42,736 nucleotides of DNA from a virus: the IMG/VR virus record IMGVR_UViG_3300042197_000570, positions 1 to 42,736 of that record; one strand, given 5' to 3'. How positions within the stretch are numbered: position 1 is the stretch's first letter; every line of letters starts with the position of its first letter. Under the pieces are notes generated by a model. The model was given only the letters and a program-made list of their open reading frames with translations, was not told the DNA's origin and did not search any database. The translations under genes and the position numbers were made by a program. Below, piece after piece: positions 1-42,736 of the stretch.

Positions 1-840
1 CTTTGCAACATTTTGTCTATTCAGAAAATGAATGGCCAACTTGTATTCAAAGGAATTGCTGCAGAGACAATTACAGAAAATATTTTTTATTGCGAAGAGT
101 CCGACTCAGTTTTTATTTCAACTGATTCGTCTTATGACTCCCCAGTTACAGGCAAACCTGCAACACTAATTGGATGGGTAGAGAGTAATGACGTTAACAA
201 GTCGAAAGAGATAGATAGAATTCTTGATTCATTTAAGAAATCAAGATTGACGTTGCCTGATACACAAATAATTGCAAAACAGGCAAACGCAGAAGGAGGT
301 AATGAAGTGTCAGAAAACACAGAAACAGTTGCAGCAGTTGAAGAAACTACTGTCGCTGTAGAAGAGACAGCTCCAGCTGCAGAAGCAGCACCTGCTGTCG
401 AAGAAGCTCCTGCAGTTGATGCAGTAGCAGACGCTTCTGCCGAAGTTCTGGAAAAAGCAGCCGACGTATCAGAAGTTGAGGTTGATGAACCTGATTTTGC
501 AAAGATGCTCGGTGATCTAAAGGGATTCTTCTCAGATACACTTGCAAAAGCATCTGAGGCAAACGCAGCTCAAGTTACAACAATCAAAGAGACTGTTGAA
601 ACATTCAGCAAGAGCGTAGATACTCGAATTTCAGAATTAGCAGAACAACATGCAGCCCTTTCAAAGGCTGTAGAAGACATCAAGAGCACGATTGATGGGG
701 TAGAAAAGCGTGTCGATGCAGTTGAATCAGAGACTGCAATTAAGAAGTCCTCAGACCTTGGCGGGTCTCAGGAAGTAACAATCAAGAAATCAAAATGGAA
801 CGGTTCTTTCCTCGGTTCCGTACAGGAAATTTTTAACTAA
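1..840 (+). CDS. Capsid assembly protein with scaffold-like C-terminus, 5' partial
   Basis: The frame is open from base 1, so the gene starts upstream of the window; a TTG at 13 is only the first possible start inside it. The first ~100 visible residues are a compact mixed region of unknown fold. Next comes a low-complexity Ala/Glu/Val stretch, then a long heptad-rich helical region, and finally a basic Lys-rich tail. A long acidic-to-helical C-terminus immediately upstream of the major capsid gene is typical of phage scaffolding proteins, often fused to or nested in the prohead protease gene. The protease part itself is not visible, so the N-terminal role is inference. A second start at 307 lies in the same frame. 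Confidence 0.6.
   Translation, partial: LCNILSIQKMNGQLVFKGIAAETITENIFYCEESDSVFISTDSSYDSPVTGKPATLIGWVESNDVNKSKEIDRILDSFKKSRLTLPDTQIIAKQANAEGGNEVSENTETVAAVEETTVAVEETAPAAEAAPAVEEAPAVDAVADASAEVLEKAADVSEVEVDEPDFAKMLGDLKGFFSDTLAKASEANAAQVTTIKETVETFSKSVDTRISELAEQHAALSKAVEDIKSTIDGVEKRVDAVESETAIKKSSDLGGSQEVTIKKSKWNGSFLGSVQEIFN
293..300 (+). promoter_or_regulatory. Internal Shine-Dalgarno for nested scaffold start
   Basis: AAGGAGGT matches the anti-SD of 16S rRNA very well and sits 6 bases before an in-frame GTG, inside a longer open frame. Such a strong site within coding sequence is unlikely to be neutral. Confidence 0.6.
307..840 (+). CDS. Putative scaffolding protein from an internal in-frame start
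   Basis: A GTG at 307 lies in the frame of the longer gene and is preceded by a full Shine-Dalgarno match (AAGGAGGT, 293-300) six bases upstream. The product would be 177 residues: an acidic Ala/Glu-rich head, a coiled-coil-like helical middle and a basic tail with a conserved-looking terminus (WNGSFLGSVQEIFN). This is the architecture of a capsid scaffold. In lambda, scaffold Nu3 is made in the same way from inside protease gene C. The ribosome binding site and the match to the domain boundary are seen in the sequence; the scaffold function is inferred from position and composition. Confidence 0.6.
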   Translation: MSENTETVAAVEETTVAVEETAPAAEAAPAVEEAPAVDAVADASAEVLEKAADVSEVEVDEPDFAKMLGDLKGFFSDTLAKASEANAAQVTTIKETVETFSKSVDTRISELAEQHAALSKAVEDIKSTIDGVEKRVDAVESETAIKKSSDLGGSQEVTIKKSKWNGSFLGSVQEIFN

Positions 841-864
841 ACTAAGGTAGGTGAAATAAAAAAA

Positions 865-1914
865 ATGAGCAATGAACTATTAGAAAAAACAGTTGCGGCT
901 GATACAGTCGTAGCAACAGGACTTACAGGTTCTGGCGCTCCAACAACTGGTGTTCACAGAGGCTCTGGTGGCGAAAAGGGTGGTTTACTCAACCCTGAGC
1001 AATCAGCACGTTTCTTGGACTACATGTTCGACGCAACCGTAATCGGTAAAGTGGCTCGTACTGTTCGCATGCGAGCAGACACCACTGAAATTGATCGCAT
1101 TGGCGTTGGAGAACGCTTAATGACAGTTGCAGCTGAGGCAGACCAAACAGGTTCTAACGCAGCAGTAACTTTCTCAAAGATCTCTCTAACCACAAAGAAG
1201 CTTCGCCTTGACTGGGAGCTTTCAACAGAGTCACTAGAAGACAACATCGAAGGTGCAGATCTTGAAGATCATATTGCACGTTTGATGGCAACACAAGCAG
1301 GTAACGATATTGAGGACGTAGTCCTTAACGGTACAGGCTCAGGATCAGGCTTAATGTCTGCATTCCAAGGTGTAGTTGCAAAGGCAAAGGCCACAGCACA
1401 CGTTGTTGACAACGGTGTTGCTACTGGAATTTCTCGTGCAACATTCAACGCAGCTCTTAAGGCTCTTCCACGTAAGTACAAGCAACGTCGTACAGACCTT
1501 CGCTTCTTGGCAGGTTCAAACTTGATCCAAGATTATCTATATGCTACATCTGGAAATATCCAGAACGTAAACCCACAGGATATCGCTTCAAGCATCATCC
1601 GTGGAGACGTAGCACCAGTTAGCGGTCCAGCAGGATACGTAGCACCATATGCATTTGGTATTCCAATTGTTGAGGTCCCACTACTTCCTGAGACACAAGC
1701 TGGCGATTACACAGGTACATCAGGTTCACACGGTGACGTACACTTGACATTCCCAAATAACGTAGTTATTGGTATCAAGCGTGACGTAACTGTATACCGA
1801 TTCTTCTGGCCACGTAAGGACTCCATCGAGTACACAATGTATACTCGTGTAGGCGTTCAAATCGAGCAACCAGATGCTTGGGTAGTTGTAAAGAACGTTA
1901 AGGTCGCTTCCTAA
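865..1914 (+). CDS. Major capsid protein (HK97 fold)
   Basis: The 349-residue product should form the icosahedral shell. It has the usual HK97-type plan: a flexible N-terminal arm (residues 1-45), an E-loop-like segment (about 60-90), a helix-rich P-domain with ELSTESLEDN and a following long helix (about 110-150), and a C-terminal A-domain/beta region ending in a PDAWVVVKN strand. Codon use (many CGT and CGC arginines, AAG lysines) differs from the AGA-rich tail genes, as expected for a very highly expressed protein. It follows the scaffold gene and is closed by an intrinsic terminator, matching a capsid transcription unit. The start is ATG at 865; the upstream AGGTAGGTG is a weak SD. Confidence is high from sequence pattern and synteny. 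Confidence 0.9.
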   Translation: MSNELLEKTVAADTVVATGLTGSGAPTTGVHRGSGGEKGGLLNPEQSARFLDYMFDATVIGKVARTVRMRADTTEIDRIGVGERLMTVAAEADQTGSNAAVTFSKISLTTKKLRLDWELSTESLEDNIEGADLEDHIARLMATQAGNDIEDVVLNGTGSGSGLMSAFQGVVAKAKATAHVVDNGVATGISRATFNAALKALPRKYKQRRTDLRFLAGSNLIQDYLYATSGNIQNVNPQDIASSIIRGDVAPVSGPAGYVAPYAFGIPIVEVPLLPETQAGDYTGTSGSHGDVHLTFPNNVVIGIKRDVTVYRFFWPRKDSIEYTMYTRVGVQIEQPDAWVVVKNVKVAS

Positions 1915-1937
1915 TCTATAGGATTTAGATCTGCAAT

Positions 1938-1968
1938 AAAGCCCCCTGGATAATTCTGGGGGGCTTTT
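1938..1968 (+). terminator. Rho-independent terminator after the major capsid gene
   Basis: AAAGCCCCC (1938-1946) pairs with GGGGGCTTT (1959-1967) around a loop of about 12 bases, followed by TTTTCATTTT. It lies 24 bases after the capsid stop codon and would set the 3' end of the abundant capsid mRNA. Confidence 0.85.
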
Positions 1969-1993
1969 CATTTTAATTTCTTAATGCTATAAT
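1965..1993 (+). promoter_or_regulatory. Extended -10 promoter for neck gene unit
   Basis: TGCTATAAT at 1985-1993 is a perfect extended -10. A weak -35 (TTTTCA, 1965-1970) is 17 bases upstream and overlaps the terminator's 3' arm. It would restart transcription 20-30 bases before the ATG at 2020, which has an SD (AGGAG). Confidence 0.65.
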
Positions 1994-2019
1994 TGATTTA
2001 CACGGAATGAGGAGTATTA

Positions 2020-2418
2020 ATGTCATTTGAGACAATGAAGGTATCTGACCTTAAAAAAGTAGCCGAAGATTTTGGGGTTGATATTAACAATTTAAAGAAT
2101 AAAACAGATATTATTGCAGCGCTCTCAGAAGAGGGAGTAACCTGGGCGGTTTACCAAAAAACCGTAGAAACACTAGAAGAAGAGACAGAAGATATGTCAG
2201 AACAAACAATTGTAAGAAATGAAAAGAAAGAGCAGTCTGGAGAAGATGTCCTTGTCAAGATGGAAAGAGATAATTTCCGTTATGATATTTTAGGATTCAG
2301 CTTTACAAAAGAGCATCCATTTGTGGCAATGAGCCAAGATAAAGCTCAACAAATTTTTGACAAGGAGGACGGGTTTAGATTAGCTACTCCTAAAGAAGTA
2401 CAGGAATACTACCACTAA
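2020..2418 (+). CDS. Hypothetical head-region protein with SAP/HeH-like N-terminus
   Basis: The 132-residue protein has two parts. Residues 1-42 (KVSDLKKVAEDFGVDINNLK and following) read as a small SAP/HeH-type helix-extended-loop-helix module, a fold that often binds nucleic acid. After an acidic Glu-rich linker (about 48-75), residues 80-132 form a compact domain (FTKEHPFVAM, DGFRLATPKEVQEYY). The gene sits between the capsid and head-tail adaptor genes, is preceded by its own promoter and a good SD (GGAGT), and is therefore probably a head or neck component. I do not recognise a named family for the C-terminal part. DNA contact inside the head or connector is only a guess from the N-terminal module. 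Confidence 0.7.
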   Translation: MSFETMKVSDLKKVAEDFGVDINNLKNKTDIIAALSEEGVTWAVYQKTVETLEEETEDMSEQTIVRNEKKEQSGEDVLVKMERDNFRYDILGFSFTKEHPFVAMSQDKAQQIFDKEDGFRLATPKEVQEYYH

Positions 2419-2434
2419 TTAAACCCCATAAAAA

Positions 2435-3406
2435 ATGGAGTTATATGTAGGATCGACCAATCCAGTAAGACATAAAATCTTTTGGAGAGGTGAACCTACC
2501 GATGCTGATGCTCTGCCAACAGTAGCGGTATTTGACGTAACCCTGGATCCAGTAAATCCAATAAATCCAGCTACAATGATTTATAATCTTACTGCAGAAA
2601 AACTTGAAACAGAAATTGGCGTGTATCAAGTTTTATTGCCAACAAACGCAACTCTAAAAACAAGAGATTTAAAACTAGTATGGACATATACCGTAAGCGG
2701 ACAAAATCAAACTAGAGAACATAAATTATATGTAGTACAGCCATATGTAGATTTAGCTCAGGCATACGGAGAACTAGATTTTGGCAATGACCCGTCAGAC
2801 CCTAATTATAAAACCTACAATCAAATTGTAGATTCTGAAAGATATGCTCGTAAAGTAATCGAAGGGTATACAGGACAAAAGTTCTTCCTATACAATGAAG
2901 TCTATAACCTATATGGATCAGATTCAGATACCCTTGCCCTTCCAGCTAAAATAAATACATTGCATTCATTATACGAAAACGATGTTTTATTGGTAGATAA
3001 TGTAAACAATGTCGACAATTGGAATTATCAATTAGATATTACAGAAAGTGGATTTGGACTCCGTGTAAATAGAGCAGCAATGGTAGACAATACTGTATAC
3101 ACTGCAAACGGTATGGTTCCTCCATCAATTCACGATTCATCAGGAATTTTTGGACTAGGATATAGATATAAAGTATATGCCCAGTTTGGTTATGCAGATG
3201 TACCAGATGAGGTAGAGTCTGCAACAATAGAATTAATGCAGGATTATTTCTCAAAGGATAATCTATGGCGTAAGAAATATGTAAACAAAATCTCCACATT
3301 TGACTGGGATTTTGAGTACGGAAGCGGAGCAACTTCTGGAACAGGAAATTTGTATGCAGATCAACTGCTTTCAGATTATGTCCTTTCTAAAGTTTTGTTA
3401 ATTTGA
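2435..3406 (+). CDS. Head-tail adaptor (connector) protein
   Basis: This 323-residue protein has an N-terminal beta-rich domain (about 1-105, immunoglobulin-like in pattern) and a C-terminal helical domain (about 110-323). The latter contains SERYARKVIEGYTGQKF and the pattern of an aromatic YAQFGY, then VPDEVESATIELMQDY. That pattern is characteristic of gp6/gp15-type connector proteins that sit beneath the portal. The gene position, two genes after the major capsid gene, agrees. The stop codon overlaps the start of the next gene (TGATG), so the two are translationally coupled. The extra N-terminal beta domain makes it longer than the usual ~100-200 residue adaptor; it may decorate the connector or be a fusion. 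Confidence 0.7.
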   Translation: MELYVGSTNPVRHKIFWRGEPTDADALPTVAVFDVTLDPVNPINPATMIYNLTAEKLETEIGVYQVLLPTNATLKTRDLKLVWTYTVSGQNQTREHKLYVVQPYVDLAQAYGELDFGNDPSDPNYKTYNQIVDSERYARKVIEGYTGQKFFLYNEVYNLYGSDSDTLALPAKINTLHSLYENDVLLVDNVNNVDNWNYQLDITESGFGLRVNRAAMVDNTVYTANGMVPPSIHDSSGIFGLGYRYKVYAQFGYADVPDEVESATIELMQDYFSKDNLWRKKYVNKISTFDWDFEYGSGATSGTGNLYADQLLSDYVLSKVLLI

Positions 3407-3834
3407 TGCAAGGTATTATAGAATCAGTTCTTTCTATGAGAATGGACGTGTATCGTCAATTAGACGAGCAAGATCCAGATACTGGTGCTATTAAAAAAGC
3501 CTGGATATATCAGAGAACAGTAGACTGCCACGCTAAAGGAGTTATTAGCAACTCTGCAACAACAAGATCTAGCGATAAGCAGGTGTTTGATAACAGATAT
3601 AAAAATGACCAGCAGATCCAAGTTAGAACTACCGACAGATTAACTGCAAGAGAAAAAGTTACTAACATTAGAGATCAACATGATACCCCTATTTGGACAG
3701 AGATTAATTTTCCTAGCGATACCCCAACTGTATTTGAAGTAGTTGGAGTAACTCCAATAACAGATCCATTTGGAAGAATTATTGGATATAACTCAGCAAT
3801 GCGAAGATCGGAGAATCAGCAAATTGGACAATAG
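3406..3834 (+). CDS. Putative head closure (head-tail joining) protein
   Basis: The 142-residue product is mostly beta strand and follows the head-tail joining pattern: an N-terminal MDVYRQL strand, a DPDTGAIKKAW loop, and a C-terminal FEVVGVTPITDPFGR segment that resembles the end of SPP1 gp16/lambda FII-type stopper proteins. It would close the DNA exit channel after packaging. The ATG at 3406 overlaps the previous stop, so I prefer it over a TTG one codon earlier. Placement between adaptor and neck genes supports the call; sequence similarity alone is modest. Confidence 0.65.
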   Translation: MQGIIESVLSMRMDVYRQLDEQDPDTGAIKKAWIYQRTVDCHAKGVISNSATTRSSDKQVFDNRYKNDQQIQVRTTDRLTAREKVTNIRDQHDTPIWTEINFPSDTPTVFEVVGVTPITDPFGRIIGYNSAMRRSENQQIGQ

Positions 3835-3838
3835 CGCA

Positions 3839-4609
3839 ATGTTGGTTCAAGCTGCTAGCGGTTTAGAAAGACTGATGGCGGGAAGTAAAGGAACTGTTCT
3901 TAAAGATAGTACAGTAGCCCAAATATCAGCATACCTATATTACAACGCAAGTGTAATATCAAAACTTACACAGAATAAACAATTCCAATCTAAATTTTCT
4001 GCAACAATATTTAAACAGATCGACAAAGACTTTGGCGAATATATTGATGCTTTGGCTAGAAGTAAGCCTAAATCATTACATCATGTCTATGAATGGAAAA
4101 GAGTTGGAGATAAATCAGCACGTCTATTTAATCTAAACCTATCTTCTCAAGATGGATTATCCTTTACAATTTCACACTCATTTAAGCCTTCCACTTCTTT
4201 TGTCCCTGCTAGTTCAAAATATAGGAGACGACATGTATTTGCGAATAAGGCAGAAATTATGGAAGAAGGAAGATCTCTAGTAATATCTCCTAAGCATTCT
4301 GAAAGATTAGTATTTGAATCAGATGGAACTACAGTATTTATGCCAATAGGTAAATCTGTAACTGTAAGACGACCTGGTGGAACTGCAGCTACAAATCAAT
4401 TTAAGCTGGCACATCGTAGATTCTTTATCGGACAAATGGTAAACAACTCAATTAAGAGATCTGGATTCCAGCAAATGTTTAATGGAGCAATGGCTAAGGC
4501 TCTTAAACTACCTACGAATATTAAAAAAGTACAATATAGTTTTAGTCCAAATATAGTTAGAGGCCAAGCAGATGCCTCATTGGCTGCAGCATTCGGAGGT
4601 GTTCTATGA
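3839..4609 (+). CDS. Putative neck / tail-completion protein
   Basis: Read from ATG 3839 this is a 256-residue protein. The frame extends upstream, with a TTG at 3824 that is better spaced from a GGAG at 3810, so the start is uncertain. It has an N-terminal helical part (about 1-65), a beta-rich core with HHVYEWKRVGDKSARLFNL and a following FTISHSFKPS segment, and a basic C-terminus. The core pattern and the order (adaptor, closure, this gene, tail terminator, tube) fit HK97 gp10-like or Ne1-type neck proteins that link the head connector to the tail. Its stop overlaps the ATG of the next gene. The function is inferred mainly from synteny. Confidence 0.6.
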   Translation: MLVQAASGLERLMAGSKGTVLKDSTVAQISAYLYYNASVISKLTQNKQFQSKFSATIFKQIDKDFGEYIDALARSKPKSLHHVYEWKRVGDKSARLFNLNLSSQDGLSFTISHSFKPSTSFVPASSKYRRRHVFANKAEIMEEGRSLVISPKHSERLVFESDGTTVFMPIGKSVTVRRPGGTAATNQFKLAHRRFFIGQMVNNSIKRSGFQQMFNGAMAKALKLPTNIKKVQYSFSPNIVRGQADASLAAAFGGVL

Positions 4610-5118
4610 CAGCAAATTATAAACTAGACGCAATGCTGGAAATTCGTAAGTTTTTATGGAATGAGTTAAAGACTCGTGCAATCTTTGATGACGAGGATTA
4701 TTGGAGCGATAATCTAGATGAGAATATTATTCCAATTGTTCCAGTCCAGCAGACTGCCGAAATGAATCAGTTTTTGAGCGGAAAGAAGCATATTGTTTAT
4801 GATAAGATCGGCATGTCCTATGAAGACAACTGGGCTATATGCTGTGAGCAAATCCTATTTACAATATATTCAACAGACTTTTCAGAGATAAATGAGATTA
4901 GAAACTTCATGACAGACCAATTTAGACGGATGGATGAGTCCGCTGCAGATATTAATAGATGGTCTGGCCTATCTGATAAATTCAAATTCCACTCAATTTT
5001 TATTGCAGATATATCCCCAACGGCTCCTTCTGAGGAGCTTCAGGGATTCTTCTCTGCAGACATAATACTTGAGATTAAATACTCAAGAATCATGGACCAA
5101 GTAGGCAGGTTCTTATAA
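4606..5118 (+). CDS. Putative tail terminator protein
   Basis: The 170-residue protein starts at ATG 4606, overlapping the previous stop (ATGA). It has an alpha/beta pattern resembling the lambda gpU/Tr1 fold: a first helix (LDAMLEIRKFLWNELKTR), a strand and loop with PIVPVQQTAEM, the strand ICCEQILFTIYS, a helix (EINEIRNFMTDQFRRM), and last strands FHSIFIADISP and FSADIILEIKY. Tail terminators cap the tube and lie just before the major tail protein gene, as here. Synteny and the alternating pattern support this; no catalytic motif exists to confirm it. Confidence 0.65.
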   Translation: MTANYKLDAMLEIRKFLWNELKTRAIFDDEDYWSDNLDENIIPIVPVQQTAEMNQFLSGKKHIVYDKIGMSYEDNWAICCEQILFTIYSTDFSEINEIRNFMTDQFRRMDESAADINRWSGLSDKFKFHSIFIADISPTAPSEELQGFFSADIILEIKYSRIMDQVGRFL

Positions 5119-5234
5119 ATTGCTTTAGGCCTCAAGATGCCGTATTATAGGACATGAGGAAAGAAGCCTAGCCAGCTTTGGTTTTTAAAATATATATATA
5201 TGTATAGTTTAAAACATAGGAGGTAAGAAAAACT
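5119..5234 (+). promoter_or_regulatory. Structured leader before the major tail gene
   Basis: This 116-base gap has nested inverted repeats: outer TAGGC (5126-5130) with GCCTA (5166-5170) and inner CTCA (5131-5134) with TGAG (5155-5158). A TA-rich run follows (5190-5208). The SD AGGAGG (5218-5223) is 11 bases from the ATG, a long spacing. TATTAT-like and TATAGT-like -10 sequences occur but no convincing -35. The leader may stabilise or regulate the abundant tube-protein mRNA. Confidence 0.4.
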
Positions 5235-5942
5235 ATGGCACAATCCGTAGGTAATGCTAAAAACATTCTCGTTGGTGCATCTCCGTTGTTCTTGTCAACA
5301 ATTGACATTAATGACTCAGATTACATTGCAAACGCAGAACCAGGTGTAGGTATTGCTGCAGGTGTAGGTAACGTTTCAGTTCCAGCATTTGCATCAGGTG
5401 TATCATACACAACTACACTTAATGGCGTAAACCAAGAATCAGGTAAGTTTGGATATCGTAACGTTGGTTTTACTAACAACGGTCTTCAAATCACCTATAA
5501 CCCAACATATGATTCAGTAACCGTCGACCAGTTGCTTGATACAGCTAAGCTGTTTAAGTCTGCGATGGAGGTTATGATCGCAACAGAAATGTCAGAAGGT
5601 ACTCTAGAGAATATTGTAACAGTATTCGGACAGAATGCATCTTCTCTTTCAACAACAGGAACTGGAGCAACTAAGGTTGATACTCTAGGTCTTGAAGCAG
5701 GTTCATTAGGTGCTGCTCCAACAGAGCGTCAGCTAATTGCAGTTGGACAAGCTCCAACCGCATCTGCAACCGCAGCAGAGCGTGTATATTATGCACGTCG
5801 AGTTTTGTCTGTACAACAGTCACAATTCTCTCTAGCTCGTACAACTCCAACCACATTCCCAGTAACCTTCCGTCTTCTACCAGATGCTAACTACTCTGGC
5901 TCAGAATACGGCAAGATTATTGACCGTGTATTGGTAGCTTAA
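5235..5942 (+). CDS. Major tail tube protein
   Basis: The 235-residue product is Ala/Gly/Thr/Ser-rich and beta-dominated, with one helix-like segment (VDQLLDTAKLFKSAMEVMIAT, split here by a bend) in the middle and a strand-rich C-terminus (FPVTFRLLPDANYSGS). This is the usual look of a tail tube subunit. The gene has its own AGGAGG ribosome site, its own terminator and capsid-like codon use (CGT arginines), all signs of very high expression. It lies between the tail terminator and the frameshifted chaperone pair, the standard siphovirus order, so the assignment rests on context as well as composition. Hexamers of this protein would stack along the tape measure. Confidence 0.82.
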   Translation: MAQSVGNAKNILVGASPLFLSTIDINDSDYIANAEPGVGIAAGVGNVSVPAFASGVSYTTTLNGVNQESGKFGYRNVGFTNNGLQITYNPTYDSVTVDQLLDTAKLFKSAMEVMIATEMSEGTLENIVTVFGQNASSLSTTGTGATKVDTLGLEAGSLGAAPTERQLIAVGQAPTASATAAERVYYARRVLSVQQSQFSLARTTPTTFPVTFRLLPDANYSGSEYGKIIDRVLVA

Positions 5943-5964
5943 TAATTTAATAAAATAGTCAGGG

Positions 5965-5987
5965 GCCCTCGATTTTTCGAGGGCTTT
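5965..5987 (+). terminator. Rho-independent terminator after the tail tube gene
   Basis: GCCCTCGA (5965-5972) and TCGAGGGC (5977-5984) form a perfect 8-bp stem with a TTTT loop, followed by TTT. It ends the tail tube transcript 23 bases after the stop codon. Confidence 0.88.
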
Positions 5988-5991
5988 CTGC

Positions 5992-6020
5992 TTGTATTAA
6001 TAATACCTATTTGTTATAAT
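5992..6020 (+). promoter_or_regulatory. Extended -10 promoter for the tail assembly unit
   Basis: TGTTATAAT at 6012-6020 with a weak -35 (TTGTAT, 5992-5997) 17 bases upstream. It lies directly after the terminator and before the AAGGAGG site (6035-6041) of the chaperone gene. Confidence 0.68.
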
Positions 6021-6046
6021 AATTAAGACTATCCAAGGAGGATAAA

Positions 6047-6379
6047 TTGGCAACTACAGTATATAACGTAGAAGAAATACAGCTACAAAATGGGCAGACC
6101 ATTAAGCTAAAACCACTATCAATCAAAGAGCTTCGTAAATTTATGGAAGCTATTCAAAAGACGACAAATGTTACCACAGAAGGTGAAACCCTAACAGTTC
6201 TTATTGAAGCATGTGCAATTGCTTTAGAGAAACAACTTCCAGATTTGGTAAAGGATCGAGAGGCTCTAGAAGATGCTCTTGATGTTCCAACCATGAATCG
6301 AATTCTTGAAGTGTGTGGAGGAATTAAACTAGACGACCCAAATCTTCTAGCGGCAGCGGTTCTGGCTGGTCAGAACTAG
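6047..6379 (+). CDS. Tail assembly chaperone G
   Basis: This 110-residue protein begins with TTG at 6047, chosen because a full AAGGAGG sits five bases upstream. An N-terminal beta hairpin (VEEIQLQNGQTIKLKPLSIK) leads into a helical domain (about 25-95), as in lambda gpG-type chaperones that coat the tape measure before tube polymerisation. It lies between the tube and tape measure genes. Near its 3' end is the slippery heptamer CCCAAAT, where a fraction of ribosomes would shift -1 to make the longer G-T protein. The zero-frame product ends at the TAG at 6377. Confidence 0.85.
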   Translation: MATTVYNVEEIQLQNGQTIKLKPLSIKELRKFMEAIQKTTNVTTEGETLTVLIEACAIALEKQLPDLVKDREALEDALDVPTMNRILEVCGGIKLDDPNLLAAAVLAGQN

Positions 6380-6702
6380 ATTTAGCCGCATTAGAGGGAG
6401 AAGTATTTCTCCTTGGACATTGGAAGAATTACCAGGAGTTAGAAGAAAATATTTCAATGCCAGAGCTTTTAAAAACTCTAGATGCTATACGCAAAAGAGA
6501 TTATGAAGAAAGAAAATTCTTCGCTTCTCTAAAAGGTATTAATCTAGATGAAGAAAAAACAGGAGGTACCTCTTTCGAAGATGTCGAACTTAGAGCTTCA
6601 GGAATTAATGCTTCTAAAGATGACGTTGTTTCGTTACAAGGCAGGTTTGCTCAGCAAGCAGGCTTTGGAATCGGAGAAGGATTAGGATACACTAAGGAGT
6701 AA
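6047..6702 (+). CDS. Tail assembly chaperone G-T (frameshift product)
   Basis: After a -1 slip on CCCAAAT the ribosome reads from 6343 in the new frame: a Ser/Gly linker (SSSGSGSGW), then SELDLAALEGEVFLLGHWKN and a helical acidic region to the stop at 6700. The fusion is 218 residues, 99 from G and 119 from T. In lambda-like phages the T part recruits tail tube subunits to the tape measure while the G part coats it. No usable SD precedes the internal ATG at 6457, which argues that the T part is expressed only by frameshifting. The ratio of G to G-T is normally critical for tail assembly. Confidence 0.82.
6337..6343 (+). other. -1 programmed ribosomal frameshift site (CCCAAAT)
   Basis: In the zero frame the bases read C CCA AAT, a canonical X XXY YYZ heptamer. 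The -1 frame is open from 6328 to 6702 and continues in a protein-like way. A 6-bp inverted repeat, GTTCTG (6359-6364) with CAGAAC (6371-6376), lies 15 bases downstream. That spacer is longer than usual, and a shorter CAGC/GCTG stem (6354-6368) is an alternative stimulator. Confidence 0.85.
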
Positions 6703-6712
6703 CATAGAGTAA

Positions 6713-9700
6713 ATGGCTGACGAAACAATCAGTACTCGAATAGTCGCTAATGCCGACTTCTCAAGCCTTATTGCCGATGTGCATAAGGTTACAGCCAGCC
6801 TATCTAAATTACAAGAACAATTAGCCAACTCTAATAAGATGTTGGCTAATAACGTAGCCGTAATCAATAGAAACTTCTCAGATACTATAAGAAGTACTGG
6901 TCAATTTTCTTCCCACTTTGTAAGCTTAACATCAGATGTAGAAAAGTTTGGTAGAAATCTTGATGGCGGAAGACTTAAACTAAGAGATTATTTTAGTACA
7001 TATCAGTCTCACATTAGAACATCTGGCGGATTGATCAGAGAGCTTGCAAGACAGCAAGTAGCAATGCAAAATGCTGTACTTCAGCCACTAGGTCGTAATG
7101 CTCAAGGGCTTATGCAATTTAATGTGCATGTGCCACGAGGTCTTGATGCCGTAAAGAGTAAGACTGCAATTGCAAGACAAGAATTGCAGATTATGAATAA
7201 GGTTATTCAAGATGGTGCAGTACAACTTATTAACTGGGGTAAAAATACTCAATGGGCAGGCCGACAGCTAACAGTTGGCTTAACCTTACCTCTAGCAGCA
7301 TTTGGTAAAGCAGCTGCTGATGCATTTAAAGAAGCAGACCAAGAGTTAACACGTTTAACTAAGGTGTATGGAGATATTGCTGGAACATCTCAAGAAGAGT
7401 TGGGCAGAGTAAGACAAGAAGTTATTATGACTTCAAAGGAATTGTCTGCTGCATATGGAACCAACTTTAAAGAAACTATATCTTTAGCTGCTGATATTGC
7501 CGCTACTGGTAAACAGGGTCAGGAACTTTTAGATTCTGTGAAAGAAACAAGCCGTTTAGCTGTTCTTGGAGAAGTTGATCGTCAAGAAGCCATGAAAGCA
7601 ACTCTTGCAATTCAATCAGCATTTAAACAAAATACAGATGAGCTGGCTGATTCTATTAACTTCCTTAACGCAGTTGAAAACCAGACATCTACAACTCTTA
7701 ATGACTTAGTAGAAGCAATTCCAAAAGCAGGTCCCATTATCAAAGGTCTTGGCGGAAGCGTACAGGATCTTGCTTTATATTTAACAGCAATGAGAGAAGG
7801 CGGAATTAATGCTACCGAAGGAGCCAACGCTCTTAAATCAGCATTAGCATCTTTAATTAACCCAACAGATAAAGCAGTTGAAAAGTTTCAGGGATTTGGT
7901 ATAGATCTTCTTGGTATAGTAAATAGTAATGCTGGTAACGTAACTGGTACACTTATGGAACTACAATCTGCATTAGATAGATTAGATCCTTTACAAAAAC
8001 AACAGGCAATCGAGCAGCTATTTGGTAAGTTCCAGTTCTCTCGTTTAAATGCCTTGTTTGAGAATTTAGGTCGTCAAGGTAGCCAGACTTTACAGGTATT
8101 AGATTTAATGAAAGCAAGCTCACAAGATTTGGCTAATGTGGCGGGTCGAGAGTTAACAGCAGTAACAGAATCTGCTTCTGGTAAATACCGTAGAGCAGTT
8201 GAAAGCTTAAAAGCGGACTTAGCAGGATTAGGCGAATCATTCTTAACAATTGGAACAAATATTATTAATGTTATAGACAAAGCACTAGAATTCTTTAGTC
8301 AATTGCCAAAACCAATTAAACAGGCCTTAACATTCGTTGGAGCATTAACCGCAGTTGCAGGTCCTTTAATTATGTTAACTGGTGTACTTGCAAACTTCTT
8401 TGGTTATATTCTCAAGGGTGTAATGCACATGAAGGCGTTCTTCAAGGGTGGAGAAGGATGGAAATATTTAACTCCAGAAATGTTAGCAGCAGAAAAAGCT
8501 GGCAGAATGGTGGAGCAATCATTCTATAGCGATGCTAAGGCAGCAGCAATTCTTAAGACAGCGCTTGGTAACCTTATTGATGAATTTAGCATATTAGAGG
8601 CAAAAGCAAGAACTGGCGCTATGTCAGTAAATCCTGCAGTCTCAACAATGGCTGGCAATTTAGTAATGGGTGCAACTGGCGGACGTGTAGTAAATCCACA
8701 GCATCCTTTAGCTGGAGCAATTGGAACTCGTGCATCTACACATATGGTTCCAAGGGCGGGATTAACAGAAGAACAAAGACTACAACAAACAATATTTGGA
8801 TTAGTACCAGGATCAATTCCAGTAAATAGAAAGATTGGTGATTCTCCTCAGATTTATATGACAGAGCAGTTGCCAAATGTTCCAGGATTAACAACTGTTG
8901 GTGGAGTATCCACAGGTGTTGTAGCTGGAGAAGCAGCAAGACACCATGCCATGATGGCTACCCTTGCAATGCAATCAAAATCAGAAATTGAAGCATTAAA
9001 GAAACAAATGGTTGCTACTGGAGTATTAAGCAAAGACTTTATGGGTCAATTTGACGATATGCTTCCAATTATTTCTAAGATTACAGACAATGCTGCTAGA
9101 GAATCAGCCTTAATCGTAGCAGAGCTACGTGCTGGCAAGATTAGCGTAGAGGCAGCTAAGGCAAAGATTATTGCATTAAACCTTGAAATTGAAAGAATGA
9201 TTGGAACTGCTGCAGTTGGACAAGCCACTTCATTGGGCAGAACATTAAATCCAACAATGGTTCCAACCTTAAATCAGCCAGTTGTAGATCCTACTGGTAA
9301 ATCAAATATGCGTGAGCTATTTAAGAAGAGCAAGACACGAGACTTTATCGATAAGGTTGCTAGGTCTTTGGGTGTAAGAACATCTGGTGCTGGCTATAAC
9401 ATTGAAACAACACGTCCACGAAAGATGAATTCTGGTGGATACGTATATACCATGAATGATGGAAGCATTGTTCCTGGACCAAATGTTAATTCAGATGTTG
9501 TTCCAGCAATGCTTACTCCTGGAGAATTTGTTGTAAATAGAGAGGCTACACAAGCAAACTTACCACTGCTTATGGAAATTAATAATAACAGACAAGCTGC
9601 TGGAGATGCAATGGCAGTTGGCGGAATTGCTGGGGGGTTTAGAGCACTATCATCTTTAGTTGGTGGAGCAAGAAGAGCAGCTAGACCAGGAGTAAGACCA

Positions 9701-12700
9701 TCGGTAAGAATTGGCTATGAACCAGGGGCATTAAATTACGAACAGATGGCATTAAGAGCTGGAAGGAATAGGGTTTGGGATGACCCTTTACTAGCATTAG
9801 GAAAACCAAATGCAGATGAAGTTGTTGGCCATATATTTACAAATGATTTTTATAGAAGAATGGGATCTAGGGCGGGAAGAGCATCTTCTCCACAATTAAC
9901 TTCATCAGAGCTATTAAGTAAAACTGGAGTGCAATTAAGTTCAAGATCTGGGTATTCTGGCCTATATGACATACTTCCAAATAATTATATGACAATATCA
10001 AAAGAATTTAATAGATCTTTAAATTCAGGAAATGCAACGGCACAACAGTGGCTAAATAGTAATAGAGGGCCACAACATTTGACATCTTTACTTAGTTATT
10101 TAACATCACAAGGAGTTCCAGCAAATACTGCATTAACTATTTCTAATGCTGCATTAAATAAAATTAATTTAAAAATTTCTAAAATTCGTGGTCCAATTAG
10201 TGAAGCAATGTTTGGAAACATTGTAACTAATACTTCTTCTGAAGTAGTTAAAAATAGTCCACTTTTATCAAAATTTAATTCTTCTGTAAGAGGAATTCAT
10301 CCAAACACTTATTCAATACATTCAAGAGGAAGATCTACTTTATTAAATATGCCATTAAATAGAATGGGCAATACTTGGAGTAATCCAAGATATATTGGTG
10401 GACAAGTAAATGATAGAAATTATATAAGAGTAAACCGTGGCGGAATGATTAGAATGAATCGTGGTGGAATGGTGCCAGGATATCAAAATGGTGGACCAGT
10501 ATCTGCATTTACTTCAGGATTAAGAAATCCATATGGAAGAGGATTGGCTTCTGGCGGATTAAGAATGCCAACAGGAATGCTTGGACAAACTGCTATTAGC
10601 ATGGGAGGATTCTATGCTGGACAGGCAGTAGGTGGAGCAGCAGGAACTGGAATCATGATTGCTTCCAGCATACTTCCTTTAATGTCTGGATTACGAGGAC
10701 TTGGCGGAATTCTGCCAATGATAACAAAACTTGCTGGAGTATTAGGTAGACTTACAATTCCAGGAGCAGTTATTGGTGGAGCATTTATGCTTGGCAAATT
10801 CTTGCTTGATGCTAAAAGAAATGCAGAAGAAACAGCCAAAGCAAATAGACAAGCATTTGGAATGTCGGCGGATGTTATTAAAAAGGCTGGATACTCAATA
10901 ACAGACTATAACGCTAATATTAAAGATGCCCTAGAAAGCTTAAAAGCATTACGTGAACGTAATAGAATGCTTTATGAAAGCATGTTCCAAGCTGGTATTC
11001 CTATCAAGATGACAATTGCTGAATATAAGAAACTTCGTGCTGAGGTTAAAGAAGGCATGCCAGATTTAATTAAAACATTTAATGTTGCTCCAAATGCTTC
11101 AACAGCAAGTGTTGCTACAAGCCTTAAGGCACAGTTTATGGCCCTTGGAGACGATATAGACACAGCAACTGCAAAAGTATATGCTTTAATGTCTCAATCG
11201 AACAAAGCTCAATTTGCTGCCGCTGCTATTGGTTCCAAAGGATTTGCAGCAATTAAAACATCAATAGATGCTGCGATTGCTTCTGCTGGAAATTTTGATA
11301 GAGCTCTTTCAGAAGGAGAAACAAAAGCTGCTGCAGATGCTTTAATAGTAACTTTTGAAGGTATTGGAAACGCTATAGAAGATAATGCTAAAAAGAATAA
11401 AATATCGTTTGGTCAGTCTATGGATGAAGTATTAAGTAAAATGACTGCTTCTGGAAAAGGTCAAGTTGCTATTACAAAAGATGCATTAAATGAGTTAAAG
11501 AAACAAAATCCAGAACTGGCTAGAATTATTAATTCTACAGATACAGCAACATCTGCATGGGCTAAATATCAGTTAGCTCTTAAAAATGTAAATATAGACT
11601 TACAAACTCTTTCTGCACAAGCAGCTCAATCTGCATTAAAGCTTAATGATTTAGCAACTACACAAACAATAGCTAGTTTAAAATCAACTCCTGGAATTAG
11701 CAAACAATATGCTGCTTACGACAAAATGTTAGCAAGAATTAAAGATTTAACTAAAGCTACAAAAGGACAAAGTGCTGCTGCAGAAATAAGCACTAGAAAA
11801 CAAATAGAGGCTTTAAACAAACAAATAAATGCAATTAAAAAAGCTGCTGATGAAAAGATTAAGGCTCTTCGCAGTCAAGCACAAGCCGAAGACGATAATT
11901 TAGAAATTCAAAAACTACAACTAGAATATCAGCAAGCCCTTGCTCGTGGAGATAAGGATGCTGCTGCTTCAGCCCAAATTGCTTTACAGCAATTTACAAA
12001 TCAAGTTCAAACAAGAAAAGCTGAAGAAGCAATTCAAGCTAAAGCAGATTTACAAATTAAACCGTTGCAGGATAAAATAGATGCTTTGGGTAAAAAGAAT
12101 CAAGATCTTGCAGATAAAGCAGCTCTTGCAGGAGATAGCTTATCTAGACTTCAGGGAGAAGCAGAAAAGTTAAAATCTAAATTAGATGCAGTAGAAACTG
12201 CTGGCATTGCAGCGTTGTTTGAAGCTCTTTTGAATAAAGATAATCCAAAATATCAGGGAAGTAAAAAACAACTGGAGACCTTATCTGCCCTTGATAAAGC
12301 AGTTGTTGAAGCAGGAGGGGTGTCTTCTTTAAAAACAACAAATACAAGAACTCATCCAAAGCAAACAACAAATCTTTTCAAAACTGAGTTTACAGATAAA
12401 TCTGGTGGATCAAAAAATATTATAGATCAAGCCGTAAAAGAAATGTCTGTACAAGCTCAAGTAGTAAATCTTATTGGAGAGATTAAGTCTGGTACATCTA
12501 CTGGAACTGGGTCTAAAGATAGTCCAAAAATTATTAGCAAAGATTATAGTTCTTCTGTTACTAGAGGTGGAATGGGCGGAAGGTTAAGAGCAGAACAATT
12601 AATTAAAGAAAATAAGTTAAGAGCTGGACAATATATTAAATACAATGATATAGATTATGAAGTTCTTACTGACAATATATTAAAGCCAGTTGGTCAAAGA

Positions 12701-13024
12701 GCTGCTGGAGGTCCAGTATCCGCAGGAAGCCTATATCGTGTTAATGAAACAAATATGGAATTTTTCCGTCCTAATATTAGCGGAAGCATATTGCCATCTG
12801 GAACATACCCATTGGGTGCAAGCTACAATATTCCATCATCTGCGCCATCTTCAGTAGGAAATGCAGGCGCTAATAATTCATTCAATAATAATGTTTATAA
12901 TATTGATATAGATTTGAATGGCACAAATGTGACTGCAGATGATATAATGAGAAGGTTCAAGTCAGAATTGGCTTTAATTGGTGCTAGAGAAGGAAGAAGC
13001 AGAGTGGTAGGAGGTTCATATTAA
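6713..13024 (+). CDS. Tape measure protein
   Basis: The 2103-residue protein sets tail length; at roughly 1.5 angstrom per residue it implies a tail of about 300 nm. In order: a coiled N-terminus; a TP901-type tape-measure core (about residues 190-470, with YGTNFKETISLAADIAATG and LTAMREGGINATEGANALKS); a hydrophobic segment (about 536-565); a Gly-rich GGYV/GPNVNSDVVPAMLTPGE motif (about 906-945); an AT-rich insert (about 960-1240); a second Gly-rich repeat (NRGGM, NGGPV); a hydrophobic Gly/Ala stretch (about 1290-1365) possibly for membrane insertion; a long Lys/Gln coiled coil (about 1680-1830); and a C-terminal GGPVSAG...YRVNETNMEFF module typical of tape measures. Confidence 0.93.
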   Translation: MADETISTRIVANADFSSLIADVHKVTASLSKLQEQLANSNKMLANNVAVINRNFSDTIRSTGQFSSHFVSLTSDVEKFGRNLDGGRLKLRDYFSTYQSHIRTSGGLIRELARQQVAMQNAVLQPLGRNAQGLMQFNVHVPRGLDAVKSKTAIARQELQIMNKVIQDGAVQLINWGKNTQWAGRQLTVGLTLPLAAFGKAAADAFKEADQELTRLTKVYGDIAGTSQEELGRVRQEVIMTSKELSAAYGTNFKETISLAADIAATGKQGQELLDSVKETSRLAVLGEVDRQEAMKATLAIQSAFKQNTDELADSINFLNAVENQTSTTLNDLVEAIPKAGPIIKGLGGSVQDLALYLTAMREGGINATEGANALKSALASLINPTDKAVEKFQGFGIDLLGIVNSNAGNVTGTLMELQSALDRLDPLQKQQAIEQLFGKFQFSRLNALFENLGRQGSQTLQVLDLMKASSQDLANVAGRELTAVTESASGKYRRAVESLKADLAGLGESFLTIGTNIINVIDKALEFFSQLPKPIKQALTFVGALTAVAGPLIMLTGVLANFFGYILKGVMHMKAFFKGGEGWKYLTPEMLAAEKAGRMVEQSFYSDAKAAAILKTALGNLIDEFSILEAKARTGAMSVNPAVSTMAGNLVMGATGGRVVNPQHPLAGAIGTRASTHMVPRAGLTEEQRLQQTIFGLVPGSIPVNRKIGDSPQIYMTEQLPNVPGLTTVGGVSTGVVAGEAARHHAMMATLAMQSKSEIEALKKQMVATGVLSKDFMGQFDDMLPIISKITDNAARESALIVAELRAGKISVEAAKAKIIALNLEIERMIGTAAVGQATSLGRTLNPTMVPTLNQPVVDPTGKSNMRELFKKSKTRDFIDKVARSLGVRTSGAGYNIETTRPRKMNSGGYVYTMNDGSIVPGPNVNSDVVPAMLTPGEFVVNREATQANLPLLMEINNNRQAAGDAMAVGGIAGGFRALSSLVGGARRAARPGVRPSVRIGYEPGALNYEQMALRAGRNRVWDDPLLALGKPNADEVVGHIFTNDFYRRMGSRAGRASSPQLTSSELLSKTGVQLSSRSGYSGLYDILPNNYMTISKEFNRSLNSGNATAQQWLNSNRGPQHLTSLLSYLTSQGVPANTALTISNAALNKINLKISKIRGPISEAMFGNIVTNTSSEVVKNSPLLSKFNSSVRGIHPNTYSIHSRGRSTLLNMPLNRMGNTWSNPRYIGGQVNDRNYIRVNRGGMIRMNRGGMVPGYQNGGPVSAFTSGLRNPYGRGLASGGLRMPTGMLGQTAISMGGFYAGQAVGGAAGTGIMIASSILPLMSGLRGLGGILPMITKLAGVLGRLTIPGAVIGGAFMLGKFLLDAKRNAEETAKANRQAFGMSADVIKKAGYSITDYNANIKDALESLKALRERNRMLYESMFQAGIPIKMTIAEYKKLRAEVKEGMPDLIKTFNVAPNASTASVATSLKAQFMALGDDIDTATAKVYALMSQSNKAQFAAAAIGSKGFAAIKTSIDAAIASAGNFDRALSEGETKAAADALIVTFEGIGNAIEDNAKKNKISFGQSMDEVLSKMTASGKGQVAITKDALNELKKQNPELARIINSTDTATSAWAKYQLALKNVNIDLQTLSAQAAQSALKLNDLATTQTIASLKSTPGISKQYAAYDKMLARIKDLTKATKGQSAAAEISTRKQIEALNKQINAIKKAADEKIKALRSQAQAEDDNLEIQKLQLEYQQALARGDKDAAASAQIALQQFTNQVQTRKAEEAIQAKADLQIKPLQDKIDALGKKNQDLADKAALAGDSLSRLQGEAEKLKSKLDAVETAGIAALFEALLNKDNPKYQGSKKQLETLSALDKAVVEAGGVSSLKTTNTRTHPKQTTNLFKTEFTDKSGGSKNIIDQAVKEMSVQAQVVNLIGEIKSGTSTGTGSKDSPKIISKDYSSSVTRGGMGGRLRAEQLIKENKLRAGQYIKYNDIDYEVLTDNILKPVGQRAAGGPVSAGSLYRVNETNMEFFRPNISGSILPSGTYPLGASYNIPSSAPSSVGNAGANNSFNNNVYNIDIDLNGTNVTADDIMRRFKSELALIGAREGRSRVVGGSY

Positions 13025-13497
13025 TGCCAGCATTATATTTACCTAGAGGCTCCGTTCTTTGGATAGAGGCTGTCGACCTACTTGCTACTCCTCCTGGAAC
13101 TACAAAAATATGGAATAAAGTAACTGAGCATAACAGAAGTCCCGTCGAGCTTAGCATTGAAAGAATTGAACGAGCAGTAAGAACATCAAATGGGACTTTG
13201 AGAAAAAATCACGTAGCTGATAAAAGAAGTTTTTCTATGTCATGGGATATGCTTCCATCTTACCGAACATTAACAGTCGATGGCGGATGGGGGGCAGAAG
13301 ATCTCAGACAATTCTACCTAAGTAATGACGGTAAGAAGACATTTAACATTAGAATTAATTTAGCTAAAACTGGATCAGACCAGTCTAGCTCAGGATATGA
13401 ATCGTATACAGTTTCATTTGGCAGTTGTAATTTTAGCCTAGTAAAAAGAGGCCTACAACCGCATTGGAACGTGTCTTTGACAATGGATGAGGTCTAA
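13024..13497 (+). CDS. Distal tail-like minor tail protein
   Basis: The 157-residue protein begins at ATG 13024, overlapping the tape measure stop. It is beta-rich, with an N-terminal strand pair, a central RSFSMSWDMLPSYRTLTVDG segment, GAEDLRQFYL, and final strands (SYTVSFGSCNFSL, HWNVSLTMDEV). The small gene just after the tape measure normally encodes the distal tail (Dit) ring that joins tube to baseplate, and the fold pattern fits a Dit N-domain. The stop overlaps the next ATG (TAATG). The assignment is inferred from position and strand pattern. Confidence 0.65.
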   Translation: MPALYLPRGSVLWIEAVDLLATPPGTTKIWNKVTEHNRSPVELSIERIERAVRTSNGTLRKNHVADKRSFSMSWDMLPSYRTLTVDGGWGAEDLRQFYLSNDGKKTFNIRINLAKTGSDQSSSGYESYTVSFGSCNFSLVKRGLQPHWNVSLTMDEV

Positions 13498-15395
13498 TGA
13501 TATCTGCCTCAAACGAACTTAAAACAGTACTAGAGCAAGATACTACCCTAGTAATAAATTCTGGCTGTACCCTAGAATACAACATGAATTCCCTTGTAGA
13601 TAATATTACTTTAGCTGGTGCTCAAATAAATAGAGTAGATGCCGCTGGAAATGCATATCAACCTTTTAAAAAACTATTTCCAATAGATTCAATTATTAAA
13701 CCTGTAAGACCAAATGAGGCTGGAATCAAATATGCAATTATTGGAGATGTTTCTGCCAATTCATATCGTAATCCAAGATCTACTACATATCCATTAGATT
13801 ATAGGGTATATTATCCTGGAGCAGAGACTGCATATAAATATTATTTATCAGATAAAAGCGTAGGCTTAGATGTTACCGCAACTTACCCTAAAGCAATATT
13901 AACAAACAAAATAGTTGCAAGATTTGAGTTAAGCCACTCTACTCCGCAGACATGGACTATTTATGCAGGAGGAGTCTCTATTGCAACAGGATCTGCCTCT
14001 TCAATAGTATCTTTTGGAAACAACAATGCAGGAACATTATCTATTTATTGGAATGGAACAGCCTGGTCTACTACAGAGCCTTCTACTCCAGCTACACCAG
14101 TAAGCATAACAACCTTAAGAATTACAACTGGCGGGGTAACTAATCAATATACTGGATTAATAGAATTATCTCCAAGATGGGTAGTAGATATATCTGATAG
14201 AGTTGTAGATATTACAGTAAGTAAAGATGCATCTAGTAGCTCAGATGACATTTTGCCAGTAGGATATGTTTCTGCAAATTCATTAAATATGTCTATGGTT
14301 TCATATGAAGACTCTAGGCAAGTAGTCTCTTTTGATAAAACTATGACATTTGACTCAACTAAAACTTATATGTATAAAAGAGTTGAGGTAGCTCCATATT
14401 TTAAAATATATCATGCTGCAGGAACCCTATCTGATTCTGGCGGATCTTATGAAAAGATTAAACAGGGATTATTCTATCTAGATACTTGGTCAATTGGCGA
14501 ATTTGGGGATATTACATTAAATGCTTTAGATGGAGCAAAAATTCTTCAAGAGACAATAGCTCCAAGCTTGGTTTGTGAAGGATACTCAACCCCAGCAATT
14601 ATTAGAACCCTTTTGGATAGCGTAGGATTTACTAATTATAATTTTAATATGACTGGCACAGAGTCTTCTCTATTTTCTCCCCGTTTTTGGTGGACAGACG
14701 ATGGAAGAACTGTATGGGAATCAATACAGCAATTATGCAGAGACTCTCAAATGGTAGCTTTATTTGATGAGAATAATATACTTCAGTTTTATACCAGAGA
14801 AAATATATTTAATTATTCTCAGTCTCTAGACTGGTCATTTAGGTATTCTGCAAACGGAAATAACCTACCAAATATTGTGTCTCTAGATAAACAAGATTTA
14901 GCTTCTGCAAATCAAGTTAAAGTATTATGGAATAGCGTTACAACAAATGAATATGTTGGAAATGCTCAGCCTTTATGGAAATCGGCTAATAGTTATATGG
15001 GAGCTTTATCTTTAGAGCAACCTTTACTTTCAACTGCAGGAGCGGGATCATATATAGCCCTCAAAGCCGTAGTAACAAACGAATACCAGCAAAAACAGAT
15101 ATTGAACGAATATTCAGGATACCTTGCTATTGGATCAGAAATTATTGAGTACGATGCTATTCAATATGATTATGTAGATTTAAATGGATCCAGACAATTT
15201 GTAGACGTAACAAGTCAATCAGATGCCTATAAATGGCTAGGATTGGCACAACCAGGTTCAGCTAATTACCAACCAAACGGTAAATATAGAATTAAATCTA
15301 GAGGCGCATTTAATACACCAGTTCAAAATCATTATGGTACAGCACAAGAAATAATTAATTCTTGGACTGGCTATGATGTAGAATGGAGTGTATGA
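13497..15395 (+). CDS. Baseplate hub-like minor tail protein (N-terminal half)
   Basis: The 632-residue protein has an N-terminal beta region (1-110), an inserted Ig/FN3-like domain (about 120-235) and then a hub-type region. The hub part contains VVDISDRVVDITVSKDA (about 232-248), strand-rich LFYLDTWSIGEFGDITLNA (about 325-345), and TVWESIQQLCRDSQMVALFD (about 405-425), the signature arrangement of gp27/tail-associated-protein hubs. The next gene appears to carry the last hub domain, so the two together may equal one Tal-type protein. The stop overlaps the next start, with GGAG just upstream of it. Confidence 0.65.
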   Translation: MISASNELKTVLEQDTTLVINSGCTLEYNMNSLVDNITLAGAQINRVDAAGNAYQPFKKLFPIDSIIKPVRPNEAGIKYAIIGDVSANSYRNPRSTTYPLDYRVYYPGAETAYKYYLSDKSVGLDVTATYPKAILTNKIVARFELSHSTPQTWTIYAGGVSIATGSASSIVSFGNNNAGTLSIYWNGTAWSTTEPSTPATPVSITTLRITTGGVTNQYTGLIELSPRWVVDISDRVVDITVSKDASSSSDDILPVGYVSANSLNMSMVSYEDSRQVVSFDKTMTFDSTKTYMYKRVEVAPYFKIYHAAGTLSDSGGSYEKIKQGLFYLDTWSIGEFGDITLNALDGAKILQETIAPSLVCEGYSTPAIIRTLLDSVGFTNYNFNMTGTESSLFSPRFWWTDDGRTVWESIQQLCRDSQMVALFDENNILQFYTRENIFNYSQSLDWSFRYSANGNNLPNIVSLDKQDLASANQVKVLWNSVTTNEYVGNAQPLWKSANSYMGALSLEQPLLSTAGAGSYIALKAVVTNEYQQKQILNEYSGYLAIGSEIIEYDAIQYDYVDLNGSRQFVDVTSQSDAYKWLGLAQPGSANYQPNGKYRIKSRGAFNTPVQNHYGTAQEIINSWTGYDVEWSV

Positions 15396-17185
15396 TGAGT
15401 CCTATTTATGATTACTATACAACAACCATATATGGATCTGCTTTAGATTCTGCTCCTACTGGAGAAAATGCTATATATAACATACCTTCAGTTACATCTA
15501 TATCCTATAATGCAGCAGGAACTATTGCTACCGTTACAGTCGCTAATCCAACTCTTGGAGTAGCCCAAAGTTTTGGTGGATCTGTAGCGGGATCAGGAAC
15601 ATTCAATGACCCAGACTTTGTAATCAATAGTGCAACTAATACATTTACAATTGGCTCAATAGCATATCCAATGACTCCTGGAGCAAACTATTATATGCGT
15701 ATTAGAGCATATTCTGGTGCTGGACAAACTGGTCAATATGGAGCGTATACTTATTCTGCAATTACTCCACCTAAACCAGCATCATCTGGATCTTATAACT
15801 CTAGTACATCTGGAACAACAACTCCACCAATGTCTGCATGGGAATTATGGCAAAGAGCAGAACATGGCTATGATCCTTTGAACCTATCTAATACTCTTGA
15901 TGATGAATCAGGTCCACCTGCAGTTGCAGCATCTGGAACATCATATGCAGTACAGGAAAACAGAGAAGTATCAACATCATTATTTAAGATAACAAATAAT
16001 AATACTAATCCAGGCAAATATTCTATTGTAACTAAGAATTCTGGAATTAGCACATCGTATACACACTACGCTTTTGGCACATCTATATTCTTTCAAAGTA
16101 ATATAAATGATGTTAAGGGATCTGGTGGTATTGGATTTTTTACTAGTAGTAATGGAATGGATGGTTACTATGTAGCAATTCAAACTACTGCCAACCTTTC
16201 TGATAATGCTGATAAAGAAGTTAGAATCATTAAGGTTTCTGGAGGCAAGCAGACCGTATTAAATGATACTCAAAAAGGCTCTACATCGAAAACTCTTACT
16301 GGTATTTTAGGCGGTATTGCATACAAGGTAGACGTAAACGTTATAGTAACATCTGGCCAAAGAGTAATTGATGTGTATATAAATAACTTCAAGATAACCG
16401 CATATGATACATCTTCAGTATTGCCAGTAACTAGCAACGTAGCTATGTTTGCATCAACTGGTAAGGCCAATTTCGACTACTTCTATGCTACTCCATTAAC
16501 TGAAGACCAATATAAAAACGGAATTATTCAAAATGTTTATGAGGGTAAGTATGGCACAAAGACCTTGAGCTTTTTGTATGGAGACAAGATATTAAATAAT
16601 TCTATATCTGCCTCTCAGTTGCCTTTCTTGGAAGAGTTTGGAACCGTAGCTAGAGAGCTTAGAAAGATTAATATTAAATATGAATCTAGGCCAGGAAATC
16701 CATTATATGCCAGCACAGGCATTAATAAATATGTTACCGTATTAGGTCAAAGGCTCACATCTTTTGGAGCAGAAGTTTATGTTGTAAATAACTCTGGAAC
16801 ATTTGTCCCGCTAGATAATTCAGACCTATATTCATTTTCTATTATAGGTAACTATATTGTTACAACTGGACAGCATGAATATAAATCAAATACGCTTTCA
16901 GAAAATACAGTTGCTGAGCCAGTCATATTTGAATCATCTTGGATACAGACAGAATCAGATGCAAAGAAGCTAACTGATTGGATACAGTCTCAGTGGTCCA
17001 AGCAACAACAAATAGTCAATCTAGAAACTTTTGGAAATCCACTAATTTCAGTAGGCGATATTATTGCAATTAACTATCCATCAAATGATTTTGACGGCAC
17101 AGAAAAGTTTGTTGTAACTAGAGTAAATAATTCATTTAAGGAGGGCTTGCAAACAAGCATTACCGCTAGATCAATTTATAGTTGA
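15392..17185 (+). CDS. Minor tail protein with FN3-like, lectin-like and hub C-terminal domains
   Basis: The 597-residue protein starts at ATG 15392 (overlapping TGA) or ATG 15395, which is better spaced from GGAG at 15385. Domains by pattern: an FN3-like domain (about 25-125); a Pro/Ser/Gly linker; a concanavalin/LamG-like domain (about 180-370, with GSGGIGFFTSSNGMDGYYVA and VDVYINNFKITAYD) that could bind carbohydrate; and a C-terminal hub segment (about 430-597) ending in NPLISVGDIIAINYPSNDF and TARSIYS, as in the last domain of gp27-like proteins. A sugar-binding module inserted in a baseplate protein suggests contact with the host surface. Confidence 0.65.
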   Translation: MMSPIYDYYTTTIYGSALDSAPTGENAIYNIPSVTSISYNAAGTIATVTVANPTLGVAQSFGGSVAGSGTFNDPDFVINSATNTFTIGSIAYPMTPGANYYMRIRAYSGAGQTGQYGAYTYSAITPPKPASSGSYNSSTSGTTTPPMSAWELWQRAEHGYDPLNLSNTLDDESGPPAVAASGTSYAVQENREVSTSLFKITNNNTNPGKYSIVTKNSGISTSYTHYAFGTSIFFQSNINDVKGSGGIGFFTSSNGMDGYYVAIQTTANLSDNADKEVRIIKVSGGKQTVLNDTQKGSTSKTLTGILGGIAYKVDVNVIVTSGQRVIDVYINNFKITAYDTSSVLPVTSNVAMFASTGKANFDYFYATPLTEDQYKNGIIQNVYEGKYGTKTLSFLYGDKILNNSISASQLPFLEEFGTVARELRKINIKYESRPGNPLYASTGINKYVTVLGQRLTSFGAEVYVVNNSGTFVPLDNSDLYSFSIIGNYIVTTGQHEYKSNTLSENTVAEPVIFESSWIQTESDAKKLTDWIQSQWSKQQQIVNLETFGNPLISVGDIIAINYPSNDFDGTEKFVVTRVNNSFKEGLQTSITARSIYS

Positions 17186-17190
17186 CCAAA

Positions 17191-17199
17191 TGGTATAAT
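17191..17199 (+). promoter_or_regulatory. Extended -10 promoter giving a leaderless mRNA
   Basis: TGGTATAAT ends six bases before the ATG at 17206, so the expected transcription start coincides with or lies next to the A of the ATG. No SD precedes the gene and no good -35 is present. Confidence 0.65.
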
Positions 17200-17205
17200 C
17201 TAAAT

Positions 17206-17589
17206 ATGGCTAAATCTAATACAAGTACTGGCATAGTCCCTCCAATTACTATCTATGCTGATAGCAAAGAGGCTCAAGATCTTGCCCCACAATACGTAAA
17301 ATTAATTCCTTCTACTGCTATATCAGGAAATATAAATTCTTTAGATTTAGACGATGAAGAGGTTCCTTTGGTAGAGGTAAAACCTCCTGATGAAGTAGAA
17401 AGTCCAGAAGGGCCAAAAGATGAAGAGGAAGTGGTTGTTAAAAAAGCTCCACTACTTTCGGATGTTGAGTTAGTATCTAAAACAGTTTCTTATGATGCAT
17501 CTGGAATTCCATCAGTTACAGCAATATTTAAAATTAGAAATTCTAGTGGTCAAATTGTTAAATCAGTAAATGCGAGGGTTCAGATATGA
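17206..17589 (+). CDS. Small acidic tail-region protein of unknown function
   Basis: I take ATG 17206 as start: it follows TGGTATAAT at the spacing of a leaderless transcript, while the upstream TTG at 17182 has no SD and lies before the promoter. The 127-residue product has an N-terminal beta-like part (about 1-50), a Pro/Glu/Asp-rich linker (about 50-85) and a C-terminal Ig-like beta segment (DVELVSKTVSYDASGIPSVT, FKIRNSSG). It sits between the hub and fibre genes and overlaps the next ATG by 4 bases, so it is probably a structural linker or a small baseplate protein. No named family recognised. Confidence 0.65.
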   Translation: MAKSNTSTGIVPPITIYADSKEAQDLAPQYVKLIPSTAISGNINSLDLDDEEVPLVEVKPPDEVESPEGPKDEEEVVVKKAPLLSDVELVSKTVSYDASGIPSVTAIFKIRNSSGQIVKSVNARVQI

Positions 17590-18491
17590 TAACTAAATTT
17601 GGAAAAAGATTTTTAACTAGCTACTTAGCTGGAGTCTCAGAATTTGTTTCTAAGGATATAGCTTTGGGAATAGGAAACACCGCAGCTACTGCTAATGACA
17701 CAAAACTTGAATTTGAATTTTATAGACTTCCAGTAACTCTTGGCAGTTTTGATATTGCACAGACTGGCGGGACTAACGAAAACCCTGTATTCTCATATAC
17801 AGCAATATATAAGGCTACTATCCCACAAGATATATCTGGAGTAATAAGCGAATTAGGTCTATATCCAGGACTAAGAACATCTACAAACAATTATGACAGC
17901 AAGTTTATTACATCTTTTGAGAATAATATTAACTGGCTAGACTCATCAAATAATACTCCAATTCTAAGAGCTAATTCAACCTCCCCTTTGTTTACCTCAA
18001 AAATTGGTGAGAATATGGTTCAGATAGATGTTAATCAGTCAACCAATAAGGAATATAAAAATTCTATTGTAAATCTAGACTTATCTGGATATAGTGTAAA
18101 CGACTCATTATCAATTGCTTATAAGAAAAATGATAACAATGTTACAAAAATTAGGGTAAAGTTATATAGCTCAGCAACACAATATTATTATGCAGACTTT
18201 ACACCAGCCTCTGGAACTGGAGATAAAATTCAATCTATCTCAATGAGTTCTGTTTTTAGCAATGTATCTGCTACAGCCCCAGACCCTACAAATATCACAC
18301 AGGTTGGTATTGAGGTTACAGCAGGATCTGGCGGAGCTACAACAGTATATTTTGACGGATTAAGAATTAATGACGAGGATACTTTCGACCCTTCATATGG
18401 ATTAATAGCAAGGTCTATACTAACCACACCTTTGCAAAAGCCATCTGGTCGTCCAGTAGATATAGAATATAAACTACAGTTAGGATTTTAA
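17586..18491 (+). CDS. Minor tail / receptor-binding-type protein
   Basis: The 301-residue protein has an N-terminal segment (about 1-105) with ALGIGNTAATANDTKLEFEF and an IYKATIPQ...GVISELGLY pattern typical of fibre attachment domains that dock on the tail tip. Residues 110-280 read as a jelly-roll/carbohydrate-binding beta sandwich (ISMSSVFSNVS, TTVYFDGLRIND). The C-terminus (PVDIEYKLQLGF) returns to the first domain, so the sandwich looks inserted in it. The ATG overlaps the previous stop and the TAA abuts the next ATG, indicating coupled expression. A role in attachment is inferred from the domains and the fibre gene neighbourhood. Confidence 0.65.
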   Translation: MITKFGKRFLTSYLAGVSEFVSKDIALGIGNTAATANDTKLEFEFYRLPVTLGSFDIAQTGGTNENPVFSYTAIYKATIPQDISGVISELGLYPGLRTSTNNYDSKFITSFENNINWLDSSNNTPILRANSTSPLFTSKIGENMVQIDVNQSTNKEYKNSIVNLDLSGYSVNDSLSIAYKKNDNNVTKIRVKLYSSATQYYYADFTPASGTGDKIQSISMSSVFSNVSATAPDPTNITQVGIEVTAGSGGATTVYFDGLRINDEDTFDPSYGLIARSILTTPLQKPSGRPVDIEYKLQLGF

Positions 18492-20228
18492 ATGGCAGAT
18501 ACATTAGAATCTTCTGGACAGTATATCCCAAAAGATATACAAATAACATCTCAGCCAGACTCAGTAGATAAAGATAAATTTAAAGTAGTTGCTTCTGGCC
18601 TAAAAGTAAATGTTGGCTACGCATTTCAATTTCAATACGTATTTGCAGACGGATCATTAAGTGAATGGTCTCCTGGATACACAATTGCTCCTACAACAGA
18701 AGAAGTTCCAACTGCTCCAACTGTTACAGTAACTGGCGGCGCAGGATTTATTAAAGTAGAATTACCTACATTCCCATCTAATGCCACAAGAGTAGATGTA
18801 AGAATTGCAGGCGGAATATTTGGAGATGGAACAAAAACTGCAGCATCTCTTACTGCTGCTGGAGTTAGAACTATTACAGCTCCAGGCGGTGCTGCTCCAG
18901 GATTAGCATATATAGTTACACTACTTACAGTTACTCCAACAAAAATTAATGGAGATCCTTCAGATCCAGTAACAGTTTATGTTACAGACCCAGCTGCATC
19001 TATAGCAGTAGAGCCATCAGTAACTCCATCTACACCAACAGTCTCATCAGTACTTGGCGCAATTCAATTATCTTGGAATGGAAAAACTTCTTCTGGAGGA
19101 AATCAGCCAGCAGGATTTGATGCTGCAAAAGTATATGTAGGAACTTCTGCAGGATTCACACCAGTAGATACTGGAAGTTCTGGAGCCAATCAGGTAGATA
19201 TATTAAATTTTGCTAATGGACAAAACACATTAAATATTGCAGTTGGTACAGTCGTAGATGGCGTAGCTCTTACATATGGCACAGATTATTATGTAAAAAT
19301 TAAAACAACAAATGGTAATGTGGCTCAAGACTCAGCAGCAGTTTCTGCTACTGGGAATCCAGTTCAAATAGGCAAGGTCGGATCTGGAGATATAGTATCT
19401 ATTACTGCAGATCAAATTACAACAGGAACAATATCTTCTCAAATAGTGACTGTTGGAACAACAGCTGGAAAGCATGTAAAATTATCTGGTACTGGAGACC
19501 CATTAACTATTTATGGAACTGGCGGAACATCTGATCCCCTACTATCTTTTGGAACTAATGCCCAGAATCAATCCGTATTAACGATTAAAGGTAATGGTAC
19601 ATTTAGTGGAGATATAAGCGCTGCAAGCGGTACATTTACTGGTAACGTAACAACTAGTGGTAATATTTCAGCAAGCAACGGTCTATTTTCTGTAAACAAT
19701 GGATTGTTAACAGCTCAATCTGGAACAATTGGCGGCTGGACAATTACTGGATCTTTATTGCATAGCTCTACGGTATCTGGTGGAAAAATTGAATTAAACC
19801 CAGCTACCCCTAAAATATCTTTACAGCAAAGCGGTGTAGATAAGATAACAATTGATCCAGTTGAAGGTATCAAGGGTCCATTAATTGGAGGCAATTCAGC
19901 TTTTCAATTACAGCCAAGCGGATCATTTTCCCTTGGTGCGGGAAAAATATTGTTTGATGGATCAACGCTGACTGTTCAAAACTCTAATTTAAAATTAAAT
20001 ATTACAACAAACTATGATGGAACTGCTGGAGATAATACTGTAAACATTGATGAACAAACTGGATATCTAACAACTGGTAGAGCATTTTTTTACGGAGCAA
20101 CAACTGATCCAAGAACTGGATACTATGGCTCTAGAATAGATACCAGATATGAATATTATTTATTAACTGGAAATGATCAAGGGTCTGCTGCATTTTCTCC
20201 TGGCGATATATGGATGCAAAGAGAGTAA
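18492..20228 (+). CDS. Tail fibre / tail tip protein with FN3-like domains
   Basis: The 578-residue protein contains tandem FN3-like domains (about 12-80, 80-170 and 180-285), then an ITADQITTGTISSQ motif (about 304-317) of the kind found in siphovirus tip and fibre proteins. Next comes a repetitive beta-helix-like shaft (about 320-450: GNGTFSGDISAASGTFTGNV and related repeats) and a C-terminal domain ending in Arg/Tyr-rich sequence. This architecture fits a trimeric fibre with a shaft and tip. It begins directly after the previous stop without its own clear SD. The short in-register GTFSGDIS/GTFTGNVT repeats are seen directly; trimerisation is inferred. Confidence 0.75.
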   Translation: MADTLESSGQYIPKDIQITSQPDSVDKDKFKVVASGLKVNVGYAFQFQYVFADGSLSEWSPGYTIAPTTEEVPTAPTVTVTGGAGFIKVELPTFPSNATRVDVRIAGGIFGDGTKTAASLTAAGVRTITAPGGAAPGLAYIVTLLTVTPTKINGDPSDPVTVYVTDPAASIAVEPSVTPSTPTVSSVLGAIQLSWNGKTSSGGNQPAGFDAAKVYVGTSAGFTPVDTGSSGANQVDILNFANGQNTLNIAVGTVVDGVALTYGTDYYVKIKTTNGNVAQDSAAVSATGNPVQIGKVGSGDIVSITADQITTGTISSQIVTVGTTAGKHVKLSGTGDPLTIYGTGGTSDPLLSFGTNAQNQSVLTIKGNGTFSGDISAASGTFTGNVTTSGNISASNGLFSVNNGLLTAQSGTIGGWTITGSLLHSSTVSGGKIELNPATPKISLQQSGVDKITIDPVEGIKGPLIGGNSAFQLQPSGSFSLGAGKILFDGSTLTVQNSNLKLNITTNYDGTAGDNTVNIDEQTGYLTTGRAFFYGATTDPRTGYYGSRIDTRYEYYLLTGNDQGSAAFSPGDIWMQRE

Positions 20229-20231
20229 ACA

Positions 20232-22844
20232 ATGCCTTGGTTTCGAAGAAATTCTGCAACTCATCCAACAAACCCATTAGACTGGGTTACAATAGCAAAT
20301 GTATATCGCAAAAATAGTGATGGCCCATGGGTAAAAATAAGAAGAATTTATAGAAAAAATTCAAATACTGCAGGCGGAAACTGGGTAATAGTTCATGATT
20401 CAGACTCATTAAAACCATTTTATACAGTTCCTCCAACATTAGAAAGTAATGCTTATAGTCCTTCTATATTTTTAGATGGAAGCACATTAACATTGACTAG
20501 AGGTACATGGTCAAACACTGGAGATTCTTATGCGCCAGTTTCATATTCTTTAAAAATACAGGCAAGCGCAGATCAATCAACTTGGACAGATGTAGCAACT
20601 GGAACTGGAACAACTTTAACTTATTTAATAACACTCTCTGATGTAATATTTCCAAGCTATTATTTCAGAGGTAGAGTTGAAGCAACAAATGTCAACGGAT
20701 CTACTGTTGCAATAGTTGGAATAACAAGATCTCAAATGGACTTATCTGTAACATCAGTTAATGCTTATGTCGCAAACAATCAAATATTTGCAGACTGGAC
20801 TTTTAACAAAACTAATAATTCTTCAAATATTGCAAGTCAACAAGTAAATGTTAGGACAAATGTTTCTTACACATATAATGGAAATTTTTATAACGCATAT
20901 AGCATAGTGCATTCATTTTCTGTTTCCCCAGGTACAAGTTTTACGTCATTTGGAATATCTGGAACAAATATAAAACCAAGCACGTCTATATACATAGAGG
21001 TTGTTGCTACAGCAAATGACAGTGCGGGAACTCAAGAAAGCAACTATAGTGCAGATTTTATTTCTCCAATGGTTGTTGGAACGGTTTCAATAACACCATC
21101 ATTTTCTCTTCTTGGGGGCTATAAAAGAATTGAGTCTGGATCTACAGTTACTGCAGTTCCAGATGGATGGCCGTCAGGAACAACTTTTGTTTATAATTGG
21201 TATAGAACAAGATCTTTTGTGCCAGCAGATGAATTAAGCTTAGGAACTGGCTCATCAATTACTATAACAGCAACTCCTTCGGTTACTGGAGAAAGAGTTT
21301 GGGTGGAAATTTATGGAACATATGAAGGACAAACGTCAAGCGCTGTATTTAGCGAAGACTATAGAATTATTCCACAACCACCCACTTTTACCTTGTCTAG
21401 CATAGCAGGAGGATTTAGAATTTCAAATGTTGCAGCAGTTGGTGGAGAAGATTACATAGGCTCTTATGAATCTTTTAATCCACAAACATCTCAGATTGAA
21501 ATCTCTCCTATACCAGTTACTTCAATAGGAGCAAATCGTGATATAACGGGCCTTGTCGGAGGAAGACAATATACTGTATATCTTTACTCAGAAGCAACAA
21601 ATGGTTCTGGTGCAAGTTTAATAACAATACAATCTAGAATTGCTACGACATCTTCAATTACAGTTACAAATTTTAATGGCGCAACAAGTACTTCAATAAA
21701 TAATGTTAGCAGATATGATAATGATGAAATTACAGCAGTTATAAATTTTTTAGGAGCAACAGGTCCATACTACCAGCTATATTGGACAACAGCTAATGTT
21801 GCCCCTACAACATCTGTTTACGATGCAGCTAGTACTAATAGCACTCAAATATCAGACACATTTACTGCATCTGCAAACCAAACATATTATTTTTATGTAA
21901 GATCTTCTACAATAAATAGAGGAGATACAACAACGGGTGGTTTAGAATCAGATTCTGCAACATATAGCGCATACGGTCCAGTTTCTCCACAACCAATAGC
22001 AAGTTATACTTTTACAAATCCTAGTGGAGGATCTGCTTCGATAAATGGTGGAACTGCTGTAGGAAGTACACTAACCCTATCAAGAACAGATGCTACGGGA
22101 AACCCCAGCCCAACAGGAATAACTTGGCTATGGAGAAGAGCAGATGGAGGAGTAGGAGCAAATTCTTTTAGCGGGGGAACAATTTTGCAGTCTGGAGGAA
22201 CTACCTATACAACAACTTCTAGTGATTCTGGATATCAAGTTAGAGCAGAGGTAAATTGGAATAATGGAGTTGGAACTCAAACAGTCAATACAAATTCAAT
22301 AACAGTTACAGCAACTCGTACAGTAACATGGAATGCACAAGGCGGTTCTGGTGGTGGTTCAACAACACAAAATGCGGGGGTTGCACACACAGCGCCTTCT
22401 CCAGGAACTAGAAGCGGATTTACGTTTAATGGATATTACGATACGCCATCGGGAGACTTTTTGTATGGACCAATTCAATCTGGAGGGTCTTTTACCCCTC
22501 CTTCTAATATTACCATGTATGCAAGATGGTCAACTGTTCCAACCACCCCTTCTGTCCCAGGAACACCAACATTAAATTATTTAAGCTCAGGATCCACTGT
22601 TTGGTTTTATTCAGCTAGTTGGGGAGCTTCAAGTGGTACTGGAACTATACAATACCAAGTTCTTGGAGAAGGAGACCTAGGAGGATCAGCATTTAGGCCA
22701 TCATCCTCTCCGTATTTTACTACTAATAGTGGAAATTTTTCTTTTCCTAAAAGTGGAGGAACTAATTGGAGAATAAGGGTTAGGGCTACAAATGATAACG
22801 GGGCAACTTGGTCTGGTTATTCTGGGTACTCTAATTACGCATAA
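20232..22844 (+). CDS. Large adhesin-like fibre with Ig/FN3 repeats and an InlB-type repeat
   Basis: The 870-residue protein begins with a Trp/Arg-rich N-domain containing two related motifs (VYRKNSDGPWVKI, IYRKNSN..GGNWV; residues 20-55), probably the virion anchor. About eight beta-sandwich domains of FN3/Ig pattern follow (60-690). Near residues 697-768 lies a Listeria-Bacteroides/InlB B-type repeat (TVTWNAQGGSGG..., SGFTFNGYYDTPSGD, NITMYARW). A last FN3-like domain ends the chain. InlB-type repeats are common in bacterial surface adhesins and rarer in phage virions. It is a plausible decoration or host-binding fibre; no enzymatic motif seen. Confidence 0.75.
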   Translation: MPWFRRNSATHPTNPLDWVTIANVYRKNSDGPWVKIRRIYRKNSNTAGGNWVIVHDSDSLKPFYTVPPTLESNAYSPSIFLDGSTLTLTRGTWSNTGDSYAPVSYSLKIQASADQSTWTDVATGTGTTLTYLITLSDVIFPSYYFRGRVEATNVNGSTVAIVGITRSQMDLSVTSVNAYVANNQIFADWTFNKTNNSSNIASQQVNVRTNVSYTYNGNFYNAYSIVHSFSVSPGTSFTSFGISGTNIKPSTSIYIEVVATANDSAGTQESNYSADFISPMVVGTVSITPSFSLLGGYKRIESGSTVTAVPDGWPSGTTFVYNWYRTRSFVPADELSLGTGSSITITATPSVTGERVWVEIYGTYEGQTSSAVFSEDYRIIPQPPTFTLSSIAGGFRISNVAAVGGEDYIGSYESFNPQTSQIEISPIPVTSIGANRDITGLVGGRQYTVYLYSEATNGSGASLITIQSRIATTSSITVTNFNGATSTSINNVSRYDNDEITAVINFLGATGPYYQLYWTTANVAPTTSVYDAASTNSTQISDTFTASANQTYYFYVRSSTINRGDTTTGGLESDSATYSAYGPVSPQPIASYTFTNPSGGSASINGGTAVGSTLTLSRTDATGNPSPTGITWLWRRADGGVGANSFSGGTILQSGGTTYTTTSSDSGYQVRAEVNWNNGVGTQTVNTNSITVTATRTVTWNAQGGSGGGSTTQNAGVAHTAPSPGTRSGFTFNGYYDTPSGDFLYGPIQSGGSFTPPSNITMYARWSTVPTTPSVPGTPTLNYLSSGSTVWFYSASWGASSGTGTIQYQVLGEGDLGGSAFRPSSSPYFTTNSGNFSFPKSGGTNWRIRVRATNDNGATWSGYSGYSNYA

Positions 22845-22845
22845 C

Positions 22846-23052
22846 ATGTTAACAATACAAGATAAAATTAACTATTTAAATGAGCTAGTTTCAATAGCCC
22901 AATTTTCAATAGAGTCCATTCAGCAAGCAATTATTGATTTTCCAGATCACGACAAGCCAGGAGGGCCTACAAGAGCCGATCTCCTTGCTAAACAAATTGC
23001 TAAAAAAGAGTTATACGATAATGAAATAAAACGATTGACAAATACACAGTAA
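22846..23052 (+). CDS. Small helical protein, paralogue of the next gene
   Basis: Starting at ATG 22846, one base after the fibre stop, the 68-residue product is helical and begins LTIQDKINYLNELVSIAQFS. The next gene begins LTNEEKINIINQHIRNIEFA, and both share the spacing of K-I-N and later Glu/Lys-rich helices, so they look like tandem paralogues. A longer frame begins earlier inside the fibre gene but has no SD. The function is unknown; position suggests a tail-associated accessory protein. Confidence 0.65.
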   Translation: MLTIQDKINYLNELVSIAQFSIESIQQAIIDFPDHDKPGGPTRADLLAKQIAKKELYDNEIKRLTNTQ

Positions 23053-23062
23053 ATGCTATAAT
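23035..23062 (+). promoter_or_regulatory. Near-consensus sigma70-type promoter
   Basis: TTGACA (23035-23040), a 16-base spacer, and TATAAT (23057-23062) with an extended TG at 23054-23055. It starts inside the end of the preceding gene and drives a group of small virion-accessory genes at 23079-24270. Confidence 0.85.
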
Positions 23063-23078
23063 TTGAAAGGAGGAAAAA

Positions 23079-23306
23079 ATGCCAACAACGCCTATATCAT
23101 TAACAAATGAAGAAAAGATTAATATTATTAATCAGCACATTAGAAATATAGAGTTTGCAGCCTACAATGCTGACCTAGACCTTATTGAAGCTAATGCTGT
23201 TTCTTCACCAGACACCAACCTTGTTTCAGAAATTAATTTAAGAAAGTCTGAAATAAATGCAAAATTATCAGCTTTAAATGCAGAGAAAACTTCTCTAGAG
23301 TCATAA
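23079..23306 (+). CDS. Small helical protein, paralogue of the preceding gene
   Basis: The 75-residue protein has a strong SD (AAAGGAGG) and lies just after a consensus promoter, so it should be well expressed. It reads as two helices joined by a loop with PDTN, with a coiled-coil-like end (RKSEINAKLSALNAEKTSLE). Its first 25 residues resemble the preceding protein. I do not recognise a family. The strong promoter and location next to fibre genes suggest a virion or tail-assembly component expressed with late genes. Confidence 0.7.
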   Translation: MPTTPISLTNEEKINIINQHIRNIEFAAYNADLDLIEANAVSSPDTNLVSEINLRKSEINAKLSALNAEKTSLES

Positions 23307-23324
23307 TAAAAGAAAGTAGTAAAA

Positions 23325-23510
23325 GTGGCAGAAAAAGCCGAACTAGTTGTTGCAGCACTGCAACAACGCATAGGAGAGATTGTATCAAACTATGAAACTC
23401 AAATTGCAATATTGCGAGCAGAAATTACAAAGCTTGTTGAAGAGAAAGAAGCAAAACGTGAGGCTGTTCAAGAATACAACGAACACCTTAGTAATCTCCC
23501 AGCCAACTAA
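23325..23510 (+). CDS. Small coiled-coil protein
   Basis: A GTG at 23325 begins a 61-residue, almost wholly helical product (VVAALQQRIGEIVSNYETQI, ILRAEITKLVEEKEAKREAV) with heptad hydrophobics, an evident coiled coil. The upstream AAAGAAAGTAGTAAAA offers only a weak SD. It overlaps the start of the next gene in another frame by about 50 bases. The function is unknown; it may oligomerise with its neighbours in the tail tip. Confidence 0.6.
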   Translation: MAEKAELVVAALQQRIGEIVSNYETQIAILRAEITKLVEEKEAKREAVQEYNEHLSNLPAN

Positions 23511-23856
23511 TTTCCCTTCGGGCCTTGCTGTTAAAACAGATAAGGCTACGTATTGGATTAAAGATGGCAAGAGATACAAATTGATTTCAGATAGAGCCGC
23601 TAAGTCATGGTCGTTTACTACTGTAAATGCAACAGAGGCGGCTTTATCAGGAACTAAGCTGTTAGGAAAATTAGGCTTCAGAGATGGCGCCTTGATCAAG
23701 AACATAGCAGATGGTAAAATGTATTTAGTATCTCAAAACAAATTGAGGCATATCATAGACCCAGATATATTCAATAAATACGGTCTAGATAGATCTAAGG
23801 TTGTAGAGGTATCTGAGGCAGAAATTAAGGCACATGAATTAGGAGATGTTTTATAA
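23458..23856 (+). CDS. Virion-associated protein with K-x-Y-x-I type repeats
   Basis: Using GTG 23458 the product has 132 residues; the start is uncertain since the frame stays open upstream inside the previous gene. Two related repeats are visible: YWIKDGKRYKLISDRAAKSW (about 31-50) and, after GFRDGALIKN, MYLVSQNKLRHIIDPDIFNK followed by YGLDRSKVVEVSEAEIKAH (about 87-125). This resembles a repeat found in surface and phage proteins with the pattern VY-L-I-x-x-GKKRxI-x-s-x-x-F-x-x-x-G. The repeats often occur on cell-surface or virion proteins, so a host-surface or tail-tip role is possible, but not proven. Confidence 0.65.
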   Translation: MRLFKNTTNTLVISQPTNFPSGLAVKTDKATYWIKDGKRYKLISDRAAKSWSFTTVNATEAALSGTKLLGKLGFRDGALIKNIADGKMYLVSQNKLRHIIDPDIFNKYGLDRSKVVEVSEAEIKAHELGDVL

Positions 23857-24270
23857 ATGGCATTCGATGACGGCACCCCGCTAGATGCAGCCAAATTACA
23901 GGCTCTAGAAACAGAATTATTTAGTTTGAGATCTAGTATTCCAAAAGTAGGAAACTCTACTAATATCAATGTTGAAAATACAACAATTGTTCAAGCCCAG
24001 ATTTTTGGCGGTACAAGCGGAACGGTATCTTTAACAAGGGGTCAAGAAGTTCAATTTGATGTGGTATTTAGCCCTTCTCTTCAATCTACTCCAACCTCAG
24101 TTATATTAACCCCTATGAAAACAAATGGGTCATTTAGAAAAGGTGATGTATCTTATTATGTTTTAGGAAACACCCTATCCAATAAAGGATTCTCTGCCAA
24201 GGTATATTTGAGCTCAACTGCAGAGGCCAGCTTTAAATTAAAGTTTTATTATATGGTTATTTGTTCATAA
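23857..24270 (+). CDS. Putative small tail-tip protein with H-type-lectin-like domain
   Basis: The 137-residue protein has a short N-terminal helix (about 8-26), a linker, then a beta sandwich (about 45-137) with QVQFDVVFSPSL-like strands (residues EVQFDVVFSPSLQSTPTSVI are seen), YYVLGNTLSNKGFSAKVYLS and KFYYMVICS. The order of strands and the terminal YYM/W-type edge resemble H-type lectin domains used by phage tips to bind sugars, though the resemblance is weak. Its ATG abuts the previous stop codon. It is the last gene before the early-region promoter. The lectin idea should be treated as a hypothesis. Confidence 0.6.
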   Translation: MAFDDGTPLDAAKLQALETELFSLRSSIPKVGNSTNINVENTTIVQAQIFGGTSGTVSLTRGQEVQFDVVFSPSLQSTPTSVILTPMKTNGSFRKGDVSYYVLGNTLSNKGFSAKVYLSSTAEASFKLKFYYMVICS

Positions 24271-24277
24271 TAACCCC

Positions 24278-24305
24278 TTGACAGACTAGACTTATATAGT
24301 ATAAT
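24278..24305 (+). promoter_or_regulatory. Consensus promoter of the replication module
   Basis: TTGACA (24278-24283), a 16-base spacer, TATAAT (24300-24305): both hexamers perfect. It marks the switch from the virion genes to the replication genes and is probably a major early promoter. Confidence 0.9.
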
Positions 24306-24317
24306 TTCTTATAGCCC

Positions 24318-24342
24318 AAAAGCCATAACTTTATGGTTTTTT
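24318..24342 (+). terminator. Hairpin with U-run just after the early promoter
   Basis: AAAAGCCATA (24318-24327) pairs with TATGGTTTTT (24332-24341, one G-U) around the loop ACTT, with six T's (24337-24342). It can act as terminator for late transcripts arriving from the fibre genes. It also lies only about 6-30 bases downstream of the expected start of the early promoter, so attenuation or 5'-end protection is possible. Confidence 0.65.
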
Positions 24343-24358
24343 AAATTTAAGGGATCTA

Positions 24359-25165
24359 ATGACAAACGATTTAAGGTGGATGTTATCATCCGACCAGCAA
24401 TTCCCGTATCAAGACGACAAAATGATTAAGCTTTGGTTTGAGGTAATGAAGTGGTGGAAGCCACACGTAGTTGATATTTTGGGAGATACAGACGATCAGG
24501 CTTGTTATAGCAAGTATACAGAAGGTAAGTCTGCTGAGTTTTTAAAAATGCATAAAGATAAAAATGGAGAAGCAATTGTTCCTCTTATGCAACATGAGGC
24601 TAAAGGCGCCAGAGAATTTTATGAGCAAAACAGAAAAGTGGCTGGTAAGGATGCTGAATTATTTACAGCCCTAGGAAATCACGATATTAGAATCTTTAAT
24701 TATATTGATGCCAAGATTCCAGATTATATTAAGGTGGTTACACCAGAAGCCCTTTGGAATTTAGATTCTTTAGGATATGATTATATCTATTATGATGCGC
24801 TCCCTAAAAAGCGTTATGGAGATATCCATGTTCATCATGGGCTATCCGTAGCAGCAACTGGAGCTGTCCGTGCAGATATGAATGATCTTCAGGTATCATT
24901 AATCCGTGGGCATTCTCATAGAATGGCTGCACATTTCCAGACATATGAATTAAGGAATAAGGGTAAAGGAGAAACTATTCGTGGTTATGAAATTGGCCAT
25001 ATGTGTGATCCAAAATCATCAGGCATGAAATATACACAACACCATGATTGGCAAAAAGGCTTTGCCGTTGCCCATATTGAAAATGGTAAATGGCCACATA
25101 TTCAATTAATTGAGGTCTCTCCAGACTATTCATGTGTTGTAGACGGCAAGGTTTTTAGGCTATGA
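24359..25165 (+). CDS. Calcineurin-like metallophosphoesterase
   Basis: This 268-residue enzyme has the metal-binding motifs of the calcineurin-like superfamily in order: SDQQFPYQD (D12), GDTDD (42-46), GNHD (106-109), HVHHG (157-161) and GHSH (184-187). The first motif usually reads D-x-H, but here the histidine is replaced by Gln14, so one metal ligand may be altered. The enzymes hydrolyse phosphomonoesters or phosphodiesters in nucleotides, nucleic acids or proteins; the substrate is unknown. It is the first gene after the consensus early promoter, with AAGGG as SD, and its stop overlaps the next ATG. Confidence 0.82.
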   Translation: MTNDLRWMLSSDQQFPYQDDKMIKLWFEVMKWWKPHVVDILGDTDDQACYSKYTEGKSAEFLKMHKDKNGEAIVPLMQHEAKGAREFYEQNRKVAGKDAELFTALGNHDIRIFNYIDAKIPDYIKVVTPEALWNLDSLGYDYIYYDALPKKRYGDIHVHHGLSVAATGAVRADMNDLQVSLIRGHSHRMAAHFQTYELRNKGKGETIRGYEIGHMCDPKSSGMKYTQHHDWQKGFAVAHIENGKWPHIQLIEVSPDYSCVVDGKVFRL

Positions 25166-25350
25166 TGACCTGCAAGAAATGTGCTGGAAGAGTTTTTGTA
25201 GATAGGGTATTCTCCCAAAAATTACACATAGAATTATTTTGTATTCTATGTGGCCGTCGGTGGATGGTTAACAAAGATACGAGTGCTTTCGGAAGATGGT
25301 TAGAGAAAAAAGACAACGAACACGCAAAAAATTACAGTATTTCTTCTTAA
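25162..25350 (+). CDS. Small zinc-ribbon protein
   Basis: The 62-residue protein has C4-x2-C7 and C27-x2-C30, a classic zinc ribbon, in its first half, then a basic/polar tail. The start is ATG 25162 or the adjacent 25165, both overlapping the upstream stop. It sits in the early operon between a metallophosphoesterase and an HTH protein, so a transcription-modulating or adaptor role is plausible but unproved. The last 55 bases overlap the next gene in another frame. Confidence 0.7.
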   Translation: MMTCKKCAGRVFVDRVFSQKLHIELFCILCGRRWMVNKDTSAFGRWLEKKDNEHAKNYSISS

Positions 25351-25778
25351 ACGATAAAATACATAAAGTAATTAAGCTGTCTCGTGCCAGAGATGAAGTA
25401 ATTGCTTGGTGCTACCCAGACAAGAAGCGAGTACTATATCCATACACTCTTGTTGAAAAGAATATGCAAAATGCCTATACCATAATTCAGGCAGGAAAGA
25501 TATTAAATAGACATAGGGTTACAATAGAAGAATATATATTGGCTGGCAAGATTAAAAAGCCTCAGAAGATATATTCTCTTAGCGATCCAGATAGTGGATG
25601 GTCTAGGTATATGCTTAGCGAATCGGACATTTTGGACATACATCAGTTTATTCTAGATGCTGGCTATATTCGGGAATTGCCTTCGAGGGCAGAATTGCAG
25701 GCTCTTCTCAAACACAACTTAATATTGTATACTAAGACCGTAGACGGTTCGTTTGTACCTGTATGGAAGGCGGAATGA
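25296..25778 (+). CDS. HTH protein with a possible MerR/excisionase-like segment
   Basis: This 160-residue basic protein starts at ATG 25296 inside the preceding zinc-ribbon gene. Residues 62-90 (TIIQAGKILNRHRVTIEEYI, AGKIKKP) read as a helix-turn-helix followed by a wing, like MerR/excisionase modules (A-A-x-L-x-V-S-x-x-T-I-x-x-Y-I-x-x-G-K-I). A helical C-terminal region follows (about 115-160). The N-terminus is very basic (VREKRQRTRKK). It may regulate the early operon or bind phage DNA. Overlap with the next gene is only a few bases. Confidence 0.65.
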   Translation: MVREKRQRTRKKLQYFFLNDKIHKVIKLSRARDEVIAWCYPDKKRVLYPYTLVEKNMQNAYTIIQAGKILNRHRVTIEEYILAGKIKKPQKIYSLSDPDSGWSRYMLSESDILDIHQFILDAGYIRELPSRAELQALLKHNLILYTKTVDGSFVPVWKAE

Positions 25779-25981
25779 TGGACACCAAAGTTAAAGTTGA
25801 ACTATCCTTTACTCGTAACTTAGGAAACTATGAGAGTATTAAAATAGGCGTTGGCATAGAAGACTTTGTAAGAAGCGGTGAAACAGCAGACTCTGCCACA
25901 GAGCGGGTGTATAAGTTTGTCGAAGACAAGCTTATTGAAAAGACTCGTGAAATAGAAGAGGAATTAAAGAGTGGCAAATGA
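25775..25981 (+). CDS. Small conserved-type phage protein, function unknown
   Basis: The 68-residue product begins at ATG 25775 or ATG 25778; AAGGCGG upstream favours the second, the TGA overlap either. It has two N-terminal beta strands (KVKVELSFTRNLGNYESIKI) and a C-terminal helix (TERVYKFVEDKLIEKTREIE). Small proteins of this beta-beta-alpha form recur in phage replication operons next to helicase and primase genes, but I cannot name a function. It overlaps the next gene by 11 bases. Confidence 0.7.
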   Translation: MMDTKVKVELSFTRNLGNYESIKIGVGIEDFVRSGETADSATERVYKFVEDKLIEKTREIEEELKSGK

Positions 25982-26291
25982 GAAGCAGCCATATGTCCTA
26001 ATTGGATTATATGAGTCTTTATATAAAGATCGATATGGGAAAAAGCCACGTATAAATAAATTTCGTGAGAAATGGGCTATGCAAGATGTCATTGATAGTG
26101 TAGGATATGATCGTGCAGCAGAACTGTTGGTATACTATTTTAGGACCAATAAGTCTGGGCACCCATTAACCTTTTTCTTTTATAATTTTGATAAGATTGA
26201 TTTTTTGAAGAAAGAGATTGATAAGGACAAAGAGAATCGTCGCACATTGCGAGAGGCTACTAAGAAGTTAGTGGAAGGCGGACAGGAATGA
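25971..26291 (+). CDS. Small basic helical protein upstream of the helicase (possible loader)
   Basis: Starting at GTG 25971 within the end of the previous gene, the 106-residue protein contains YESLYKDRYGKKPRINKFRE (about 14-33), two helices and a highly charged tail (KEIDKDKENRRTLREATKKL). The stop codon overlaps the ATG of the DnaB-type helicase, so both are translated together. Phages often place a helicase loader or accessory directly before DnaB, so this is a candidate, but there is no ATPase or DnaC motif and the family is unrecognised. Confidence 0.65.
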   Translation: MANEKQPYVLIGLYESLYKDRYGKKPRINKFREKWAMQDVIDSVGYDRAAELLVYYFRTNKSGHPLTFFFYNFDKIDFLKKEIDKDKENRRTLREATKKLVEGGQE

Positions 26292-27541
26292 ATACAGAAG
26301 CAGAATTAATATCTGCCGTATGCAAGAATAAAGATATCAGTACCCTGCTTGCCGATAACGTAGATGAAATATTTACTTCCCATAAAGATATTTGGGATAG
26401 TCTAAAAACATATTATTATAAGTTTAAAGCAGTTCCAGAGACTGGTGTACTCATGGAGCGACATAAAGATTTTGAGCCAGCAATTGTAAATGCAGAAACT
26501 GGCTACTACTTAGATAAGCTAAAGAATGAGTATTTAACAAATAAACTAAAAGCAATCATTATTCATTCTGGAACATCTCTGAAAGAAGATGCTGCTTCCA
26601 GAGTATTGGCAGACATGCAATCACGTCTTGCCACCCTTTCTAAATTTACAAACAATGTAAGAGATGTTGATGTAACAGACTTAGAGTCTGCAGAAAACCA
26701 CTTTATGTCTGTCAAAGAGCGCTCTGCGGTAATGGGCGGTAGTCCAGGAATCCTAACTGGATTTGATGCTATCGATAAAGCGTATCCTACAGGTATGGCT
26801 CCAGGACATTTAATTGTTGCAATTGGTTGGCCAGGAAAAGGTAAGACATGGTTTACTTCTTATCTAGCCTGTAAGGCATGGGAGCAAGGGTTTAAGCCAA
26901 TGATTATTTCTCTTGAAATGTCTCCAGAGAATATGCGTGACCGTATCTATACAATGCTAGGATCAGGATTATTCCGTGCAAGCGATTTATCAAAGGGAGA
27001 TATAAACATAGATGATTTCAGAACTTGGGGTAAGAAAAAGTTTGAAGGAAAGAATAGCTTCATCCTTGTATCTAACGAAGGCACGGCTGAAGTTACTCCA
27101 GCTACAGTTCAGGGTAAAATTGATCAACATAAACCAGACCTTGTTATTCTTGATTATCACCAGTTGTTTAATGATAATAAGCGCAGTAATTCTGAAGTAG
27201 AGCGTAACAGAAATATTTCTCGTGAGTTTAAGCTTTTAGCAGTTGCAAACAATATTCCAGTAATCGATATTACTGCTGCTACTGCAGATGATATATCTGA
27301 TCAGGATGAGCCACCTATGATGTCTCAGGTAGCATGGTCCAAGGCTATTGAGTATGATGCTGATATGGCTATGGCTATTCATAGATACCCAGGAACCAAT
27401 ATGATTGAAGTGGTTTCAAGGAAGAACCGTCACGGTCAAGAGTTTGACTTCTATCTTGATTGGGATATTAATCGTGGTGTTATTACTCCGATTTATGAAA
27501 ACCTTCCAGATATGAAAGGCAATGACTCACAAAACAATTAA
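26288..27541 (+). CDS. DnaB-type replicative helicase
   Basis: The 417-residue protein is a RecA-fold hexameric helicase that would unwind DNA at the phage fork. It has a small helical N-terminal domain (about 1-115), a Walker A motif GWPGKGKT (about 179-186), a Walker B region LVILDYHQ (about 284-291), and a C-terminal Arg-rich segment with VSRKNRHGQEFDF (about 379-391) like the DnaB H4/arginine-finger region. The EMSPENMRDR segment (about 208-217) is typical of the family. It is coupled to the upstream gene (ATGA) and overlaps a short gene, then the primase. Confidence 0.9.
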   Translation: MNTEAELISAVCKNKDISTLLADNVDEIFTSHKDIWDSLKTYYYKFKAVPETGVLMERHKDFEPAIVNAETGYYLDKLKNEYLTNKLKAIIIHSGTSLKEDAASRVLADMQSRLATLSKFTNNVRDVDVTDLESAENHFMSVKERSAVMGGSPGILTGFDAIDKAYPTGMAPGHLIVAIGWPGKGKTWFTSYLACKAWEQGFKPMIISLEMSPENMRDRIYTMLGSGLFRASDLSKGDINIDDFRTWGKKKFEGKNSFILVSNEGTAEVTPATVQGKIDQHKPDLVILDYHQLFNDNKRSNSEVERNRNISREFKLLAVANNIPVIDITAATADDISDQDEPPMMSQVAWSKAIEYDADMAMAIHRYPGTNMIEVVSRKNRHGQEFDFYLDWDINRGVITPIYENLPDMKGNDSQNN

Positions 27542-27821
27542 AAGATTTCAGATTCGTGTAGAGTTTCTAGACGATTCAGATATGATCAGAATAAAGAATC
27601 AGTATGAGAATTTATTAACTGGTCAAATGCGTGATTCAGGATATGTTAGGGTACTTGACATAGACCCAGCATTTTCGGTAGAATTCACAGGCGAGACATG
27701 GAAGTTCCTTATGACCATCCATGGAGTTTATGTAGGAAAGAAGAAGTCATGGCAATACGAGGGTTGGACTCAAGGAAAATTGATTCCACGACGTATACTC
27801 CAGCACACGTCAAGTCAGTAA
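27522..27821 (+). CDS. Small protein between helicase and primase
   Basis: The 99-residue protein overlaps the helicase end by 20 bases and the primase start by 73. It has an alpha/beta pattern (FQIRVEFLDDSD, helix IKNQYENLLTG, strand FSVEFTGETWKFLMTIHGVY) and a basic C-terminus. It is probably a dedicated accessory of this replication operon, but I recognise no family. The long overlap means the primase start lies well within it; both frames look coding in their own parts. Confidence 0.6.
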   Translation: MTHKTIKRFQIRVEFLDDSDMIRIKNQYENLLTGQMRDSGYVRVLDIDPAFSVEFTGETWKFLMTIHGVYVGKKKSWQYEGWTQGKLIPRRILQHTSSQ

Positions 27822-28747
27822 TTAAATCTCTTGGCTTGAATATTGTTGGCGAAACAGGTAATGATTTCCTATGCTATTGCCCATTTCATTCTAATAGACA
27901 TACATCCAGCTTTAGCGTAAGCCGTGAAAAAGGCGCATATATTTGTTTTAATCCTGCATGCGGAGAGACTGGTACTCTACAGGATTTAGTTAAAAAGATT
28001 TTAAGTAAGAATGAGTTTGAGTCGTTAAGATATATTGCTTCTAAAGAAGCTGAGTCCGTAGAAAATTTTGACGAAGTGTTAAAAGATATGTTTGAGGAAA
28101 AGCCAGACTTTGTAGAGTTTCCACAAGATACACTAGATCAGTTGTATAATAACCTAGGCTCTAACCCACATGCTCAAGAGTATTTTAGACATCGTGGTAT
28201 TCAAGATGAGGCTATGCATTATTTTAAATTAGGCTATTCTGCCAATATGGGTATGGTTATTGTTCCAGTCCATAGTCCAGACGGAATGCCAGTAGGTCTT
28301 GTAGGCAGATCCATATCTGAAAAGAAGTTTAAGAATAGCAATAACCTTCCAAGAAGTAAAACCATGTTTAATATACATAGGGCTAAGAAGATTGGTAATC
28401 AGGTAATTATAGTAGAGTCTACCTTTGACGCTATCCGTGTTCATCAGGCTGGATTCCCTAACGTTGTAGCAACTTTGGGTGGCCACATATCACACGATAA
28501 TCTAAATCTATTAAATAGATATTTTACTAAAATAGTAATAATGACCGACTCAGACTTGGCTGGTAGGGAGCTTGGAATGACCATAGCCAGCAAATTAAAG
28601 AATAAAGACATCTTGTGGGCTTCGCATAGTTATGGTAAGATATATCCTAACAATGCAAAAGATGCAGGTGATATGTCCGACGAGGAGATTGTCACATGTG
28701 TTAAGAATGCTGTATCCGACATCGAATACAGATCTTGGAATCCATGA
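27749..28747 (+). CDS. DnaG-type primase (CHC2 zinc finger and TOPRIM)
   Basis: From ATG 27749, which has a GAAAGAAGAAG-type SD, the product has 332 residues; a longer frame upstream lacks a better start. The zinc finger includes C42, C44, H47, C66 and C71 (CYCPFH, CFNPACG). The TOPRIM domain shows IIVESTFDAIR (E223) and IMTDSDLAGREL (D267, D269), which bind metal for primer synthesis. It is shorter than bacterial DnaG and lacks a long C-terminal helicase-binding domain. Primers made here would start DNA synthesis by the DnaE-type polymerase downstream. Confidence 0.9.
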   Translation: MAIRGLDSRKIDSTTYTPAHVKSVIKSLGLNIVGETGNDFLCYCPFHSNRHTSSFSVSREKGAYICFNPACGETGTLQDLVKKILSKNEFESLRYIASKEAESVENFDEVLKDMFEEKPDFVEFPQDTLDQLYNNLGSNPHAQEYFRHRGIQDEAMHYFKLGYSANMGMVIVPVHSPDGMPVGLVGRSISEKKFKNSNNLPRSKTMFNIHRAKKIGNQVIIVESTFDAIRVHQAGFPNVVATLGGHISHDNLNLLNRYFTKIVIMTDSDLAGRELGMTIASKLKNKDILWASHSYGKIYPNNAKDAGDMSDEEIVTCVKNAVSDIEYRSWNP

Positions 28748-28753
28748 TATAAT
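28745..28753 (+). promoter_or_regulatory. Extended -10 promoter for SSB and polymerase
   Basis: TGATATAAT overlaps the end of the primase gene, without a clear -35. The leader contains a small hairpin (GATGG 28764-28768 with CCATC 28776-28780) and then GAGGAG before the ATG at 28802. Confidence 0.65.
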
Positions 28754-28801
28754 AAAAAATACAGATGGATTTATACCATCAACTACAGAGGAGAAATATA
28801 A

Positions 28802-29470
28802 ATGGGTATCGTAAAAGGACTAAAAGGCTTAAGCGCAGTTATGGATAAGCCACAGTCAAATTCAGAAGGTAATAAAGGTCGTTGGGTAAAGCTCGAAGAT
28901 GGTGAAAGTGTAAAGATTCGCTTTCTCCAAGAACTTGATCCAGATTCACCAAGTTATAATGAAAAGCTAGGACTGGGCTTTATTGCAGTCGAACACACAA
29001 ATCCAAAAGATTATCGCCGTAAGGCGCTATGCTCTATGGACGATCAGGGCAAATGCTTTGGTTGCGAACAACACCGTAAGGATTATAAGGCTGGATGGAA
29101 GGGTCGCTCAAGACTCTACATTAATGTTCTTGTCGATGATGGCAAGGAAGATCCTTATGTTGCTATCCTTTCTCAGGGTTCAAGCGGTAAAACAGTAACC
29201 CCTACTTTAATTGAGTACGCAGGAGAAATGGGTTCAATTACAAATCTTGTTTGGAGAATTAAGCGAACAGGAACAAAGACAGACACAAGTTATACAATTA
29301 TTCCATTGGGTAAGGACGAGACTCCATTTGACTCATCTTCTTTGGAATTACACAAACTAGAAGAGACGGCAGTCCGTGATCTTCCATATACCGAACAGGA
29401 AGCTTTCTTTAGTGGAGAGTCAAACAGTTCAGAATCAGATTCATCAACTAGCAGCAATTTAGACTGGTAG
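28802..29470 (+). CDS. Single-stranded DNA-binding protein (zinc-containing, gp32-like)
   Basis: The 222-residue protein has a basic N-terminus, an OB-like core with a zinc site (C77, C85, C88, H91: CSMDDQGKCFGCEQH), strands such as RLYINVLVDDG and PYVAILSQG, and a low-complexity acidic tail ending SSNLDW. An acidic tail with a hydrophobic tip is the usual partner-binding element of phage SSBs, and the zinc subdomain recalls T4 gp32. Its own promoter and strong SD (GAGGAG) suggest high expression. It would protect ssDNA between helicase and polymerase. Confidence 0.75.
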   Translation: MGIVKGLKGLSAVMDKPQSNSEGNKGRWVKLEDGESVKIRFLQELDPDSPSYNEKLGLGFIAVEHTNPKDYRRKALCSMDDQGKCFGCEQHRKDYKAGWKGRSRLYINVLVDDGKEDPYVAILSQGSSGKTVTPTLIEYAGEMGSITNLVWRIKRTGTKTDTSYTIIPLGKDETPFDSSSLELHKLEETAVRDLPYTEQEAFFSGESNSSESDSSTSSNLDW

Positions 29471-29494
29471 TATCAAGTTAAAGGCGGAGAGTTA

Positions 29495-32400
29495 ATGTCA
29501 TTCACACACTTACATGTGCATTCATATTATTCCCTTATGGATGGGCTTAACTCTCCTGCCGAACTTGCAAAAGCAGCAAAGGACGCTGGGCAGACAGCGT
29601 TAGCAATAACAGATCATGGTACACTAGCATCTCATAGAGAAATGCAAATAGCCTGCAAAGAAATAGGCATAAAACCAATTCTCGGCGTAGAAGCATACAT
29701 ATCACCTACAGATAGATTTGATCGCTCATCTAAAACAGACAAATCAATTCAAGCATACAACCATATAATCCTACTTGCGAAAAATAAAAAGGGATTAGCC
29801 AACATAAACACACTACAAGAAATTGCATGGAATGAAGGCTTCTATCATAAGCCAAGAATCGATAGAGAGGTTTTAAACGAATACAGTGAAGGTATTATTG
29901 TTCTTAGCGGATGTCTTAATGGCATTGTTAGTAAGGCTATTGAAAAGCAGGAGTTCTCAGAAGCGAAGCTTTTACTCAAAGGCTTTAAGCAGACTTTTGG
30001 CGAAGACTTTTATGTGGAAGTACAATCACATAACCCGAAAGAAATAAACGATAAGCTTTTAGAGTTAGCAGACGAATTAGGAATTAAGGCGGTAGCAACA
30101 GGCGATGCCCATTTTGCTAAAGGCGAAGATAAGATATTAGAAGAAGCAATGCTCATATTATCCACATCCCCTAAAGCAGATAAAGATACAGACTTTGATA
30201 TGTCTAGAAATATGAAGAATATGCTAGATAGATTTAACTATTTGTATCCTGATAGAAGAATATCATTTCAAGACTTTAACCTATTTATTCAGAGCCGTGA
30301 GGAAATTGAGGCAGACTTTAAGAAGACTGGCATAAATAGAACCGATATATTTGATAACACCATGGAGATAGCCTCTAAAATTGGAGAATACGACTTTTAC
30401 CAGGGTCTAGACCTCTTGCCAGTACCCAAGACCAATGCAGACGAGAAACTGTCTCAAATGGCCTTTGAAGGCCTAGAAAGGCTACATCTGACCTCGTCAT
30501 GGATGGGAAATGACTATTATGAACAACGGTTAATTGAAGAATTAGAAATAATTAAATCTAAGAATTTTGCCTCATACTTTCTAGTTGTGGCAGATATGAT
30601 TAATTGGGCTAAGGGTCAAAATATTATGGTTGGTCCTGGCCGTGGTTCTGCAGCAGGCTCGTTAGTCTGTTATGCCCTAGGAATTACAGATGTAGATCCA
30701 ATTCAATATGATCTATTGTTTTTCCGATTTATTAATCCAGAACGTAATGACTTTCCTGATATTGATACAGACTTTGAAGACCGCCGTCGTAAAGAGGTCA
30801 AGGATTATTTAAAGAAAAAGTTTAAGCACGTTGCATCTATTTCCACATTTACTTATTTTAAGGATAAGGGTGTAGTTCGTGATGCTGCTCGTGTGTTTAT
30901 GATTCCATTGGGAGAAGTAAATAAAGCTTTGAAGTCTGTAGATACATTTGAAGACTTTGTTGAATCCCCAAATACAAAAGAGTTTAGAATTAAATATCCA
31001 GAAGTAACATGGCTTGCAGAAAGGCTTCGTGGAAAGATCCGAAGCGTAGGCGTACATGCTGCAGGTGTTGTGGTTGCAAAGGATGATATTCGTAAATATG
31101 CTCCTATTGAATCTCGTGAAGATGCACAGGATAAAGTATCTGGCAGGATACCAGTAGTTGCTTATGATATGGATACAGTTGCAGACATTGGATTGATTAA
31201 GCTTGATGCTTTAGGATTAAAGACACTATCTGTTTTGTCTGATACCGTTTCTTCAGTTAAAGAGCGGCATGGTAAAAAAATAGAGTTTTCTGATATACCT
31301 TTAGATGATCCAGAAGTTTATAAAATGCTTAGCGAAGGATATACTAAAGGTGTATTCCAGGCAGAAGCAACCCCATATACTAACCTATTAATGAAAATGG
31401 GAGTAAGCACATTTGAAGATTTAGCAGCATCTAACGCTCTGGTAAGGCCAGGAGCCATGAATACAGTAGGTGCCTCATATATTAATAGAAAGCATGGCAA
31501 CGAAGCCATTAAATATGTCCATTCTATTATGCAGCCTTTTACTCAAAATACATATGGTGTTATCATATATCAAGAGCAAGTTATGCAGGCCTGCGTACAC
31601 TTAGGTGGAATGACATGGTCTGAGGCTGATAAAGTCAGAAAGATTATTGGTAAGAAAAAAGATGCAAAAGAGTTCGATCAATTCAAAGATCAGTTTATTC
31701 AGGGCGCTGAGAAGCATATCGGTAAAAAAGAAGCCCGACATCTTTGGCATGATTTTGAAGCTCACGCAGGTTATTCTTTTAATCGTTCTCATGCTGTTGC
31801 TTACTCTATGCTTAGTTATTATACGGCTTGGTTTAAGTATTATTACCCACTTGAGTTCATGTTTTCGCTACTTAAAAACGAAGGCAACAAAGATACTAGG
31901 ACAGAATATTTAATCGAGGCTAAGCGCCTAGGTCTTAAGATTAGACTGCCACATGTTAATGAGTCTGATGTTTACTTCTCATTAAAGGGTGACGCTATCA
32001 TATTTGGTTTGGCTGAAGTAAAATTTATTTCAGATAGTATCGCAAATAAGATTATAGACAAGAGGCCTTTTACAAATTATAAAGACCTTATAGATAAGTC
32101 TTCTAAAAAGGGTAGTGGTATAAATTCCAGAGCAATCGCTGCATTAAATGCAATTGGCGGTGCAGCATTTGAAGATAACCCAAGAAGCGGTAATGAGAAA
32201 GACAATTATTATGAATACTTGGGTATACCTACATTTAATTTAGATCTACCTCCTAGAATCAAAGCTCAGGCTAGACCAATTGAAGAGTTTGATGAACTTG
32301 GATCATTTGTTATGTTTGGTATGGTTAAAAATATTAAACGAGGAAATGGCTGGGCAAGAATTGAATTGGTAGATGAGACAGGTTCAATTGGATTATTCCA

Positions 32401-32773
32401 CCATGAACAAACTCAAATAGAAACTAATCAGATGTATTTTATCCTAGTAGGAGATAATCGAATAGCGAGATATGTCAAGGTCAGCGAAATTAATCCAGAC
32501 TCTAGAGACCTATTTGTGGATTACCTATATAGGAAAGAATATGACCTTGCCGAAAACCAGCAGCTCGTGGTAAACTTTACACCTTACAAAACAAAGGCTG
32601 GCAAAATGATGGCACACATTGTTATGACAGATAAAGATAAGAATCTTACACGAGCAATTGCTTTCCCAACCATGTATAAGATTGCATTAGCAAAAATGAG
32701 GGAAGGCATGAAATGCCAAGTCATTCTATCTAAATTAGATGATGGCACATTAAATGTTAAGGAGATTAAATGA
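29495..32773 (+). CDS. dnaE: DNA polymerase III alpha subunit (DnaE type)
   Basis: The 1092-residue replicative polymerase starts at ATG 29495 with SD GGCGGAG. The PHP domain is intact, with HLHVHSYYSLMDG (H5, H7, H9), ITDHGT and later TGDAHF, so it may proofread. The catalytic core contains GPGRGSAAGSLVCYALGIT (about 378-396) and PDIDTDF (about 421-427); a third acidic residue lies in LIKLDALGL (about 570). A helix-hairpin-helix-like region (about 865-895) and an OB domain (about 940-1000: FGMVKNIKRGNGWARIELVD) complete it. It is close to bacterial DnaE length, unlike the family A or B polymerases of many phages. Its stop overlaps the next ATG. Confidence 0.95.
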   Translation: MSFTHLHVHSYYSLMDGLNSPAELAKAAKDAGQTALAITDHGTLASHREMQIACKEIGIKPILGVEAYISPTDRFDRSSKTDKSIQAYNHIILLAKNKKGLANINTLQEIAWNEGFYHKPRIDREVLNEYSEGIIVLSGCLNGIVSKAIEKQEFSEAKLLLKGFKQTFGEDFYVEVQSHNPKEINDKLLELADELGIKAVATGDAHFAKGEDKILEEAMLILSTSPKADKDTDFDMSRNMKNMLDRFNYLYPDRRISFQDFNLFIQSREEIEADFKKTGINRTDIFDNTMEIASKIGEYDFYQGLDLLPVPKTNADEKLSQMAFEGLERLHLTSSWMGNDYYEQRLIEELEIIKSKNFASYFLVVADMINWAKGQNIMVGPGRGSAAGSLVCYALGITDVDPIQYDLLFFRFINPERNDFPDIDTDFEDRRRKEVKDYLKKKFKHVASISTFTYFKDKGVVRDAARVFMIPLGEVNKALKSVDTFEDFVESPNTKEFRIKYPEVTWLAERLRGKIRSVGVHAAGVVVAKDDIRKYAPIESREDAQDKVSGRIPVVAYDMDTVADIGLIKLDALGLKTLSVLSDTVSSVKERHGKKIEFSDIPLDDPEVYKMLSEGYTKGVFQAEATPYTNLLMKMGVSTFEDLAASNALVRPGAMNTVGASYINRKHGNEAIKYVHSIMQPFTQNTYGVIIYQEQVMQACVHLGGMTWSEADKVRKIIGKKKDAKEFDQFKDQFIQGAEKHIGKKEARHLWHDFEAHAGYSFNRSHAVAYSMLSYYTAWFKYYYPLEFMFSLLKNEGNKDTRTEYLIEAKRLGLKIRLPHVNESDVYFSLKGDAIIFGLAEVKFISDSIANKIIDKRPFTNYKDLIDKSSKKGSGINSRAIAALNAIGGAAFEDNPRSGNEKDNYYEYLGIPTFNLDLPPRIKAQARPIEEFDELGSFVMFGMVKNIKRGNGWARIELVDETGSIGLFHHEQTQIETNQMYFILVGDNRIARYVKVSEINPDSRDLFVDYLYRKEYDLAENQQLVVNFTPYKTKAGKMMAHIVMTDKDKNLTRAIAFPTMYKIALAKMREGMKCQVILSKLDDGTLNVKEIK

Positions 32774-32958
32774 GCGAAGAACTAATTGCTTCTATGAGTT
32801 TAAATAAAATACTAGTAGCAATATTAGAGGAGCATAAGCAAATTACTGTTCCAACTTTAAGATTTATAGAAGCTGCAAATACGGACAAAGAATTAGTTAT
32901 AGATTATGATGATGAAGGCCCATCATTTAAGTTTAGTCTAAGGGACAAAGATGAATAG
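32770..32958 (+). CDS. Small protein coupled to the polymerase gene
   Basis: The 62-residue product begins by ATGA overlap with the polymerase stop. An N-terminal helical part (SLNKILVAILEEHKQITVPT) is followed by a short, acidic beta hairpin (KELVIDYDDEGPSFKFSLRD). The stop overlaps the next gene. No family recognised; coupling suggests a polymerase or nucleotide-pool accessory. Confidence 0.65.
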   Translation: MSEELIASMSLNKILVAILEEHKQITVPTLRFIEAANTDKELVIDYDDEGPSFKFSLRDKDE

Positions 32959-33298
32959 CATGGATGTAGTTACAGAATATGGACTTGATGCGCTAGCAGC
33001 AGTGCTTCATGAGACAGCAATAGAGAAGGGGTTTTGGGATGGAGAAATATCTCACGACAAAATTGGAAACAAGCTTGCTCTCGTACATTCAGAAGTTACT
33101 GAAGTACTAGAAGCAATTAGAAAAAGCTACGGATCTGAAAAGGTAGTGGAAGAAATGGCGGATGTAATAATTAGATTATTGGATGTATACGCTGCCATGA
33201 GAAACGAAGAGCAAATACTCCATAGCCTTGATGAAGTATTAAAGGCAAAAATAAATAAAAATAAAGAGCGTCCAAGGCTTCACGGGAACCTATTCTAA
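32951..33298 (+). CDS. MazG-like nucleoside triphosphate pyrophosphohydrolase
   Basis: The 115-residue all-helical protein has the MazG metal-binding pattern E-x2-E ... E-x2-D: E48 and E51 in VHSEVTEVLEAI, then E68 and D71 in VVEEMADVIIRLLD. Such enzymes hydrolyse dNTPs or (p)ppGpp-related nucleotides to monophosphates, cleaning or rebalancing the nucleotide pool. Phages often carry them next to replication genes, as here. A substrate cannot be inferred from the sequence. The start is ATG 32951, overlapping the previous gene by 8 bases. Confidence 0.8.
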   Translation: MNSMDVVTEYGLDALAAVLHETAIEKGFWDGEISHDKIGNKLALVHSEVTEVLEAIRKSYGSEKVVEEMADVIIRLLDVYAAMRNEEQILHSLDEVLKAKINKNKERPRLHGNLF

Positions 33299-33308
33299 AT
33301 GGTATAAT
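33297..33308 (+). promoter_or_regulatory. Extended -10 promoter for recA-like gene
   Basis: AAATGGTATAAT at 33297-33308 is identical over 12 bases to the leaderless promoter at 17188-17199. It lies 24 bases before the ATG at 33333, with no convincing -35 and only a weak purine-rich SD. Confidence 0.7.
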
Positions 33309-33332
33309 GGTAGAAAGAGAAAAGACAAATAA

Positions 33333-34337
33333 ATGACAATTGTATTAGACGATGTATTAGCAAAATTAGATCCAAAGACAAGATCACGAGTTCAATCAGC
33401 ACAAGAAGTACAGGTACATAAGCAGGCCACTCCAAGCATTGGTCTTAATATGGCCTTGCGTGGTGGACTTCCATATGGAAGACAAGTTCTTGTTTGGGGA
33501 AATAAGTCTGGTGGAAAGTCTTCTTTCTGCCTACAAATGATTGCGTTGGCTCAAAAAGAAGGAAAGACTTGTGCTTGGATTGATGCAGAAGCATCTTATG
33601 ATCCAGCATGGGCAGAACAATTAGGAGTAGATTCATCTAAATTAATCTATTCTCCAGCAAAAACAGTCAACGACATGGTTGACGTTGCAACAAAATTAAT
33701 GGAAGCAGAAGTTGATTTAATCGTAGTTGATTCAATTTCAGCATTACTTCCTGCAATATATTTTGAAAAAGATGGAAATGAATTAAAAGATCTGCAAGAT
33801 ACTAAGCAGATTGGCGCAGAAGCAAAGGATATGACTCACGCAGTCAAGATGTTAAATTATGCAAACAAAAACACATTACTTGTTCTCATCTCACAACAAC
33901 GAAATCAGTTTGGATCTATGCATGCTTCGCACATCCCAACGGGCGGAATGGCAGTTAAGTTCTTTTCTACTACCGTCATTAAGCTTTGGTCGTCTGAAGC
34001 TGAGGCTAATGCTATTAAAGCTGGTATTAAAGTTGGCGACAAGATTATTGAACAAAGAGTCGGAAGACCAGTTAATTGGATTGTTGACTACAGCAAAGTC
34101 TCACCCCCAAATCTTTCAGGACAGTACGACTTTTATTACCAAGGGGAAGTTCTTGGTGTAGATCGTGTCGGAGAAACTCTTGATGTTGCCGAAATGTGCG
34201 GAATCGTGGAAAAAGGTGGCGCTTGGTACACCGTGGATGGGGAAAGATTTCAAGGAAGAGCAAAGGCAGTGCAATACCTTCGTGATAATCCAAAAGTAGT
34301 AGAAAAAATTATAAAGGATATTGATGCCAAATCTTAA
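33333..34337 (+). CDS. recA: RecA/UvsX-like recombinase
   Basis: The 334-residue protein has Walker A GNKSGGKS (56-63), a Glu-containing AWIDAEASYD segment (81-90), Walker B DLIVVDS (128-134) and a L2-like ISQQRNQFG region (about 186-194). It lacks the long N-terminal helix motif of cellular RecA and has a distinct C-terminus (about 270-334), consistent with a phage RecA-family recombinase. It would pair ssDNA with homologous duplex, supporting repair and recombination-dependent replication with the nucleases downstream. It has its own promoter, so it can be expressed apart from the polymerase. Confidence 0.88.
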   Translation: MTIVLDDVLAKLDPKTRSRVQSAQEVQVHKQATPSIGLNMALRGGLPYGRQVLVWGNKSGGKSSFCLQMIALAQKEGKTCAWIDAEASYDPAWAEQLGVDSSKLIYSPAKTVNDMVDVATKLMEAEVDLIVVDSISALLPAIYFEKDGNELKDLQDTKQIGAEAKDMTHAVKMLNYANKNTLLVLISQQRNQFGSMHASHIPTGGMAVKFFSTTVIKLWSSEAEANAIKAGIKVGDKIIEQRVGRPVNWIVDYSKVSPPNLSGQYDFYYQGEVLGVDRVGETLDVAEMCGIVEKGGAWYTVDGERFQGRAKAVQYLRDNPKVVEKIIKDIDAKS

Positions 34338-34515
34338 TGAATTTATTGGTCCCAAGCCTGAGCTAATTCATAAAACAGAATTAGAAAAGATTGGCGGAGC
34401 AAAACCGTGCTCTAAATGTGAGGCTGATTCAGAAGAAACTTATTGGGATCCAGTAAACCTAATAATGTCTTGGACATGTGTCAACGGACATCCAAATAAC
34501 TTTAAGGTTAATTAA
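34324..34515 (+). CDS. Small zinc-binding protein
   Basis: I use ATG 34324, which overlaps the recombinase gene end; a TTG one codon earlier is less likely. The 63-residue protein carries C29-x2-C32 and C52 plus H56, a four-ligand zinc ribbon. The region between ligands contains EETYWDPVNLIMSWTC, the usual two-strand layout of a ribbon. It is coupled on both sides (TAATG to the next gene). Perhaps it is an adaptor for the recombination proteins; no named family. Confidence 0.65.
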   Translation: MPNLNEFIGPKPELIHKTELEKIGGAKPCSKCEADSEETYWDPVNLIMSWTCVNGHPNNFKVN

Positions 34516-34826
34516 TGTCAGAAAGATCAGAAGCCAAGCGTGATGGGGCAAAACAACAAAAGAATAGCGGTAGAGGAGATTATCAAAAAGGCGATGCCAA
34601 ATGGAATAAGTTCCTCGTAGATTATAAAGAAGCATCTTCTTCGTTTACTTTGAATAAACCAGTATGGTCAAAAATCTGTACTGATACCTTTAAGGTAAGT
34701 AGAGAAATGCATCCAGCATTAAAGATTATTATAGGTACAGATTCTAAGGTCCGTCTTGGAATTATTGAGTGGGCTGTATTAGAGGAACTAATTCAGTTTT
34801 GGGAGGATAATAATGGGATCAAATAA
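34515..34826 (+). CDS. PD-(D/E)XK resolvase-like nuclease (Hjc/RecU type)
   Basis: The 103-residue basic protein has the short PD-(D/E)XK core: GDAKWNKFLVDYKEA with D27, then D36-Y-K38, and following SSSFTLNKPVWSKICTDTF. This pattern is seen in Holliday junction resolvases of archaea and Gram-positive phages. It follows RecA in the operon, supporting a role in resolving recombination junctions. It is small but long enough for the fold. A different resolvase family (RuvC-like) is encoded 1.6 kb downstream. Confidence 0.65.
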   Translation: MSERSEAKRDGAKQQKNSGRGDYQKGDAKWNKFLVDYKEASSSFTLNKPVWSKICTDTFKVSREMHPALKIIIGTDSKVRLGIIEWAVLEELIQFWEDNNGIK

Positions 34827-34941
34827 TAAAATACCTTTTAATCCTACCGTTATTAAAAATGGTAGAATTGTTAGAATTCGTAAAGATGGAACCGTAAAGG
34901 CCGATCTTGGCCCTTATAAAACTAAAAAGAAAAATAAATAA
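34813..34941 (+). CDS. 42-residue basic protein
   Basis: An ATG at 34813, with GGGAGG (34801-34806) as SD, starts a frame of 42 codons ending at TAA 34939. It overlaps the resolvase-like gene by 14 bases and shares its last A with the next ATG. The peptide (MGSNNKIPFNPTVIKNGRIV and a Lys-rich end) is basic with two short strands. The SD and overlaps on both sides support real translation. Function unknown; DNA or RNA contact is possible from its charge. Confidence 0.6.
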   Translation: MGSNNKIPFNPTVIKNGRIVRIRKDGTVKADLGPYKTKKKNK

Positions 34942-35057
34942 TGGCAAATTTTATGTATGGAGTTTTAGTTGGTTTTGCAATAGCATATCCACTTGGGCTA
35001 TGGGCTAGTTGGTATACTTATAAGGAAGTAAAGAAACATGTCTACGGAGAAGAATAG
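34941..35057 (+). CDS. 38-residue single-span membrane protein
   Basis: ATG 34941 overlaps the previous stop (TAATG). The peptide is MANFMYGVLVGFAIAYPLGL followed by WASWYTYKEVKKHVYGEE: one hydrophobic segment (about 4-25) and a charged tail. It overlaps the next gene by 20 bases. The single span and small size recall phage membrane peptides with inhibitory or holin-like roles, but its place in the early/middle recombination operon makes a lysis role uncertain. Confidence 0.55.
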   Translation: MANFMYGVLVGFAIAYPLGLWASWYTYKEVKKHVYGEE

Positions 35058-35376
35058 TTTAGAATTAATTAGCGATATAACTGAATTCAATGACCTTCAT
35101 GAATTTATGAAGGACGATCAATTAGACAAAGCTATGGCTATTGTTGTAAAGCTATTAATGAATCCAGATGTGCCAGCAGCAAAAGCCCCTCATTTAATTA
35201 TAGAACTTCAAGCCATGTCTACTAAGTTTGCTATGCTAGCATCAGTATATTCGACCATTGCAAAAGACAAAGCGGGTACAGTAAACAATAATAAAAAGAA
35301 TGTATATTATTCAGCAAAGGAGTCGATAGATAAACTTGTGGATGCCCTCAAGTATGTCGTTCGTTATAATGGGTAG
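35038..35376 (+). CDS. Helical protein upstream of the Cas4-like nuclease
   Basis: The 112-residue protein is helical throughout, with a Met/Ala-rich centre (KAPHLIIELQAMSTKFAMLA) and a Lys/Asn loop (AGTVNNNKKN) before the last helix. It has an overlap at both ends. Its place directly before a RecB/Cas4-type nuclease suggests an accessory of end processing, but I recognise no family and infer this only from context. Confidence 0.6.
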   Translation: MSTEKNSLELISDITEFNDLHEFMKDDQLDKAMAIVVKLLMNPDVPAAKAPHLIIELQAMSTKFAMLASVYSTIAKDKAGTVNNNKKNVYYSAKESIDKLVDALKYVVRYNG

Positions 35377-36172
35377 AGATATAGTCAAAAACCTCAAATT
35401 CAAAAAGTATGAAGGCAAGTTCAACGTAGTTGAGTTTGCACAAATGCTTGATGACGCATATATGGCCACCAAAAGGCCAGATGGAGAAATGACTAAGAAA
35501 TCATTCAGTCCAAGTAGCCTTGGATACGGACACGGCAATTGTCCTAGATATTGGTACATGGCATTTTCTGGTGCAAATTTTATTGATTCAAATGATGCTA
35601 CAGCCGTTGCTAATATGGCCTACGGAACACAGGCTCATGATAGACTTCAAAAATTAATTTCTGGACAATCATCTGATTTATTTAAAACTAATTCTATGAA
35701 GTCTGTAAAGACAGAAATAGAAATCACCAATGAGTACCCTCCAATTCGTGGGTTCATAGATCTTGTAATTAACTGGGACGACGAAGAAGTAATTGGTGAA
35801 ATTAAGACGGCAAAGCAAGAGGTTTGGGATACAAGGCAGGCAGAGATGAATCCATCCGAAAACCATATGCTTCAGCTTTTAACCTATATGAAATTACGTA
35901 ATGCTAAAGAGGCATTCTTCTTGTACGAGAATAAGAATACACAGGAAATTCTGCTTATTCCAATTCAGATGACCGATAAAAATAAAAAGATTATAGACGA
36001 ATTGTTTGTATGGATGTGTGAGGTTTGGGATAATTTTAAAGACGGAGATATCCCTATGCGACCATTCCTCAAGACAAGTTATGCCTGCAAAGGTTGCCCT
36101 ATTAAAAAGGAATGCTGGGCGGGAGAGACAGGCACAATTCAAATAGAAGCCTATGAGGTTCCTAAATTATGA
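35369..36172 (+). CDS. Cas4/AddB-type PD-(D/E)XK nuclease with iron-sulfur site
   Basis: From ATG 35369 (267 residues; an ATG at 35354 is an alternative and neither has a clear SD), the protein shows H90 (GTQAHD), D131 (GFIDLVI), E144-I-K146 (VIGEIKTAK) and Q169 (LQLLTYMKL), the RecB-family motifs. C58 and C240-x2-C243-x5-C249 (CKGCPIKKEC) match the 4Fe-4S ligand plan of Cas4 and AddB nucleases. It would degrade DNA ends to ssDNA for the RecA-like recombinase upstream. No CRISPR or cas genes are nearby, so a recombination role is preferred. The stop overlaps the next ATG. Confidence 0.8.
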   Translation: MGRDIVKNLKFKKYEGKFNVVEFAQMLDDAYMATKRPDGEMTKKSFSPSSLGYGHGNCPRYWYMAFSGANFIDSNDATAVANMAYGTQAHDRLQKLISGQSSDLFKTNSMKSVKTEIEITNEYPPIRGFIDLVINWDDEEVIGEIKTAKQEVWDTRQAEMNPSENHMLQLLTYMKLRNAKEAFFLYENKNTQEILLIPIQMTDKNKKIIDELFVWMCEVWDNFKDGDIPMRPFLKTSYACKGCPIKKECWAGETGTIQIEAYEVPKL

Positions 36173-36447
36173 TATGTGCTAATAAAGAATGCTCTAAAGA
36201 GTTTGATCCCAAAACCCATAATCAAAAATACTGCACAGATGAATGCTGCCGTATTGCTACAAATAGAAGGATTATGGAAAAGTATTATGAGAAGAAGGCA
36301 ATCAGAAATGGTGCTAAGCGTGGATGCAAAAAATGTAATGCACAATTAAGTAGATACAATGAATCTAATCTATGTTCATCATGTACACGTAAAGTAAACC
36401 AAGAACAAAAAAGTAAACTACTAGGACTTTTAAATGAGATTAACTGA
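36169..36447 (+). CDS. Double zinc-finger protein
   Basis: The 92-residue protein contains two cysteine clusters: C3, C8, C22 and C26/C27 (CANKEC and KYCTDECC), and C53-x2-C56 with C69-x2-C72 (GCKKC, LCSSC). Between them is a basic helix (RIATNRRIMEKYYEKKAIRN). The layout suggests two small zinc folds that bind nucleic acid. Starting by ATGA overlap with the nuclease gene and overlapping the RuvC-like gene by 14 bases, it belongs to the recombination operon. A regulatory or DNA-binding role is probable but unproven. Confidence 0.7.
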   Translation: MICANKECSKEFDPKTHNQKYCTDECCRIATNRRIMEKYYEKKAIRNGAKRGCKKCNAQLSRYNESNLCSSCTRKVNQEQKSKLLGLLNEIN

Positions 36448-37000
36448 ATTAGTTAAAACAAAAGCTAATAGAGTTCTAGGAATAGATGCCTCAACAAACT
36501 CAGTAGCATTCTGTTTGATGGAAGACGATAAGCCAGTCAAATGGGGCAAAATAGAATTTGTTGGAGCTGATATATTTGAAAAAATACATGATGCTAAAAA
36601 CAAAATGCATGCGATGCTTGGAGAGTTAAAATCTGATTATATAGTTGTTGAAGGTGCCATTCTTGTTAGATCAGCAGACGCTGTAATTAAATTATCATAT
36701 GTTTATGGAGTTGTTATTGCTGAGCTTATGTCTACTGGAGCCAAGGTGATTACAATATCCCCAAGTTCATGGCAGGCATATATTGGAAACAAGAATCCAA
36801 CTAAAGATGAAAAACAAGCAATAAGAGTAAAGCATCCAGGGTATGCAGAGTCTTGGTACAAGACTCAGTTAAGAAATATGAGAAAGCAAAGAACTGTAGA
36901 TTATTTTAACAATAAGTATAACTTAGAGTTAGATGATTTTGATGTAGCAGATGCATTCGGCATTGCCCACTATTCGAACACAGTATTGACGGAACGATGA
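36434..37000 (+). CDS. RuvC-like Holliday junction resolvase
   Basis: The 188-residue protein has an RNase H-like fold with the RuvC acidic residues: D18 in LGIDAST, E73 in IVVEGAI, and a C-terminal pair in DDFDVADAFGIAHY (D170, D173). These would bind two metals to cut DNA junctions. A GVVIAELMSTGAKVITISPS segment and an ITISPSSWQAY-type loop match the family. It would resolve branched replication intermediates before packaging. It overlaps the preceding zinc protein and shares its stop with the next small gene. Confidence 0.8.
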   Translation: MRLTELVKTKANRVLGIDASTNSVAFCLMEDDKPVKWGKIEFVGADIFEKIHDAKNKMHAMLGELKSDYIVVEGAILVRSADAVIKLSYVYGVVIAELMSTGAKVITISPSSWQAYIGNKNPTKDEKQAIRVKHPGYAESWYKTQLRNMRKQRTVDYFNNKYNLELDDFDVADAFGIAHYSNTVLTER

Positions 37001-37143
37001 AACTATACCAGAGCCAGACATGGCTATACCGCAGATATGTAGTACAAAAGAAAACAGTTACAGAGATTGCAATTGAGTGTGGGGTATCTATGATGACTAT
37101 TCAAAGATATCTAGAAAAATTTGGGATGATTAAAAAACGATGA
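36997..37143 (+). CDS. 48-residue helix-turn-helix protein
   Basis: ATG 36997 overlaps the RuvC-like stop (ATGA), and the TGA at 37141 overlaps the next ATG. The 48 residues contain WLYRRYVVQKKTVTEIAIEC and GVSMMTIQRYLEKFGMIKKR: a basic region, then a homeodomain-like HTH (V-T-E-I-A-x-E-C-G-V-S-x-x-T-I-x-R-Y-L). It is almost only the DNA-binding unit. It may be a small regulator of the downstream cassette or packaging genes. Confidence comes from the tight overlaps and clear motif. Confidence 0.7.
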   Translation: MKLYQSQTWLYRRYVVQKKTVTEIAIECGVSMMTIQRYLEKFGMIKKR

Positions 37144-37823
37144 AATTTGCACATAAGGTATTTCATTTAGAAAAAGACACACAGAGAGAAGATCTGTTTA
37201 TTTCTATGAATTCCTATATCAGTCAATATTCAGAAGAGCTGGATACCCCTACTATTAATATATCTAATGATATAGATATAGAGAGCTTTTATAACCAGTA
37301 CCCTTTTGTAAAGTTTGATAAAGGCGGTTATGAGTTTAACAATGAGCAGGGATGGAGATACGGAGAGATTGGGATATGGGCTAGCAATATATCTGCCTAT
37401 ACTAATTTTTTAAAATCAGATAAAGACTATTTAATACTAATGGAAGACGATATTGAATATTTCCACGGATTCTTTGAAAACCTTGTAAAGTATATGTCTC
37501 AAATAGAAGAAGATTGGGATCTATTCTTTTATTATGCCCCTGGAAATACTAATACTGGAGAATTTTATCCAGAAGAAAAAGATGTATGTCGATCATATCA
37601 AGATTGGTCATGCCTATGCTATGTTATAAATAGAAAGGCTGCACAAAAGGTTATAGATGATTTGTATGACAATACAATATCCCTGCCAATAGATTATTAT
37701 TATTTTAGACAACCAGACAAGTATGTTTGCTACACAGTAAAGCCAACCTCAAAATTATATTGTAAAATATCTGGATTAGAATCAACATTTCAGACTAAAC
37801 AACAAAGAAAGGTTCTTGCCTAA
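37140..37823 (+). CDS. Glycosyltransferase, GT25-like
   Basis: The 227-residue protein matches GT25-type (LPS/collagen galactosyltransferase-like) enzymes: an N-terminal KVFHLEKDTQRE strand-loop, GEIGIWASNISAYTNFL (about 75-91), and the metal-binding DYLILMEDDIEY (97-108; E102-D103-D104). A DWSCLCYVINRKAAQKVI segment (about 158-176) corresponds to the later catalytic half. The acceptor is unknown: bacterial surface glycans, virion proteins or modified DNA bases are all possible. It starts by overlap with the HTH gene and ends in overlap with a methyltransferase, suggesting a shared pathway. Confidence 0.75.
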   Translation: MKFAHKVFHLEKDTQREDLFISMNSYISQYSEELDTPTINISNDIDIESFYNQYPFVKFDKGGYEFNNEQGWRYGEIGIWASNISAYTNFLKSDKDYLILMEDDIEYFHGFFENLVKYMSQIEEDWDLFFYYAPGNTNTGEFYPEEKDVCRSYQDWSCLCYVINRKAAQKVIDDLYDNTISLPIDYYYFRQPDKYVCYTVKPTSKLYCKISGLESTFQTKQQRKVLA

Positions 37824-38344
37824 TGGGATATTCAGATCCAGAAAATAAGCCTTGGGCTCTTGAAAAGATTAAAGAGATTGACCCAAAAACAGTTTTGGAT
37901 TGCGGGGCTGGAGCTGGAACATATTTAGATTTAATTAAAGCTAACTTAGGATATCAAACAATTGTAGTTGGAGTAGAGGCATGGTACCCATATATAATTA
38001 AATATGACTTAGAAGATAGATATGACATTCTATATCCAATTGATATTCGTGATATGGCTAGTTTCCAATACGACCTAGTTATCCTTGGAGATATTTTAGA
38101 GCACATGTCAGAAGATGATGCGGTTCTGCTATGGAATCGTATTTCTGAAGAGGCTAAATATGCCCTAATATCTATTCCAATTATCCACTATGAGCAAGGG
38201 GCTATAAACGATAACCCATATGAGGTACACGTAGAGGAAGACTGGACCACAGAAAAGGTTTTACAAAAATTCAGTAATATAGTAGAATATAAAGAATTCT
38301 CACAAACGGGAGTCTTTATAGCTAAATTTAAAGGGGCGGAATAA
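37823..38344 (+). CDS. Class I SAM-dependent methyltransferase
   Basis: The 173-residue protein has the SAM-binding motif VLDCGAGAGTYLDL (24-37), an acidic strand end (VVGVEAWYPYI), and LVILGDILEHMSEDDAVLL (about 85-103), the typical motif IV region of small-molecule or sugar methyltransferases. It lacks DPPY/NPPY, so an ordinary adenine- or N4-cytosine DNA methyltransferase is unlikely. It is coupled to the glycosyltransferase upstream and to the next gene, so the substrate may be a glycan or modified nucleotide. The substrate cannot be read from the sequence. Confidence 0.8.
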   Translation: MGYSDPENKPWALEKIKEIDPKTVLDCGAGAGTYLDLIKANLGYQTIVVGVEAWYPYIIKYDLEDRYDILYPIDIRDMASFQYDLVILGDILEHMSEDDAVLLWNRISEEAKYALISIPIIHYEQGAINDNPYEVHVEEDWTTEKVLQKFSNIVEYKEFSQTGVFIAKFKGAE

Positions 38345-38682
38345 TGTTAGAACCAGTATTTGAAGATGTAAAAGAATTTAGATGTGAGGACTTGTATTTA
38401 CTTACAGTAGGCACAGAAGCAGGTCATGAAATTTGGCATACCTGCCATGAAATTGCACATATGTTAATTAGAAAAAATATTGCTTATGGCAATTCAGCCC
38501 TTGACCCTGTCCGAATATTCTCAAAGGCGGGTCCAAGAGAACAACTCCATGTCCGTATAGATGATAAATTAAATAGATTAATGAAGGGCACAGAGTATCC
38601 AGGAGATAATGATATTGATGATTTGATCGGATATTTAGTATTATTAAAGATAGCAAAGGCAAAAACAGCTGAATCCAGTTGA
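38344..38682 (+). CDS. DUF1599/Nmad1-like nucleotide-modification-associated protein
   Basis: The 112-residue helical protein has the segment RKNIAYGNSALDPVRIFSKA (43-62) and RIDDKLNRLMKG (71-82), then DIDDLIGYLVLLKIAKAK (90-107). This follows the DUF1599 pattern of an N-Y-G-N-S loop, K-A, R-x-D-D-K-x-x-R and D-L-x-G-Y. The family (nucleotide modification associated domain 1) was linked by comparative genomics to nucleotide or base modification. The fold is close to MazG-like enzymes. It follows a glycosyltransferase and methyltransferase without gaps; assignment of the family is from memory and moderate. Confidence 0.65.
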   Translation: MLEPVFEDVKEFRCEDLYLLTVGTEAGHEIWHTCHEIAHMLIRKNIAYGNSALDPVRIFSKAGPREQLHVRIDDKLNRLMKGTEYPGDNDIDDLIGYLVLLKIAKAKTAESS

Positions 38683-38707
38683 TTTTTTAGTCAACTAGGA
38701 TTATAAT
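38677..38707 (+). promoter_or_regulatory. Packaging promoter with operator-like palindrome, leaderless
   Basis: TTGATT (38679-38684) and TATAAT (38702-38707) are 17 bases apart. The ATG at 38716 lies 9 bases after the -10 with no SD, so a leaderless mRNA is expected. The inverted repeat AGTTGAT (38677-38683) / GTCAACT (38690-38696) overlaps the -35 and could be an operator. Confidence 0.65.
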
Positions 38708-38715
38708 GCATATAT

Positions 38716-39255
38716 ATGGAAATTGAACTAGCGGATCATTATGACCGCATGAATAAGGTGGTAGGCGAATTGCTAAAAGGCAACAATCCTACCCAGATTG
38801 CCTCTCTAACGGGTTTTAAGCGAGCAGAGGTTCTAGAGTATATCGACCAGTGGAAAGAGGTCGTTAGAAACGATTCTACGGCCCGTGAAAGGGCAAAGGA
38901 AGCCGTATCTGGCGCAGACCAACATTACGCTATGTTGATAAAAGAGGCCTGGAAGACCATAGAGGATGCAGACCAGGCTGGCCAATTAAATGTAAAAGCA
39001 ACCGCCCTAAAGCTAATTGCAGACATTGAAGGTAAAAGAATTGGCATGCTGCAAGAAGTAGGCTTGCTAGATAATGCAGAGCTGGCAAATCAAATTGCAG
39101 AAACAGAACACAAACAAGACATCCTTGTAAAAATATTAAAAGAAGTAACAGCAACATGTCCAAAATGTAAAATGGATGTTGCAAAGCGTCTATCTCAAAT
39201 TACAGGGGTAGTTGAACCAGTTATTATAGATACAGAGCAGGTAAGTGGATCTTAA
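38716..39255 (+). CDS. Terminase small subunit
   Basis: The 179-residue protein begins at ATG 38716; the frame has a stop just upstream (38704), so no longer start exists. An N-terminal HTH (GNNPTQIASLTGFKRAEVLE, 22-41) would recognise the packaging site. A long helical central region (about 55-145) fits the oligomerisation domain, and a C-terminal CPKC pair (C148, C151) may bind zinc. Position directly before the large terminase confirms the role. It would deliver phage DNA to the packaging motor. Confidence 0.8.
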   Translation: MEIELADHYDRMNKVVGELLKGNNPTQIASLTGFKRAEVLEYIDQWKEVVRNDSTARERAKEAVSGADQHYAMLIKEAWKTIEDADQAGQLNVKATALKLIADIEGKRIGMLQEVGLLDNAELANQIAETEHKQDILVKILKEVTATCPKCKMDVAKRLSQITGVVEPVIIDTEQVSGS

Positions 39256-41032
39256 TTTTAATGACCTGATAGATATATTGGATGGCGAAGAGTTTGATGA
39301 GCGTCCAGTAGATTTGCGTACCTTTGTTACTGACCCAAATTATCTAGGGCTACCGCCCCTATCTGATTATCAATATACTTTAATTGAAAAGTCATCTCAG
39401 ATTTATAAAGAGGCTACCCTGATTAAATTATTTGGAGAAGAAGAAGGCAAACGTAGATTTAAACAAACTTGTAATGAGGTTGTTGCACAATTAGGAAAGG
39501 GTAGTGGAAAAGACTATTGCTCCACTATTTCAGTATCTTATATAGTATATTTACTATTATGCTTAAAAGACCCAGCAACATATTACGGTAAACCGCCTGG
39601 AGATACAATTGATATCTTAAATATTGCGGTTAACGCACAGCAGGCAAACAACGTTTTTTTTAAAGGACTTAAAACAAGAATTAGTAGATCGCCATGGTTT
39701 GTAGGTAAATATGACCCTAAAGCATCAGAAATTATATTTGATAAAAGCGTAAACGTTTATTCTGGTCACTCAGAAAGAGAAGCATTCGAAGGATATAACG
39801 TGATAGCCGTAATCCTTGACGAAATTTCAGGTTTTGCCACAGAGAATACTACTGGCCACGATCAAGCTAAAACAGCAGATGCAATATATTCTATGTATCG
39901 TGGATCTGTTATATCTCGTTTTCCAGACTATGGCAAGGTTATATTACTCTCATTCCCTCGATTTAAAAATGATCCAATTCAAAAATTTTACGACTCTGTA
40001 ATTGCAGAAAAAGAAACAGTTATTAGAAGCAAGACTATGAAGATGGATGACGATCTTCCAGACGGTACTCAGGGTAATGAGATAACAGTCGAATGGGAAG
40101 AAGATCATATAAAATCTTATATGTTTCCTAAAACATATGCTTTAAAGCGCCCTACTTGGGAAGTAAATCCAACTAAAAAAATTGAAGACTTTAAGGTAGA
40201 TTTTTATAGAGATATGCCAGATTCATTAAGTAGGTTTGCTTGCATGCCTCCAGAGGCAGTAGATGCGTTTTTCAAGTCAAGAGAAAAAATCGAAAAGGCA
40301 TTTAATAATACAGCATTAGCGGTAGATGAGTTTGGAAGACTAGAGCCTTGGTTTAAAGCAGATCCCAATAAAGATTATTTTATACACGTAGACTTGGCCC
40401 AGAAACATGACCATTGTGCAGTTGCAATATCTCATGTAAAGAATTGGGTTAATGTAAAAGTTACAGATGTATTTTCGCAAGCAGCTCCCGTAGTTGAGGT
40501 AGATGCTGTTAGATATTGGACGCCTACAGCAGACAAGTCTGTTGACTTTACAGAAGTAAAAGATTATATTATTGGTCTGAGATCTGCTGGGTTTAACATT
40601 CGTATGTGTACATTTGACCGATGGAATTCACACGACATGATGCAACAACTAAAAGCATATGGAATTAATACAGAAACGTTATCCGTATCTAAACGACATT
40701 ATGAAGATATGGCAATGATTATACTTGAAGAAAGATTATCTGGACCGCATATCCCATTGCTTATTGACGAATTATTACAATTAAAGATTATGAGAGATAA
40801 GGTAGACCACCCTAGAAAAGGATCCAAAGACTTGGCGGACGCCGTTTGTGGATCTGTATATAATGCAATAAGTAGGTCTAAAAATGACAGTATTGAGGAA
40901 ATAGAAGTACATACTTACGACCCGTATTCTTGGGATAGAGAAGAAGAAACGGCAGTTAGAAGTAATGTTATCCGTGCCCCTAAAATGCCTCAACATCTAG
41001 AAGATGTACTAAATGGAATGGAAATAGTATGA
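39245..41032 (+). CDS. Terminase large subunit
   Basis: The 595-residue motor protein starts at GTG 39245, overlapping the small subunit gene. The ATPase domain has GKGSGKD (84-90), where the usual S/T after GK is Asp, and Walker B AVILDEIS (188-195, D192-E193). The C-terminal nuclease half begins at FIHVDLAQKHDHCAVA (about 380-395) with an acidic D, contains TFDRWNSHDMM (about 458-468), and ends with KDLADAVCGSVYNA (about 528-541). Together the domains pump and cut DNA at the portal. Its stop overlaps the next start. Confidence 0.92.
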   Translation: MDLNFNDLIDILDGEEFDERPVDLRTFVTDPNYLGLPPLSDYQYTLIEKSSQIYKEATLIKLFGEEEGKRRFKQTCNEVVAQLGKGSGKDYCSTISVSYIVYLLLCLKDPATYYGKPPGDTIDILNIAVNAQQANNVFFKGLKTRISRSPWFVGKYDPKASEIIFDKSVNVYSGHSEREAFEGYNVIAVILDEISGFATENTTGHDQAKTADAIYSMYRGSVISRFPDYGKVILLSFPRFKNDPIQKFYDSVIAEKETVIRSKTMKMDDDLPDGTQGNEITVEWEEDHIKSYMFPKTYALKRPTWEVNPTKKIEDFKVDFYRDMPDSLSRFACMPPEAVDAFFKSREKIEKAFNNTALAVDEFGRLEPWFKADPNKDYFIHVDLAQKHDHCAVAISHVKNWVNVKVTDVFSQAAPVVEVDAVRYWTPTADKSVDFTEVKDYIIGLRSAGFNIRMCTFDRWNSHDMMQQLKAYGINTETLSVSKRHYEDMAMIILEERLSGPHIPLLIDELLQLKIMRDKVDHPRKGSKDLADAVCGSVYNAISRSKNDSIEEIEVHTYDPYSWDREEETAVRSNVIRAPKMPQHLEDVLNGMEIV

Positions 41033-41280
41033 GTATATACCAAGAGAAAGCTAAAGAATGTAAATGCTGCAGCAAGCATGTTCCCTTGCCTACAGTATTA
41101 AAAGAATATAATGGAACAATGTTATGCCCAACTACATTTGCAAACGTTATTGAGTATAAGAGATTATGGACTAGTATAGGTAAAAGGCCAATGGGAAGTG
41201 TTAGAAAACATTTTTCTGAGTATGTTCAACAATTAGTTGAAACAACCATTGACAAGAAAGATGATGGTACATTACAATAG
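41029..41280 (+). CDS. Small cysteine-cluster protein
   Basis: The 83-residue protein overlaps the terminase stop by ATGA. It has C11-x-C13-C14 and a later C33 that might bind zinc with H17 (KECKCCSKH), then a basic central part (YKRLWTSIGKRPMGSVRKH) and an acidic tail. No family recognised. Its position between terminase and HNH genes suits a packaging-associated accessory. Confidence 0.65.
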   Translation: MSIYQEKAKECKCCSKHVPLPTVLKEYNGTMLCPTTFANVIEYKRLWTSIGKRPMGSVRKHFSEYVQQLVETTIDKKDDGTLQ

Positions 41281-41285
41281 GAGGC

Positions 41286-41696
41286 ATGGTGGAGCACAAA
41301 GAAAATATATTGCGACTTAGGGCGGAAGGCAAAACCTATAGCGAAATACAAAAAGAACTTGGCTGTTCAAAAGGTACTATAGCCTATCACGTAGGAGATG
41401 GGCAAAAACAAAGGTCATTAAAAAGAGGCAATCTAACAAAGGCTAAACTTAGGCGGGAAGTCTGGAAAATAAAAGAAGATTCTGGCTGTATTGACTGTGG
41501 AGAAAAGTATCCACATTTTATGCTACAGTTTGATCATAAGCCAGAGTTTGTAAAGGTAGGAAGCGTAAGCGAAATCTATTCTAGATACGGTAGAGAAAAA
41601 GGCTTTGAAGAAATGGCTAAATGCGATATCGTATGTGCCAATTGCCACTCCATTAGAACCTATAATAGAAATCAAAATAGGATAGGCACTATTTAG
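41286..41696 (+). CDS. HNH-type endonuclease with N-terminal HTH
   Basis: The ATG at 41286 is one base after AGGAGG (41279-41284); the next codon, GTG 41289, is better spaced, so the true start may be there. The 136-residue product has an HTH (GKTYSEIQKELGCSKGTIAY, about 15-34), then C68-x2-C71, H84 (LQFDHKPEFVK), and C117-x2-C120-H121 (CANCHSIR), a cysteine-framed HNH fold. HNH proteins next to terminases commonly aid packaging by nicking DNA. A homing endonuclease is an alternative, but the gene is flush with its neighbours. Confidence 0.75.
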   Translation: MVEHKENILRLRAEGKTYSEIQKELGCSKGTIAYHVGDGQKQRSLKRGNLTKAKLRREVWKIKEDSGCIDCGEKYPHFMLQFDHKPEFVKVGSVSEIYSRYGREKGFEEMAKCDIVCANCHSIRTYNRNQNRIGTI

Positions 41697-41705
41697 GAGT
41701 ATAAT

Positions 41706-42044
41706 ATGGATATGGACTATGGCGACGAAGAGATGGGTAGAGATGATGATATTAGGCTTGCCCACTATCTTGAAATAGGGGCAATAGAAGTTGCTGGAGT
41801 TGCTGAAGACGGAGAATTAATTTTTGCCATTAGCGAAGATGCAAAAAAAATAGCACCAGAGCTATGGGAGTCTCATATGAATTATGTAGACAAAACCCTT
41901 ATGGAGTTATACGAAAAAGATTTAATTCGTATCGAATACGATGAAAACCTTGAAGCTACAATTTCTTTAAGCGAAGAAGGAATGAAAATAGCAAAAGAAA
42001 AGGGAATTCTGCCAGTAGAGATGCCAGACATTCCAAACAATTAG
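41706..42044 (+). CDS. Acidic protein, winged-helix-like pattern
   Basis: The 112-residue protein is acidic and begins at ATG 41706 with TAGGAGT nearby as SD. The N-terminal part (DDIRLAHYLEIGAIEVAGVA) and central strand (ELIFAISEDAKKIAPELWE) are followed by a helix (NYVDKTLMELYEKDLIRIEY) and a hairpin with TISLSEEGMKIAKEKG, a pattern resembling a winged helix. A role is not known. The AGGAGG for the next gene overlaps its stop codon. Confidence 0.65.
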   Translation: MDMDYGDEEMGRDDDIRLAHYLEIGAIEVAGVAEDGELIFAISEDAKKIAPELWESHMNYVDKTLMELYEKDLIRIEYDENLEATISLSEEGMKIAKEKGILPVEMPDIPNN

Positions 42045-42052
42045 GAGGAAAT

Positions 42053-42232
42053 ATGCCATACGACGTAAGACAAGGCGCAGCAGGATGCAAAGGCTGGGCG
42101 GTAGTAAATGATAAAGGTGAACTTAAAGGTTGCCACCCATCTAAATCTAGAGCACAGGCACATCAAAGAGCCCTATATGCAGCCACTGCAAATGAAGAAA
42201 AAATAAAAGAAAAAGATAAAAAGATTTTCTAG
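42053..42232 (+). CDS. 59-residue protein with GWAVV...GCH motif
   Basis: ATG 42053 has AGGAGG (42044-42049) just upstream; the frame ends at TAG 42230. The sequence contains CKGWAVVNDKGELKGCHPSK and SRAQAHQRALYAATA, a compact motif (C-x-G-W-A-V-V ... G-x-x-x-G-C-H-x-S-K-x-x-A ... A-L-Y-A) that I recall as a module near phage portal or protease genes. The lysine-rich end is separate. Its place at the start of the portal-side region fits. The function is unknown. Confidence 0.7.
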   Translation: MPYDVRQGAAGCKGWAVVNDKGELKGCHPSKSRAQAHQRALYAATANEEKIKEKDKKIF

Positions 42233-42249
42233 ACTTTAAAATACCAGTT

Positions 42250-42288
42250 TGATATAATATATGTGGGTCGCCATTAGGGGCCCACATA
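42250..42288 (+). promoter_or_regulatory. Hsp20 promoter with palindrome across its start site
   Basis: TGATATAAT at 42250-42258 is an extended -10. A perfect 8-bp inverted repeat, TATGTGGG (42260-42267) and CCCACATA (42281-42288), begins one base later, so it spans the expected start (about 42265). An operator is more likely than a transcript hairpin, because its left arm is mostly upstream of the start. Confidence 0.65.
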
Positions 42289-42294
42289 AATTAA

Positions 42295-42314
42295 CTTATT
42301 CGCTTAATAGGAGG
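42295..42314 (+). promoter_or_regulatory. Hairpin that can mask the Hsp20 ribosome site
   Basis: CTTATT (42295-42300) can pair with AATAGG (42306-42311, one U-G pair) around the loop CGCTT. This covers AGG of the SD AGGAGG (42309-42314). The stem is short and weak, as expected of a heat-labile element, but folding must be calculated. Function is inference. Confidence 0.4.
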
Positions 42315-42320
42315 AATAAA

Positions 42321-42736
42321 ATGGTAACAACATATACATGGGACCTTTTCAAGGATCCCTTTTTTATTGGATTTGATAGGGCTTTAGATACATGGAATCA
42401 TGTTCAGAACGTATCAAGTGCAACTAACTATCCACCATATAATCTAATCAAGGTAGACGAAGACAACTTTGTTGTCGAATTAGCTGTTGCTGGATTTGAT
42501 AAGACAGACATTGATGTATCAACAGCAGACGGCAAGCTTACTGTAAAGGGAGAATTAAAGACGGAGGATAACGATTCGAAGTTTATTCACCGTGGAATTG
42601 CTGCCCGTAAATTTACTCGTGAGTGGGCTCTTGGTGAATATATGGAAGTAAAGGCTGCAGAACTCTGTTGCGGAATGCTAAAGATTGATATCGTACGCAT
42701 TTTGCCTGAAGAAAAGAAGCCAAAGACTATCAAGAT
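42321..42736 (+). CDS. Small heat shock protein, Hsp20/IbpA type, 3' partial
   Basis: ATG 42321 with AGGAGG starts a frame that runs off the right edge after 138 codons. The alpha-crystallin domain begins at YPPYNLIKVDEDNFVVELAV and continues with AGFDKTDIDVSTADGKLTVK, a HRGIAARKFTREWALG segment, then CCGMLKIDIVRILPEEKKPK, close to E. coli IbpA in pattern. The canonical N-G-L-L before the last strand is C-C-G-M-L here. Hsp20 proteins hold unfolding proteins in solution. In this position, among packaging and probable portal genes, it may assist capsid assembly or protect virion proteins. Its 5' region carries possible control elements. Confidence 0.9.
   Translation, partial: MVTTYTWDLFKDPFFIGFDRALDTWNHVQNVSSATNYPPYNLIKVDEDNFVVELAVAGFDKTDIDVSTADGKLTVKGELKTEDNDSKFIHRGIAARKFTREWALGEYMEVKAAELCCGMLKIDIVRILPEEKKPKTIK

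Follow-up and report, generated by a model that had tools for sequence, protein, structure and literature searches.

A short ROSE-like leader, probably an RNA thermometer, upstream of hsp20 in a likely actinobacteriophage

The hsp20 locus and its promoter

The record analysed is a linear virus contig of 42,736 bases, the whole of which is referred to here as the window. Its large terminase and major capsid protein were closest to those of Streptomyces phages (64% and 57% identity, respectively), and on the basis of these relationships the virus is very probably an actinobacteriophage. The last gene of the record is hsp20, of which 138 codons are present, the 3' part lying beyond the end of the record (Table 1). 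An earlier note, made from the letters of the window, had recognised an alpha-crystallin-type gene start at this position, and this was borne out by matches of the ORF beginning at ATG 42321 to the alpha-crystallin small heat-shock protein family PF00011 (E=1.5e-18) and to phrog_432 ‘Hsp20’ (E=1.2e-39). An in-frame ATG at 42261 was rejected as the start codon since it sits in a hairpin arm and is not conserved. The gene had also been described as adjoining the packaging genes; the terminase gene is indeed nearby, ending 1.2-1.3 kb upstream, but an 83-aa ORF, an HNH endonuclease gene and two small ORFs intervene. tRNA genes lie near hsp20 in several relatives, and in one of these four are found within approximately 0.7 kb upstream of it (L002:2400-3034).

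Table 1. Coordinates of the features identified at the hsp20 locus of the window.
Feature	Position	Strand	Basis
Large terminase gene	39245-41032		
Sigma-70-type promoter: weak -35 TAGACT, 17-nt spacer, extended -10 TGATATAAT	42230..42258	+	Promoter match and conservation
Extended -10 TGATATAAT	42250-42258	+	
RNA hairpin I, UAUGUGGGUC-[G42270 bulge]-CC-AUUA-GG-GGCCCACAUA (the palindrome of the earlier note)	42260..42288	+	RNAfold, compensatory changes, bulged G in relatives
Conserved linker AATTAAC	42289..42295	+	Alignment of leaders
RNA hairpin II, SD-masking, UUAUUC-[G42302]-CUU / GAG-GAAUAA, 5-nt loop	42296..42319	+	RNAfold MFE, RNAalifold
Anti-SD UCGCU (ROSE hallmark U[U/C]GCU) with bulged G42302	42300..42304	+	Fold, motif definition (PMC11182007, PMC3669281)
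Shine-Dalgarno (SD) AGGAGGA (including GGAGG 42310-42314)	42309..42315	+	
hsp20, IbpA-like small heat-shock protein	42321..42736	+	PF00011, phrog_432, PDB sequence relatives

The promoter upstream of hsp20 (TAGACT-17-TATAAT) matches the consensus at 10 of 12 positions. The extended -10 proposed in the earlier note is present, and a -10 of the TGN-TATAAT type is kept in all 106 unique upstream regions of the phage group to which the window belongs, placed 53-63 nt before the ATG. Transcription from this promoter would be expected to start at approximately 42263-42265. No intrinsic terminator was found.

In the Hsp20 tree the phage proteins fall outside the actinobacterial-host clade (support 97/100), a placement on which recent capture of hsp20 from the host was rejected, and also outside the main proteobacterial IbpA clade, with the exception of the protein from phage Phosso (L207). 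Support inside the phage part of the tree was weak.

Two hairpins in the hsp20 leader

The palindrome TATGTGGG-N13-CCCACATA, which had been noted at the predicted start site and taken for an operator, is exact and present as a single copy in the window, where 0.16 copies with up to three mismatches would be expected by chance. Folded as RNA, these bases form hairpin I, a helix of 12 bp (ten pairs, the bulged G42270, two pairs and a 4-nt loop) which begins at the expected transcription start or immediately upstream of it, and which is predicted by RNAfold to have a free energy of -18.4 kcal/mol at 37 C and to be stable at each temperature tried. Among the actinophage loci (80 viral loci with Hsp20s 86-95% identical) the sequence of hairpin I shifts with compensatory substitutions; arm variants found in relatives include TGTGGG, TGCGGG, TTAGG, CAGGAT and GTACC, G-U pairs are frequent, and across leaders the outer pairs use most of the standard pair types. 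The bulge was examined in fold predictions of 48-nt upstream segments, counting those folds with a single 5' bulge, and the bulged base was G in 124/124 such leaders (76/76 actinophage, 42/42 pelagiphage-like and 6/6 named-phage leaders). Covariation in hairpin I, scored on sequence-based alignments of 30 diverse phages, was 0.474 as against 0.210 for shuffles (0/500), and reached 0.280 at most when the register was slid. Within the actinophage group hairpins I and II scored jointly gave 0.159 versus 0.113 for shuffles (0/500). The MAFFT alignments mis-register some columns of hairpin I and of the SD, and the pair counts derived from them are thus underestimates.

The exactness and uniqueness of the palindrome stand, but its reading as an operator is not supported. 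The arms drift whilst their pairing is preserved, G-U pairs are common, and a bulged G is nearly always present on one side only, which argues for an RNA stem as opposed to a protein site, and the palindrome is better read as hairpin I. Neither the conserved recognition sequence nor the repeated sites of a DNA operator were found, the window having a single site of this kind. In some members of the group complementarity extends upstream past the likely transcription start, to 1-2 nt from the -10; a secondary role in the DNA, or a start nearer to the -10, is possible on this account.

Hairpin II is the fold preferred by RNAfold for the remainder of the leader (-4.9 kcal/mol at 37 C), in which 42296-42305 pairs with 42311-42319 and most of the SD is paired. 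The SD contains two overlapping copies of AGGA, and the long helix uses the second (42312-42315) opposite the anti-SD; G42302 is unpaired in the MFE structure at all temperatures computed. The same helix, including the G bulge of the anti-SD, was recovered in the RNAalifold consensus of 33 leaders. Within the actinophage group 96.6% of the alignment cells of hairpin II are paired, with three pairs invariant and none changing on both sides, and the helix is nearly invariant although Hsp20 identity spans 46-95%. Hairpin II is thus too conserved to covary in the actinophages, and its support comes instead from the motif and from comparison between phage groups, in which the pair beside the anti-SD core is C-G in 43 cases, U-A in 21, U-G in two and A-U in one, and the extensions of the helix are matched group by group (UUAUUC/GAAUAA, CUC/GAG, AAC/GUU and AAACUU/GGUUU).

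The earlier note had placed its SD mask elsewhere, in a weaker hairpin at 42295-42311. This hairpin was rejected, as its predicted energy is close to zero (-0.3 kcal/mol at 37 C, with the structure gone at 42 C) and it is not conserved: its 3' arm, AATAGG, is GAAGG or AAAGG in the great majority of relatives, making the stem impossible whilst the SD is kept, which is the very outcome named in advance as counting against it. The underlying idea of a thermometer-type leader which masks the SD has fared better, being upheld by the conservation, the covariation and the ROSE hallmark, with hairpin II as the mask.

The computed opening of the SD in the window was 0.000 at 20 C, 0.002 at 30 C, 0.004 at 37 C, 0.015 at 45 C and 0.071 at 55 C, which lies within the range of proteobacterial leaders of the ROSE type computed identically. 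However, these values should be considered with caution: RNAfold leaves the SD mostly closed even at 45 C, as it does in most of the proteobacterial leaders, so that the calculation does not discriminate, and the absolute values are untrustworthy because ROSE helices contain non-canonical pairs which lie outside the energy model.

Relationship to ROSE elements and distribution among phages

ROSE-like thermometers are defined by the hallmark U(U/C)GCU, by two to four hairpins and by a downstream small heat-shock gene (PMC11182007, PMC3669281). In the window the hairpin nearest the gene pairs the anti-SD U(U/C)GCU imperfectly with the SD, a bulged G (G42302) is predicted in the anti-SD strand, and the small heat-shock gene has two hairpins in its 5' UTR. 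The anti-SD strand, UUAUUCGCUU, lacks the four consecutive U opposite the SD that typify a fourU element. The best match in Rfam was ROSE_3 (RF02523), to which the whole leader aligned (1-69/69) at 18.9 bits (E=0.057); the best phage relatives scored 39.9, 35.1 and 34.1 bits, and the gathering cut-off of 43 bits was reached by 0/41 records, the E. coli and Caulobacter controls also falling below it. The window leader resembles a ROSE element, and probably acts as one, without being a member of Rfam ROSE_3. The freshwater-2 RNA of Rfam was considered on account of a full-length alignment ending at the start codon (19.5 bits, E 0.42-2.2), and was rejected because its stems fit poorly and 0/10 relatives match at E<=0.5.

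The leader bears most of the features of the short ROSE-like element of Pseudomonas ibpA (PMC3669281), namely two hairpins in a 5' UTR of about 60 nt, a stable hairpin I, a 3' hairpin which masks the SD through U(U/C)GCU, and a downstream small heat-shock protein of the IbpA type. It differs in being phage-encoded (with actinobacterial hosts), in having an extended -10 promoter of the sigma-70 type as opposed to sigma-32, in the conserved bulged G of a hairpin I which begins beside the transcription start, and in that its temperature response would be expected by analogy. In ROSE_3, too, hairpin I carries this bulged G (GGAU-G-CC...GG-GUCC in many relatives) and is followed by an anti-SD/SD helix, but the window and its phage relatives (18.9 and <=39.9 bits) lie below its cut-off of 43. 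The classical ROSE elements (Bradyrhizobium ROSE1, E. coli ibpA) also have the anti-SD motif, the bulged G and a small heat-shock gene, and contain three to four hairpins as compared to two here; reviews assign them to the alpha- and gamma-proteobacteria and cite a ROSE-like example from Anabaena (PMC3669281, PMC4166951). Masking of the ribosome-binding site in the leader of a small heat-shock gene is likewise a property of the cyanobacterial hsp17 thermometer. The known phage thermometers, lambda cIII, SPbeta blyA and gut-phage sigma70 (PMC11182007), are also temperature-responsive leaders of phage genes, but are not described as being of the ROSE type and are not found on small heat-shock genes; cIII toggles between two conformations, and the sigma70 candidate was identified by searching for fourU-type elements (PMC11182007).

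The distribution of the leader was analysed by scanning 2.9 million viral contigs with the sequence of hairpin II alone, which matched at least 120 stretches; in the 200 sequences examined, 186/186 occurrences lay directly before an hsp20 start, the Hsp20s being as little as 46% identical to that of the window. For a second variant of the leader, 106 of 120 matches were directly before hsp20, and most of the others preceded a 70-aa ORF, with hsp20 following 2-16 nt after it in 6/6 cases examined. This helical ORF of about 70 aa with a ROSE-like leader (L411:2023-2232, L437:2669-2878, L461:5340-5561, L472, L510 and others) is phasin-like by eye and had no Pfam match above the cut-off; together with hsp20 it possibly forms a two-gene stress operon. 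The window Hsp20 protein used alone as a query matched 507/50,697 phage records.

UYGCU with an SD within 40 nt of the hsp20 start was found in 67/67, 47/50 and 8/10 unique phage leaders of three sets, as against 1.2, 0.6 and 0.1 expected in dinucleotide shuffles, and in 69/71 bacterial hsp20 leaders, nearly all proteobacterial, which served as a positive control. Within the same viral loci the motif precedes 112/115 hsp20 genes (97%) but only 12/659 other SD-bearing genes (1.8%). A covariance model built from 30 leaders matched 52/53 viral loci, its viral matches being confined to the leaders of hsp20 or the hsp20 operon (873 kb), and matched in addition four contigs from bacterial genomes, one of them the chromosome of an actinobacterial MAG (L384, E=7e-9).

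The same layout was found in the pelagiphages HTVC115P, HTVC103P and Mosig, the cyanophages S-PM2, S-CRM01 and S-CREM1, the Methylophilales phage Melnitz-3 and Sinorhizobium phage Phosso; the UYGCU leader was absent in 2/10 named phages, Vibrio phage PWH3a-P1 (L205) and cyanophage S-TIM5 (L208). The Hsp20s of the latter two form the longest phage branches in the tree. Used as a query, S-PM2 Hsp20 retrieved two loci only from the viral contigs. A pelagiphage-like group (L345-L350, L370) has the same kind of hairpin I together with AACGCUUAACGGAGG, a shortened anti-SD missed by the strict motif. In bacteria, the window type of hsp20 was present in 11/151 genomes from the order of one actinobacterial MAG, and the motif in 8/13 actinobacterial MAG hsp20 leaders examined; chromosomal hsp20 genes with ROSE-like leaders were seen in freshwater actinobacterial MAGs (L384:1439-1503, L375-L386). 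The Rhodobacteraceae MAG Water_Bin34 contains three different phage-like hsp20 contigs (L210, L212, L213), perhaps binned phage DNA.

It seems likely that a ROSE-like thermometer joined to hsp20 is a widespread viral regulatory cassette and the standard leader of phage hsp20 genes, in phages of actinobacteria, SAR11, cyanobacteria, Methylophilales and rhizobia, and that it also occurs on some freshwater actinobacterial chromosomes. The earlier note had held that a phage copy with two stacked control elements beside packaging genes would be unusual; for phage hsp20 genes such a leader is the rule, being carried by nearly all of those examined.

Control of Hsp20 synthesis and its implications

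We consider with good confidence that the leader at 42250-42320 is a short ROSE-like RNA thermometer which would control the translation of the phage hsp20; its structure is well supported, whilst the temperature response is proposed by analogy with bacterial elements. The gene would be transcribed from its own extended -10 promoter, giving a 5' UTR of about 55 nt that would fold into two hairpins. The stable hairpin I, with its one bulged G, would lie at or beside the 5' end; in hairpin II the SD, together with the bases immediately preceding the start codon, would be masked by the anti-SD UUAUUCGCUU. As hairpin II is imperfect (a bulged G, a U-G pair and a high A-U content), warming would shift it towards an open ribosome-binding site, as in bacterial ROSE elements, and so may lead to more Hsp20 being made when infected cells are under heat or proteotoxic stress. 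Conservation of the GIxxR arginine leads us to add a further putative step, in which Hsp20 may repress its own translation through the leader until it is titrated by aggregates, as does E. coli IbpA.

An alternative is that the leader is a structured SD mask which serves mainly for such autoregulation and senses temperature directly to little extent. E. coli IbpA represses its own translation via its 5' UTR and requires R93 to bind it (PMC10474464); the matching arginine (GIxxR) is found in all of the phage Hsp20s aligned, whereas IbpB, which lacks self-repression, does not have it, and water temperature varies less than a laboratory heat shock. However, GIxxR is common in small heat-shock proteins of this kind and could have other roles, and direct melting is the established mode of action for ROSE leaders of such anatomy. 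The two modes are also compatible, and we regard autoregulation in place of thermosensing as unlikely.

A thermometer also appears to be a far better explanation than one in which the sole function of hairpin I is to stabilise the mRNA at its 5' end and the SD hairpin arises incidentally from conservation of the sequence for translation initiation. Hairpin I is certainly very stable at all temperatures, and that of the short Pseudomonas element stays folded and can be deleted with thermoregulation kept (PMC3669281), but the near invariance of the anti-SD stretch where Hsp20 falls to 46% identity, the joint changes of the arms in other phages (UUAUUC/GAAUAA, CUC/GAG, AAACUU/GGUUU) and the lack of the motif before control genes make this very improbable. 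Least probable of all is an operator role for the DNA at 42260-42288, at which a repressor or activator would bind across the start site, since an exact palindrome there, and complementarity running almost to the -10 in part of the group, are outweighed by compensated arm differences with many G-U pairs and a one-sided bulged G, by the single site in the window and by the same RNA architecture in unrelated phages.

The papers on phage small heat-shock proteins that were checked treat the protein and not its control, and a survey of these proteins in marine viruses makes no mention of RNA, promoters or upstream regions. In the open-access literature searched, no phage was described as carrying a ROSE element, nor did the same literature yield a report of ROSE in connection with Actinobacteria and small heat-shock proteins; a paper from 2024 counted very few phage RNA thermometers. 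If the reading proposed here is true, viruses and Actinobacteria would each gain their first ROSE class, and phages would adjust the amount of chaperone to temperature without depending on the transcriptional heat-shock response of the host. Should these leaders be thermometers, ROSE-like elements would extend past the Proteobacteria and Anabaena to viruses and Actinobacteria, and a large group would be added to the few phage thermometers known. Aquatic phages commonly have hsp20 genes, and on this reading phages would carry a heat sensor of their own at the level of translation, which would provide a testable link between water temperature and infection.
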